DNA from: Acidobacteriota bacterium
GTDB taxonomy: Bacteria > Acidobacteriota > Aminicenantia > Aminicenantales > Saccharicenantaceae
DNA: 46,028 nucleotides
Direction of reading: 5' to 3'
Assembly (NCBI GenBank): GCA_014894455.1
Contig: JADBLN010000020.1
Span: 1-46,028, forward strand
This document shows positions 1-46,028 of this stretch, piece by piece. Position numbers and translations under genes: made by a program. Numbering within the stretch: position 1 is the first letter of the stretch; the number at the start of each line of letters is the position of its first letter. Under the pieces are notes generated by a model, which was given only the letters and a program-made list of their open reading frames with translations, ran no database searches and was not told the DNA's origin.

Positions 1-862
1 GGGGCCAGAACCTCGGGATCATCTCCTTCCGCACGTAGAGACAGCCGTTGCCGAGGGGTGCCAGCAGCCACTTGTGGAGGCTCACGCCGTAAGCGTCGCA
101 TTCGAGATCCCTCAGCTTGAACGGGAACTGCCCGAGGGCGTGGGCGCCGTCGACGATGGTGACGATGCCCTTCGAGCGGGCCAGACGTGAGAGCCGCTTG
201 ACCGGGAAGAGCTGGGCCGTGAGGTTCGTGATGTGGGTGAAGTGGAAAACCTTTGTCCGCGGCGTGATGGCCTTCTCGAACATGTTGTAGAGGAAGTCCT
301 GCGTCGCCGGCACGGGGAACTGCAGCCGGGTGACCTTGATCCCCTCGCGCCGCATGCGCTGCTCCCAGGTCGTCAGCATGCGGGGGTAATCCTGCTCCGT
401 CGTAATGACCTCGTCGCCCGCCTTGAGGTCGATGCCGTTCTGGACGATCTGCAGGGCTTCGCTGGCGCCGCGCGTCAGGGCCATCTCCTCGCGGTCGCAG
501 CCGAATTCGTTGGCCATCCTCCGGCGGAGCGTTTCGCTGTTCCCCGCGACCATGCCCTGGTAGTGGACGGGCAGCATGTTGATCATTTCCATATAGCGGA
601 AGACCGATTCCAGCGCGACCCGTGGCATGGGGCAGGTGAAGCCGTTGTTGAGGTTGATGAGCGATCGGTCCAGCTTGAAGGCCAGCTGGATCTCCCTCCA
701 GTAGAACTCGTCTTTGGCCACTTCCTCAGGTGTCATGTTCGCGACCGACTGGCTCGCGGCCTCGACCCGCGCGAGGTGTTTCGGATCGAACGCTAAAGCG
801 GCCGTTCCGAAGGCGCCGGCCGTGCGCAGAAACGATCTCCGGCTCCACATCTTTGACTTCAT
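1..862 (-). CDS. Tat-exported class V aminotransferase-fold protein (partial)
   Basis: This ORF is absent from the supplied track because it runs off the window edge. Translating the minus strand from the ATG at 862 gives a twin-arginine leader (SRRSFLRTAG), so the product is probably exported folded. The mature part looks like the isopenicillin-N-epimerase branch of PLP-dependent class V aminotransferases: a NNGFTCPMPR substrate loop, an RGASEALQ cofactor loop, the VDGAHALGQ aspartate region and the SLHKWL lysine that would carry PLP. A GAGGAGG ribosome site lies 7 bp before the start and a good promoter precedes it. The C-terminal portion lies outside the window. Family assignment is firm; the substrate cannot be told, and both epimerases and cysteine-desulfurase-like enzymes share this fold. 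Confidence 0.85.
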   Translation of the reverse strand, partial: MKSKMWSRRSFLRTAGAFGTAALAFDPKHLARVEAASQSVANMTPEEVAKDEFYWREIQLAFKLDRSLINLNNGFTCPMPRVALESVFRYMEMINMLPVHYQGMVAGNSETLRRRMANEFGCDREEMALTRGASEALQIVQNGIDLKAGDEVITTEQDYPRMLTTWEQRMRREGIKVTRLQFPVPATQDFLYNMFEKAITPRTKVFHFTHITNLTAQLFPVKRLSRLARSKGIVTIVDGAHALGQFPFKLRDLECDAYGVSLHKWLLAPLGNGCLYVRKEMIPRFWP

Positions 863-914
863 CTCGGTCCTCCTCGAATACGGACTCATGTCCTCCCATC
901 CGGACATCGGGGGG

Positions 915-944
915 ATTGTAATTCAGATCTCGAAATGACGTCAA
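915..944 (-). promoter_or_regulatory. sigma70-like promoter for the Tat aminotransferase gene
   Basis: On the minus strand TTGACG (939-944) and TACAAT (915-920) are separated by 18 bp, each one mismatch from consensus. The predicted leader is about 45 nt and ends in a strong ribosome site. Confidence 0.6.
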
Positions 945-978
945 GGATGGACGGAGGAGGCCGCGGCGGGGTCCCGGC

Positions 979-1007
979 TTGCCGATCCTCCGGGCATCCG
1001 CTATAAT
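979..1007 (+). promoter_or_regulatory. sigma70-like promoter set for a leaderless transcript
   Basis: TTGCCG (979-984), a 17-bp spacer and a perfect TATAAT (1002-1007) precede the ATG at 1017 by only 9 bp. Transcription should begin about 0-4 nt before the start codon, and no ribosome site is present. Confidence 0.6.
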
Positions 1008-1016
1008 CGAGTCAGG

Positions 1017-1880
1017 ATGAAGAACAGGGGGAAGTTCCCGGGCTACAGACTCGCCGTCATGGCAGCACTAGCGCTCTCCTGGACCGCCTGCGCCGCGGGC
1101 CCAGGGAGGCCGAGGACACGGCCCACGCCGGCAACGGCCTCGGAGCGCATCGGACCTTGGGACATAACCATCGCCCTCTATGAGCCGGCCCTCTTCGGAC
1201 CCGAGCGTTCTCTTACGGATCTGATCGGGCAATACCGCCTCCGCCGGGAGAACGGAAAGCTCAAGGGGGCCCGGCTGCTGGTCATCAAGGCCCAAAGGCG
1301 CCTCGAACTTTGGGTCGGGCGGCGCATGGTGAAGGCCTACAGGGTCCAGCTGGGCATCGTGTCCCACGGCGCCAAGATGCGTCAGGGAGACCGGATGACG
1401 CCGGAGGGGGACTACTTCATCTGCGTCCATACAGGAAGCGCGTACTACCTGGCCCTCTGGATCTCCTATCCGAACCTGGCGGACGCGCGTCGGGGTCTCG
1501 AGGAAGGATTGATCACTCCCCGGAAATTCGAAGAGGTGGCGAGGGCCCTCAGAGAAGGCCGGCGCCCACCCCAGCGCACGAGGCTTGGGGGCGACCTTCT
1601 CGTCCACGGTCAGCCCCCGGAATACGCGGCGGAACTCGCCGCGTCTCACAGGACAAACACCGGCCCGCTCCGGAGCGGGCTCCAGGCCGGCGACACCGAT
1701 CCCGCGACCATCAAGGAGTTCCAGGACTGGACGGAAGGGTGCGTCGCCCTTTTCAATCCGGATATCCGCGAACTCTACGAACATGTTCCCGACGGAACGC
1801 CGATCAGGATCGTCGCGGATGGCCCGATCACTCCCCCGCGCCCCGCCCCGCGCCGGAAGGGCCAGAGGCCTCCCGGCTAG
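1017..1880 (+). CDS. L,D-transpeptidase-like (YkuD-fold) exported protein
   Basis: The 287-residue product has a hydrophobic N-terminal export signal ending near a cysteine (SWTAC), possibly a lipoprotein anchor though the lipobox is imperfect. The body fits a YkuD L,D-transpeptidase: the substrate core (MRQGDRMTPEGDY), His197 in LLVHG and Cys242 in TEGCVAL, the pair that forms the catalytic dyad in this family. Such enzymes make 3-3 crosslinks in peptidoglycan or attach proteins to it from the periplasm. The usual SxGCIRM motif is altered to TEGCVAL with no arginine two residues after the cysteine, and an insertion separates the core from the His. The C-terminus is a basic, proline-rich tail. 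The start is set by the adjacent promoter, which implies a leaderless mRNA. Confidence 0.8.
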   Translation: MKNRGKFPGYRLAVMAALALSWTACAAGPGRPRTRPTPATASERIGPWDITIALYEPALFGPERSLTDLIGQYRLRRENGKLKGARLLVIKAQRRLELWVGRRMVKAYRVQLGIVSHGAKMRQGDRMTPEGDYFICVHTGSAYYLALWISYPNLADARRGLEEGLITPRKFEEVARALREGRRPPQRTRLGGDLLVHGQPPEYAAELAASHRTNTGPLRSGLQAGDTDPATIKEFQDWTEGCVALFNPDIRELYEHVPDGTPIRIVADGPITPPRPAPRRKGQRPPG

Positions 1881-1932
1881 TTCGCGGCGATAACGGCTGA
1901 CGAAGGAGCGGCCCCGGGCCGCGGGATCGGGG

Positions 1933-1944
1933 CTATTATAATAG
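1933..1944. repeat. 12-bp perfect palindrome, possible 3' hairpin
   Basis: CTATTATAATAG is self-complementary and sits inside weakly pairing GGGCT/AGCCC flanks about 50 bp after the L,D-transpeptidase stop. It contains TATAAT but has no matching -35 box, so I read it as a 3'-end hairpin rather than a promoter. The rest of 1881-2014 shows nothing recognisable. Confidence 0.3.
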
Positions 1945-2014
1945 AAAGCCCTCCCTGTTCCAAAGCGTTAGCCGTGCGTATTCAAGCAATCCGATCAAAC
2001 GACGATTTAAGTCC

Positions 2015-2044
2015 TTGACAACTCGACGCGGCCGGAATTATTCT
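2015..2044 (+). promoter_or_regulatory. candidate promoter of the TonB receptor gene
   Basis: A perfect TTGACA (2015-2020) is followed after 18 bp by TATTCT (2039-2044). This would give a 5' leader of about 170 nt before the receptor start. I see no cobalamin or other known riboswitch signature in that leader. Confidence 0.45.
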
Positions 2045-2062
2045 TATGCATAGGGAGAATAA
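2038..2062. promoter_or_regulatory. inverted repeat overlapping the -10 box, possible operator
   Basis: TTATTCT (2038-2044) and AGAATAA (2056-2062) form a 7-bp inverted repeat with an 11-bp spacer that includes the -10 element. A 9-bp direct repeat AACTCGACG begins at 2020 and again at 2061, flanking it. The arrangement fits a repressor site, which is an inference. Confidence 0.35.
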
Positions 2063-2223
2063 CTCGACGCCGCGGCCATTGAGCCCGGCGGCTGTTCCCC
2101 ATGAAGAGGAGGCCAATAACGATAGGCAGGTTTGTTTTGGGAGTCAATAGTCGCGGCGAACCCGTGACGGATTTGCCACGAGAGAGATCTAGGAAACGTA
2201 TTCGAAATGGGGAGGTTAGTTGA

Positions 2224-5200
2224 ATGAAACATAGGCGGTTCATCCTTTTACTCATCATCTGTGTTTTTACCGCTGGAATGGCCTTTGCCCAGCTTACGCC
2301 GGGAGGGAAGATCACCGGGAAGGTCGTCGACAACCAGGGTGTTGCTCTTCCCGGAGTGGCTGTCGAAGCCACAAGCACCCGGCTGGTCGGGAAGGCCGTA
2401 ACGATTACCGATGCCAACGGCACTTTTCGTTTGATGGCTCTTCCATCAGGGACTTTTGATATTGTTTTTTCGCTTTCCGGGTTTAATACACTGAACCGAA
2501 AGGGCATCTATCTAGAATTATCCCAGACCTTGGCCTTGAATGTGACCTTGGATCAGGCCACCGTCGAAGAGCAGGTCACGGTCGTCGGCCAGGCCCCTCT
2601 GATCGATGTTAAGAGCACGGTCAAGGGCCAGACCATGACCAAGGAAGTTTACTTGACCCTTCCCCGGGGGAGGTCGTTCGACTCGCTTATCAGCACCATC
2701 CCCGGCGTTCAGAACGAGAGCATCACCGCCGGCATTTCGGTGGACGGCGCTTCCGGCGCCGAGAATATGTGGTACGCCGACGGCGCGGATATCGGGGACT
2801 TTCATTATGGGGACCGCGGCCAGAACGTCGTTCTCGAGCTCCTGGATGAGGTCAAGGTCACGGCTTCGGGCTACAACGCCGAGTTCGGCGGCTCGATGGG
2901 CGGTGTCATCAACGTCATCACCAGGTCCGGGAGCAACGAGTTCCATGGCGACATCATAGGTTTCTACGAGAACAACCGCTCGTACATGCAGGGGAAATCG
3001 AGGACCTTCCTCCGGCGGGACCCGTACGCCTCCGGCTACGTCTACGAATACGTGAACTATGACGACCTCTATTTTGACGGCGGGAAGGACCGGGACCGTT
3101 ACAACCGGTTCGAGGGGGTTTTCAGCCTCGGCGGCTACATCATCAAGGACAAGCTCTGGTTCTTTGGTTCGTTCAACCCGAGCTACAACCAGACGGTCGC
3201 CTCGAGGGATTTCAGCTTGAGAGAAGGGCCCTTCCAGAACTTTAAGGCAAAAAACACCGGCTTTGGCGGATCAGCCCGGCTCACGGCCGCTCCGGTCAAG
3301 GGGCTTCGCCTGTCGGCCAGCTTCATCAACAATTTCACCAATTATCGGGGCGCCCTGCCCACCATCATCGGGAACGGCAGCTCGACCTATGAATGGGAGA
3401 GGGAGGGGTATAATTATCCGAACCTGAGCGCCTCGCTGACCGCGAATTATTCCATCGGGAACAACCTGCTCATCAGCTACAGGGGCGGCTGGCACGAGCA
3501 GAATCAAAACAACCAGCAGATCGCCCCCCCGGACGAGTCGACCTATGTCTTCAACACGTCGAACTCGATCTATGCCAGCGATCCCTTCTACACGGACAAT
3601 CCGGATCTCATCCAGCTCGGCGGCTGGTCCAGCAGCACCGTTTACATGGAGACCCTGAGATATCTGCGCGGCAAGATCGGCAACAACGTGGACGTGTCCT
3701 ACTATCTCAGCGCGGGGGGTGAGCACGCCCTGAAGGCCGGTATCGGCTACAACTACATTTATGAAGACCGCTTCACCGGGGCTCCCCACCCCCGAGTGTA
3801 CGTTAATTGGGGCGAGACGACGAACGACCTGGATTTCAACATCGGTCCCGACGCCGACCCCGTGGGCAATCCCGGCGACGTCTACGGCCAATACGGATAC
3901 TACGTCGTCAGGGGCTCGTTCACCTCTCCCTACGGGAGCGTCTGGAAGATCAAGAGCAACAACCTGTCGGTTTACCTCCAGGATTCCTGGACGATCAAGA
4001 ACAGGCTGACCCTGAACATCGGCCTCCGGGCCGAGAGCCAGTACATGCCGACCTTCACGGACAACCAGGACTACCCGGGGTGGACCGATAACCCCGTCAG
4101 GTTCAGCTTGGGAGACACACTGGCTCCCCGGCTCGGCGCGGTCTACGACGTTTTCGGGGATTCCAGCCTGAAGATCTTCGGCAGCTTCGGGATCTACTAT
4201 GACGTCATGAAGATGTACATGGGCCAGCTCACCTTTGGGGGCTCGAAGCGCGTCGAGGATTACTATGCCCTCAACAATCCGGATTGGACGGCCATCGCGG
4301 CGAACGGTCTTCTCGAGGACGCGCTCGACCAGGCTGCCAACGGGACGAACACCTATGCCGGTTCCATGGATTACCTGCCGCCTTCGTTGAACCGCGTTGA
4401 CCCGGCCATGAAACCGACCTCCCAAAGAGAGATCTCCTTCGGCGCCGAGAAGAAGCTGTTCGAGAACCTGTCCCTGTCCGTTCGCTTTGTCAACAAGCAC
4501 CTGATCCGGACGATCGAGGACGTCGGCGTCTATGTCCGGGAAGGGACGACCGTCTATCAGGACTTCTGGGTCACCAATCCCGGCTACGGCGTCTCCCGGT
4601 GGACCACCGATGGCGGACAGTTCGACCCCATGTATTGGGCCTGCCCAAAGGCCACCCGGGAATACCTCGGCCTCAATATCTCCCTGGAAAAGAGGTTCAG
4701 TCACAACTGGCAGGGCGGGCTCAATTACACCCTGAGCAAGGTCTATGGGAATTATTCCGGCCTTGCCAGCTCCGATGAAGGCGGCCGCCTCGGCCCCAGC
4801 GTCGAACAGGATTTCGACCGTTGGTTCATGGGCTACGATGGTCAGGGCAACCTGCTCGACGGCCCTCTGCCCCAGGACAGGACCCATTATTTCAAGGCCT
4901 ACGGGTCCTACGCCTTCCCCTTCGGGCTGACCGTCGGGGCCGTCGCTTACGGCCGGAGCGGCCTGCCCTTGTCGACCAAGGTCCTCTACAACTCCAAGTA
5001 TTTCTACGTCAACGGACGAGAGGACATGGGCCGGCTGCCGTTCACCTTCTGGGCCGATCTCTATATGGACTATACCCTCAAGATCGCGGGGAAATACCGG
5101 GCTTCGATCAACTTCCAGATCAACAACGTGACCAGCACCGACACGATCCAGAGCATGATCACCACGCCCAACCGCAGCAGCTTCACCGGCTACCACCCGC

Positions 5201-5337
5201 AGATCCTGGACGGGACATTTGCCACGGACTACGAGTCGATCATCGCGACCAGAGGGATCGCGCATCCCATGTACGGAGAGTGGGAGACCCGCTTCGGGCC
5301 CTGGTCCGGCCGCCTGGGTCTCAAGTTCTCCTTCTGA
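2224..5337 (+). CDS. TonB-dependent outer-membrane receptor with carboxypeptidase-regulatory-like domain
   Basis: The 1037-residue protein starts with a clear signal peptide ending in AFAQ. Residues about 27-110 form a carboxypeptidase-regulatory-like beta-sandwich (GKITGKVVDNQG), followed by a plug domain (about 115-235, ending GGVINVITRSGSN) and a long TonB-type beta-barrel. The last residues, LGLKFSF, end in an aromatic as outer-membrane barrels do. This architecture is typical of Acidobacteriota and Bacteroidota receptors that import large substrates such as oligosaccharides or peptides using TonB energy. No SusD-like partner gene is adjacent, so the substrate is unknown. GGAGG lies 8 bp before the ATG. 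The gene is monocistronic: it has its own candidate promoter and operator and is followed by a strong terminator. Confidence 0.93.
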   Translation: MKHRRFILLLIICVFTAGMAFAQLTPGGKITGKVVDNQGVALPGVAVEATSTRLVGKAVTITDANGTFRLMALPSGTFDIVFSLSGFNTLNRKGIYLELSQTLALNVTLDQATVEEQVTVVGQAPLIDVKSTVKGQTMTKEVYLTLPRGRSFDSLISTIPGVQNESITAGISVDGASGAENMWYADGADIGDFHYGDRGQNVVLELLDEVKVTASGYNAEFGGSMGGVINVITRSGSNEFHGDIIGFYENNRSYMQGKSRTFLRRDPYASGYVYEYVNYDDLYFDGGKDRDRYNRFEGVFSLGGYIIKDKLWFFGSFNPSYNQTVASRDFSLREGPFQNFKAKNTGFGGSARLTAAPVKGLRLSASFINNFTNYRGALPTIIGNGSSTYEWEREGYNYPNLSASLTANYSIGNNLLISYRGGWHEQNQNNQQIAPPDESTYVFNTSNSIYASDPFYTDNPDLIQLGGWSSSTVYMETLRYLRGKIGNNVDVSYYLSAGGEHALKAGIGYNYIYEDRFTGAPHPRVYVNWGETTNDLDFNIGPDADPVGNPGDVYGQYGYYVVRGSFTSPYGSVWKIKSNNLSVYLQDSWTIKNRLTLNIGLRAESQYMPTFTDNQDYPGWTDNPVRFSLGDTLAPRLGAVYDVFGDSSLKIFGSFGIYYDVMKMYMGQLTFGGSKRVEDYYALNNPDWTAIAANGLLEDALDQAANGTNTYAGSMDYLPPSLNRVDPAMKPTSQREISFGAEKKLFENLSLSVRFVNKHLIRTIEDVGVYVREGTTVYQDFWVTNPGYGVSRWTTDGGQFDPMYWACPKATREYLGLNISLEKRFSHNWQGGLNYTLSKVYGNYSGLASSDEGGRLGPSVEQDFDRWFMGYDGQGNLLDGPLPQDRTHYFKAYGSYAFPFGLTVGAVAYGRSGLPLSTKVLYNSKYFYVNGREDMGRLPFTFWADLYMDYTLKIAGKYRASINFQINNVTSTDTIQSMITTPNRSSFTGYHPQILDGTFATDYESIIATRGIAHPMYGEWETRFGPWSGRLGLKFSF

Positions 5338-5368
5338 TCGGCGGGACCCGGAAAAATTGGAACTCCAA

Positions 5369-5402
5369 AGGCCCGCCCCCTCGCGGGGGGCGGGCCTTTT
5401 TC
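5369..5402 (+). terminator. Rho-independent terminator after the TonB receptor
   Basis: A 12-bp perfect GC-rich stem (AGGCCCGCCCCC paired with GGGGGCGGGCCT) with a 5-nt loop is followed by TTTTTCTT. It is the clearest intrinsic terminator in the window. Confidence 0.9.
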
Positions 5403-5430
5403 TTGACTATTTCGTGAAATGCCCTAATCT
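5403..5430 (+). promoter_or_regulatory. candidate promoter for the sulfatase-fold/TPR gene
   Basis: TTGACT (5403-5408) and TAATCT (5425-5430) with a 16-bp spacer lie immediately after the upstream terminator. The -35 is good and the -10 weak. The leader would be about 12 nt and contains AAGGA. Confidence 0.4.
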
Positions 5431-5448
5431 GGACTCTCGAAGGACCAC

Positions 5449-7662
5449 ATGGGCAAAGACAGATCTCCGAAGAAGCCCGCCGAAACCCGCCGTCCGGCCC
5501 CGGGCGCGATAGCCAACAGGCGATCGCGGTCGGCCCTAGTCGTCGGTGCGGGGGCTATCGCTCTGGGCCTTCTGGCCTATTTCCTTCTGGTCCGGCCGGG
5601 GCGAGTGCGCATCGGTCCGCCGGGCGGGACCGTCGACAACGTCCTCCTCATAACGCTCGACACGACCCGGGCCGACCATCTGGGCTGCTATGGCTATGAC
5701 CTGGCCAGCACGCCCAATCTCGACGGCTTGGCCCGGGAAGGCGTCCGCTTCGCCCGGGCCTATTGCCCGGCTCCTCTGACGCTTCCCTCTCACAGCACGA
5801 TCATGACCGGTCTCTATCCGGCGACACACGGGGTGCACAACAACGGACACGATCTCGCGTCGAAATGGAGAACGCTGGCGGAGATCCTGAAGGGGCACGG
5901 CTTCGCCACGGCGGCTTTTGTCTCGTCCTTTTCGGTCGATTCCCGGTTCGGTATCGGCCGCGGCTTCGACGTCTATGACGACACATTCCAGCCGCAAGCA
6001 CCTTTGAAGGGGGCGAATGCCGAGCGCAGGGCCGAGGAGACCTTCGCCCGGTTCTCCCGCTGGCTCGATAAGGGAGGACAGGACAGGTTCTTCGCCTGGG
6101 TCCACTATTACGACCCGCATCTGCCCTATGACCCACCTTCACCTTACCGGGAAGGGTCGCCCGGCCTTCCTTACGACGGCGAGATCGCCTACATGGACCA
6201 TTATGTGGGGGCTGTCATGGAGGCGCTCGAGGCGAAAGGCCTCCTGGACAAGACCCTCGTCGTCATCGCCGGCGATCACGGCGAAGGCCTGGGGGACAAG
6301 GTGGAGACGGGTCACGGCATCTTCCTCTACGAAGAGACCCTCCGGGTGCCCCTCATCTTCCACAACGCCAGGTCTTTCCCCCGGCCCCGGGTCGTCGAGG
6401 GCGCGGTCCGGCTGGTGGACGTGGCCCCGACCATCCTGGAGACGCTCGGCCTCAAGGCCGAGCGGTCGGGCATGGAAGGGCAGAGCCTGATCCCCTGGAT
6501 CAGGAAAAAGACCGCGACGGACCTCGACAGCCTCATCGAGACCTTCTACCCCAGGGAGAACTTCGGCTGGTCGGAGCTCGTCGGGCTTGTCTCGGGCCCC
6601 TGGAAGTATATCCAGGCCCCCCGGCCCGAGCTCTACGACCTGAAGAACGACCCCGGGGAGAAGACCAATCTCTCGGCCTCATCGTCGGCCAGGGCCGGCG
6701 AACTTCGGAAAATGCTGGAACAGGAGCTCCTTCGCCTGAGCTCCCAGCAGGGACCGCAGGGTGGGACGGGCGCCGCCAGGATCGATGATCAGGAAAGACT
6801 CCGGTCCTTGGGTTACGTCAATTTCGCCCCGGCCAAGCCGGGCTCCGCCGCTCCCGACCCGAAGGATAAGATCGGTCTGCTCAAGCTCATCCAGCAGGCG
6901 CAGGCCTTCGAGCTCGAAGAGAAATACGCCGACGCCGAGCGGGTCTACCGCGAGATCGTGTCGGATATCCCCGATTCTCCGGAAAGCTACGTCAATCTCG
7001 CCCTCGTCCAGGCGCGGCAGAACAAGTTCGACCAGGCCCTCGAGACCCTGGGCCGGGGCATCGCCCGGATCCCGGATTCCGAGGTCCTCCTCGTCCGCCT
7101 CGGCCACACGTACTTGGTCAGCGGCAAGCCGCGCGAAGCCCTGGAGGCGATGGAGAAGGTCCTGGCTCTCAACCCCCAAAGTGTCGACGCCCTGACCGTC
7201 TCCGCCGGCATCCTGGACGCGACGGGCAGGAAGGCCGAGGCCCGGTCCTACTATGAGCGCGCCCTGGCCATCGAGCCGGAAAGCCGTCATCTGAGAATGA
7301 GCTATGCCGGGAATCTGGGCTCCACCGGCGCTTTGAAAGAAGCGATCGCCGTTTATGAAAAGCTAATCGCCGATTTTCCAGAAGAACAGGCCTTCTATCA
7401 ATTCGCCGGCATCGCCTATTCCTACCTCGGCGAATTCGATCGGGCGATTTCTCTCCTTGATCAGGCTTTGGCCATCAGGCCGACGGCGGTCGGCTATTTC
7501 AACCTGGCCGTGGCCTACGAAAAAGACGGCGATCTCCGCCAAGCGATAAAGTACTTCCGGCTTTACCTGGAGAATTCCCAAGGTGAAATCGAACTCAACG
7601 TGCGAAAGGCCAAGGCCGAGCTGGAGAACCTGGAAAAGAAACTAAAGACTTCCCCGTCTTGA
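5449..7662 (+). CDS. membrane-anchored sulfatase-fold hydrolase fused to TPR repeats
   Basis: This 737-residue protein has one N-terminal membrane segment (about 28-46), an alkaline-phosphatase-superfamily/sulfatase domain (about 60-440) and tandem tetratricopeptide repeats (about 485-730). Metal and active-site signatures are present: LITLDTTRADH (Asp71, Asp76), a GDHGEGLGD block and the ETGHG histidine. The nucleophile segment reads PLTLPSHS, placing Thr111 where sulfatases carry the Cys or Ser converted to formylglycine, and His where the motif has Arg. It is therefore unlikely to be a formylglycine sulfatase and may be a phosphoester hydrolase or a phosphoglycerol- or phosphoethanolamine-type transferase, where Thr is the usual nucleophile. 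The TPR part probably binds partners on the same side of the membrane. The real substrate is unknown. Confidence 0.87.
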   Translation: MGKDRSPKKPAETRRPAPGAIANRRSRSALVVGAGAIALGLLAYFLLVRPGRVRIGPPGGTVDNVLLITLDTTRADHLGCYGYDLASTPNLDGLAREGVRFARAYCPAPLTLPSHSTIMTGLYPATHGVHNNGHDLASKWRTLAEILKGHGFATAAFVSSFSVDSRFGIGRGFDVYDDTFQPQAPLKGANAERRAEETFARFSRWLDKGGQDRFFAWVHYYDPHLPYDPPSPYREGSPGLPYDGEIAYMDHYVGAVMEALEAKGLLDKTLVVIAGDHGEGLGDKVETGHGIFLYEETLRVPLIFHNARSFPRPRVVEGAVRLVDVAPTILETLGLKAERSGMEGQSLIPWIRKKTATDLDSLIETFYPRENFGWSELVGLVSGPWKYIQAPRPELYDLKNDPGEKTNLSASSSARAGELRKMLEQELLRLSSQQGPQGGTGAARIDDQERLRSLGYVNFAPAKPGSAAPDPKDKIGLLKLIQQAQAFELEEKYADAERVYREIVSDIPDSPESYVNLALVQARQNKFDQALETLGRGIARIPDSEVLLVRLGHTYLVSGKPREALEAMEKVLALNPQSVDALTVSAGILDATGRKAEARSYYERALAIEPESRHLRMSYAGNLGSTGALKEAIAVYEKLIADFPEEQAFYQFAGIAYSYLGEFDRAISLLDQALAIRPTAVGYFNLAVAYEKDGDLRQAIKYFRLYLENSQGEIELNVRKAKAELENLEKKLKTSPS

Positions 7663-7663
7663 C

Positions 7664-7680
7664 GGCGGCCGCGAGCCGCC
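7664..7680. other. hairpin between convergent genes
   Basis: GGCGGC and GCCGCC form a 6-bp stem with a 5-nt loop in the 37-bp gap between the ends of the sulfatase-fold and S46 genes. No U-run follows on either strand, so terminator activity is only possible. Confidence 0.3.
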
Positions 7681-7699
7681 GATCCCTTTCCAGTTGGGC

Positions 7700-9850
7700 C
7701 TATTTCAGTCCCATCTCTTTGATGATGTGCGTCGCGCCGGAGAACTTGTCGGTCACCCAGAGGATGTAGCGGACGTCGACGCTGATCGAGCGCTGCAGCT
7801 CGGGGATGATGTAGTAGTCGCCGATGACGCTCTCGTATGTCATGTCGAAGATGATGCCGATCTGTTCGCCCTTGGCGTTGAACGTCGGCGAGCCGGAGCT
7901 GCCGCCGGTGACGTTCGTCGTGTTCAGGAAGCAGGCAGGGACGTCCTTGAGTCGGACGTCCATATAGGGCCCGAAATCCTTGGCTTTCCAGAGGTCCTTG
8001 ACCTTGGCCGGGACTTTGAAGGGAAAGACACCCGTGTCCTTCTCGACGACCCCCCCGACCGTCGTCTGGGGCAGGTAGATGACGGCGTCGCGCGGTTGAT
8101 AGCCCATGACCGGACCGTAAGTGAAGCGGATGGTCCCGTTGGCGTCGGGCGGATAGGTCCCCTTCTTCATCTCGAGGATGGCCGCCTCGTAGGTCATCTT
8201 GAGGTCCGCGCCCTCGCGGCCCATGCCCTTGCTCTCCTCGCGGACACCCTTGAGCTCCTGCTCCATCCCGGCGGCGAGCTTGAGGAAGGGGTCGTCGACG
8301 GCGGCGAGCTGAGCCGGCTTGAGGCCGAGGAGCTCGAGCCTTTTGGCCGGGTCGCCGAGGGACGTCGTGGCGTACATCGCGTCGACGCGGGCGGAGATCT
8401 CGGCGTCGCTGCCCGCGGCCAGCTCCTTCAGCGAGGCGGGCCACTTCGCTTCGTTCGGATGGGCCGCCTTGAGCCGCTTGAGGGTCCACTTCAGGAGCTC
8501 CTTGTCGGTCGCGAAAACGTAGCCGCGCTCGGCCAGCTGGATGCCCTGCTTGATCCGGGGCAGATTGCGTTCCTGGTAGGCCTGTTCCCTGTCCTTATCC
8601 GGCTTCTGGATCTCGGCCACGATGCGCAGGATGTTGTAGGCCTGGGACAGGATGGTCGACCCGCCGAGGACGCCGTTGAGGAGCTCCGTCCTCGACCCGA
8701 AAGCCTTCTGCTTGGCCAGAAAAGCTTCGAGGGCGGCCGGGGCCCCGCCGAACTTCTTGGCCCTCGCGGGGTCGGCGTTGATCCAGTCGAGGAGCTCCTT
8801 CTCCTGGACGGCCTTCCTGGCGACGAGGTCGTACTTCTCAAAGCCCTCGAGCTTTCCCTGCATGTTCTTCAGGCCGTTGTAGAGCCCCTTGACCTGGCCG
8901 GCGTAGCGGATCTCGACCTCCTTGTCGGATTTCCCCGCGTCCTCGTAGAAGCGGATGATGTCCTGAATGTCTTTGATCCTCTTGGCCATGTTCTCCTGGT
9001 CGGCCTTGAGCTCGGGCAGCGCGTAGTTGCGGTAGGTCCGGCCGGGATAGCCCATGACGAAGGTGAAGTCGCCCTCCCGGAAACCGTCGAGCGAGACCTT
9101 CAGCCAAACCTTGGGCTTATAGGGGACGTTCGCCGCGCTGTAATCGGCGGCCGTCCCGTCCGGAGCGACGTAAGCGCGCAGGAAGGAAAAATCGCAGGTG
9201 TGGCGAGGCCACATCCAGTTGTCCGTCTCTCCCCCGAAGTTGCCCAGGTCCTGGGGCGGGGCATAGACGAGCCGGACGTCGCGGATCTGCTTGAACGTGG
9301 TGAGATAATAGGCGTTGCCGCTATACATCGCGGCCAGCGTGCAGCGGAGGTCTTTGCCGGCCTTCTCGGCGGCGGCGATGAGCTCCTTCTGGGCCCTGTC
9401 GTAGGCGTCGTAGCGCTCGCGGGGCGTCATCTTCGGCTTGAAGTAAGCGTTGACCTTGGCCGTAACATCCTCGTAGCCGAGGAGGACGCCGGCCGTATAG
9501 CCCTGGGCCGGGATCTCTTCTCCGCGCGTCCCGGCCAGAAAGCCCGCGTTGATGTAGTCGTTGTCCTTGCTCGAGGCCCTTTGGACGGCCCCGTAGGCGA
9601 CGTGGTGATTGGTCAGGACGAGGCCCTCGGAGCTGACGAACTCGCCCGTCCCGCCGCCGAGGTTGACGACGGCACTCATCAGCCCCGTGCCGTCCTTTTT
9701 ATAAAGGTCATCCGGGTTCATTTGCAGCCCCAAAGCCTTGAGATTGAGGTCTTTCATCTGATGGGGCATCCACATGCCCTCGTCGGCTCCGGCGATGAGG
9801 ACCAGGCCGAGGATCAGGACAAACGTCGCGAAACGGATTCTATGGCGCAT
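7700..9850 (-). CDS. S46 family dipeptidyl-peptidase (DPP7/DPP11-like)
   Basis: The 716-residue product is a secreted serine peptidase of family S46, which releases dipeptides from the N-terminus of peptides in the periplasm. The signal peptide begins at MRHRIRF, the ATG at 9850 that has GGGAGG just upstream; the ORF-track start 26 codons earlier lacks this support. The mature N-terminus GMWMPHQM matches the family start. The catalytic histidine lies in NHHVAYG and the nucleophilic serine in GGSSGSPTFN near the C-terminus, with a long alpha-helical insertion between the two halves. Length matches the family norm of about 700-720. The gene has its own promoter in the divergent region shared with the ATPase. 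Whether specificity is DPP7-like (hydrophobic) or DPP11-like (acidic) cannot be judged here. Confidence 0.93.
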   Translation of the reverse strand: MRHRIRFATFVLILGLVLIAGADEGMWMPHQMKDLNLKALGLQMNPDDLYKKDGTGLMSAVVNLGGGTGEFVSSEGLVLTNHHVAYGAVQRASSKDNDYINAGFLAGTRGEEIPAQGYTAGVLLGYEDVTAKVNAYFKPKMTPRERYDAYDRAQKELIAAAEKAGKDLRCTLAAMYSGNAYYLTTFKQIRDVRLVYAPPQDLGNFGGETDNWMWPRHTCDFSFLRAYVAPDGTAADYSAANVPYKPKVWLKVSLDGFREGDFTFVMGYPGRTYRNYALPELKADQENMAKRIKDIQDIIRFYEDAGKSDKEVEIRYAGQVKGLYNGLKNMQGKLEGFEKYDLVARKAVQEKELLDWINADPARAKKFGGAPAALEAFLAKQKAFGSRTELLNGVLGGSTILSQAYNILRIVAEIQKPDKDREQAYQERNLPRIKQGIQLAERGYVFATDKELLKWTLKRLKAAHPNEAKWPASLKELAAGSDAEISARVDAMYATTSLGDPAKRLELLGLKPAQLAAVDDPFLKLAAGMEQELKGVREESKGMGREGADLKMTYEAAILEMKKGTYPPDANGTIRFTYGPVMGYQPRDAVIYLPQTTVGGVVEKDTGVFPFKVPAKVKDLWKAKDFGPYMDVRLKDVPACFLNTTNVTGGSSGSPTFNAKGEQIGIIFDMTYESVIGDYYIIPELQRSISVDVRYILWVTDKFSGATHIIKEMGLK

Positions 9851-9881
9851 GATCTGCCTCCCGATAAATATTGAAAAACCA

Positions 9882-9910
9882 TATTTAATGGAGAATGCTA
9901 GGGAAGTCAA
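9882..9910 (-). promoter_or_regulatory. candidate promoter for the S46 peptidase
   Basis: Minus-strand TTGACT (9905-9910), a 17-bp spacer and the weaker TAAATA (9882-9887). It faces away from the ATPase promoter about 20 bp further on. Confidence 0.4.
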
Positions 9911-9927
9911 CTCCCGAACAAGCCCCA

Positions 9928-9956
9928 TTCAAAACGCCACCCCGTTCTGTTATGAT
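9928..9956 (+). promoter_or_regulatory. promoter for the P-type ATPase/nitroreductase pair
   Basis: TTCAAA (9928-9933), 17 bp, TATGAT (9951-9956). The predicted leader of about 32 nt carries AGAGGA before the ATG at 9995. Confidence 0.45.
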
Positions 9957-9994
9957 AGAGGTCTTTCCAAATCCGTTTCCAAGAGGACAGCACC

Positions 9995-12691
9995 ATGAAC
10001 GACGTGAACTGGCATTCCCTGGATGTGTCCGAGGCGCTGAAGGCGCTTGAGAGCGACCCCCACCGCGGCCTCTCCGACGACGAGGTCGCCCGCAGGCTCG
10101 CCGCCCACGGACCGAACGAGCTCAAGAAAGAGGACAGAGTCTCGCCGTGGACGATCTTCCTCGGTCAGTTCAAGAACACCCTGATCATCATCCTACTCGT
10201 CGCCACGGTCCTTTCCGCCGCCGTCGGCGAGATCTTCGACGCCGGGCTCATCTTCGTCATCGTCGTCTTCTGCGCCCTGCTGGGCTTCTTCCAGGAATAC
10301 CGCGCTGAAAAAGCCTTGGAGGCCTTGAAAAAGATGCTTTCCCCCACCGTCCGGCTCATCCGGAACGGAAAGGAGCAGGACGTCCCCTCCAAGGACGTCG
10401 TGCCGGGGGACATCCTCCTCCTCGAGGCCGGTTTCAAGATCCCGGCCGACGCCCGCCTCGTCGAGAACGCCTCCCTCAAGTGCGACGAAGCCTCTCTCAC
10501 CGGGGAGTCCATGCCGGTGGCCAAGAATACCGGACGGCTGGCCGCGGCAGTCCGGGTCGCCGACCGCACCAACATCGTCTTCACCGGGACGGTCGTGACC
10601 TACGGCCGCGGCAAGGCGGTCGTGACCTCGACCGGGTCGCAAACGGAATTCGGCAAGATCGCCGAGGAAGTGGCCGCGGTCGAAGTCGATAAAACGCCGC
10701 TCGAGAAGAGGACGGCCGAGATTGGCAAATGGCTGGGCATCATCTCCTTGGGCATCTGCCTCCTCATCACCGTCTTCAGCATCGTCCGCCAGGCCATGGT
10801 CGGGACCGTCGACTTGCCGTTCGTCGTCACGATGATCATGTTCGCCGTCTCGCTCGCCGTCGCCGCGGTTCCCGAGGCCTTGGCCGCCATCGTCACGGGT
10901 GCCCTGGCCATCGGCATGCACCAGATGGCCAAGAACAATGCGTTGATCAGAAAAATGCCCGCCGTCGAGACCCTGGGCTGCACGACGGTCATCTGCTCGG
11001 ACAAGACCGGGACGCTGACCAAGGGGGAGATGACCGTCCGGAAGGTCCACGTCCACGGCCGAACGGTCGTGGTCACGGGCGTCGGCTACGCCCCGGAGGG
11101 CAAATTCGAGGGGCTCGATCCGGAAGACGCCGCCACCCGGGCGGGCTTGGAACTCCTCCTGAAAGCGGGCGTCTTCTGCAACGACTCCTCGCTCGACGAG
11201 AAAGACGGCCGTTGGGCCGTCAAGGGCGACCCGACCGAAGGCGCCCTCGTCGTCGCCGCCGCCAAGTTCGGCCTCAACCCAACCGAGCTCCGCCTGGAGA
11301 ACATCCGTATCGAGGAGATCCCGTTCAGCTCGGAGAGGAAGCGGATGACGACGCTCCACCGCATGCAGGACGGCCGGGTCCTCGCCTTCCTCAAGGGCGC
11401 GCCCGAGCTCGTGCTGGCCGCATCCGACCGGGTCCAGGACGCCGGAGGAGGCCGTGAATTCTCGGCCGGAGAGAAGCAGAGGATCCTCGAAGCGAACGCG
11501 GAGATGGCCAGCGATGCCCTGCGCGTCCTCGGCTTCGCTTGCCGAGAGGTCCGGGAGGGCACGGACGTCCTCGAGGAAACCGTCGAGAAACACATGACCT
11601 TTCTGGGGCTCATGGGCATGATCGACCCGCCGCGGGACGAGGTGAAAGCGGCCATCCAGATCTGCCGGGACATCAAGATCAAGCCGGTCATGATCACGGG
11701 CGACCACAAACTGACGGCCATCGCCGTGGCCAAAGAGATCGGCATCTACCGCGACGGCGACATCGCCCTGAGCGGCGAGGAGCTGGACGCCATGAGCAGC
11801 GAAGAGCTCGAAGGGATCGTCGACCGGACCACGGTCTACGCGCGCGTCTCCCCCATGGACAAGATCAAGATCGTCCGGGCCTGGAAGAAGAAAGGCGAAG
11901 TCGTGGCCATGACCGGCGACGGAGTCAACGACGCCCCGGCCCTCAAGCAGGCCGACATCGGGGTGGCTATGGGCATCACGGGGACGGACGTGGCCAAGGA
12001 AGCCGCCGACATGGTCCTCAACGACGACAACTTCGCCACCATCGTTATGGCCATCGAGCGCGGCCGCTGGATCTACGACAACATCAAAAAATACCTGACC
12101 TATTTGCTCCGCTGCAACATCACCGAGGTCATCGTCATCGGCGGCGCCGTCCTCGCCCTCGGGCCGCACTACCTGCCCCTTCTCCCGGCGGCCATCCTCT
12201 ACATCAACCTCGTCACCGACGGCCTGCCCGCCCTGGCCCTGGGCCTCGCGCCGCCCGACCCGGACATCATGAGTCGACCGCCGCGCGATCCCCGCGAGAA
12301 GGTCTTCACCAAAGACGTCGTCCTCTTTCTGGCCATGGCCGTCCTGATGTGGAGCCCCTTCCTCCTCTTCATCTTCATCCACGACCTCAAGGACATCGTC
12401 CACGCCCGGACCGAGCTTTTCTACTTGTTCCTCATCGTCGAGCTCGTCATCGCCCTGAATTCGCGCTCGCTCCGGTACAGCTTCTTCAAGCTTCGGCCCC
12501 ATAAATGGCTTGTCATCGCCGTCGCCTCCCAAGTCCTCCTCACGGCCGGATTGCTCATGATCCCGTCCATCCGCCGCGGCTTCGGCGTCCTTTTACCGAC
12601 GCCCAAGGACATCGCCATCGCGCTCGCGTTCGGAGCCTTCGTCTTCCTATCAATGGAGGGCATCAAGGCTTATCTGAGGCGGAGGGCGTAA
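9995..12691 (+). CDS. P2A-type cation ATPase, probably Ca2+ exporting
   Basis: The 898-residue protein is a complete P-type ATPase. In order it shows the N-terminal cation-ATPase domain ([17 protein letters not shown]), the actuator motif LTGES, the phosphorylation site CSDKTGTLT with Asp336, and the hinge [11 protein letters not shown]. Ion-site residues match the SERCA/PMR1 group: VPEALA in M4 (PEGL in SERCA, Glu kept), CNITEV in M5 and NLVTDG in M6, so the residues expected for two Ca2+ sites are present. It should pump Ca2+ (or Mn2+) out of the cytoplasm using ATP. Its stop overlaps the start of a nitroreductase gene by one base, suggesting translational coupling, though a functional link is not obvious. 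Na+/K+-type transport is unlikely given these residues. Confidence 0.92.
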
Positions 12692-13494
12692 TGATGGACC
12701 TTCCCGTCTCATCCTGGCTGGACGCCGGCGCCGTCCGTGTTTCCCGCCGGAGCTTCGCGGTCGAGGCCCCGGGGGAAGAGTTGCTAGGCCGGCTCGAGCA
12801 CGTCTGCCGGGAATTCCGGCCCTTCCCGGAGGCCCGGGCCGCTCTCGTCCGCGAGCCCGTCGACAAGGTCGCGGCAGGGATCATCGGCGGTTACGGCCGT
12901 GTCAGCGGCGCTCCCTGCTACCTCGCTTTCATCGGACGGATGGATTCCGGCCGCGTCCAGGAGTGCGTGGGCTATACCGGCGAGGCCCTTATTCTAGAGG
13001 CGACGGCCCTGGGGCTCGCGACCTGCTGGGTCGGCGGGCTGTTCAAACCGGCCGCCGTCTCTTCGCGCCTCGGACTCTGGGAAAACGAGAAGGTCATCTG
13101 CATCAGCCCGGTCGGATATCCCAAGGCCAAGCCCAGCCTGACCGACAGGACCTTCAAGGCCATTGCCGGGTCGGCCCGCCGGAAGCCCCTCGAGGAGTTA
13201 ATGGAGGGCGGCCGTGTTCCCGAAGGCGGGATGAAGACGGCCGTCGAGGCCGCCCGGCTCTCCCCTTCCGCGAACAACCGTCAACCCTGGCGTTTCCGCA
13301 CCGACGGCCGGGCGGTGACGGTCTTCACGGATAATGACAAAAGGGAATGGAAACTCTCGCGCCGCCTGGACTGCGGAATCGCCATGCTCCACTTCGAGCT
13401 CGGCGCCCGGGCGGCCGGACTCCCGGGAGAATGGGAGTTCCTGGAAGCTCCCGAAGTCGCGCGCTACGTTCTTTCCGCTAATTCTTTTTCTTAG
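12691..13494 (+). CDS. nitroreductase-family flavoprotein (TM1586-like)
   Basis: The 267-residue product resembles the TM1586-type nitroreductases, in which one chain holds both halves of the FMN site. Visible signatures are the N-terminal SRRSF basic cluster, the GEALILEATALGLATCWVGG helix, the GYPKAKPS strand-turn and a second SPSANNRQPWRF segment typical of FMN contact. It probably reduces a small electrophile or quinone with NAD(P)H, but the substrate is unknown. The ATG at 12691 overlaps the ATPase stop (TAATG), with GGAGGG a few bases upstream; a second ATG at 12694 is equally possible. The ORF-track start at 12505 lies well inside the ATPase gene and is rejected. The 3' end overlaps the convergent small secreted gene by 17 bp. 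Confidence 0.8.
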   Translation: MMDLPVSSWLDAGAVRVSRRSFAVEAPGEELLGRLEHVCREFRPFPEARAALVREPVDKVAAGIIGGYGRVSGAPCYLAFIGRMDSGRVQECVGYTGEALILEATALGLATCWVGGLFKPAAVSSRLGLWENEKVICISPVGYPKAKPSLTDRTFKAIAGSARRKPLEELMEGGRVPEGGMKTAVEAARLSPSANNRQPWRFRTDGRAVTVFTDNDKREWKLSRRLDCGIAMLHFELGARAAGLPGEWEFLEAPEVARYVLSANSFS

Positions 13495-13858
13495 CCGTCC
13501 AAGGGAAAGAACCGAAATCGCCCGCCTGAACCTCTCCGGACATCGTTTCGCCGTCGACCTTGCCCTTGTAGACGAGTACGAACTCGCCCATTCCGCCGCT
13601 GATGGTCACCGTCCATTCGACGTCCTGGCCCTTGACCGTCCCTTCGCCCTTCATCTCCATGCCCTGGGGACCCGCCATCGATACCTTGATCGCTTCCTTG
13701 TCCTGGACGAAGGTCGCGTCGGCCGTCATGTCGCCCTGCGGCGTTTGCGTCGTCGTTATCTCCCAGACGCCGCTGATATCGACGGTGGCCGCCGCGAGGG
13801 CCAGGACCGCCAGCGACCCCAGCGCCAGAATTCCGATCGTCAAACCGCGTAAGCGCAT
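13478..13858 (-). CDS. small secreted protein of unknown function
   Basis: This 126-residue protein has a clear signal peptide (cut near LALAAA) and a mature domain of about 100 residues that reads as short beta-strands: DISGVWEIT, ADATFVQD, MEMKGEGTV, VEWTVTIS, EFVLVYKGK, TMSGEVQAG. The pattern is a small lipocalin-like or calycin-like barrel, and similar short periplasmic proteins occur in Acidobacteriota, but I cannot name the family. AGGAG precedes the ATG at 13858. A possible minus-strand TTGACG (13915-13920) with TATAAG (13894-13899) has a short 15-bp spacer. The gene stands alone, tail to tail with the nitroreductase and divergent from tRNA-Pro. Confidence 0.7.
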   Translation of the reverse strand: MRLRGLTIGILALGSLAVLALAAATVDISGVWEITTTQTPQGDMTADATFVQDKEAIKVSMAGPQGMEMKGEGTVKGQDVEWTVTISGGMGEFVLVYKGKVDGETMSGEVQAGDFGSFPWTAKKKN

Positions 13859-13943
13859 GTGTGTCTCCTCTCCCGAAATATTCAGCTTCCTTTCTTATAA
13901 CAGACGTCCTCCCCCGTCAAGGCCGGGAGTATCTCCGGCCCTC

Positions 13944-13972
13944 TTCCCACCCGGAGGGGAAACGTGTATAAT
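13944..13972 (+). promoter_or_regulatory. promoter of tRNA-Pro
   Basis: TTCCCA (13944-13949), 17 bp and a perfect TATAAT (13967-13972) end 14 bp before the mature tRNA 5' end. Confidence 0.6.
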
Positions 13973-13986
13973 AAGCCGCTCACGGT

Positions 13987-14061
13987 CGGGGAGTAGCGCA
14001 GCCTGGCTAGCGCACAGCGTTCGGGACGCTGGGGTCGTGGGTTCAAATCCCACCTCCCCGA
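13987..14061 (+). tRNA. tRNA-Pro (anticodon CGG)
   Basis: A complete cloverleaf can be drawn: acceptor CGGGGAG/CTCCCCG with discriminator A, a D-arm with GCGC/GCGC, anticodon stem CAGCG/CGCTG around loop TTCGGGA (anticodon CGG, reading CCG), and a T-arm GTGGG-TTCAAAT-CCCAC. CCA is not encoded. A run of seven T follows directly at 14062-14068 and probably helps end transcription. CCG is expected to be a frequent proline codon in this GC-rich genome. Confidence 0.95.
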
Positions 14062-14073
14062 TTTTTTTGTATC

Positions 14074-14433
14074 ATGATCATCAAGTCACTCGGCGACACG
14101 TTTGAATTTTCGGCCGGCGATTCCTCCTTCCTCAAAGAGTTGCTCCATCCGGCCAAGGAATCCTTGGCCATCGGATACAGCCTGGCCCACGCCGTGGTCA
14201 AGCCCGGACAGAAAACCCTGCCTCACAGGCTGAAAAGTGCCGAAGTCTACTACGTCCTCGAAGGCCGGGGCCTGATGCACATCGACGGCGAACGGGCCGA
14301 AGTCGAAGCGGGGCAGGCCGTTTATATCCCACCCCTGGCCGTCCAGTCCATCGAGAACACGGGCGCGAACGACCTCGCGTTCCTCTGCATCGTCGACCCG
14401 GCCTGGCGGGCCGGGGACGAAGAGATTCTCTAG
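14074..14433 (+). CDS. single-domain cupin protein
   Basis: The 119-residue product is one cupin beta-barrel. The first motif is recognisable (PGQKTLPHRLKSAEVYYVLEGRG) with one histidine and a glutamate. The second motif (AGQAVYIPPLAVQSIENTG) has Gln where metal-binding cupins have His. A metal site, if present, would be incomplete, so a binding or isomerase-like role is as likely as catalysis; the ligand is unknown. The ATG lies only 12 bp after the tRNA end and has no ribosome site, so expression would depend on read-through from the tRNA or on a nearly leaderless message. It precedes an MFS exporter by 37 bp and the two may be co-expressed. Confidence 0.75.
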   Translation: MIIKSLGDTFEFSAGDSSFLKELLHPAKESLAIGYSLAHAVVKPGQKTLPHRLKSAEVYYVLEGRGLMHIDGERAEVEAGQAVYIPPLAVQSIENTGANDLAFLCIVDPAWRAGDEEIL

Positions 14434-14470
14434 GACAGGACCGGAGCAAGAGATAAGTCCCGAGATCGAC

Positions 14471-15766
14471 ATGAGCCCGGATCCCTCCTATAACCCGCCC
14501 GCCGTTCCTCAGCGGAGTTTCCTGCGCCGCCTCTTCGGACTGCGCAAGCGGTTGAGCTGGAAACAGGCCTTCACGGCCCTCAAGTATCCCAACTACCGGC
14601 TTTGGTTCTGGAGCCAGATGTTCTCGCTGTTCGGAACGTGGATGGAGAGCACGGCCCTGATGTTCCTGGTCTACAAGTTGACCGGCTCTCCCGCCTACCT
14701 CGGTCTCGTCGGCTTCGCGGCGGGCGTCCCCAGCTGGTTCTTCATGCTCTACGCGGGAGTCATCGCCGACAGGATGTCCCGAAGGACATTGATCATCATC
14801 ACCCAGACCAGTATGATGATCTTGGCCTTCGTCATGGCCGCGCTGGCCTTCCTCAACGTCGTCCAGCCTTGGCACATCCTGGTCATCGCCCTGCTGCTCG
14901 GAGTCGCCAACGCTTTCGAAGCCCCGGCGCGCCAGGCGTTCGTCCTGGAGATGGTCGACCTGCCCGACATGACCAACGCCATCGCCCTCAACGGGGCCAT
15001 GTTCAACACGGCCACGGCCGTCGGCCCGGCGGTGGCCGGTGTCGTTTATGCCATTTTCGGACCGGCCTGGTGCTTCACCATCAACGGGATTTCCTTCATC
15101 GCCGTCATCGCGGCTCTCGCCCTCATGAAGCTCAAGCCTTTCGTCCCCAAAGCCGAAAAGACGTCCACGATCGCGGACCTCAAGGAGGGCATCAAGTACG
15201 TCCTGGGACACCCGATGGTCCGGACGATCACGGCCCTGATCGCCATCGTCAGCCTCTTCGGGATCGCCTACGGGATCCTGCTCCCCGCCTGGGCCGTGAA
15301 AATCCTCGGCGGGGACGCGAAAACCAACGGCTTTCTCCAGGCCTCCCGCGGCCTCGGCTCCATGGCCGGAGCTCTCCTCATTGCCAGCCTCGGGCGGTTC
15401 CATTTCCGAGGCAAGCTCCTAACCCTGGGAACGTTGACCATGCCGGTGCTGATTCTTGTCTTCGCTTTCGTCCGCTGGACTCCCCTGTCGCTTCTGCTCC
15501 TGTTCGGCGCCGGTGTATCGCAAATTTTCATTTTTAACTTGTGCAACGCACTCGTCCAGACCTACTCGCCGGATGCCCTGCGCGGGCGGGTCATGGGCGT
15601 CTACGTCTTCGTTTTCTTCGGGACCATGCCCATCGCGGCGCTCGGGATAGGCACGACGGCCCAGCACCTCGGAGAAACCACGGCCGTCCTCATCGGGGCG
15701 TCGGTGATGCTCCTGGCCGCGGTCCTCGTCTGGATCTTCTTCCCCCGCCTTCGCAGACAGGCGTAG
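14471..15766 (+). CDS. MFS transporter, EntS/MFS_3-type exporter
   Basis: This 431-residue integral membrane protein begins with a cytoplasmic basic stretch and then about 12 membrane helices. The sequence ALKYPNYRLWFWSQMFSLFG and the loop ADRMSRRTLI are typical of the MFS_3 group that includes the enterobactin exporter EntS and macrolide-efflux proteins. The helix EAPARQAFVLEMV is also characteristic of this group. It probably exports a small molecule by proton antiport. The substrate is not evident; no siderophore or resistance cluster surrounds it. It follows the cupin gene on the same strand with a short gap and no separate promoter that I can support. A clear ribosome site before the ATG is not seen, so the start is less certain than the family. 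Confidence 0.87.
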   Translation: MSPDPSYNPPAVPQRSFLRRLFGLRKRLSWKQAFTALKYPNYRLWFWSQMFSLFGTWMESTALMFLVYKLTGSPAYLGLVGFAAGVPSWFFMLYAGVIADRMSRRTLIIITQTSMMILAFVMAALAFLNVVQPWHILVIALLLGVANAFEAPARQAFVLEMVDLPDMTNAIALNGAMFNTATAVGPAVAGVVYAIFGPAWCFTINGISFIAVIAALALMKLKPFVPKAEKTSTIADLKEGIKYVLGHPMVRTITALIAIVSLFGIAYGILLPAWAVKILGGDAKTNGFLQASRGLGSMAGALLIASLGRFHFRGKLLTLGTLTMPVLILVFAFVRWTPLSLLLLFGAGVSQIFIFNLCNALVQTYSPDALRGRVMGVYVFVFFGTMPIAALGIGTTAQHLGETTAVLIGASVMLLAAVLVWIFFPRLRRQA

Positions 15767-15858
15767 CCACTCAACCGAGCTCGGCGGGACTGCGAAGCCC
15801 CTGCCCCGGTCGTACAGGGACCGGGACGGGGAGACCCCGCCCCGCAATCGCAGACAGG
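15751..15858. repeat. 11-bp direct repeat enclosing a hairpin
   Basis: TCGCAGACAGG occurs at 15751-15761, at the very end of the MFS gene, and again at 15848-15858. Between them is a 7-bp stem, CCCGGTC (15805-15811) with GACCGGG (15819-15825). This 118-bp convergent gap holds no gene, and no T-run marks a clear terminator. Confidence 0.4.
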
Positions 15859-15884
15859 AATAAAAAGGCCGCGCGGCACAACCC

Positions 15885-16958
15885 TCAGGACAGCTCGACG
15901 AGCTTGTAGTCGGTCGACCCCAGCCCTATTCTTTTGCCGTGGGCGAGCTGGGCCGACCAGTCGATGTCGTAGCCGGCCCGCAGGGGGTCCTTGCCCCCGC
16001 CCCGCTCGACGATGAGGTCGGCCGTGGCCTTGTCGACCGCGACCGGGTCGAGGGAGGCCAGGATGCCGATGTCGTCGACGATGCGTTTCTGGCTCTTCGA
16101 CATGCAGTCGCAGTCCTTGGTGACCTGGATGAGGAAGTTGACGAAGCCGGCCTTTCCCTTGAAGTGTTCAAAAACGCGGAAGGCGTACTCGGCCAGTTTC
16201 TCCTGGAGGCGGAGCGAGTCCTCGTCCCATTTCATCTTGATGGCGCCGTACTTGCAGACGACGAGACACTCGCCGCAGCCGATGCACTTGGCCGGTTCGA
16301 TGACGACGTGGCCCTCGGCCTGGACGATGGCGGCCTCCGGGCAGAAGGTCCTACAGACGCTGCAGTTCCGGCACTGCTTGGCGTTGACGCGCGGGTGGGT
16401 CACGGAATGCTGGTCGAGCTTCCCCGCCCGCGAGGCACAGCCCATGCCCATGTTCTTGATGGCCGCACCGAGGCCGGTCTGGACGTGCCCGGTGACGTGG
16501 GTCAGGCAGACGAGGGCGTCGGAGTCGAGGATGGCGCTGGCGATCTTGGAGGAAGCGGTCCGGGCCTGGGCGCTCCGCGGCTCCTGCTTGTCGTGGCCGA
16601 TGAGCCCGTCGGCGATGATGACCGGGACACCCGTTGTCTCCGGCGTGAAGCCGTGCGACCAGGCCAGGCGGAGGTGGTCGATCGAGTTCGAGCGGTTGCC
16701 GATATAGAGCGTGTTGGAATCGGTCAGGAAGGCGTGGTGGGTTTTTTGCCGGATCTCCCAGATGAGGCCGGTGAGCCATTGGGGTTTGAGGTAGCCGGTG
16801 TTGCCCACCTCGCCGAAGTGGATCTTGAGGGCGGCGAAATCCCCCTCGGCGATCCTGTCGTTGAGCCCCATGGCCAGATAAGCTTTCTTGGCCTTTTCGG
16901 CCAGGGCATCGGCGGGCTCTTTCGCTTCCGCCGGAATGAAATAGACCTTGCTCTTCAT
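15885..16958 (-). CDS. DUF362 protein with two [4Fe-4S] motifs
   Basis: The 357-residue product combines a DUF362 domain with a bacterial-ferredoxin insertion. Two cluster motifs are visible, CRNCSVCRTFCP and CIGCGECLVVCK, near residues 190-230. The N-terminal part carries FGEVGNTGYLKP and an internal GHDKQ loop, and the C-terminal part has SLDPVAVDKATADLI, both typical of this family. DUF362 proteins are cytoplasmic iron-sulfur proteins of unsettled role, probably electron carriers or redox enzymes. No signal peptide is present. The gene lies 19 bp downstream of an aminotransferase gene on the same strand and is surely co-transcribed with it, which hints at amino-acid or keto-acid redox metabolism, but that is inference. 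Confidence 0.88.
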   Translation of the reverse strand: MKSKVYFIPAEAKEPADALAEKAKKAYLAMGLNDRIAEGDFAALKIHFGEVGNTGYLKPQWLTGLIWEIRQKTHHAFLTDSNTLYIGNRSNSIDHLRLAWSHGFTPETTGVPVIIADGLIGHDKQEPRSAQARTASSKIASAILDSDALVCLTHVTGHVQTGLGAAIKNMGMGCASRAGKLDQHSVTHPRVNAKQCRNCSVCRTFCPEAAIVQAEGHVVIEPAKCIGCGECLVVCKYGAIKMKWDEDSLRLQEKLAEYAFRVFEHFKGKAGFVNFLIQVTKDCDCMSKSQKRIVDDIGILASLDPVAVDKATADLIVERGGGKDPLRAGYDIDWSAQLAHGKRIGLGSTDYKLVELS

Positions 16959-16977
16959 GGTGAATCCGTTCCTTCCG

Positions 16978-18123
16978 TCAGGCCGTGAGGACTTTGTTGA
17001 CCGCCTCGCTTCCCGACCCCGGCTTGAACCGGCAGCCGAGCCCCTCGAGCGTCTTCTCCACGGCCTCGATCGCGAACCTCACCTGGGCCGAGGTCAAGTT
17101 GCCCATGTGTCCCATGCGGAAGACCTTACCCAGCGTCTGGGCCAGGCCGCCGGCGACAACGACGCCGTTCTCGTAAAGCGACGAGCGGAAGGCCTTGTCG
17201 TCGACGCCGTCCGGGTAGCGGACGACGGACAGCGTCGAGGCCGTGAACCGCGGGTCGGTGAAAAAGGTGAAGCCGAGGGCGGCCAAGCCGGCCCGGATGG
17301 CCTCGGCGAAGAGGTCGTGACGTTCGAAGCGTTCCTCGATGCCCTCCTCGAGGATGATGCGCGTCGCCTCGGCGAAGGCGCGGACCTCGTTGACGCAGGG
17401 CGTCGAGAAATATTTCGCGGGGTCGTGCATGACGGGCAGCCAGCGGAGGAGGTCGGAATAATAAGCCGGGATGGAAGCCAGGCTCCGGCGCTTCTCCATG
17501 GCCGGCTCGGAAAGGACTAGGATGGCCAGGCCCGGCGGCGTGCCCAGGCATTTCTGGGCCGCGGTCAGGACGACGTCGATGCCCCAGGCGTCCATGCGCT
17601 CCGGGACGCCGCCCGTGGCGCAGACACCATCGACGACGAAGAGCGACCCCGTTTTCTCCAGAACTTGGCTGTATTCCTCGACGGGGGCGCCGGCGCCGGT
17701 CGCGGTGTCGACGTGGGTGCAGACGACGACGTTGTAGTTCTTCTCTTTCAGCCGCGCCTCGAGCTCCCTCGGCGTGACGGCCCTGCCCCATTCACACTCG
17801 AGGACGTCGTGCTCGAGGCCGAAGGCCCGGCAGATGTCGGCCATCCGCCTGCCGAAATAGCCCTGGGAGAGGACGAGGACGCGGTCGCCCGGGCCGACCG
17901 TGTTGAGGACGGCCATCTCCATGGACAATGTACCGGCCCCGGAGATGATGAAAGGCTCTCCGTTCTCGCAAAAGACGATCTTCTTGAGGTTCTCGCAGGC
18001 CTCCTTGAGGTCCCGGGCCATGTCCGGCCCGACGTGGGAGACCGTGGGCTTGGCCAAGACGTCGAGGATCCGCGGGACGACCGGGCTGGGGCCCGGGATC
18101 AGGAGCAGTTTTTCTTGAGACAT
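16978..18123 (-). CDS. class V aminotransferase, alanine-glyoxylate/serine-pyruvate type
   Basis: The 381-residue enzyme opens with LLLIPGPSPV, the hallmark N-terminus of the alanine-glyoxylate and serine-glyoxylate aminotransferase group. SGAGTLSMEMA is the PLP phosphate loop, VDGVCATGG carries the PLP aspartate, and TAAQKCLGTPPGLA holds the Schiff-base lysine. It should move an amino group between alanine or serine and glyoxylate or pyruvate in the cytoplasm, a source of glycine. The ATG at 18123 has AGAGGA upstream; the track start at 18141 is a TTG without support. It leads a two-gene operon with the DUF362 protein. Phosphonate- or isopenicillin-type relatives share the fold, so the exact substrate pair is uncertain. 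Confidence 0.88.
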   Translation of the reverse strand: MSQEKLLLIPGPSPVVPRILDVLAKPTVSHVGPDMARDLKEACENLKKIVFCENGEPFIISGAGTLSMEMAVLNTVGPGDRVLVLSQGYFGRRMADICRAFGLEHDVLECEWGRAVTPRELEARLKEKNYNVVVCTHVDTATGAGAPVEEYSQVLEKTGSLFVVDGVCATGGVPERMDAWGIDVVLTAAQKCLGTPPGLAILVLSEPAMEKRRSLASIPAYYSDLLRWLPVMHDPAKYFSTPCVNEVRAFAEATRIILEEGIEERFERHDLFAEAIRAGLAALGFTFFTDPRFTASTLSVVRYPDGVDDKAFRSSLYENGVVVAGGLAQTLGKVFRMGHMGNLTSAQVRFAIEAVEKTLEGLGCRFKPGSGSEAVNKVLTA

Positions 18124-18152
18124 CGTTTTCCTCTCGCGCAAAAATCGCGTCC

Positions 18153-18181
18153 ATTGTGACCAATTGCGCGGGATAAATCAA
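18153..18181 (-). promoter_or_regulatory. candidate promoter of the aminotransferase/DUF362 operon
   Basis: Minus-strand TTGATT (18176-18181), 17 bp, CACAAT (18153-18158). It lies just outside the palindrome element that begins at 18195. Confidence 0.35.
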
Positions 18182-18194
18182 GACGAGCCTTGGA

Positions 18195-18339
18195 GCGCTG
18201 CCCGTTTTGGCAGTGATAGGGACCATGCATCTCCCCCGGCCCCCGGGAACCAGTCCCGACGGTTCCCCCGTCGGCCAGCCGACGGGTCCCCCTCCGCTAC
18301 GGGGGCTTTGCATGGTCCCTATCACTGCCCGGGCAGCGC
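18195..18339. repeat. 145-bp nested palindromic element
   Basis: The outer arms GCGCTGCCCG (18195-18204) and CGGGCAGCGC (18330-18339) are perfect complements, as are the 21-bp arms starting GGCAGTGATAGG (18209-18229) and ending CTATCACTGCC (18309-18329). The core contains further stems: GGGAACC/GGTTCCC (18245, 18261), CCGACGG/CCGTCGG (18256, 18268), CCCGTCGG/CCGACGGG (18267, 18279) and CCCCC/GGGGG (18288, 18301). Several of these exclude one another. No ORF of note lies inside. The form suggests a MITE or REP-like mobile remnant, or a structured RNA. It lies between two minus-strand genes. Confidence 0.8.
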
Positions 18340-18347
18340 CCCTGGAG

Positions 18348-18396
18348 AAAAAGGGGCCGGTTCTATTTTTCACACGTGAAAAATAGAACCGTCCCT
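18348..18396 (-). terminator. near-perfect hairpin, terminator of the VIT/VWA gene and possible REP unit
   Basis: GGTTCTATTTTTCAC (18359-18373) and its exact complement (18376-18390) are separated by 2 nt, and pairing continues imperfectly into flanking GGGGCC/GTCCC. On the minus strand the stem is followed by CCCCTTTTT (T-run complement at 18348-18352), only about 10 bp after the VIT/VWA stop, as in an intrinsic terminator. The AT-rich stem and its closeness to the larger palindrome also suit a repetitive extragenic palindrome. Confidence 0.65.
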
Positions 18397-18407
18397 TTGT
18401 ATTGGGG

Positions 18408-20513
18408 CTATTCGACGATACGGTAGCTCACGCCTTCGAAGACGACGACCAGCTTGTTTCCCGCCGAGAGATACTTGGCGATCCCCGGCTTTTCGGCGAT
18501 CAGCTTGTAGAATGCGTCCGAGTTGAACTTGAATTCGGTGACGGGCGCTCCTTCTTTGTATTCGCTGTCGGTCCAGACCCCCTCCTTGAGGTAGAACGTC
18601 TTGTCGTCCTTATACAGGATCCGCTCCGAAGCGACCTGGGCAGCCCGGTCCTCGAGCTTGAAAGCCTGAGTGGCTTTGGCCGCCCGAACCGCGCCCACGC
18701 CGCCGACGACGCCGCCAACGATGGCTTCCCGGGCGGCCGGGGCCGCAGCATCGAGGGCCTGAGCTTCCTTTTCCGTGACCAGGAACGACGTGTACGGCGT
18801 GACGATGCCGTACTTGAGGCCGAGGCGCCTGATCTCATCGACGAGCTCCCGGTTCGAGCCCTGGAGGCGGATCTCCTCGAGGAGGTAGCCGATGCGCCGC
18901 GTCGCCCACAGCCGGGGCAGAAAATTGAAGGAATCGCCCTTGGCTATGACCCGGCCTTCGAGGGCGAAGCGCTTCTCCTCCCGGCCGCTCTTTCCGGTCA
19001 GAGCGACGCTCACCGGTCCACTTCCCGTGTACTTGCCGACGAGGACGAACTGGGAGCCCTTGAAGAGATCGGGCAGGGAGCGGGGATAGACCTGGCTCGT
19101 TTCGATCCCCCTGAACGTGACGGCCAGGTCGGAGAGGAGGGGTGAGGAGATCTTCTCGTAGAAACTCGAAACGGCGACTTCGAGATTCTCGTCCTCGCCG
19201 ATGTAGACGGACGTCCCGCGATGGTCCGTGGAGATCCTGTCCAGGAGCTCGGTGTTGACGTCGTTCCCGACGCCGAAGACGAAGACTCTGGCCCGGGCGT
19301 CATTCGCCTTTTGGATATTCCTCAGGATGTCGGCCGTTTCGGTCGTCCCGGCCGTCGGCAGGCCGTCGGTCAGGAAAAGGACGTAGTTCGGGCGCTCCCC
19401 GGTCCGCATCCGCGCCAGGGCCGCGAGGAGCGCGTCGTTGATGTTCGTGCCCCCCGTATCTTCGATGGCCTCGACGAACTTGAGGGCCCGGCCGATGTTT
19501 TCGGCCGTCGCCGGGACGAGCGTTTCCGAAAACGGCGTCACGCCGTCATCGAAATCGACGACCGTAAATTCGTCGCGCCGGTCGAGGTGGTTGAGGATGA
19601 ACCGGGCCGCTTCCTTGGTCTGGCGCATTTTGGCCCCGCTCATGCTCCCCGAGCTGTCGAAGACGAGGACGATCGTCTTGTTGACGACTCTCTCCCCGGC
19701 GGCCGCGAAGCGCGGTGAGGCCAGGAGCATGAAATACCCGCCGTCGGGGCCCTCCCAGTTCAGAAAGGACAGGCCGATATCGTCTTTCGAGAGTGAGTAG
19801 TAGACGAGGAAATCCTTATCCGGCCGGACGCGCTTGTCCTCGTAGCCGACGCGGGCGCGGCCCGGACCGTCCTTCCTGACGGAGACCTTGTGGGAGGGCG
19901 AATAGACGTTGAGGATCGGGATCTGGCTTTCGATCCGGACGGAGACACTGACATCCTCGAGCGGGTCGCGGGAGAACCTCTCCGTGCTCAGGGGATAGAG
20001 GTACTTAACCAGGCCGCCGTCGGACTTGAGGACCTCCGTATAGGAGATCTGGACCCGCTTCTCGCCATTGGCCGGGATGGGAAACACCCTGGCCCGGAAG
20101 AGGTTGTGGCCCATGTACTCGAGAAGCCCCGGGTCGCGCATCCGGCGGACGATGTCCTCGTAGATCCGCCGGGCTTCGCGGCCGTCGAGGATCTCACCCT
20201 TGACCCTCTCGTTTCCGATGTACATGGCGAACTCGGAGACGGAGGCGCCTTCCGGAACGGGGAAGATGTAGGTCCCTTCGATGTCCCGGCCGAAGTGGTT
20301 GACAAACACCTGGTCGACCGAGGTCTTGGCCACCTGGTCGACGATCTCCACGGTGACGTGATGGTACTTGACACTGAGCGGCGGGATGTCCTGCCCCGGC
20401 CGCGGGCTGGGAATGATGAAACCGTCGGCCCGGAGCCCGGGCGCCGCGGCCAAAAGGACCGCCAGCGCGCCCAGGTTGATCAGACTCTTGATCGTTCGTC
20501 CTCGATTCTTCAT
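18408..20513 (-). CDS. secreted VIT and von Willebrand factor A domain protein
   Basis: The 701-residue product has a signal peptide (ending PGLRADG), an N-terminal VIT domain (about 30-165; VSVKYHHV-like strands, VPEGASVSEF, GEILDGREARRIYEDI) and a VWA domain (about 280-460). The metal-ion-dependent adhesion site is complete: DSSGSMSG, the threonine in DTGGTN and TDGLP. This is the inter-alpha-trypsin-inhibitor-like arrangement, used for metal-dependent protein binding outside the cytoplasm. The C-terminal 240 residues include an alanine-rich stretch and no known domain. The start at 20513 follows AAGGAGG closely; the track start 28 codons upstream is not supported. A -10-like TATAAA (20556-20561, minus) lies about 45 bp upstream. 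The binding partner is unknown; such proteins sometimes pair with marine-proteobacterial sortases, but none is adjacent. Confidence 0.88.
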   Translation of the reverse strand: MKNRGRTIKSLINLGALAVLLAAAPGLRADGFIIPSPRPGQDIPPLSVKYHHVTVEIVDQVAKTSVDQVFVNHFGRDIEGTYIFPVPEGASVSEFAMYIGNERVKGEILDGREARRIYEDIVRRMRDPGLLEYMGHNLFRARVFPIPANGEKRVQISYTEVLKSDGGLVKYLYPLSTERFSRDPLEDVSVSVRIESQIPILNVYSPSHKVSVRKDGPGRARVGYEDKRVRPDKDFLVYYSLSKDDIGLSFLNWEGPDGGYFMLLASPRFAAAGERVVNKTIVLVFDSSGSMSGAKMRQTKEAARFILNHLDRRDEFTVVDFDDGVTPFSETLVPATAENIGRALKFVEAIEDTGGTNINDALLAALARMRTGERPNYVLFLTDGLPTAGTTETADILRNIQKANDARARVFVFGVGNDVNTELLDRISTDHRGTSVYIGEDENLEVAVSSFYEKISSPLLSDLAVTFRGIETSQVYPRSLPDLFKGSQFVLVGKYTGSGPVSVALTGKSGREEKRFALEGRVIAKGDSFNFLPRLWATRRIGYLLEEIRLQGSNRELVDEIRRLGLKYGIVTPYTSFLVTEKEAQALDAAAPAAREAIVGGVVGGVGAVRAAKATQAFKLEDRAAQVASERILYKDDKTFYLKEGVWTDSEYKEGAPVTEFKFNSDAFYKLIAEKPGIAKYLSAGNKLVVVFEGVSYRIVE

Positions 20514-20636
20514 GGTCTCCTCCTTGAGCATGTTGCTGCTCCTGCCTTTCATTCCTTTATACAACCGAGATCGCCGTTTTGTTCCATCTGCGGCCAAGGA
20601 AGGTCAGGATGACGCCCCCGATCTTCATGGGCCGGT

Positions 20637-21704
20637 CTATTTTTCCTTGACCCGGCCGACTTCGAAGAGGGGCTCGCCTTCGTTGCAGGGCGGCGTGCCG
20701 ATGATGTAGAGAAGGATGCCTGAGAAGGGGGCCTTGACATCCTCTTTCCTCTGGCCGAGGTAGTCGGTTATGGTGCCGACGACCTGGCCCTGCTTGACGT
20801 AATAGCCCATCTCGACCTTGGGGGCGAAGAGTCCGTCCCATTTCGAATAGACGACTTCGTACTTGTCGATCCAGACGGGGTCGGCGGCCGGCGCGGGGTC
20901 GCCGTCGATCATGTCGAGGTGGCGCATGACGCTCAGGACGCCCCTGACGTTCCGGGCGACGGATTCCTCGTCCGTGCGGCCGAGATATCCCGCCTCCGTC
21001 GTGATGGCCGGCTTTCCTTGGAGGATGGCCGTGTTGCCCAGATACTTGGACTCGGTCAGGACTTTCGTCCGCGACTCGTCGATGACGATGTGCGGGATGC
21101 CGAAGGCCAGTGCCAGGTCCCGGGTTTTTGCGTCGAACTTTTTGTCGCCGCTGATCATCCAGTAGGTGTAGGGGATGAGGGCCTCGTTGCCGTCGCCACA
21201 GTGCATGTCGATGAGGACGTCCGCGCGCTTGACGACCTCCTCGTTGAGCACGGCGGCGATCCTCTGGCTCATCGTCCCGTCGAGGTCGCCGGGGAAAACG
21301 CGGTTGAGGTTCTTCCAGTCGTCGGGGCCGTAGTAGATCGTCCGGCGCTTGAAGCTCGGCAGGTTGGCGACGTGGACCATGAGGACCGTCCCGATCAGGG
21401 CCTTGGGGTCGATCAGGTCCTTCACCCGGTAGAGCGCCAGGATGGGCGGATATTCGTAAGCGTGGACGCCGGCGACGAGGGCCAGGACTTTGCCCTTTTT
21501 CGCCCCGTGGATCACCGTGTACGGGATTTGTGTCCCAACGCCGTCCTTCTCCAGAACATTCAGATAGCCCGAAAAGGCACTGCCGCTCTTGACGCGGGCG
21601 TCGCCGATGACGAAATCATCGCCGCCGCTCCACGCCGGGAGGGCTAAAACGAGGGCGACGAGAACGAGGGCTCCGCCCAACTTCCTTAATATGCTCAAAA
21701 TCAT
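20637..21704 (-). CDS. exported succinylglutamate desuccinylase/aspartoacylase-family protein
   Basis: This 355-residue protein has a signal peptide (hydrophobic core ALVLVALVLALPAWS), unusual for a family best known from cytoplasm. The zinc carboxypeptidase-like (M14/AstE) site is visible: GVHAYEYPP supplies His and Glu and VLIDMHCGD the second His. The family removes acyl or amide groups from amino-acid-like substrates. The C-terminal 80 residues (GYYVKQGQVVGTITDYLG...VKAPFSGILLY) resemble a lipoyl/biotinyl-type hammerhead fold, as in other AstE-like proteins. Start chosen at the ATG with AGGAGG 7 bp upstream and a strong promoter before it. It lies 123 bp upstream of the VIT/VWA gene on the same strand; the pair may work together at the cell surface, but that is a guess. 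Confidence 0.85.
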   Translation of the reverse strand: MILSILRKLGGALVLVALVLALPAWSGGDDFVIGDARVKSGSAFSGYLNVLEKDGVGTQIPYTVIHGAKKGKVLALVAGVHAYEYPPILALYRVKDLIDPKALIGTVLMVHVANLPSFKRRTIYYGPDDWKNLNRVFPGDLDGTMSQRIAAVLNEEVVKRADVLIDMHCGDGNEALIPYTYWMISGDKKFDAKTRDLALAFGIPHIVIDESRTKVLTESKYLGNTAILQGKPAITTEAGYLGRTDEESVARNVRGVLSVMRHLDMIDGDPAPAADPVWIDKYEVVYSKWDGLFAPKVEMGYYVKQGQVVGTITDYLGQRKEDVKAPFSGILLYIIGTPPCNEGEPLFEVGRVKEK

Positions 21705-21734
21705 TAAGGACCTCCTGCGGGGGATATCGCCGGT

Positions 21735-21763
21735 ATTGTATATAAACGGGAGAGCGTATTCAA
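21735..21763 (-). promoter_or_regulatory. promoter of the exported deacylase gene
   Basis: Minus-strand TTGAAT (21758-21763), 17 bp, TACAAT (21735-21740). It is back to back with the plus-strand promoter 20 bp away. Confidence 0.55.
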
Positions 21764-21783
21764 AGGAAACAGTTGCCCGCGCG

Positions 21784-21813
21784 TTGACCGCGACGCTTTA
21801 CTTTTGATATACT
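21784..21813 (+). promoter_or_regulatory. promoter of the small membrane protein gene
   Basis: TTGACC (21784-21789), 18 bp, TATACT (21808-21813), each one mismatch from consensus. GGGAGG follows before the ATG at 21847. Confidence 0.6.
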
Positions 21814-21846
21814 CCCGGCGGAACAATCTCGCAGGGAGGTCCACCA

Positions 21847-22083
21847 ATGGGTAAATTCATCGCCGTCATCGGCGGGCTCGCGGCCATGGCCGGCGGCCTG
21901 GCGCTCGTCATCTTCTCGCCTCTCTTCCGGTCCGCCCTCTACCACCTGATCCTGGGATTCATCCCTCCGATCCTCTTCTTCGGAGGGTTCATCGGCCTCA
22001 TCGCCGGGATCAGCAGCATCAAGGACGCCAAGAGGACCAAGAAGCTCGAGCAGGAAACCGAGCCCAAGAAGAGCGACGCCTGA
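21847..22083 (+). CDS. small two-helix membrane protein, unknown
   Basis: The 78-residue product has two hydrophobic helices (about 4-25 and 33-57), the first rich in Gly and Ala, followed by a charged tail KDAKRTKKLEQETEPKKSDA that should be cytoplasmic. I do not recognise a family. The gene is convincing because a near-consensus promoter and a strong ribosome site (GGGAGG) precede it and it ends cleanly. It may be transcribed with the next gene, although a separate weak promoter and a 126-bp gap lie between them. In the gap I see only small GC-rich stems. Confidence 0.7.
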   Translation: MGKFIAVIGGLAAMAGGLALVIFSPLFRSALYHLILGFIPPILFFGGFIGLIAGISSIKDAKRTKKLEQETEPKKSDA

Positions 22084-22167
22084 TCCCGTCTCCGGCCTTC
22101 CCTTGAAAGCCGTCCCCTGATCAGGCCGCGAGGCCGTCTCGGAACGGGCGGACGCCGGCAGCCTCTC

Positions 22168-22197
22168 TTGCCTGCCCGGAAAGGGCTGTGCTAAGAT
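22168..22197 (+). promoter_or_regulatory. candidate near-leaderless promoter of the secreted protein/kinase pair
   Basis: TTGCCT (22168-22173), 18 bp, TAAGAT (22192-22197), only 12 bp before the GTG start at 22210. There is no ribosome site between them. Confidence 0.4.
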
Positions 22198-22209
22198 GGT
22201 GACGGCAAC

Positions 22210-22656
22210 GTGGTCAACTTTCACATTCTCGCCCTCTCTGTCCTGCTCGCCCTGCCCTTCCCCATAGCGGCGCGCGTCGAGAAGGCCTTTCTCCAGAACT
22301 CGCCGCAAATCCTCCGCGAGCTGATGACGTCGGAAGGCACGATCCCCGTCTCCCTTCCCGAGCCCCTGTCCCTCGCCGACCAGCTGTCGCCCGACCAGGC
22401 CTACCTCGTCTTCGGCAGGATCTTCTCCGTCTTCAAGACGACGGAGTTTACCACCGACCCGCAGCTGTCCGCCCTGCCGGGCCTGCCGGGCGGCATCCTG
22501 AAAGCCCGCTGGTCGTTCCGGAACGAGCGCACGGGCGACCAGTATCCTTTCCGCGTCTACTTCTTCGTCGTCCCCGAACGGCTGCCCCCGTCGGCCGGCA
22601 AGCCCGGCCCCGTGATCGCCCTCAAGATCGTCGAGATCCGGGCGGAGAAGCTCTGA
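22210..22656 (+). CDS. small secreted protein coupled to a histidine kinase (DUF4783-like)
   Basis: The 148-residue product starts at GTG and has a signal peptide (HILALSVLLALPFPIAA). The mature part looks like a small alpha+beta, NTF2-like fold: an opening helix VEKAFLQNSPQILRELM, then EGTIPVSL, the helix LSPDQAYLVFGRIFSVFKTTEF, and strands ending LKIVEIRAEKL. This reminds me of the DUF4783 group, a tentative match from memory. The stop overlaps the kinase ATG by one base (TGATG), so the two are translationally coupled. A periplasmic partner or ligand-binding accessory to the kinase is a reasonable inference. The gene seems to be expressed from a near-leaderless promoter. Confidence 0.65.
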   Translation: MVNFHILALSVLLALPFPIAARVEKAFLQNSPQILRELMTSEGTIPVSLPEPLSLADQLSPDQAYLVFGRIFSVFKTTEFTTDPQLSALPGLPGGILKARWSFRNERTGDQYPFRVYFFVVPERLPPSAGKPGPVIALKIVEIRAEKL

Positions 22657-25600
22657 TGGCCGGGCGCCGGTTCTGGACCCGCAACACCCTTCTCACTGTG
22701 AGCGGGGCGGCCGTCGCCCTTGCCCTCATCGTCGGCGCGCTGTCCCTCGCGCTCCCCCGGTTTCTTTCCCGGGACTACGACGCCAAGAGCCTCACCTCCC
22801 TGCGCAAGCAAGCCGTCCTGACGAGGCAGGGTTTCGCTTCGCTCCTGGCTTCCCTCGAGTCCCGGAAGGCCCGGTTCGAGCGCCTGCCTCTCCCCGCGGA
22901 AGCCAAGGACGCCTATCCCCTATTCCAGAAGGAGGGCCTCGACCCCGAGACCGAAGGCATCGCCCTCGGCAACGGCGACGGCCTCTTCGAAGTCTGGTAC
23001 GGCAACGTCCTGAGCCTCGCCGACCAGGTCGGGGGAGAGGACCTCGAGGTCTTGAAACGGAGCGGCAGCTCGTTCCTCGTCCGGAGCAAGGCCTCGGTCT
23101 ATCTCATCGCCCTCCAGCCCTTGAAAGACGGCGGCCGCATGCTGGCCCACTTCGCCCGGCTGGCCTTCATCCCCCAGTTCCAGTCCTCGCACATCCGCGA
23201 GTCCCACGCCCTCCGGCCGGCCTTCCGGGCCGACTTCGACATCGACTACTGGGACTTCCGCGAGGATGTCGAGGGGTTCGAGAAGTTCTTCGGCCGGCAC
23301 AAGGACGAATTCACGGGCCAGCCGCGGCAGAAAAACGAGATCCAGACCCTCTTTTTCCCCCTCCGGAACGAGACGGGACGCATCATGGCCACCGTGACCC
23401 TGGCCTCCCCGTCGCTGACCGCCAAGCTAAGCCGTGCCCGCGAGGGCCTCCGTCTCGTGCTCCTGCTCCTGCTTTTCGCTGGGGGCCTCGCGGCCGTCGC
23501 CTTTTTCTGGTCGTCGCCCGATTTCCGCCATGGCCGGGACGTCGTGTCGGGCGGCCTCGGGGCGGCCCTCCTGGTCGGGCTGCGGCTCCTCGCCCTTCCC
23601 TTGGGGCACCTGGAAAAGATCCAATCCCTCAGCCTGTTCAAGCCGTCCGTGGCCGGGTTCTCCTCCTGGGGCGGCCTGACCCGATCTCCAGCGGACATCT
23701 TCCTGACCTCCCTCGCGGCCCTCGGCCTGGCGTCCTGCCTGGCCGTCTGCGCCCTCAAGCCCAAGCACGAAGACGGGGACGGCTTCCCGGCCTATCTCGG
23801 CATCGCGTCGTCCGTCCTGGCCGCGGCGCTCGCCGGCGGGGGGATCCTCGTCCTGATGAAGGTCTTTCGTCACGTCGTCTTCAACTCCAATCTCTCGCTG
23901 CTCCGCTGGGATTTCGACGTCTCCCGCCTCGCCCTCCAGCTCAGCCTGTTCCTTTTTCTGGTCGCCGTTCTCATCGTCCTGGCGGTCGCCTTCCGGCTGG
24001 CCCTGCTTGGCTCCCGGGCCAAAGCCGCCTCCGGGGTGGCCGTCGTCCTGGCGGCGACGGGCGCCGTCTTTCTCGACGCCGACCGGTCGCTCTTCCTGGC
24101 CGCCGTCAGCGCGGCCCTCATCGCCTGGCTCTTCGCGGTCGCCGCGATCCCGAACCTCACGCGGCGGCGCGAGATCTGGTTCGCCGGCCTCGTCCTGACG
24201 GCCCTCTGGATGTCGCGTTCTCTCGACGGCCTGAGCGTCGTCCGGACCCACCGGCTTCTCGAAACGACCCTCGCCCACACGATCCTGACACAGGAAACCT
24301 GGGGGAACTTCCTGATCGAGGAATCCCTGCCGGGACTCGACCGCGGCGAGCGGCTCATCGTCTCCTTTTTCAAGGACCCCCAGAACTCCGAATTCGCCCA
24401 TTCGCTCTGGGAAAAAAGCCCCGTCGCGAAATTCAACTGGTACTCGAGCCTCGAGGTCCGCGATGCCGAGGGCAACACGCTCAGCCGTTTCTCGCTCAAC
24501 GTCCCCAAGATCCTGGGCGGCCCGCCCGACCTCGAGCCCGCCAGGGACTGGACCATCGTCCCGTATTCCCAGACCTTCATCGGAAAGGAAAAGGATTTCC
24601 TGGTCGGCTACAAGGACTACTACGACGGCGGCGTGCGCCTCGGACGCGTCATCCTCTACGTCTCCCTCGACCCGGAGATGCTCCCGTTCCTGTATTCCGC
24701 CAACCCCTATTTTGAGGTCCTCCGGACCGACTCGCTCCCCTCCCTCAACCAGTTCGACTTCGGCTGCGAGATCTTCGACCTCGAAGGCCGTTCCCTCTTC
24801 AACCCCCGCAAGCTGACCGCCGGGCTTTCGACCGGCGACCTCGCCCGGCTTCGCGCCTCCTCCACGCCGTTCTGGTCGGAGCTCCGGGAACGGGGGACGG
24901 TGTACGATGCGTATCTCTTCCGCTCGGGCGAGCGCTGTTACAGCCTCTTTTCGCCGCGGAAGGATATCAAGACCCGGGCCGTCGATTTCCTGCGGTTCTT
25001 CTTCCTCGGGCTGGCTGCGGCCATGACCGTCCTCCTCGTCGTCACCATGGCCTCCGGTATGGCTTCGGTCCGCAAGCCCCTCTGGTCGTTCTCGAACCGC
25101 GTCTACGCCTCGTTCCTGGCCGTAGCCCTCGTGCCCCTGCTCCTCTACACCGTCTTCACCCGGAACTTGTTCGACAGCCTGTTCACCGAGCGGTTCGTCG
25201 AGGACGCCGCCATCCACGCGAGCTACGCCCAAGGCCTCATGGAGGCCTTCCTCATCATCCAGGGCATCGAGGTCTCTCCCTACCTCGCGCCCTCGGAGGA
25301 CCTGGCCCTCTGGATCAGCTCGACCCTCTCGAACGACGTCATCCTCTATGGGGACGCCGTGCTCCTCGCCTCGAGCCGGCGGGAATTCTTCGACAGCGGC
25401 CTCCTGCCCGAGATCCTCGACGGGGAGGCCTACCAGGCCCTCGTCTACGACCGAAAGCCGTTCTTCACCCAGCGGACGCGCCTCGGCGGCTACTCCTTCC
25501 AGACCCTGACCGTCCCCTACGACTTCAAGAACACGACGCTCTTCATCTCCCTGCCCTTCCCCTTCGAGAAGGAGCAACTGACCAAGGCCACCCAGGAGAT

Positions 25601-26516
25601 CGTCGAATTCCTCGTCCTTCTCTCCGCCTTTTTCTTAAGCCTGGTCATTCTCCTCTCCCGGGGGATCAAGAGCATGATCATCGTCCCCGTGCGCAAGCTC
25701 CTGGCCGGGACACGCGAGGTCGGACTGGGCAACCTCGAAGTGACCATCGAGCACCGCTCCCGCGACGAGATGATGACCCTCATCGACGGCTTCAACACGA
25801 TGATCCGGAACCTCAAGGCCCACGAGCAGGAACTGGCCGAGATGAGCAAGAAGGTGGCCTGGACCGAGATGGCCCGCAAGGTCGCCCACGAGATCAAGAA
25901 CCCGCTGACGCCCATCCAGCTGTCGGCCGAGCACGTCCTCAAGGTCTACGAGGACAAGCGGGGCGACCTGGACAAGACCCTCAAGGAATCCATGTCCTAC
26001 ATCATCAGCGAGGTCGAGAACCTGCGCCATATCGCCCAGGAATTCATGGAGATCGCCCGGGACACGACGGTCCGCAAGGAACCCGTCGACCTGCGCGTCC
26101 TCCTGGAGGAGACGCTCCAGCCTTACAGCCGGCTCCTGGCCGAGCGCATCCGCTTCAAGGTCGTCGCCGAGGGGTCGGACTTCCGGGCGAGCGGCGACGC
26201 GGCCAAGCTCAAAACGGCGTTCCGCAACATCGTCGCCAACGCCATCGAGGCCATCAGCCAGCAGGGGGACGTCGCGTTGTCGATCGGGCGCAAGGGGCCG
26301 GTCTTCACGATCTCCGTCCGCGACAGCGGGCCGGGCATGAGCAAGGAAACGGTCGACCGGATCTTCGACCTCTACTTCTCGACCAAGGACGCCGGCACCG
26401 GGCTCGGCCTGCCCATCGCCAAGAAGATCGTCGAGGAGCACGGCGGAGCTATCCGGGTCACGAGCGAGCCGGGCAAGGGGACGACAGTCGTGATCGATCT
26501 CCCGGCCGGCGAATGA
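22656..26516 (+). CDS. large NtrY-like membrane sensor histidine kinase with three sensor regions
   Basis: At 1286 residues this is far larger than usual kinases. One helix (about 11-31) precedes a first extracytoplasmic region (about 32-265). A block of about seven or eight helices (266-520) leads to a second extracytoplasmic region (about 520-775) with a Cache/PAS-like pattern. Two more helices enclose a third region (about 836-980), and a last helix joins a HAMP domain (about 1005-1055). The kinase core has His1078 in KVAHEIKNPLTP, followed by DSGPGM and GTGLGLPIAKKIVEEHGG ATP-binding motifs. The core resembles NtrY-type kinases. No response regulator is adjacent, so its target lies elsewhere. 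The coupled upstream secreted protein may help it sense. The signal is unknown. Confidence 0.88.
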   Translation: MAGRRFWTRNTLLTVSGAAVALALIVGALSLALPRFLSRDYDAKSLTSLRKQAVLTRQGFASLLASLESRKARFERLPLPAEAKDAYPLFQKEGLDPETEGIALGNGDGLFEVWYGNVLSLADQVGGEDLEVLKRSGSSFLVRSKASVYLIALQPLKDGGRMLAHFARLAFIPQFQSSHIRESHALRPAFRADFDIDYWDFREDVEGFEKFFGRHKDEFTGQPRQKNEIQTLFFPLRNETGRIMATVTLASPSLTAKLSRAREGLRLVLLLLLFAGGLAAVAFFWSSPDFRHGRDVVSGGLGAALLVGLRLLALPLGHLEKIQSLSLFKPSVAGFSSWGGLTRSPADIFLTSLAALGLASCLAVCALKPKHEDGDGFPAYLGIASSVLAAALAGGGILVLMKVFRHVVFNSNLSLLRWDFDVSRLALQLSLFLFLVAVLIVLAVAFRLALLGSRAKAASGVAVVLAATGAVFLDADRSLFLAAVSAALIAWLFAVAAIPNLTRRREIWFAGLVLTALWMSRSLDGLSVVRTHRLLETTLAHTILTQETWGNFLIEESLPGLDRGERLIVSFFKDPQNSEFAHSLWEKSPVAKFNWYSSLEVRDAEGNTLSRFSLNVPKILGGPPDLEPARDWTIVPYSQTFIGKEKDFLVGYKDYYDGGVRLGRVILYVSLDPEMLPFLYSANPYFEVLRTDSLPSLNQFDFGCEIFDLEGRSLFNPRKLTAGLSTGDLARLRASSTPFWSELRERGTVYDAYLFRSGERCYSLFSPRKDIKTRAVDFLRFFFLGLAAAMTVLLVVTMASGMASVRKPLWSFSNRVYASFLAVALVPLLLYTVFTRNLFDSLFTERFVEDAAIHASYAQGLMEAFLIIQGIEVSPYLAPSEDLALWISSTLSNDVILYGDAVLLASSRREFFDSGLLPEILDGEAYQALVYDRKPFFTQRTRLGGYSFQTLTVPYDFKNTTLFISLPFPFEKEQLTKATQEIVEFLVLLSAFFLSLVILLSRGIKSMIIVPVRKLLAGTREVGLGNLEVTIEHRSRDEMMTLIDGFNTMIRNLKAHEQELAEMSKKVAWTEMARKVAHEIKNPLTPIQLSAEHVLKVYEDKRGDLDKTLKESMSYIISEVENLRHIAQEFMEIARDTTVRKEPVDLRVLLEETLQPYSRLLAERIRFKVVAEGSDFRASGDAAKLKTAFRNIVANAIEAISQQGDVALSIGRKGPVFTISVRDSGPGMSKETVDRIFDLYFSTKDAGTGLGLPIAKKIVEEHGGAIRVTSEPGKGTTVVIDLPAGE

Positions 26517-26640
26517 GTCAATGGACGAGCCTTCGCGGCGGAAGTGGACCGCGGCGCCCCGCCCGCCCCGGCCGCTGTGGCGTTTTCGTCCGGTTTCTGA
26601 GAAAATAGCGGCAGCGCCGGACGCCGAAAGGAAACCCGCG

Positions 26641-27156
26641 ATGGCCAAAACCCTCGTCACCTACTTCACCCGGACGGGCAACACGAAGCTCGTCGCCGAA
26701 GCCATCTTCGAAACCCTGCCGGGCGACAAGACGCTCAAGCCGATGGCCGAGGCGGGCGACCTCGGGCCCTACCAGCTCATCTTCGCCGGCTTCCCCGTCC
26801 AGACCCACAGCGTTCCCTATCCGGCGGAAATTTTCCTGAAGACGATCCCCGAAGGAAAAAAGCTCGCCCTTTTTTCCACCCACGGCTCGGTGACGGGAAG
26901 CCGGCTCTCCCGGGAAGCGCTCGAGTACGCCTCCGTCCTCATCGCCAAGGCCAAGCTCGTCGGGACGTTCTCCTGCCGGGGAAAGGTGTCGATGAAGGCC
27001 CTCGAGATCCTGATGCAATCGCCCGAGCACGAGGCCTGGGCCGACATGGCGGCCTCGGCGGCCACCCATCCCGACGCGAGCGACCTCGAGGAAGCCCGGG
27101 CCTTCGCCCGCTGGATCGTGACCATCAGCACTCAGGGTCACTACCAGGGGCTCTGA
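26641..27156 (+). CDS. flavodoxin-like protein
   Basis: The 171-residue product begins MAKTLVTYFTRTGNTK, the FMN phosphate-binding loop of flavodoxins, followed by FAGFPVQTHSVP and the FSTHGSVTG segment where the isoalloxazine ring sits. It should be a cytoplasmic FMN electron carrier or NAD(P)H-dependent oxidoreductase partner. The start at 26641 is preceded by AAGGAAA; the ORF-track start at 26521 adds 40 basic, proline-rich residues that do not belong to the fold. A FSCRGK cysteine is present, as in flavodoxin-domain reductases, but no ferredoxin domain is fused. It lies 124 bp after the kinase gene, a gap with no clear promoter, and converges with the NIF3 gene. Confidence 0.82.
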   Translation: MAKTLVTYFTRTGNTKLVAEAIFETLPGDKTLKPMAEAGDLGPYQLIFAGFPVQTHSVPYPAEIFLKTIPEGKKLALFSTHGSVTGSRLSREALEYASVLIAKAKLVGTFSCRGKVSMKALEILMQSPEHEAWADMAASAATHPDASDLEEARAFARWIVTISTQGHYQGL

Positions 27157-27166
27157 AGCCCCCGGC

Positions 27167-28132
27167 TTAGCGCTCCGACGCCCGGATCCTCTCGAACCCC
27201 GATGCGTCGACGTAGCTCAGAGGTCCGTCTTTCTCCAGCTCGTCGAAGAGCAGGTTGAGTCCCAGCGTGTCGCTCGAGACGTGGCCGGCGATGATAACGT
27301 TCAGGTGGGCTTTCTTGGCGTTCTCGAGAGCCTCCTCGCTGATGTGCATCCCGACGATCGTACTCACGCCCGAGATGGCGTACTGCTCGTAGATCGTCTT
27401 GGCGCCCTCGGTCCCCCCGGTCATCTCCATGGAGATCTTCCCGCACCGGGCGTTCTCCGAACCGCTGACGATCTTCGGCCCTGCCATCCGCCGGACGGCC
27501 TTCCCGTATTCGGGGATCCTCTTCAGCGCGTCGACGGCGTCCTTGAGCCGCGCCGGTCTTTCTTTTTCGAACAGCGCGGTAAGGTAGGTGTTGACGCAGT
27601 TGTCGGCGGGTGTGTGGACGCACATCATCGGGAGGCCGAGGAGGCGGGCCGCGTCGACCGCCCGGTTGTGGTTCACCGGGAGGACGCGGCGTTCCACTTC
27701 GCCGATCCGCTTGTCCATGAGCTGTTCGGCGACGGAGATGTTGACGCCGAAGGCGGCCAGCATGTCCGACTGCAGGCGCATGACCTCGGGCAGCTGGGCC
27801 AGGGCGATGCCCTGGGGATGATGGGCGATGACCAGGTCGATCTTCTCGGCGCGGTCCCTGTTCAAGGTGTAGGCGAGGAGGACCTCGCCCACTTCCATGT
27901 CGATCCCGACGATGACTTTTTTGACCTCGGTCGCCGGGTCGCCGGCGAGGATCCGCGTGTCGGCGTACGGGTTGAACAGGCGGTCCTCCTCCCAGCCGTC
28001 GCGCTCATCCTCCTTGAGCTTCTTGGACTTCGTCCGTTCGTCGTCCAGGATCCTGCGGAGCTCCTTGGGGCCCCTCGGGTCGTTGGCCATGCCGGCGGCG
28101 ACGGCCTTTCTGTACAGTGTCTTGAGCTTCAT
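27167..28132 (-). CDS. NIF3-like dinuclear metal-binding protein
   Basis: The 321-residue product resembles the NIF3/YbgI family (annotated as GTP cyclohydrolase I type 2-like). Metal-ligand candidates are the IAHHPQG histidines, the NHNRAVD segment and the MHISEEAL/IIAGHVSSD pair near the C-terminus. Members form hexameric rings with a two-metal centre; their real activity is still debated. The start is MKLKTLYRK at 28132, with AAAGGAA upstream, and not the 547-residue track ORF whose extra N-terminus is out-of-gene read-through. It is the last gene of a three-gene minus-strand run with a CoA-transferase and a shortened acyl-CoA dehydrogenase homologue. No functional link to them is known to me. 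Confidence 0.85.
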   Translation of the reverse strand: MKLKTLYRKAVAAGMANDPRGPKELRRILDDERTKSKKLKEDERDGWEEDRLFNPYADTRILAGDPATEVKKVIVGIDMEVGEVLLAYTLNRDRAEKIDLVIAHHPQGIALAQLPEVMRLQSDMLAAFGVNISVAEQLMDKRIGEVERRVLPVNHNRAVDAARLLGLPMMCVHTPADNCVNTYLTALFEKERPARLKDAVDALKRIPEYGKAVRRMAGPKIVSGSENARCGKISMEMTGGTEGAKTIYEQYAISGVSTIVGMHISEEALENAKKAHLNVIIAGHVSSDTLGLNLLFDELEKDGPLSYVDASGFERIRASER

Positions 28133-28146
28133 GGTCGGTTCCTTTC

Positions 28147-28773
28147 TTATTCGGATGAGAACTCGTCCTCGGGGAGGTTGTCCCTTGTCCAGACTTCCCC
28201 GAGCAAACCGAGCGCCACGGACCTGGATTCGCGGCCGAGAGCGAGCGCCTTCTCGTAGAGGGGGACCGATTCCGCCTCGCCCCAGTCCCGTTCGCCTCGG
28301 GCCAGGAGATGGCAGAGCCGGCAGGCCCCGAGACGCAGGATCTCGACCCCGGAAGCGAGGCCGGCCAGGCCCCCCTGGAGTTCGCGGCAGCCCATGAGGC
28401 TGCTCTCGAAAAAGCCCAGGTCGCGGGCCTCCCGGGCCCCGGCTTCGAAGACAAAGGCCGCTGTGCCGACGATCCGGGCGAGCCGAAAGAGTCTCTCTTC
28501 CGGTGAGCTTCCCGCCTTGCCGGATATCCACCGTTTCATGAGGTCGAGCCCGAGCCGGGGCCGGTAGAACGACGCCTCTTCGATGATCAAGACCCCTTCG
28601 CTCACGCCGGAGAACGCCGGAAATCCATCGCCACCCGGGGGGATCCTGAGATCCCGCAGGATCGACAGCGACGGCGAGGAAACACCCCGGCAGAGGGCCT
28701 CCCCCTCCCGGCGGAAGTAATCGCGGGCTTTTCTGCGGAGGGTTGTCTGCTCGTCCGTCCAGAACGCGTCCAC
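28147..28773 (-). CDS. shortened acyl-CoA-dehydrogenase-like protein lacking the middle domain
   Basis: This 208-residue product begins like an acyl-CoA dehydrogenase N-terminal helical domain (FWTDEQTTLRRKARDYFRREGE). Its second half (RLARIVGTAAFVFEAGAREARD, then LQGGLAGLASGVEILRLGACRL and RESRSVALGLLGEVW) fits the C-terminal four-helix domain. The central beta-barrel that grips FAD and substrate is missing, and the catalytic-glutamate YEGT motif is absent. Length is about half the normal 380 residues. It is therefore unlikely to be an active dehydrogenase, but the frame is intact and sits in a tight operon, so it is not an obvious pseudogene. Start GTG at 28773, 11 bp after the CoA-transferase stop, with AGGGGGG upstream. 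Assignment is by eye and needs structure comparison. Confidence 0.6.
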   Translation of the reverse strand: MDAFWTDEQTTLRRKARDYFRREGEALCRGVSSPSLSILRDLRIPPGGDGFPAFSGVSEGVLIIEEASFYRPRLGLDLMKRWISGKAGSSPEERLFRLARIVGTAAFVFEAGAREARDLGFFESSLMGCRELQGGLAGLASGVEILRLGACRLCHLLARGERDWGEAESVPLYEKALALGRESRSVALGLLGEVWTRDNLPEDEFSSE

Positions 28774-28784
28774 GCGTTCCCCCC

Positions 28785-29957
28785 TCAGCGGGATCGGCCG
28801 CGGACGACACCGGCCGCTTCGAGCTCCGCCAGTTCCCGATCGGTGACGCCGAGTTCGCTCAGCACTTCAGCGGTGTGCTCGCCGTGCCCAGGGCATGCCG
28901 GACGCCCTTTTTCCCGCCTGTCCCGGAGCGGATGCCCCAGGAGAATATTGGCCTGTCCAACCGCGGCCGTTTCGATGACGAGACCGCGGTGCTTCACCTG
29001 GGGGTCGCTCAAGACCTCGTCGAGCGAAGGGACGATCTCGCAGCAGAAATCGGTGTTCCTGAGGAGTTCCGCCCATTCATCCCGGGTCCGGCCGGCGAAC
29101 AGGGCTTCGAGGAGGGCAAAATCCTCGGGGCGTTCGGAAAACTGGAGGGGGAGCAGATCTTCCCGTTCCGTCGCCCGGCAGAAGGCCTCCCAGAATTTTC
29201 TCTCCAGGGCGGCCAGGCAGACGTCCCGGCCGTCGCGGGTCCGGTAGACGTTGTAGCAGGGATGCTTGCCGGTCAGCGGCAGGCGGCCCCGGCCGCCCCG
29301 CTCCCCGGCGGCGTATTCGGCGACGGGCATGACCATCCAGGCGAGGGCGCTGTCGAGCATCCCGATGTCCAGGTAACGGCCCTCGCCCGTCCGTTCGCTC
29401 TCCCGGAGATAGGCCAGGATCCCGGCGGCGGCGTACATGGCCGAGCTCAGGTCGGCGATCTGGACGGGAGGGATGGCCGGAGCGGCGTCCGGGCGGCCGC
29501 ACAACCCGAGAATGCCGGAGCGGGCCAGGAAATCGAGGTCGTGGCCTGCGCGGTCCCGGTCCGGGCCGTCCTGGCCGAACCCGGAGATGGAGCAGTAGAC
29601 GACGCGTGGGTTGACCGCCTTCACCGCTTCGTAGCCGATGCCCAGTCGGTCGACCGTGCCCGGCCGGAAGCTCTCCACGACGACCCCGGCCGTCGCCGCC
29701 AGCCTCAGGAATAACTCGCGTCCGGCCTTGGTCTTGAGGTTGAGGGAGACGCTCTTCTTGCCGGGGTTCAAGGCCAGGAAATAAGCGCTCTGGCCGCCGA
29801 TGAAAGGGCCCATGGCCCGGATGTAGTCGCCGCCCTCGACGTCCTCGACCTTGACGACCTCGGCCCCGAGGTCGGCCAGCAGGAGCGTGCAGAAGGGCCC
29901 GGGCAGGAGCCGGGAGAGGTCGAGAACCCGGACACCGCGCAACGGCTTGTCATTCAT
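28785..29957 (-). CDS. CaiB/BaiF family III CoA-transferase or alpha-methylacyl-CoA racemase
   Basis: The 390-residue enzyme shows the family III CoA-transferase signature from its first residues: LRGVRVLDLSRLLPGPFCTLLLADLGAEVVKVE. Further motifs are ESFRPGTVDRLGIGYE, SISGFGQDGP and AGHDLDFLARSG. The AGHDLDF histidine-aspartate pair with IADLSSAM recalls the racemase subgroup (AMACR), so the enzyme either moves CoA between carboxylic acids or epimerises 2-methylacyl-CoA. It leads the operon with the shortened acyl-CoA dehydrogenase homologue and NIF3 protein. GGGGAG lies just upstream of the ATG at 29957. It is divergent from a FabH-type synthase, which is also an acyl-thioester enzyme. Confidence 0.9.
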   Translation of the reverse strand: MNDKPLRGVRVLDLSRLLPGPFCTLLLADLGAEVVKVEDVEGGDYIRAMGPFIGGQSAYFLALNPGKKSVSLNLKTKAGRELFLRLAATAGVVVESFRPGTVDRLGIGYEAVKAVNPRVVYCSISGFGQDGPDRDRAGHDLDFLARSGILGLCGRPDAAPAIPPVQIADLSSAMYAAAGILAYLRESERTGEGRYLDIGMLDSALAWMVMPVAEYAAGERGGRGRLPLTGKHPCYNVYRTRDGRDVCLAALERKFWEAFCRATEREDLLPLQFSERPEDFALLEALFAGRTRDEWAELLRNTDFCCEIVPSLDEVLSDPQVKHRGLVIETAAVGQANILLGHPLRDRREKGRPACPGHGEHTAEVLSELGVTDRELAELEAAGVVRGRSR

Positions 29958-30029
29958 GGTCTCCCCCCTATTTAGCAGAAAGGGACGGCCGGGTCAAACG
30001 CGGGGCCGCGGGGAAGCTCCTCCCGCCAT

Positions 30030-30058
30030 TTGACAATCCCACGCTCCCTTATAATAAT
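30030..30058 (+). promoter_or_regulatory. strong promoter of the FabH-type gene
   Basis: A perfect TTGACA (30030-30035), 17 bp and AATAAT (30053-30058); an overlapping perfect TATAAT (30050-30055) has too short a spacer. The leader of about 64 nt contains a small GGGC/GCCC stem followed by TTTTTT, which might act as a weak attenuator. Confidence 0.55.
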
Positions 30059-30128
30059 AGCAGGGTTGTCATATGGGCTTGGCCCTTTTTTACATGCCGA
30101 AAAAATAAAGCGAGGAGTTTTGGCGCGC

Positions 30129-31232
30129 ATGAGAGTAGAGATTGCGGGCACCGGAAAATGCCTGCCCGGGAAGGATGTCCCCGGCAGGATCGTGACCAAC
30201 GACGAGATCGTCCGGATCCTCCTGTCGCACAAGGCGATCAAGCCGGGGACCGACAGGCCCTGGCTACCCGAGGAGCTGACCCCGCAGAGGATCGTCGACC
30301 TCGTCGGCATCCGGGAACGTCAGTGGGTCGATAACAGCGTCAACACCTCCGACCTGGCCCTCGTCGCGGCCGAAAAAGCCCTGGCCGAGGCCGGAATCGG
30401 CTGGCGGGACATCGGCATCCTGGCGGTCGGAAGCTCGACGCCCGAGGCCATCTTCCCCTCGACGGCCTGCATGGTCCTGAACAAGGCCGTTCAGAAGAGA
30501 ACGGCGTCCGGAGAGTGGGAGGCCAAGGACGCCAAGACGATCCTCCGGATTCCGGCCTTCGACCTCCTGGCCGCGTGCACGAGCGGCCTTTATGCGATCG
30601 ACCTCGTCCGCAAGCACCTTCTCTTCGAAGAGACCGAGGCCGAGTACGGCCTGGCCATCGGCTCCGAGGTCCTCAGCCGGCTCCTCGATTTTTCCGACAC
30701 CAACGCCGACCTCTGGGGGGACGCCGCGGCAGCCGTCGTCCTGAAAAGGACCGCGGGGACGTCCGGGATCATCTGTTCCGAAACGGGCACGGACTCCTGG
30801 GGTATCGAGACCGCGTACAGCGCCGGCAAGGACACGCGATATCACGAAACCCCGGTCCATCCGAACATCGCCATCCGCGGGCATGACATCCAGAAATTTG
30901 TCCTGAAGATCATCCCCGAGCTGATCATGAGGACGATCGATAAGGCCAACCGGATCCCGGGCAAAACCCGGGACATCGCATTGAGCGACGTGGACCTGTT
31001 CATCTGCCACCAGGCTAACGCCCGGATCTTCGCATTCCCGGCGAAAAAGCTGGGCATCCCCCTCGAAAAATTCTACGTCAACGTCGATCGCCGGGGCAAC
31101 TGCTCCTCCGCATCGGTCCTTCTGGCCTTGCGCGAGGCCGTCGAAGAAGGCAGGGTAAAGAAGGGCGACCTGGTCATGCTCCTGGGCTTCGGCGGCGGAC
31201 TAACCTGGGCCTCGATGCTGGTCGAGTGGTGA
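30129..31232 (+). CDS. 3-oxoacyl-ACP synthase III-type (FabH-like) condensing enzyme
   Basis: The 367-residue enzyme has the thiolase-fold triad of ketoacyl synthase III: Cys150 in AACTSG, His294 in CHQANARIF and Asn324 in GNCSSAS. The 30-residue His-Asn spacing is that of FabH. It condenses an acyl-CoA with malonyl-ACP to start fatty-acid (or related) chains. An insertion around residues 60-80 (IKPGTDRPWLPEELTP) and another near 130 make it slightly longer than E. coli FabH, so a specialised starter substrate is possible. I chose the ATG at 30129 because the domain begins there, though GAGGAG is 11 bp away. The 30030 start in the track coincides with the -35 box and is rejected. It overlaps the next gene by one base. 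Confidence 0.88.
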   Translation: MRVEIAGTGKCLPGKDVPGRIVTNDEIVRILLSHKAIKPGTDRPWLPEELTPQRIVDLVGIRERQWVDNSVNTSDLALVAAEKALAEAGIGWRDIGILAVGSSTPEAIFPSTACMVLNKAVQKRTASGEWEAKDAKTILRIPAFDLLAACTSGLYAIDLVRKHLLFEETEAEYGLAIGSEVLSRLLDFSDTNADLWGDAAAAVVLKRTAGTSGIICSETGTDSWGIETAYSAGKDTRYHETPVHPNIAIRGHDIQKFVLKIIPELIMRTIDKANRIPGKTRDIALSDVDLFICHQANARIFAFPAKKLGIPLEKFYVNVDRRGNCSSASVLLALREAVEEGRVKKGDLVMLLGFGGGLTWASMLVEW

Positions 31233-31483
31233 TGGGATTTTTTCGTTTCGTCCTCTTCCTCTTCCTCGCCTACGTCGCCTTCCTGTTCGTCCGGATCTAT
31301 CTGGGCTTGAAGCGCGCCGGACAGCGGCCGCGGCAGGCCCCGCGCCAGGTTCGGGGAGAGATGGTCAAGGACGAGGTCTGCAACACCTACATCCCCCGCG
31401 AGGAAGCCCTGACCGAAGTCCGCGACGGCGTCGAGCGCTACTTCTGCTCCGAGGAGTGCCGCCGGAAATCCAAGCAGAACTGA
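31232..31483 (+). CDS. small membrane protein with C-terminal Cys zinc-ribbon-like motif
   Basis: The 83-residue product has one N-terminal membrane helix (FFRFVLFLFLAYVAFLFV) and a soluble tail with VCNTYIPREEAL and RYFCSEECRRKS. The cysteine pattern resembles PP0621-type or YHS-like metal-binding tails. Its ATG at 31232 overlaps the FabH-type stop (TGATG), so it is translationally coupled; the GTG at 31226 in the track is less likely. Function is unknown. Coupling suggests a membrane-side accessory to the condensing enzyme, but such proteins also occur elsewhere without it. Confidence 0.72.
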   Translation: MGFFRFVLFLFLAYVAFLFVRIYLGLKRAGQRPRQAPRQVRGEMVKDEVCNTYIPREEALTEVRDGVERYFCSEECRRKSKQN

Positions 31484-31496
31484 CCGCGGCGACGGC

Positions 31497-31790
31497 CTAT
31501 TCGGGAAGAAAGACGACCTGGAAATCGCGGAACTCGCCCGTCGAAGCCTCGTGCCGGACGTCGAAGCTGTCCACCCGGGCCAGGCGCGGCCCCTCCCGGA
31601 GGCGCCCCAGGAAAGCTTCGATGTTCTCCCCCGACCCCTCGGCCAGGACCTCGACCCGGCCATCCGGGAGGTTGCGGGCCCAACCGGTGATCCCCATCCT
31701 GCCGGCGAATTTCTCCGCGAAGAAACGGTAGGCGACGCCCTGGACGCGGCCGCCGGCGAAGACGCGCACTCTGACTAGGTCCGATCCCAT
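31497..31790 (-). CDS. acyP: acylphosphatase
   Basis: The 97-residue protein carries the two acylphosphatase signatures: GRVQGVAYRFF with catalytic Arg22 and GWARNLPDG with Asn40. It hydrolyses acyl phosphates such as carbamoyl or acetyl phosphate in the cytoplasm. Length matches the family. It is the last gene of a five-gene minus-strand run and begins 10 bp after the GcvPB stop. AGGGA precedes the ATG at 31790. The link with glycine cleavage genes may be only positional. Confidence 0.95.
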   Translation of the reverse strand: MGSDLVRVRVFAGGRVQGVAYRFFAEKFAGRMGITGWARNLPDGRVEVLAEGSGENIEAFLGRLREGPRLARVDSFDVRHEASTGEFRDFQVVFLPE

Positions 31791-31800
31791 GCCATTTTCC

Positions 31801-33354
31801 CTAGCGGATCCTTTCGTGGCCGTGCTTTTTCAGGTAGGCGCGCCAGGTTATCGCCCATTGGGCCGGGTCGTCGAACCAGCCCGGGTCGATGCGATGGACG
31901 ACGCTGTTATAGGGCGCTCCCTTGACCTTGGCCGGGTCGGTATAGGCTTCTTCGGCGATCTTCTCCAGGGCGGCCAGGTACTCGTCGATCTCGGCCTTGG
32001 AGTAGGACTCCGTCGGCTCGATGGTGAACGGCTCGGGGACGATGAACGGATGATGGCTCGACCAGAGATGGAATCCGAAATCGGCCATCCGGAGAGTGAC
32101 GTCCTCGGTCGTGACGCCCGTGTCCGCGTGGAGCTTTTCCCAGCTGTAGCGGACTTGTTCGATCCGGTGCCGGCCCGGAGCGAAAGGAGCGCTCGCCCCC
32201 CGTATTTTCTTGACCTTGGAGAGAATGTAATTGTTGTTGAGCACGGCCACGTTCGCCACTTCCCGCAGACCTTTTTCGCCGAGACTCATGACCCACGCGT
32301 AGGCCTTGAGGACCGCCGGGAAAACGCCGTGAAAGCTGCGGACCTTGCCGATCGTGCGGGCCAGGTCGTAATGGAGGACATAGCGCCCGTCGGCGGTGCG
32401 ATCGACGATGGGGACGGGAAGAAAATCGGCGAGCCGGACGGTGACGCCGAGCGCACCGCAGGCTGGACCGCCGCAGCCATGGGGCGTCCCGAACGTCTTG
32501 TGGAGGTTGAAGAAACACATATCGAAACCCGCCTCGCGGGCCCGGGTGACCCCCAGGATGCCGTTGGCATTGGCCTGGTCGTAGCCGCACAACCCTCCGG
32601 CCCGGCGGACGAGGGCGGTGATCTCGTCGATCTTCGGGTTGAAGATGCCGGTGTCCTCGGGGTTCGTGATCAGGACGCCGGCCGTCCTGCCGGAGACGGC
32701 CTTTTCCAGGGCCTCGAGGTCGGGCAGGCCGTCTTCAGTCTGGCGGATGGTGATGACCTTGTAGCCCTTGACCGCCGCCGCGGCAGCGTCCGAAGGGTGG
32801 GAGAAGATCGTCGTGATGATCTCGTCGCGCGTTCCCCCTTCCCCGCGCGATTCGTGCCAGGCCTGGATGATCGAGACCATGGCCAGGATGGCCGCCGAGC
32901 CCGAGGCCGGCTGGAACGAGAAGCGGTCGAGGCCGGAAACCTCGCGGAGGAAGAGGTCCAGACCGTGGAAGATCTCCAGGGCGCCCTGGACGGTGCTTTC
33001 ATCCTGGAGCGGATGGAGCTCGGCGACCTTGGACGAGGCGGCCAAGACGTCGTTGACCTTCGGACTGTACTTGACCGTGCACGTCCCCTGCCCAATGTCG
33101 ACGTTGAGGTCGGCCCCGAGGTTTTCCTGGGATAGCCGCAGATAGTGTTTGAGGACGCGCATCTGGGAGATTTCCGGAAGGGCCGGAGGGGTCTTGCGGC
33201 GGAGCGCTTCGGGAACGGCCGAGATCCCGTCCCCGACCGCGTCGGACACGGCTTTTTCCGCCGGCGGCACGAGGATCCCCCTTTCGCCCGGCGTGCTCAG
33301 CTCGAAGATGACCTCTTCGTCCCACTTGGCCTGATGGAAAGCGCGGACTCTCAT
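31801..33354 (-). CDS. gcvPB: glycine dehydrogenase (decarboxylating) subunit 2
   Basis: The 517-residue product is the C-terminal half of split glycine decarboxylase (P-protein). FFNLHKTFGTPHGCGGP contains the PLP lysine and YDQANANGI precedes it; the C-terminal HPFIVPEPFTIEPTES is also characteristic. With GcvPA it decarboxylates glycine and passes the aminomethyl group to lipoyl-GcvH. Its ATG overlaps the GcvPA stop as ATGA, so the subunits are made together. The end TAG is 10 bp before acyP. Neither gcvH nor gcvT is in the window, so the rest of the system lies elsewhere. Length is slightly above the usual 480-490. Confidence 0.95.
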   Translation of the reverse strand: MRVRAFHQAKWDEEVIFELSTPGERGILVPPAEKAVSDAVGDGISAVPEALRRKTPPALPEISQMRVLKHYLRLSQENLGADLNVDIGQGTCTVKYSPKVNDVLAASSKVAELHPLQDESTVQGALEIFHGLDLFLREVSGLDRFSFQPASGSAAILAMVSIIQAWHESRGEGGTRDEIITTIFSHPSDAAAAAVKGYKVITIRQTEDGLPDLEALEKAVSGRTAGVLITNPEDTGIFNPKIDEITALVRRAGGLCGYDQANANGILGVTRAREAGFDMCFFNLHKTFGTPHGCGGPACGALGVTVRLADFLPVPIVDRTADGRYVLHYDLARTIGKVRSFHGVFPAVLKAYAWVMSLGEKGLREVANVAVLNNNYILSKVKKIRGASAPFAPGRHRIEQVRYSWEKLHADTGVTTEDVTLRMADFGFHLWSSHHPFIVPEPFTIEPTESYSKAEIDEYLAALEKIAEEAYTDPAKVKGAPYNSVVHRIDPGWFDDPAQWAITWRAYLKKHGHERIR

Positions 33355-34748
33355 CGGAGGACCTCCTCCAGGCTCAGGACGAGCCTGTCGATGTCCCCCG
33401 CCGCGTGGATCTCGGTGACACAGTACAGGGCGCAGCCGGCGAGCCCCGGGAAATCGACCGACAGATCCCGCCCGGCGAAGATGCCTCGCTCGAGGAGGGC
33501 CTGGTTGACGGCCGCGACCGTTTTTCCGCTCCCGGAGAAGTCCACGACGAACTCCTTGAAATGGGGCCCCCTGAAGCGGGGCGCCTTGACGCCGGGCAGG
33601 GCGGCGATCCTCTTCATGGCGTACTGGGATCTCTGGAGGATGACTTGCCCGAGGTCGGCCATCCCCCGGGGACCCATGAGGGCGAGGTAGACGCCGGCCG
33701 TGATGCCCCAGAGGGCGGCGGCCGTGCCCACGAATTCTTTGCCCTTCTCCCGGACGCCGAAGGACGTCCTGTCGTAGGCGACGTCGCCGAAGCCATACTC
33801 GCCCGGGACGGAGGTCCGGGCGATGCCGAAGAGGCGTGACGGGTATTCCATAACGAACCGTTCTTCGTCGCGCGTGGCGATAAACCCGGCCTGTCCGCCG
33901 CCGAAGTTCATGTGGATCCCGAGGGGCTGGATGTCGCCGCAGACGATGTCGGCCCCGTAGCGGGACGGGGGTTCGAGGACTCCCAGGGAACTGGGGTCGG
34001 CGCCGACGACGCAGAGCCCGCCGCGGCCGTGGGCCAGGTCGGCGATCCGCCGCCCCTCGGTCTCGAGAAAGCCGAGATAGGAGGGATTTTCGAAGTAAAC
34101 GGCCGCCGTTCGATCCGTGAACTTGGCCGCCAGGTCGTCGAGGTCCATCCGGCCCGTCTCCGGGTCGTTCGCGACCGTCGTGACCGTCATCACGCCCCGG
34201 CAATAATTTTTCATGGTCAGCAAGCGGTCGGGCCCGGTCGTCCCGGCGACCAGGACCTCGTCCCTTTTCGTTATCCGGCCGGCCATCCGGACCGAGGTGC
34301 TCGCCGCCTGGCACCAGTCGAAGGTGGGCACGTTGACGACGTCCATGTCCAGGAGCTCGGCCATCAGGCTCTCGTATTCGAAGAGGGCCTGGAACCGGCC
34401 GTGGTCTTCGTAGGGCTCGCCGGCGTAGGCCGTGAGAAATTCGGACCGGCGGTTGATTTCGTCGCAGACCGCCGGGACGTAGTGGGGCCAGCAGCCCCCG
34501 CCCAAAAAACACAGGCATTCCGCGGCGGAGCGGTTCTTCGAGAGGACCGCTTCGACGTGCCGCTTCAGGGCGCCCTCCGCGGCCAAGGGTTCGGGGAGGT
34601 TCATCCGGCCCCTGAAACGGAGGCGCTCCGGGATGTCGGCGTAGAGCTCGTCAACGCTCGTCACGCCGATCTCGCGGAGCATCCGCGCCTTGACCGCGGG
34701 GACGGAATTCGGGATGTAGGGGTGGACGAAGGGTTTTTCGTCACTCAT
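33351..34748 (-). CDS. gcvPA: glycine dehydrogenase (decarboxylating) subunit 1
   Basis: The 465-residue product is the N-terminal half of split glycine decarboxylase. It opens HPYIPNSVPAVKARMLREIG and continues with FLGGGCWPHYVP, YQ-like EYESLMAELLDMDVVN and the GDIQPLGIHMNFGGGQAGF segment, all typical of GcvPA. Together with GcvPB it forms the alpha2beta2 P-protein. I chose the ATG at 34748, which has GGAGG 5 bp upstream; the track start nine codons earlier is unsupported. It follows the SDR gene by 36 bp and overlaps gcvPB by 4 bp. The track's long 905-residue ORF in this area reads the gcvPA region out of frame before entering gcvPB. Confidence 0.95.
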   Translation of the reverse strand: MSDEKPFVHPYIPNSVPAVKARMLREIGVTSVDELYADIPERLRFRGRMNLPEPLAAEGALKRHVEAVLSKNRSAAECLCFLGGGCWPHYVPAVCDEINRRSEFLTAYAGEPYEDHGRFQALFEYESLMAELLDMDVVNVPTFDWCQAASTSVRMAGRITKRDEVLVAGTTGPDRLLTMKNYCRGVMTVTTVANDPETGRMDLDDLAAKFTDRTAAVYFENPSYLGFLETEGRRIADLAHGRGGLCVVGADPSSLGVLEPPSRYGADIVCGDIQPLGIHMNFGGGQAGFIATRDEERFVMEYPSRLFGIARTSVPGEYGFGDVAYDRTSFGVREKGKEFVGTAAALWGITAGVYLALMGPRGMADLGQVILQRSQYAMKRIAALPGVKAPRFRGPHFKEFVVDFSGSGKTVAAVNQALLERGIFAGRDLSVDFPGLAGCALYCVTEIHAAGDIDRLVLSLEEVLR

Positions 34749-34784
34749 GCGCACCTCCGGAAAAACGACGTTCAAGGGGACGTT

Positions 34785-35567
34785 TCAGGCGATGCCGCCG
34801 CCGTCGACGACGAGGAAGGCGCCGGTCACCCATTTCGAAAGGTCGCCGGCGAAGAAGAGAACCGCGTTGGCAACGTCCCCGGGCGTCCCGACCCGGGCCA
34901 GGGGCCGGCGGGCGGCCTCGGCCATGAACTCCGCTTCGTCGCGGCCGGTCTGGGCACACTCGCTCCGGAGCAGGGGCGTGTCGACGTCGCCGGGACAGAC
35001 GCAATTCACCCGGATCCCCTGCGGGCCGTGATCGATGGCCATGGCCCGGGTCATGTTGAGGATGCCTCCCTTGGCCGCGCAATAGGAGACGGCGTTGGGG
35101 CCGCCCTTGAGGGCCCAGCCGGAGCCCATGTTGATGATGCTTCCGTCCCCGGCGCTGGCCATATGGGGGATGACGTGGCGCGAAAGGAGGAACGTGCCCT
35201 TGAGCATGACGTCCACGGCCCGGTCCCATTCGCTCTCGGCGCAGTCCACCGTGTTCTTGCGGACGACCAGGCCGGCGTTGTTAAAGAGGATATCGACGCG
35301 TCCGAACGCGGCCACGGCATTCTCCACGGCAAGCCTGCAGTCGTCGTTCGAGCGGACATCGCAGTGGATGAACAGGGCCCGGCCGCCGGCCGCGTTGATC
35401 TCGCTTGCGGCCTGACGTCCCCGCTCCTCGTCGACGTCGAGAAGAGCCACCGCGCAGCCGAATTCAGCCAGTCGCCGGGAAGTCTCCCGGCCGATGCCCG
35501 AGGCCGCCCCGGAGACGACGGCGACGCGGCCGTCGAGGGAGAGGATTTCGAAGGCCTTGGTGTTCAT
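34785..35567 (-). CDS. short-chain dehydrogenase/reductase
   Basis: The 260-residue enzyme is a classical SDR. The cofactor loop is SGAASGIG (Ser replaces the first Thr), the NNAG motif follows, and the catalytic residues are Ser in NMGSG and the Tyr/Lys pair in YCAAK. The Asp in LLDVDEE suggests NAD(H) over NADP(H). It oxidises or reduces an alcohol/ketone pair in the cytoplasm; the substrate is not evident. The ATG at 35567 with GGAGCG upstream is preferred over the longer track start. It lies 26 bp after the FadL-type gene and 36 bp before gcvPA, so the five genes look like one transcription unit. Confidence 0.92.
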   Translation of the reverse strand: MNTKAFEILSLDGRVAVVSGAASGIGRETSRRLAEFGCAVALLDVDEERGRQAASEINAAGGRALFIHCDVRSNDDCRLAVENAVAAFGRVDILFNNAGLVVRKNTVDCAESEWDRAVDVMLKGTFLLSRHVIPHMASAGDGSIINMGSGWALKGGPNAVSYCAAKGGILNMTRAMAIDHGPQGIRVNCVCPGDVDTPLLRSECAQTGRDEAEFMAEAARRPLARVGTPGDVANAVLFFAGDLSKWVTGAFLVVDGGGIA

Positions 35568-35593
35568 GGATGCACGCTCCGGGGCGAAGGGGA

Positions 35594-36871
35594 TCACCAA
35601 CCGTAACTGAGGGCGAACATCGGGACCCAGATCTTCATCTCGTAGACCCCGGGCATCATGCCGGCCGTAACCGCCCGCTTTTGGCCGATCAGGTATTCCA
35701 GGCCGACATCGGCTTTGAAGCCGCTCCTCCTGTAGCCGAAACCGGCGGTGAAGCTATTGAAGCTGAAACTCGGGATGAGGACGTTCATGGTCTCGGCCGG
35801 GGCGGGGGCAGGGTCGTTATAATACCCGGCCCTGATCGCGAAATCTCCCGCGGTGTATTCCAGGCCGCCGCGGACCTGGAGCCTGTTCTTCCAATCGAGC
35901 ACCATCGCGGACTCGTCGGCCAAGGCCGCGGCCCAGAGGGGGTCGGCGAAGACGACGCTCAGCGTCGACAGCTTGGCCCAATTGGTCCACTGCAGGTCGA
36001 AAGTGACGGTCAGGTTCTCGAGCGGCTTGACCGCGACGCCGCCGGCCAGCCACGTCGGGCTGGGGACATCGAGGCTCGTATCCGAGGAGTCGGACAGGCC
36101 CAGGAGCCCGATGTTATCGAACTCCATCGTCCCGCGCAGTTTCATTTTCGACTGCGTCCGGTAAGTCAGCCCGAAGCTCATTCTTTCGCTCGGCTTGACC
36201 AGGAGGCCGAACGTCGCGCCGGTGCCCCAGCCCTTGATGTCCAGGCTCTGCTGGCCTAAGTTGACGAGCGTCGGGGGCTTCGTCGGGAGGACCGTGTAGG
36301 CCCCCCACTGGTCGGTCTGGAAGAAGCCGTAATTGATGTTGAGGGTCGCGCCGAAGAAGATTCCGTCGCTGATCTTGACCGCGACCGACGGGGCGAGGGT
36401 GACAGAGCCGATAAAGCTCCGCCAGATGTAATTCTCCAGGGGAGGGGTGAAAAAAGTCGGCGGGGTCGGATAGGCCAGGGCCGTTTCGAACCCGGTGTTG
36501 TTCCAGTCCGCGCCGAGGCCGGACAGGGTGTAGGCGCCCAACCCGACGACCACCCTGTCGCCGATCGGCTGGAAGTAACCGACAAGCCCGGCCGGATAGT
36601 ATTTATTCTTGGTCTTCATGTCGAAGGAGGAGCTCAAAAAATACTTGCTCTTTGGCACGAGAAGGTCACCGGTCAGCCCGAAGGTCCCCTTTTTCAGCAG
36701 GGCCAGTCCGGCAGGGTTCCAGAAGACCGCCGTAAAATCGTCGGCCAGACCGACGAACGCGCCGCCCATGGCCGCCGCCCGGGCGCCGAACCCGTTCAGG
36801 TTCAGGCCGTTCCCCAGGAGCCCGGAAGCCAGGACCAGAATGACCGCCAGCCCGACCGAGGTTTTTTTCAT
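35594..36871 (-). CDS. OmpP1/FadL-type outer-membrane transport protein
   Basis: The 425-residue protein has a signal peptide and the FadL-family N-terminal region LNLNGFGARAAAMGGAFVGLADDFTAVFWNPAGLA, which forms the hatch. The remainder alternates amphipathic beta-strands and ends YGW, an aromatic terminus typical of outer-membrane barrels. Such channels take up hydrophobic compounds such as long-chain fatty acids or aromatics. Its own promoter lies upstream, and it leads a run containing SDR, GcvPA, GcvPB and acylphosphatase. A GGAGAG ribosome site precedes the ATG at 36871. The substrate is unknown; an SDR directly downstream could act on what it imports. Confidence 0.9.
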   Translation of the reverse strand: MKKTSVGLAVILVLASGLLGNGLNLNGFGARAAAMGGAFVGLADDFTAVFWNPAGLALLKKGTFGLTGDLLVPKSKYFLSSSFDMKTKNKYYPAGLVGYFQPIGDRVVVGLGAYTLSGLGADWNNTGFETALAYPTPPTFFTPPLENYIWRSFIGSVTLAPSVAVKISDGIFFGATLNINYGFFQTDQWGAYTVLPTKPPTLVNLGQQSLDIKGWGTGATFGLLVKPSERMSFGLTYRTQSKMKLRGTMEFDNIGLLGLSDSSDTSLDVPSPTWLAGGVAVKPLENLTVTFDLQWTNWAKLSTLSVVFADPLWAAALADESAMVLDWKNRLQVRGGLEYTAGDFAIRAGYYNDPAPAPAETMNVLIPSFSFNSFTAGFGYRRSGFKADVGLEYLIGQKRAVTAGMMPGVYEMKIWVPMFALSYGW

Positions 36872-36905
36872 GCCCGTCTCTCCAAGGTGGAATCGTTCAC
36901 CTCTG

Positions 36906-36935
36906 CTAATACCCTATCAGTCTAAAAAAAGTCAA
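36906..36935 (-). promoter_or_regulatory. promoter of the FadL/SDR/gcvPAB/acyP run
   Basis: Minus-strand TTGACT (36930-36935), 18 bp, TATTAG (36906-36911), with an A/T-rich spacer. Confidence 0.5.
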
Positions 36936-36957
36936 CCTCCGGTCCGTCCACGATTCA

Positions 36958-36966
36958 TGGTAGAAT
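36958..36966 (+). promoter_or_regulatory. extended -10 promoter of the thiD-like gene
   Basis: TGG followed by TAGAAT matches an extended -10 element. No -35 box is evident. A short leader with AAGGA precedes the ATG at 36997. Confidence 0.4.
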
Positions 36967-36996
36967 CGCATCGCCCAGCTGGGGCGAGAAAGGAAA

Positions 36997-37809
36997 ATGA
37001 CGAAGAATCTGGTCTCCATCGCCGGCTACGACCCCTCGGCAGGGGCGGGAGTCCTTCTCGACATTGGGCTTTTCGAGCGCCTCGGCTATCGGGGCTTCGG
37101 CGTGCTGACGGCCGTCACGGCCCAGAACCCGGAACGGGTCGACCGCGTTTTTCCTCTCGCGGCGCGGGCCGTCGCGGATCAGTTCGGGCGACTGACGGAA
37201 ACGGCCGTCATCGCCGGGATCAAGGTCGGCATGATCGGCACGGCCGGAAACCTGGCCGCCGTCGCCCGGATCCTGGCCCGGAATGCACGCATCCCCCGGG
37301 TCATCGACCCGGTTTTTCGATCGAGCTCGGGCGCCGTCCTTCTCGAAAAGAAGGCTTGGCCACGGTATCTGGACGTCCTTGGAGGAAAGGCCGACCTCAT
37401 CACGCCCAACCTGGACGAAGCGGAGGTCCTCGTGGGCGGTCCGGTCCGGTCGGTCCCGGCGATGCGAAAAGCGGCGGCCGAGATCACCCGGGTGGGCCGC
37501 ATCCCGTGCCTCCTCAAAGGCGGTCATCTCGAGGGAAAGGCGGTGGACGTCCTTTACGACGGCCGGGAGTTCACAACCTTCGAACACGGACGGTCGGTCA
37601 AGGATGTCCACGGGACGGGTTGTTTCCTGTCTTCCGCGATCCTCGGCCACCTGGCCGAAGGACGCACGCTCATAGAAGCCTGCGGGCTGGGGATCGCTCT
37701 GGTCGGAAAGGCCATCCGCGAGGCCGTGCCGGCGGCGGGAGGCCGGTGGACCTTCGACCTCAGTCGAGGACCGAGCCGGGGGCCGTCGACGGGCCGAGGG
37801 CGACGCTGA
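36997..37809 (+). CDS. thiD: hydroxymethylpyrimidine/phosphomethylpyrimidine kinase
   Basis: The 270-residue enzyme is a ribokinase-fold kinase of the ThiD type. It shows SIAGYDPSAGAGVLLDI at the N-terminus (substrate and Mg site), KVGMIG, the IDPVF strand, and the anion-hole motif DVHGTGCFLSSAI. ThiD phosphorylates HMP and HMP-P for thiamine synthesis and salvage. The first motif often reads AGxDPSGGAGIQAD; here SAGAGVLLD is a little divergent, so pyridoxal kinase or another relative is possible. No other thiamine gene is nearby. The C-terminus ends in a basic tail, SRGPSRGPSTGRGRR, encoded in a 50-bp overlap with the convergent substrate-binding-protein gene. Confidence 0.82.
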   Translation: MTKNLVSIAGYDPSAGAGVLLDIGLFERLGYRGFGVLTAVTAQNPERVDRVFPLAARAVADQFGRLTETAVIAGIKVGMIGTAGNLAAVARILARNARIPRVIDPVFRSSSGAVLLEKKAWPRYLDVLGGKADLITPNLDEAEVLVGGPVRSVPAMRKAAAEITRVGRIPCLLKGGHLEGKAVDVLYDGREFTTFEHGRSVKDVHGTGCFLSSAILGHLAEGRTLIEACGLGIALVGKAIREAVPAAGGRWTFDLSRGPSRGPSTGRGRR

Positions 37810-38794
37810 CGGCCTTGTCCACGCGGTCGAGAAGGCCCTTCGGAAAGCTGACGCCCTGTTTTCCCGCGGCCTCCGTATTGATGTAGAGCCTGACCTCGTC
37901 CATGGACTGGATGGGGATCCGGGCGGGACTCTCGCCGTTCTTCACCCGGACCGCGATCCGGCCGGTCTTGTAGCCCATGTCGTAAAAATCGAACCCCAGC
38001 GCCGCGCAGGCGCCGAACTCGACAGAGCGGAGGAAACTGCCGAAGAGGGGCAATCCATTCTCCTCGGCCGCCCGGCCGATGACATCGAACGAGCTGTTGA
38101 TCGTGTTGTCGGACATCGGAAAAAGGACGTCGACTTTTTCGTTGAGCAGGCCCTGGACCAGGCCGTGGATCCCGTGAGGGCCGGCCACGGGGACGACGAT
38201 CATCTCGAAGCCGAGTTCCGCGGCGCTTTCCCTGGCCCGGTCCAGGTAGTATTCCGAGTTGATCTCGGAGGGCGTCCAGAGCGACCCGACGCGCCTCGCC
38301 TTCGGAAGGACCTCCCGGATGAGGGCCATCGTCTGTCGGATGGGCCCCGTGGAAGCCACCCCCGTGACATTCCCGAGGTGGTCGTCGGCCGACCTGCCCG
38401 CCCCGACGAGGTAGGGCACGGCGACCGCGCTGAAGACGATCGGCGTCGTCCGGCCGGCGAGGATGGCCGCCTGGAGGGCCTGCGTCGACATGGGGATGAT
38501 CATATCCACCCGCTCGGCGACAAGCTGCTGGGCGATCCTCTGGACCTCGGAAATGTCGTTATTGGCGATGCGGATGGTGACGACGATCTCCACGCCATCG
38601 CGCAGGCCCGCGTCGGCGAAGGCCTGGAGGATGCCCCGGCGGGCCTCGTTCCCCGTCGGCGAATCCACCGATTGGAAGATGCCGATGACATAAGGCTTTG
38701 GGGCGCCGGCGGCGGGGGATTCTTCTTTTCTACGGCAGGAGGGGAAAAAGAGAAGGGCTGCCAGTAGGCCGACGGAGAGCGCCGTTTTTTTCAT
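37760..38794 (-). CDS. ABC transporter substrate-binding lipoprotein (ABC_sub_bind type)
   Basis: The 344-residue product has a lipoprotein-like leader ending FFPSC and a two-lobe periplasmic binding fold starting YVIGIFQSVDSP. Segments such as FADAGLRDG, VTIRIANNDISEVQRIAQQLVAERVDMIIPMSTQALQA and FDFYDMGYKTGRIAVRV match the ABC_sub_bind family, members of which bind amino acids such as tryptophan or nucleoside-like ligands. No permease or ATPase gene is adjacent, so it is an orphan here. A promoter directly upstream would give a leader of about 7 nt, and no ribosome site is visible. Its 3' end overlaps the thiD-like gene by 50 bp on the opposite strand. Confidence 0.87.
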   Translation of the reverse strand: MKKTALSVGLLAALLFFPSCRRKEESPAAGAPKPYVIGIFQSVDSPTGNEARRGILQAFADAGLRDGVEIVVTIRIANNDISEVQRIAQQLVAERVDMIIPMSTQALQAAILAGRTTPIVFSAVAVPYLVGAGRSADDHLGNVTGVASTGPIRQTMALIREVLPKARRVGSLWTPSEINSEYYLDRARESAAELGFEMIVVPVAGPHGIHGLVQGLLNEKVDVLFPMSDNTINSSFDVIGRAAEENGLPLFGSFLRSVEFGACAALGFDFYDMGYKTGRIAVRVKNGESPARIPIQSMDEVRLYINTEAAGKQGVSFPKGLLDRVDKAVSVALGPSTAPGSVLD

Positions 38795-38808
38795 GGCCGG
38801 TCGCCCTT

Positions 38809-38838
38809 ATCTTAGTCTAAATCCGAGCCCGCATGCAA
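38809..38838 (-). promoter_or_regulatory. candidate near-leaderless promoter of the binding-protein gene
   Basis: Minus-strand TTGCAT (38833-38838), 18 bp, TAAGAT (38809-38814), with 14 bp to the ATG at 38794. Confidence 0.4.
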
Positions 38839-38851
38839 GAGGCCCCGAGCG

Positions 38852-39826
38852 TCACGCCCGGCCCGTGATCGCCCTGAAGCGCTCGGGGGAGACGTTGCCG
38901 CCGCTGACCACCGCGACGACCGTTCTATCCCGCCATTTCGCCGGCGAATGGAGCAGGGCGGCGAAGGGCAACGCACCCGCTCCCTCGACCATCCGGCCGT
39001 GGTGTTCGTGGACGAGTGCCAGGCCTCGGACGATCAGGGATTCGGGGACGACTTCGATGAAATCGATCAGGTCCCGGCAGAGCGGGAAGGTGATCGCGCC
39101 GGGTTCGATCCCGCCGGCGACGGCGTCGGCGATGGTCTCTTTTTCGTCGATCTCGACGAGACGGCCCGCCGCGATGGACGCGGCCATGAAGGCCGACGTC
39201 TCGGGCTCGACCCCGATGATGTGCGTTTCCGGCCGGACCGCTTTGAGAAAACCGGCTATCCCGGCGATGAGCCCGCCGCCGCCGACGGGAACGAGGACGT
39301 CTTCGAAACGGGAGAGGTCGTCGGCGAGCTCGAGCCCGACCGTCCCGGCGCCGAAGACGATATCCCAGTCGTTATAAGGAGAGACGAAGACCCGCCCCGT
39401 CCGCCCGGCGAAATCGCGGGCGATGGCTTCGGTTTTCTCGCAGCTCGACCCCTGGAGCTCGACATCGACCCCCAAGGCTTCGATCTTCGCTTTCTTGACT
39501 TCCGCCACCGTGGTCGGGAGGAAGAGCTTGAGCCCGATGCCCTCGAGCCTCGAAGCGTGGCTGATGGCCAGGCCGTGGTTTCCCGTCGAGGCCGAAACGA
39601 CGCCCCGACCCCTGTCCGCATCGGAGAGCGATCGGAGCTTGTTGAGCGCGCCCCGCAGCTTGAACGAGCCTTTGATCTGATCGCACTCCCACTTGACGTA
39701 AACCCGGGCGCCTGTCGCCCGGCTCAGCGGCCCGGAATACTCGAGCGGCGTCCGCCGGATATCGGCTTGGATTCGTCCATATGCCTCTCTCACCTTATCG
39801 GGAAAATTCACAGCTTCGTAGGCCAT
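38852..39826 (-). CDS. threonine dehydratase-type PLP enzyme
   Basis: The 324-residue enzyme is a fold-type II PLP enzyme. IKGSFKLRGA holds the PLP lysine (Lys56), SASTGNHG binds the substrate carboxylate and VPVGGGGLIAG the cofactor phosphate. It deaminates threonine or serine to the 2-oxo acid and ammonia. Lack of a C-terminal ACT regulatory domain points to the catabolic type (TdcB-like) rather than the biosynthetic IlvA. Hydroxyaspartate dehydratases and serine racemases look alike, so the substrate is only probable. GGAGGA precedes the ATG. It is divergent from the DUF72 gene. Confidence 0.9.
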   Translation of the reverse strand: MAYEAVNFPDKVREAYGRIQADIRRTPLEYSGPLSRATGARVYVKWECDQIKGSFKLRGALNKLRSLSDADRGRGVVSASTGNHGLAISHASRLEGIGLKLFLPTTVAEVKKAKIEALGVDVELQGSSCEKTEAIARDFAGRTGRVFVSPYNDWDIVFGAGTVGLELADDLSRFEDVLVPVGGGGLIAGIAGFLKAVRPETHIIGVEPETSAFMAASIAAGRLVEIDEKETIADAVAGGIEPGAITFPLCRDLIDFIEVVPESLIVRGLALVHEHHGRMVEGAGALPFAALLHSPAKWRDRTVVAVVSGGNVSPERFRAITGRA

Positions 39827-39854
39827 GCTGTTCCTCCAGGCCTTAACTTACCAC

Positions 39855-39871
39855 AAACGGAAATGCCGTTT
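39855..39871. promoter_or_regulatory. small inverted repeat in a divergent promoter region
   Basis: AAACGG and CCGTTT with a 5-bp spacer lie between the threonine-dehydratase and DUF72 starts, near both promoters. A regulator site is possible, but the repeat is short. Confidence 0.25.
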
Positions 39872-39894
39872 CCAAGAAAAAAGGACGCGGCGAA

Positions 39895-39923
39895 TTGTGA
39901 AATGCCTCCGGCGAGGATACAAT
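39895..39923 (+). promoter_or_regulatory. sigma70-like promoter set for a leaderless DUF72 transcript
   Basis: TTGTGA (39895-39900), 17 bp, TACAAT (39918-39923). The ATG at 39933 comes 9 bp after the -10, the same distance as at the gene starting at 1017, and no ribosome site is present. Confidence 0.6.
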
Positions 39924-39932
39924 AGAGCCCGC

Positions 39933-40868
39933 ATGGCCAAGTATTACGTCGGGACGGCGGGCTGGAGCTACGAGGACTGGGACGGCATCGTCTACCCGGT
40001 CCCGAAGGGCCGCGGCTTCCATGCCCTCCCCTATCTCGCCGATTACATCGACATCGTCGAGGTCAACAGCACCTTCTACCGGCCGGCCAGCCCGGCCATG
40101 GCCCGGTCCTGGCTGAAGAAAATCGAAAACCGCCCGGACTTTCTCTTCTCCGTGAAGCTCCACCAGGTCTTCACCCACCAGCGAAAGGGCTTCACTCAAA
40201 AAGACGTCGATGAATTCAGGACCGCGGCCGACCTCATTCGGCTGCAGGGCCGGCTGGCCGCCCTCCTCGTCCAATTCCCCTGGTCCTTCGCCAACACGCC
40301 CGAGAACTCCGACTACCTCCTCCGCCTCCTCGGCCTCTTCACCGGTTATCCCCTGGCCGTCGAGGTCCGTCACGCGAGCTGGGACACGCCCGGTTTCTAC
40401 GGGATGCTCCGCGAGAACCGGGCCGGCTTCTGCAACATCGACCAGCCCCTCTTCAAGAACTCGATCGAACCCTCGGCCGTGAGCACGACCCCCGAGTTCG
40501 CCTACGTCCGCCTTCACGGCCGGAATCATGAGAATTGGTTCCGGGAAGGCGCCGGCCGCGACGCCCGCTACGATTATCTCTATTCGAAGGACGAGCTCGG
40601 GGAGTGGATAACGCGCATCAAGGAGCTCGGCAAGAAAAGCGGCAAGGTCTACGTCATCACGAACAATCATTACCGCGGCCAGGCCATGGCCAACGCCCTC
40701 CAGATCCGGAACATGATCACCGGCGACAAGGTCGACATTCCCGACCTTCTCCTCGAGAAATACCCCGTCTTGCGCGAGATCGTCCGGAGGATCCAAGCCG
40801 GCCAGATGGACCTGTTCAGGACGGGCGGGGCCCCGGACGGGAAAAGCGGCAAGGGAGATGAGACATGA
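39933..40868 (+). CDS. DUF72 family protein
   Basis: The 311-residue product belongs to the DUF72 (YecE-like) family, TIM-barrel proteins of unknown function. Recognisable features are YYVGTAGWSYEDWDG at the N-terminus, VEVNSTFYRPASPAMARSW, the FLFSVKLHQVFTH strand, AVEVRHASWDTP, the YVRLHGRN block and the NNHYRGQAMANAL helix. The family is widespread, and its conserved Arg/His/Asn residues suggest an enzyme. I chose the start MAKYYVG at 39933 since it sits right after a promoter; the 36 extra residues in the track are rejected. It overlaps the next gene, a diaminopimelate-decarboxylase-type enzyme, as ATGA, so the two are translationally coupled. Confidence 0.87.
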   Translation: MAKYYVGTAGWSYEDWDGIVYPVPKGRGFHALPYLADYIDIVEVNSTFYRPASPAMARSWLKKIENRPDFLFSVKLHQVFTHQRKGFTQKDVDEFRTAADLIRLQGRLAALLVQFPWSFANTPENSDYLLRLLGLFTGYPLAVEVRHASWDTPGFYGMLRENRAGFCNIDQPLFKNSIEPSAVSTTPEFAYVRLHGRNHENWFREGAGRDARYDYLYSKDELGEWITRIKELGKKSGKVYVITNNHYRGQAMANALQIRNMITGDKVDIPDLLLEKYPVLREIVRRIQAGQMDLFRTGGAPDGKSGKGDET

Positions 40869-42109
40869 ACTGGTGGGAAACGGAATTCCTCGCGGTTAAA
40901 GACAATAAGCTTTGGATCGCCGGCAAAGACGCCGCGGCCCTAGCCAAGCGCTACGGCACACCGCTCTACGTCTACGGCAAGAACCGCATCCTCGAGCGAT
41001 ACGCCCAGCTCGACGATGCCTTCACCCGTCATTCCGCGCTTCCCGCCCGCATCTGCTATGCCATGAAAGCCAACTCCCACCGGGGCATCCTCCGCCTGCT
41101 CCAGAGGCGGGGCGCCTGGATCGACGCCGTTTCCCCCTGCGAGGTCGAGACGGCGCTCAAGGCCGGGTTCCCAGCCGAGCGCATCCTCTTCACGGGGACG
41201 AGCGTCAGCCGGGCGGACCTCAGGACGGTCTTCGGGATCGACGGGCTGACCATCAACATCGACGCCGCCGAGCAGCTCGAGATCATGAGCGAGGTCAGGC
41301 GGCGGGAGTTCCCATCCAAGTCCATCAGGGTGTCCGTGCGCTGGAACCCGGGCGTCGGCCGCGGCTTCGACGCCCGCGTCATCACGGCCGGGAAACGGTC
41401 GTCCGACGGGACGCCGATCAAGTTCGGGGTCGAAGCGAAAAAAGTGATCGATGTCTTTTCCCGGGCCCGGCGGCTTGGCTTCCATCCCGTCGGCCTGCAC
41501 CAGCATCTCGGCTCGGGCTGGGTCCGGGAGGATTTCGGCATGGTCCGGGCGGCCGTGGACCGGTTGGTCCGCAAGGCCCGGGAAGTCGAAAAAGCCGGGT
41601 TCCCCCTGGAATTCCTGGATTTCGGGGGAGGCTTCGGTCCCCGGTATCTGAAAAACCGAGCCGTGTTCCCGGTCGGGGATTACATCGCCTATCTCTCGGG
41701 CGCCGTCGCCAGGGCCGGACTCGCGGTCAAGGCCCTGGCCATCGAGCCCGGAAAATTCATGGTTGGAGACGCCGGCGTCCTTCTCCTGGGTGTCGAGTAC
41801 GTCAAGGAGAGTTACGGCAACATCTTCGCCTGCGTCGACGGCGGGACGTTCAACACCGTGCCCCGGCCGGCCATATATCTCCAGGCCCACCACGAGATCG
41901 TCAACGCCTCCCGGATCGACGGCCAGGCCAGGGCCCGCATCACCGTCGCCGGGAATCTCTGCGAAACCGGGGATATTTTCGGACGGGAACGGTCCATGCC
42001 CCTGCCCGTAAGCGGCGACGTCCTCGCCGTCTTGTGCGCCGGCGCCTACTGCCGGAGCATGGCCTCGAACTTCAACCTTCGGGAAATCCCCCGCGAGGTC
42101 CTCATTTAA
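40865..42109 (+). CDS. lysA: diaminopimelate decarboxylase-type PLP enzyme
   Basis: The 414-residue enzyme is a fold-type III decarboxylase. The PLP lysine is Lys68 in CYAMKANSH, followed by HQHLGSG, FGGGFG and the substrate site NLCETGDIFG (Cys366). DAP decarboxylases make lysine from meso-diaminopimelate. Two motifs differ slightly from the norm: EPGR is EPGK (294-297) and CESGD is CETGD. The C-terminal ASNFNLREIPREVLI is close to the usual SNYN-RPRPAEVLV. These changes leave room for another basic-amino-acid or carboxynorspermidine-like substrate, so the symbol is provisional. It is coupled to the DUF72 gene by a 4-bp overlap. No other lysine genes are near. Confidence 0.85.
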   Translation: MNWWETEFLAVKDNKLWIAGKDAAALAKRYGTPLYVYGKNRILERYAQLDDAFTRHSALPARICYAMKANSHRGILRLLQRRGAWIDAVSPCEVETALKAGFPAERILFTGTSVSRADLRTVFGIDGLTINIDAAEQLEIMSEVRRREFPSKSIRVSVRWNPGVGRGFDARVITAGKRSSDGTPIKFGVEAKKVIDVFSRARRLGFHPVGLHQHLGSGWVREDFGMVRAAVDRLVRKAREVEKAGFPLEFLDFGGGFGPRYLKNRAVFPVGDYIAYLSGAVARAGLAVKALAIEPGKFMVGDAGVLLLGVEYVKESYGNIFACVDGGTFNTVPRPAIYLQAHHEIVNASRIDGQARARITVAGNLCETGDIFGRERSMPLPVSGDVLAVLCAGAYCRSMASNFNLREIPREVLI

Positions 42110-42125
42110 GGCCGGCCGCGGCGGG

Positions 42126-42593
42126 TCACTTCTTCAGGAAGGCGACGATCTCCTCGATGTCGGGAAGCTGAGGGATGTCGTAGACCTTGATGAGAACGAC
42201 ACGGCCGCTCTCGTCGACGACGATATTGGCCCGTTCGGAGAAGCCGTCCTCGTCGCGGAAGACACCCAAGGCGTGGGCCACGGCGCCGTGCGGCCAGAAA
42301 TCGCAGAGGAGCCGCGTCTCCTTGACGCCGAGCTCCTTGGCCCAGGCGTGCTTGGTCGGGACCGAATCGACGCTGACACCGACGGCGACGGTTTTGAGGC
42401 CGTCGAAGACGGCCTTCTGGTTCTCGAGGCTTCTCATCTGGCCGGCGCAGACGGGAGTCCAGGCCAACGGATGAAAGGACAACAACACGCGCCGGCCGGC
42501 GAATTCGGAGAGGAGGAAATCCCGGTTGTGGTGATCCTTCAGGGTGAAGTCCGGCGCGATGTCCCCTTCCCAGATAGTTTTCGTATTGCCCAT
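42126..42593 (-). CDS. peroxiredoxin (AhpC/TSA family)
   Basis: The 155-residue cytoplasmic protein has the thioredoxin-like peroxiredoxin fold: GDIAPDFTLKDHHN at the start and the peroxidatic cysteine Cys49 in WTPVCAGQM. Cys97 (LLCDFWP) might act as the resolving cysteine. It reduces peroxides. The usual PxxxTxxC motif reads PLAWTPVC, so the Thr and Cys are kept, and the length suits the AhpE/BCP-like single-domain groups. It converges with the lysA-type gene and has its own promoter. Confidence 0.93.
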   Translation of the reverse strand: MGNTKTIWEGDIAPDFTLKDHHNRDFLLSEFAGRRVLLSFHPLAWTPVCAGQMRSLENQKAVFDGLKTVAVGVSVDSVPTKHAWAKELGVKETRLLCDFWPHGAVAHALGVFRDEDGFSERANIVVDESGRVVLIKVYDIPQLPDIEEIVAFLKK

Positions 42594-42643
42594 CTTCTAA
42601 CCTCCCTTGGAGCGGACGTCAGGAACGCCCCTCCCACGGGCCA

Positions 42644-42672
42644 ATTATTCCACGCCGCGCGCCGAAAAACAA
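42644..42672 (-). promoter_or_regulatory. candidate peroxiredoxin promoter
   Basis: Minus-strand TTGTTT (42667-42672), 17 bp, AATAAT (42644-42649). The -35 match is weak. The leader of about 45 nt ends in a GGGAGG ribosome site. Confidence 0.35.
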
Positions 42673-42724
42673 GTGGGGTCAGGGCCGGCCCCGGCGGGGA
42701 CTCGCGCCCCCTCGACGTCTCCTG

Positions 42725-42730
42725 TATAAT
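42725..42730 (+). promoter_or_regulatory. -10 element of the secreted/outer-membrane pair
   Basis: A perfect TATAAT lies 26 bp before the ATG at 42757, with AAGGAGG between. No convincing -35 box is seen. Confidence 0.45.
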
Positions 42731-42756
42731 GTGCCCCGTAATTCAAGGAGGCGCCC

Positions 42757-43476
42757 ATGCGCGCGAAAAACTCGATGCTGTCGGCCTTGTTCCTCCTGGC
42801 TATCGTCGGCTTGTGTTCCGGGCAGGAGGCCCCGACGCAGGACACTCCGAAGCCGCCCGAACCCCTCTTCGTCCGCGTGACCGTCTACCCGACCGCGAGC
42901 CTGTCGCGCTACGATTATAATAACGACATCGATATCTATGAGGTCCGGGTCTATGTCGAACTCCGCCGCGGCTCCCAGGAGGGAGAGGCCGTGGCCGACG
43001 CCCGCGTTACGGCCCTGGCCCAAAAGCTGGACTACCAAAACGACCTCTACGAAAAGAGGATCATCCTCGAGAAGGACGACCTCCCGGCGGAGGTAGAAGT
43101 CGAGATCGCCGCGAGGAACAGGCCCGTCATCAGGGAAAAGTTCCCCCTCTCCTCCTGGCTCGTCCTCAAGGACCCGCGTCCGGCCGTCGTCGAAGCCGGG
43201 AAGGACCTGCCGGTCCGTTGGCGATTCAGCCGCTTTTCCGCCCCGGTCGATGTCCGCGCCTACGATTTCAAGACGGGGAAGGAGTTCTTCCGCCGGGACC
43301 ACGAAGCGGATACGGAGACACTCGTTTCCGCCGCGGACCTGCCGGCTTCGACTATCGTCAGGATCTACATCATCCAGTCCTGGCTCTATAAGCGGTTCCT
43401 CGCCGGCGACGCGTATGCCCGGGGGTCCGAAGTCAACGTCATCCCCTGGTCCCAGGTCTTCATCCGGACGAAATAG
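42757..43476 (+). CDS. secreted protein of unknown function
   Basis: The 239-residue product has a signal peptide (cut near CSGQ) and a mature region rich in predicted beta-strands: LFVRVTVYPTASLSRYDYNNDIDIYEVRVYVELRR, then ARVTALAQKLDY, a strand EVEVEIAARN, and SAPVDVRAYDFKTGKEFFRRD. It looks like two immunoglobulin-like or other beta-sandwich modules, with a tail ending WSQVFIRTK. I do not recognise a family. It is strongly started (AAGGAGG) and followed after 20 bp by an outer-membrane barrel gene, so the two are likely one operon and may form an envelope complex. Confidence 0.7.
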   Translation: MRAKNSMLSALFLLAIVGLCSGQEAPTQDTPKPPEPLFVRVTVYPTASLSRYDYNNDIDIYEVRVYVELRRGSQEGEAVADARVTALAQKLDYQNDLYEKRIILEKDDLPAEVEVEIAARNRPVIREKFPLSSWLVLKDPRPAVVEAGKDLPVRWRFSRFSAPVDVRAYDFKTGKEFFRRDHEADTETLVSAADLPASTIVRIYIIQSWLYKRFLAGDAYARGSEVNVIPWSQVFIRTK

Positions 43477-43496
43477 CCGGCGCAAGGACATCGCTC

Positions 43497-44804
43497 ATGA
43501 AAGCACCAGCCCCACGTCAGGCACTCATGCCGCTGCTCGGCCTCCTGCTCGGCCTCGGCCTCTTCGTCCCCCGCCCCGCGGCGGCCCAGGGTAACGGGGG
43601 CCAGGTCGTTCCCCAGGACGAGCTGCGGAGCGTCGCCCCCAACGTCTACCTCGACTGTGAGAGGCGGACCTGCGATTTCGACTACATCAAGACCGAGATC
43701 ACCTTCGTCAACTACGTCCTCGACCGCCAAAACGCCGACGTCCAGATCATCGTCACCCGCGAGCAGACCGGCGGCGGCGGCAACGAATACACCCTCGCCT
43801 TCCTCGGCCTGAGACGGCACCAGGGAAAGGACGCGACACTGAAGTACTATTCGAAGCCGACGGACACGGAAGACAAGTTTCGCCGGGGCCTCGTCAACAT
43901 CCTCAAGCAGGGGCTTATCCCCTACGTCTACGACACGCCCCTGGCCGAATTCATCTCAGTCAGCTACGCCCAGAAGAAGGACTACCGCCCGACACCCAAT
44001 TCGGACCCTTGGCACTACTGGGTCTTCGGCCTCGGCATCAGGGGCAACGGCGAATTCGAGACCCTCTCCGGGCGGTATTCTTACCAGGTCAACGTTTCGG
44101 CGAACCGGACGACGGAGGCAACCAAGTTCAGGCTTTACGCCGGCGTCAACTACAATCATCGCCGCTACGATATCCCCGACGAACCGCCAATCATCAGCGA
44201 CAGCAATCGCAAAAACCTTTCCACCTCACTCTTCAAGAGCATCGACGGCCACTGGTCATGGGGCGGCTCCGTAAGTCTCTACTCATCGACTTACGACAAC
44301 GCCCGGCTCTACACCTCGTTCGGGCCGGCCGTCGAATACAACATCTTCCCGTACGCGGAGGCGACTCGGCGGGAGCTCCGAATCCAGTACAGGCTGAGCT
44401 ACACGATACGGGAGTATTACGAGATCACGGTCTATGATAAGGAAAAAGAGGGCCTCTTCAGTCAAGCCCTCCAGGTCGTCCTCGAGATCAAGGAACCCTG
44501 GGGCTCGATCGGCGCCTCAGTCCAGGGCCAGACATTCCTCCACGACCTGAGCAAGAACAACCTCCGGGCCGATCTCGGCGTCTACATCAACCTGTTCAAG
44601 GGCTTTTCCTTCAACGTCGGCGGCCAGTACAGCCGGATCCGCGACCAGCTGTCGCTGCCCGGCCGGGACTACACGCCCGAGGAGATCCTCCTCGAGCTCA
44701 AGCGCCTGGCCACCGGGTATAACCTCCGCTTCGATGTGGGCATCAACTACCGCTTCGGGTCGATCTACAGCAACGTCGTCAACCCGAGGTTCGGGAACAT
44801 GTGA
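43497..44804 (+). CDS. outer-membrane beta-barrel protein with conserved N-terminal domain, unknown
   Basis: The 435-residue protein has a signal peptide (ending AAAQ), an N-terminal domain (about 45-165) with NVYLDCERRTCDFDYIKTEI, FVNYVLDRQNADVQIIVT and the Gly-rich TGGGGNEYTLAF, then about 260 residues of alternating strands that fit a barrel. The Cys-X4-Cys pair may form a disulfide. I recall similar uncharacterised proteins in Acidobacteriota and Bacteroidota, but cannot name a family. The barrel part ends near NPRFGNM without the usual aromatic last residue. It follows the unknown secreted gene by 20 bp. The next gene converges with only 2 bp between the stops. Confidence 0.72.
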   Translation: MKAPAPRQALMPLLGLLLGLGLFVPRPAAAQGNGGQVVPQDELRSVAPNVYLDCERRTCDFDYIKTEITFVNYVLDRQNADVQIIVTREQTGGGGNEYTLAFLGLRRHQGKDATLKYYSKPTDTEDKFRRGLVNILKQGLIPYVYDTPLAEFISVSYAQKKDYRPTPNSDPWHYWVFGLGIRGNGEFETLSGRYSYQVNVSANRTTEATKFRLYAGVNYNHRRYDIPDEPPIISDSNRKNLSTSLFKSIDGHWSWGGSVSLYSSTYDNARLYTSFGPAVEYNIFPYAEATRRELRIQYRLSYTIREYYEITVYDKEKEGLFSQALQVVLEIKEPWGSIGASVQGQTFLHDLSKNNLRADLGVYINLFKGFSFNVGGQYSRIRDQLSLPGRDYTPEEILLELKRLATGYNLRFDVGINYRFGSIYSNVVNPRFGNM

Positions 44805-44806
44805 TC

Positions 44807-46028
44807 TCAGCCGAAGAAGACGTAGAGCCCGACCATCACCAGGAAAAGGACCGCGGACACGAGCCGGTAGTCCAAAAGGCCCGGGCCCCATGGCCCTCTC
44901 AGGGCGTCGGCGGGGCGCGCCCAGACGAGCCTCGCGCTTTCCTCCGTATGGACATGGGGCTTGACGAGCGAAACGGCGATGAGAACCGCCGAACAAACCA
45001 GGAAGAGATAGAACGTCGCCATCATGGAGGGGACGTTCCATCCCGTCGTCGCCTTGAACCAATCGAGGAGGAAGACGGCGAGGCCGAGGGCGGACCCGGC
45101 CATGAGCGTGATACGGGCGGCGGCCGCGGAGGCCTTTCTCCATAGGACCCCCCAGAGGAAAACCGCGGTGATGGGCGGCGCGATGTAACAAATGACCGCT
45201 GTGATGCCCTGGAACAGGCTCTGAAAATGGCCGATCATGGGCGACCAGAGGATGGCTACGGCCATGGCCAGGAAGGTGACGACGCGGCCGACGAGAGTCA
45301 ACCGTCTCTCCGAGGCCTTCGGCCTCCAGCGTTTGTAGATGTCCAGGGTGAAGAGGGTGGCGATGGAGTTGAGCGCCCCCGAGACGGTGCTCATCAGGGC
45401 CGCGAGCAGCGCGGCCGCGACGATTCCTTTGAGCCCGGCGGGGAGGAGGTTGTTGACGAGGAGCGAATAGACGTCGGCCGAGCTCTCGGGAGCCGGAAGC
45501 GCCCCTTGCCTGACGAGCCCGTAGGCGATGAGACCCGGCAGGACGAACAGGAAAACGGGCAGGATCTTGATGAAGCCCGTGAACAAGGGGCCCAGCCGGG
45601 CGTTCCGCTCGTCCTTGGCCCCGAGGACGCGCTGGACGATCGTCTGGTCGGCGCACCAGTACCAGAGGCCGATGACCGGGTAGCCCAGGAAAACCGCGTA
45701 CCAGGGCAGGGTGGGCGTTTCGGCGGCCGTCCGCAGGACCGTCAGCTTGACGGGCTCCACCGCGGCGACGAGCGCCCCCCAGCCGCCGATCTTAGCGAGG
45801 CCGAAGCCGAGGACGCAGGCCGAGCCCAGGATGAGGATCACGGCCTGGACGGATTCCGTGATGACCACGGCCAGGAGGCCGCCGACGACGGTGTAGAGCC
45901 CGGTCAGCAGGGCCGTGACGAGGATGCTGGTGTGGATGTCGATCCCGAACAGGCCCCGGAGGACGACGGCCCCCGTGTAAAGGGAGAAGCCGATGTGGAT
46001 GAAGACGGCCGAGACGATGGACAGGCCG
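44807..46028 (-). CDS. sodium:solute symporter (SSS family), N-terminus beyond window
   Basis: The ORF track begins at an internal ATG (45868), but the frame stays open to the window edge and reads LYTGAVVLRGLFG and TGLYTVVGGLLAVVITESVQ, the SSS signature YTxxGGLxAVxxTD-like. The 406 visible residues hold about ten membrane helices and FLGYPVIGLWYWCADQTIVQRVLG, another family hallmark. It is probably a Na+/sugar (SGLT-like) or Na+/organic-acid cotransporter; SGLT-type relatives carry WYWCADQ. The beginning of the gene is missing. It converges with the outer-membrane gene. Confidence 0.92.
   Translation of the reverse strand, partial: GLSIVSAVFIHIGFSLYTGAVVLRGLFGIDIHTSILVTALLTGLYTVVGGLLAVVITESVQAVILILGSACVLGFGLAKIGGWGALVAAVEPVKLTVLRTAAETPTLPWYAVFLGYPVIGLWYWCADQTIVQRVLGAKDERNARLGPLFTGFIKILPVFLFVLPGLIAYGLVRQGALPAPESSADVYSLLVNNLLPAGLKGIVAAALLAALMSTVSGALNSIATLFTLDIYKRWRPKASERRLTLVGRVVTFLAMAVAILWSPMIGHFQSLFQGITAVICYIAPPITAVFLWGVLWRKASAAAARITLMAGSALGLAVFLLDWFKATTGWNVPSMMATFYLFLVCSAVLIAVSLVKPHVHTEESARLVWARPADALRGPWGPGLLDYRLVSAVLFLVMVGLYVFFG

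Follow-up and report, generated by a model that had tools for sequence, protein, structure and literature searches.

The nested palindrome at positions 18192–18342 of the window (the whole 46,028-nucleotide stretch of DNA that was analysed) is very probably one copy of a non-autonomous, gene-less mobile repeat of the order Aminicenantales, MITE/REP-like in character. Its copies lie scattered in intergenic DNA, are not all shared by close relatives, and are paired along their full length with compensatory changes, and a three-helix core (P1, a variable P2, and a near-invariant P3) is conserved inside arms that are specific to each lineage. We infer that a recombinase acting in trans spreads the copies, and that it would recognise a folded, probably single-stranded form. 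Below, G000 is the genome that holds the window, other G codes are relatives, and L codes are loci. The features of the window copy and its surroundings are as follows.

16978–18123, minus strand: class-V aminotransferase gene; the element lies upstream of it
18192–18342, minus strand: whole nested palindromic element, a family A copy; the minus strand is the "R" strand, on which the fold tolerates G·U more than A·C
18195–18204: left outer arm, GCGCTGCCCG, pairing with 18330–18339; covariation helix 1
18205–18208: TTTT asymmetric bulge (AAAA on the R strand), unpaired and on one side only; kept in most sister copies
18209–18229: left inner arm, 21 bp, pairing with 18309–18329; helix 2, with double changes in 15 of 20 pairs
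18233–18305, minus strand: conserved core, CCCCCGTAGCGGAGGGGG-P2-GGGGGAACCGTCGGGACTGGTTCCCGGGGGCCGGGGG, found throughout the order
18233–18238: one side of the P1 closing stem, pairing with 18300–18305; the sixth pair is G-C or A-T by lineage
18245–18267, minus strand: P3 hairpin, GGGAACC-GTCGGGACT-GGTTCCC, almost invariant order-wide
18267–18286, minus strand: P2 hairpin, CCCGTCGG-CTGG-CCGACGGG, variable in sequence, with compensatory changes
18300–18305: other side of the P1 closing stem
18309–18329: right inner arm, 21 nt; covariation
18330–18339: right outer arm, CGGGCAGCGC; covariation
18408–20597, minus strand: VIT/VWA protein gene; the element lies downstream of it

In the window copy the 10-nt outer arms and the 21-nt inner arms are perfect complements, and the bulge and inner stems sit where an earlier, sequence-only reading had placed them. 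The palindrome goes beyond chance on both strands: the plus-strand RNA fold reaches -104 kcal/mol, where shuffles give -60.3 ± 4.4 (z -9.9), fuller folds of 18192–18342 give z of -10 to -11.5, and each of the two strands, whether folded as RNA or as DNA, is far more stable than its dinucleotide shuffles (z -9.9 to -11.5). The arm motif matches the window twice, against 0.02 expected, and only at this element. The stretch contains no coding sequence, as that reading also held, and lies between two genes on the minus strand. A conserved TTGATTT...CACAAT comes just after the element, toward the aminotransferase gene; calling it promoter-like is our own reading, and a promoter consensus scan did not call this stretch. 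Adjoining the element at 18351–18398 is a near-perfect palindrome, GGTTCTATTTTTCAC-AC-GTGAAAAATAGAACC, which looks terminator-like on the minus strand for the gene upstream of it, and a genome search returned no second close copy of the pair.

A gene neighbouring the element assigns the window to Candidatus Aminicenantes. The element is not single-copy. A BLAST search of its own genome returns 29 places, which reduce to some 25 distinct loci, full or partial, once self-palindromic and double-arm hits are removed, and matches are present in 35 of 60 relatives. The longer matches in G000 are only ~80–88% alike, so the element may no longer be active in this genome. The P3 motif occurs 14 times in G000, 20 in G004, 33 in G014, 35 in G042, 23 in G058, and 31 in G049, while the reversed-pattern control gives 0–1 per direction in each genome. 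Across 396 genomes of the phylum, matches to the core are confined to the order; searches of viral contigs (with the exact P3 motif) and of plasmids gave no match. Nearly all copies are intergenic; out of 93, just 2 were marked as lying within a predicted ORF.

Orthologous sites show that presence of the element is polymorphic. At the window site, the closest relative (G004, neighbour protein 95% identical) lacks the element, G010 has only GACGCCACCCAGGTGGCGCC, which corresponds to bare outer arms, and G011 and G012 have other palindromes instead; further orthologous sites likewise differ among relatives. Several of the "empty" or short sites, core-less copies included, look like deletion products, judging by the short direct repeats at their junctions: GGA at the L252 site in G004, GGGGC at C79:22054–22116 in G000, and a 7-bp direct repeat in the ~91-bp core-less MITEs of G058. 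At the site in G000 that corresponds to L197, one outer arm is retained. We also considered that the core is an independently inserted module and rejected this, as microhomology deletion (GGA, GGGGC, GCCGCCC) appears to explain the core-less copies better.

The pairing itself is conserved. Among 27 aligned family A copies, pairing is standard in 97% of cells in the arms, P1, and P2, and double changes occur in 23 of the 39 pairs, a level reached by 0 of 500 shuffles and lost when the partner is slid by 1–3 columns. The same test goes against one proposal of the sequence-only reading, that stems sharing CCGTCGG exclude each other. Such pairing is physically possible in the window copy, but the alternative stem that excludes P2 covaries no more than shuffles, and we therefore reject mutually exclusive hairpins as a conserved feature of family A. 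In G042 and G014 the sequence would permit the alternative pairing, since CCGACGGG is present both in P2 and in the loop of P3.

A core of ~75 bp (P1, P2, and P3) is common to several families of Aminicenantales, and on the R strand reads CCCCCGTAGCGGAGGGGG(G)ACC-[P2]-GGGGGAACCGnCGGGACTGGTTCCC-GGGGG-nCGGGGG. The sixth pair of P1 changes from G-C to A-T in the G008 copies, and two further genomes have P1 shifted to CCCCAG/CTGGGG; the copies of G049 and G054 are the exception, with an A·C mismatch at the sixth pair. P2 differs between copies in both sequence and length, with compensatory changes (rows of G049 and G058, where the alignment register is off, were left out of this comparison). P3 hardly varies at all; its one variant, GGGACC/GGTCCC, is compensated. 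Two further near-invariant motifs of the core, TAGCGGA and NCGGGACT, are left unpaired by the model.

Perfect arms could also be maintained by nothing more than template switching (quasi-palindrome correction), in which case the fold would not be under selection and the repeats would be inert debris. The arms are indeed long palindromes, many copies are partial or chimeric, and the core-less copies resemble slippage deletions. However, correction predicts no asymmetry between G·T and A·C, yet the R-strand arms hold G·U and A·C cells in a ratio of 56:10 (in 16 versus 9 pairs), and strand-neutral pairs, which are predicted on both strands, give 46:22 over six lineages together; the cells in these counts are not independent, shared ancestry is uncorrected, and strand-specific mutation could contribute. 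The greater tolerance of G·T on the CCCCCGTAGCGGAGGGGG-reading strand suggests that this is probably the strand selected to fold. Correction also leaves unexplained why unpaired core bases are conserved across families and why G042, G058, G014, and G049 carry 23–35 nearly identical P3 motifs, and we consider it an unlikely account of the family.

Outside this core the copies diverge by lineage, and the same core sits in different palindromic arms in other lineages. Family A, which comprises the window copy and its genus mates, has arms GACGCYRCCCG-GGC..GTGATGGGGRCCATGCA and their complement with a conserved AAAA bulge, and no precise target-site duplication can be read for its copies. Among the terminal inverted repeats (TIRs) are CTAATACAAACGCAATAAA..., AAGCRTCTCT..., and TTCGGTTTTTTCGGCGG... 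(a count of arms over whole lineages by free alignment was too loose and is left out). In G058 and G014 the core lies within a ~197-bp MITE with ~29-bp TIRs, CTAATACAAACGCAATAAATAAAGTGACA...TATTAG, and most of the ends read YTAATA..TATTAR, which would fit a TA duplication; a TIR-bounded, core-less version of ~91 bp occurs in G058. Over its versions the element measures about ~145–330 bp.

One account of these differing arms is that the core, folding as single-stranded DNA, is the real propagating unit, and that the arms are captured flanking DNA: an inverted copy of the adjacent unique sequence would be made at insertion, the palindrome would grow outward, and each lineage would come to have its own arms. 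At L002 and L003 the inverted repeat continues outside the element, and relatives without the full element have one mirrored flank only. Own-flank complementarity over 19 copies averages 6.16 against 5.37 for random pairing (48 of 5000 permutations), with four or five copies carrying the signal. The L195 site, where both flanks are present in a relative without the element, does not support such accretion, and we regard the idea as having a small chance of being right.

In G058 and G014 the core rides between TA-ending TIRs, as expected if a DDE-type transposase acted in trans. IS630-like enzymes prefer CTAG/TA targets, and the YTA...TAR ends led us to suspect such an enzyme. DDE_3 is absent in G000, G004, G058, G014, G042, and G049; G054 alone has it, and neither at nor beside that locus do the arms find a convincing match, which speaks against an IS630-type transposase in these genomes. 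In G058 and G014, both fragmented assemblies, neither long TIR pairs nor an autonomous copy sharing these TIRs was seen.

The sequence-only reading had proposed, beside a MITE, a REP/BIME-type repeat mobilised in trans by TnpA_REP (RAYT, a Y1 transposase), and had suggested a search for a TnpA_REP gene flanked by the same arms. The element is palindromic and intergenic, its asymmetric bulge resembles that of IS200/REP hairpins, most cores contain GTAG, and Y1 genes occur in 49 of 60 relatives. No Y1_Tnp domain (PF01797) is found in the 96%-complete G000 genome, however, nor in the element carriers G010, G035, G045, and G047, and none of the 32 Y1 loci tested in relatives carries the core or the arms. 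Five of them (L145, L303, L304, L308, and L313) carry instead a different, GGGACA-type palindrome, GGGGACAYGTACC...GGTACRTGTCCCC, and the RAYTs here thus appear to serve that other family, the GGGGACAYGTACC-type palindromes being their likely RAYT/TIRYT partners. These five loci are consistent with the RAYT/TIRYT-type loci described in PMC3733652, for which its authors report a common GGGGWSAS motif and an Acidobacteria group. A REP is a 20–40 bp palindrome tagged with GTAG (or CGTC) at one end (PMC3733652), far shorter than the present element; here GTAG lies within the core, and whole lineages have ATAG in its place. Mobilisation by TnpA_REP is therefore very unlikely.

That the element is a conserved and structured cis-regulatory RNA or sRNA, multi-copy by chance, or the two-state regulatory RNA once proposed for it, is very unlikely: compensatory changes, one-strand tolerance of G·U, and the near-invariant unpaired motifs would suit it, but exclusive pairing lacks covariation, the element is missing at orthologous sites of close relatives as a mobile element would be, no Rfam 15 covariance model matches it, and orientation to flanking genes is random. 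In the 82 of 93 copies with both neighbours resolved by a simple codon-usage gene finder, the arrangements (+ being co-directional with the R strand) are ++ in 20, -- in 26, +- in 17, and -+ in 19, which argues for an inserted DNA element rather than a cis-acting RNA.

A non-autonomous mobile element, which was also the first proposal of the sequence-only reading, accounts for multiple intergenic copies, site polymorphism, compensatory changes, and clear TIRs in some relatives. Among known repeats, bcr1 of the Bacillus cereus group is likewise mobile, measures ~155 bp and conserves a secondary structure, but comes from an unrelated host; to our knowledge, a core common to different outer arms has not been described for it. 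The element has the traits of a MITE, being short, multi-copy, non-coding, and intergenic, present or absent at orthologous sites, and bounded by inverted repeats (the ~29-bp TIRs of G058 and G014, the 10-bp outer and 21-bp inner arms of the window copy). It resembles the bacterial MITEs Correia/NEMIS, ERIC, and RUP (PMC2229807), which are gene-less intergenic imperfect palindromes of ~100–200 bp with terminal inverted repeats; the G058 and G014 copies end in TA as well, and Correia elements too may either contain or lack an internal segment (155/107 bp). Unlike in these MITEs, the core here is conserved across families of an order while arms and TIRs vary by lineage, and the family A window copy has neither an AT-rich TIR nor a readable target duplication. 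REP/BIME elements and REPINs with their RAYTs (PMC2817692, PMC3116915, PMC3733652) are likewise multi-copy, clade-confined intergenic palindromes with an asymmetric hairpin, but the present element is much longer and nested, has a three-helix core, and showed no RAYT flanked by the repeat.

The reading that no described family has these arms holds for the sources searched: the repeat family is undescribed in Rfam and in the literature searched, where Aminicenantes palindromic repeats or MITEs returned nothing relevant, and its distinctive point is the order-wide three-helix core in lineage-specific arms. One more repeat family is thereby seen to shape the intergenic DNA of an uncultured order, and the question arises why the folded core hardly changes when the inverted arms, normally the defining part of a MITE, differ by lineage. 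Should recognition fall on the core, it would not be enough to say, as is usual, that a transposase reads terminal repeats.

Some copies are joined to, or interrupted by, other sequences. Half-elements at L016, L018, L020, L029, and L287 of G004 are fused to another intergenic repeat of the AGATATTTCCCAGAATTGTGGC...GCTCCCTGCC type, which suggests recombination between repeat families. In otherwise intact G014 MITEs, P2 contains inserts of >100 bp of two kinds, one at L244, L245, and L248 and the other at L246 and L249. Lastly, P2 of L002, L003, L005, L015, L195, and L201 holds CGCTTCTCTCGAAGCG or its complement and so resembles the tip seen in GGGGACATGTACC palindromes at other places in the genome; repeat families appear to have exchanged their hairpin tips.
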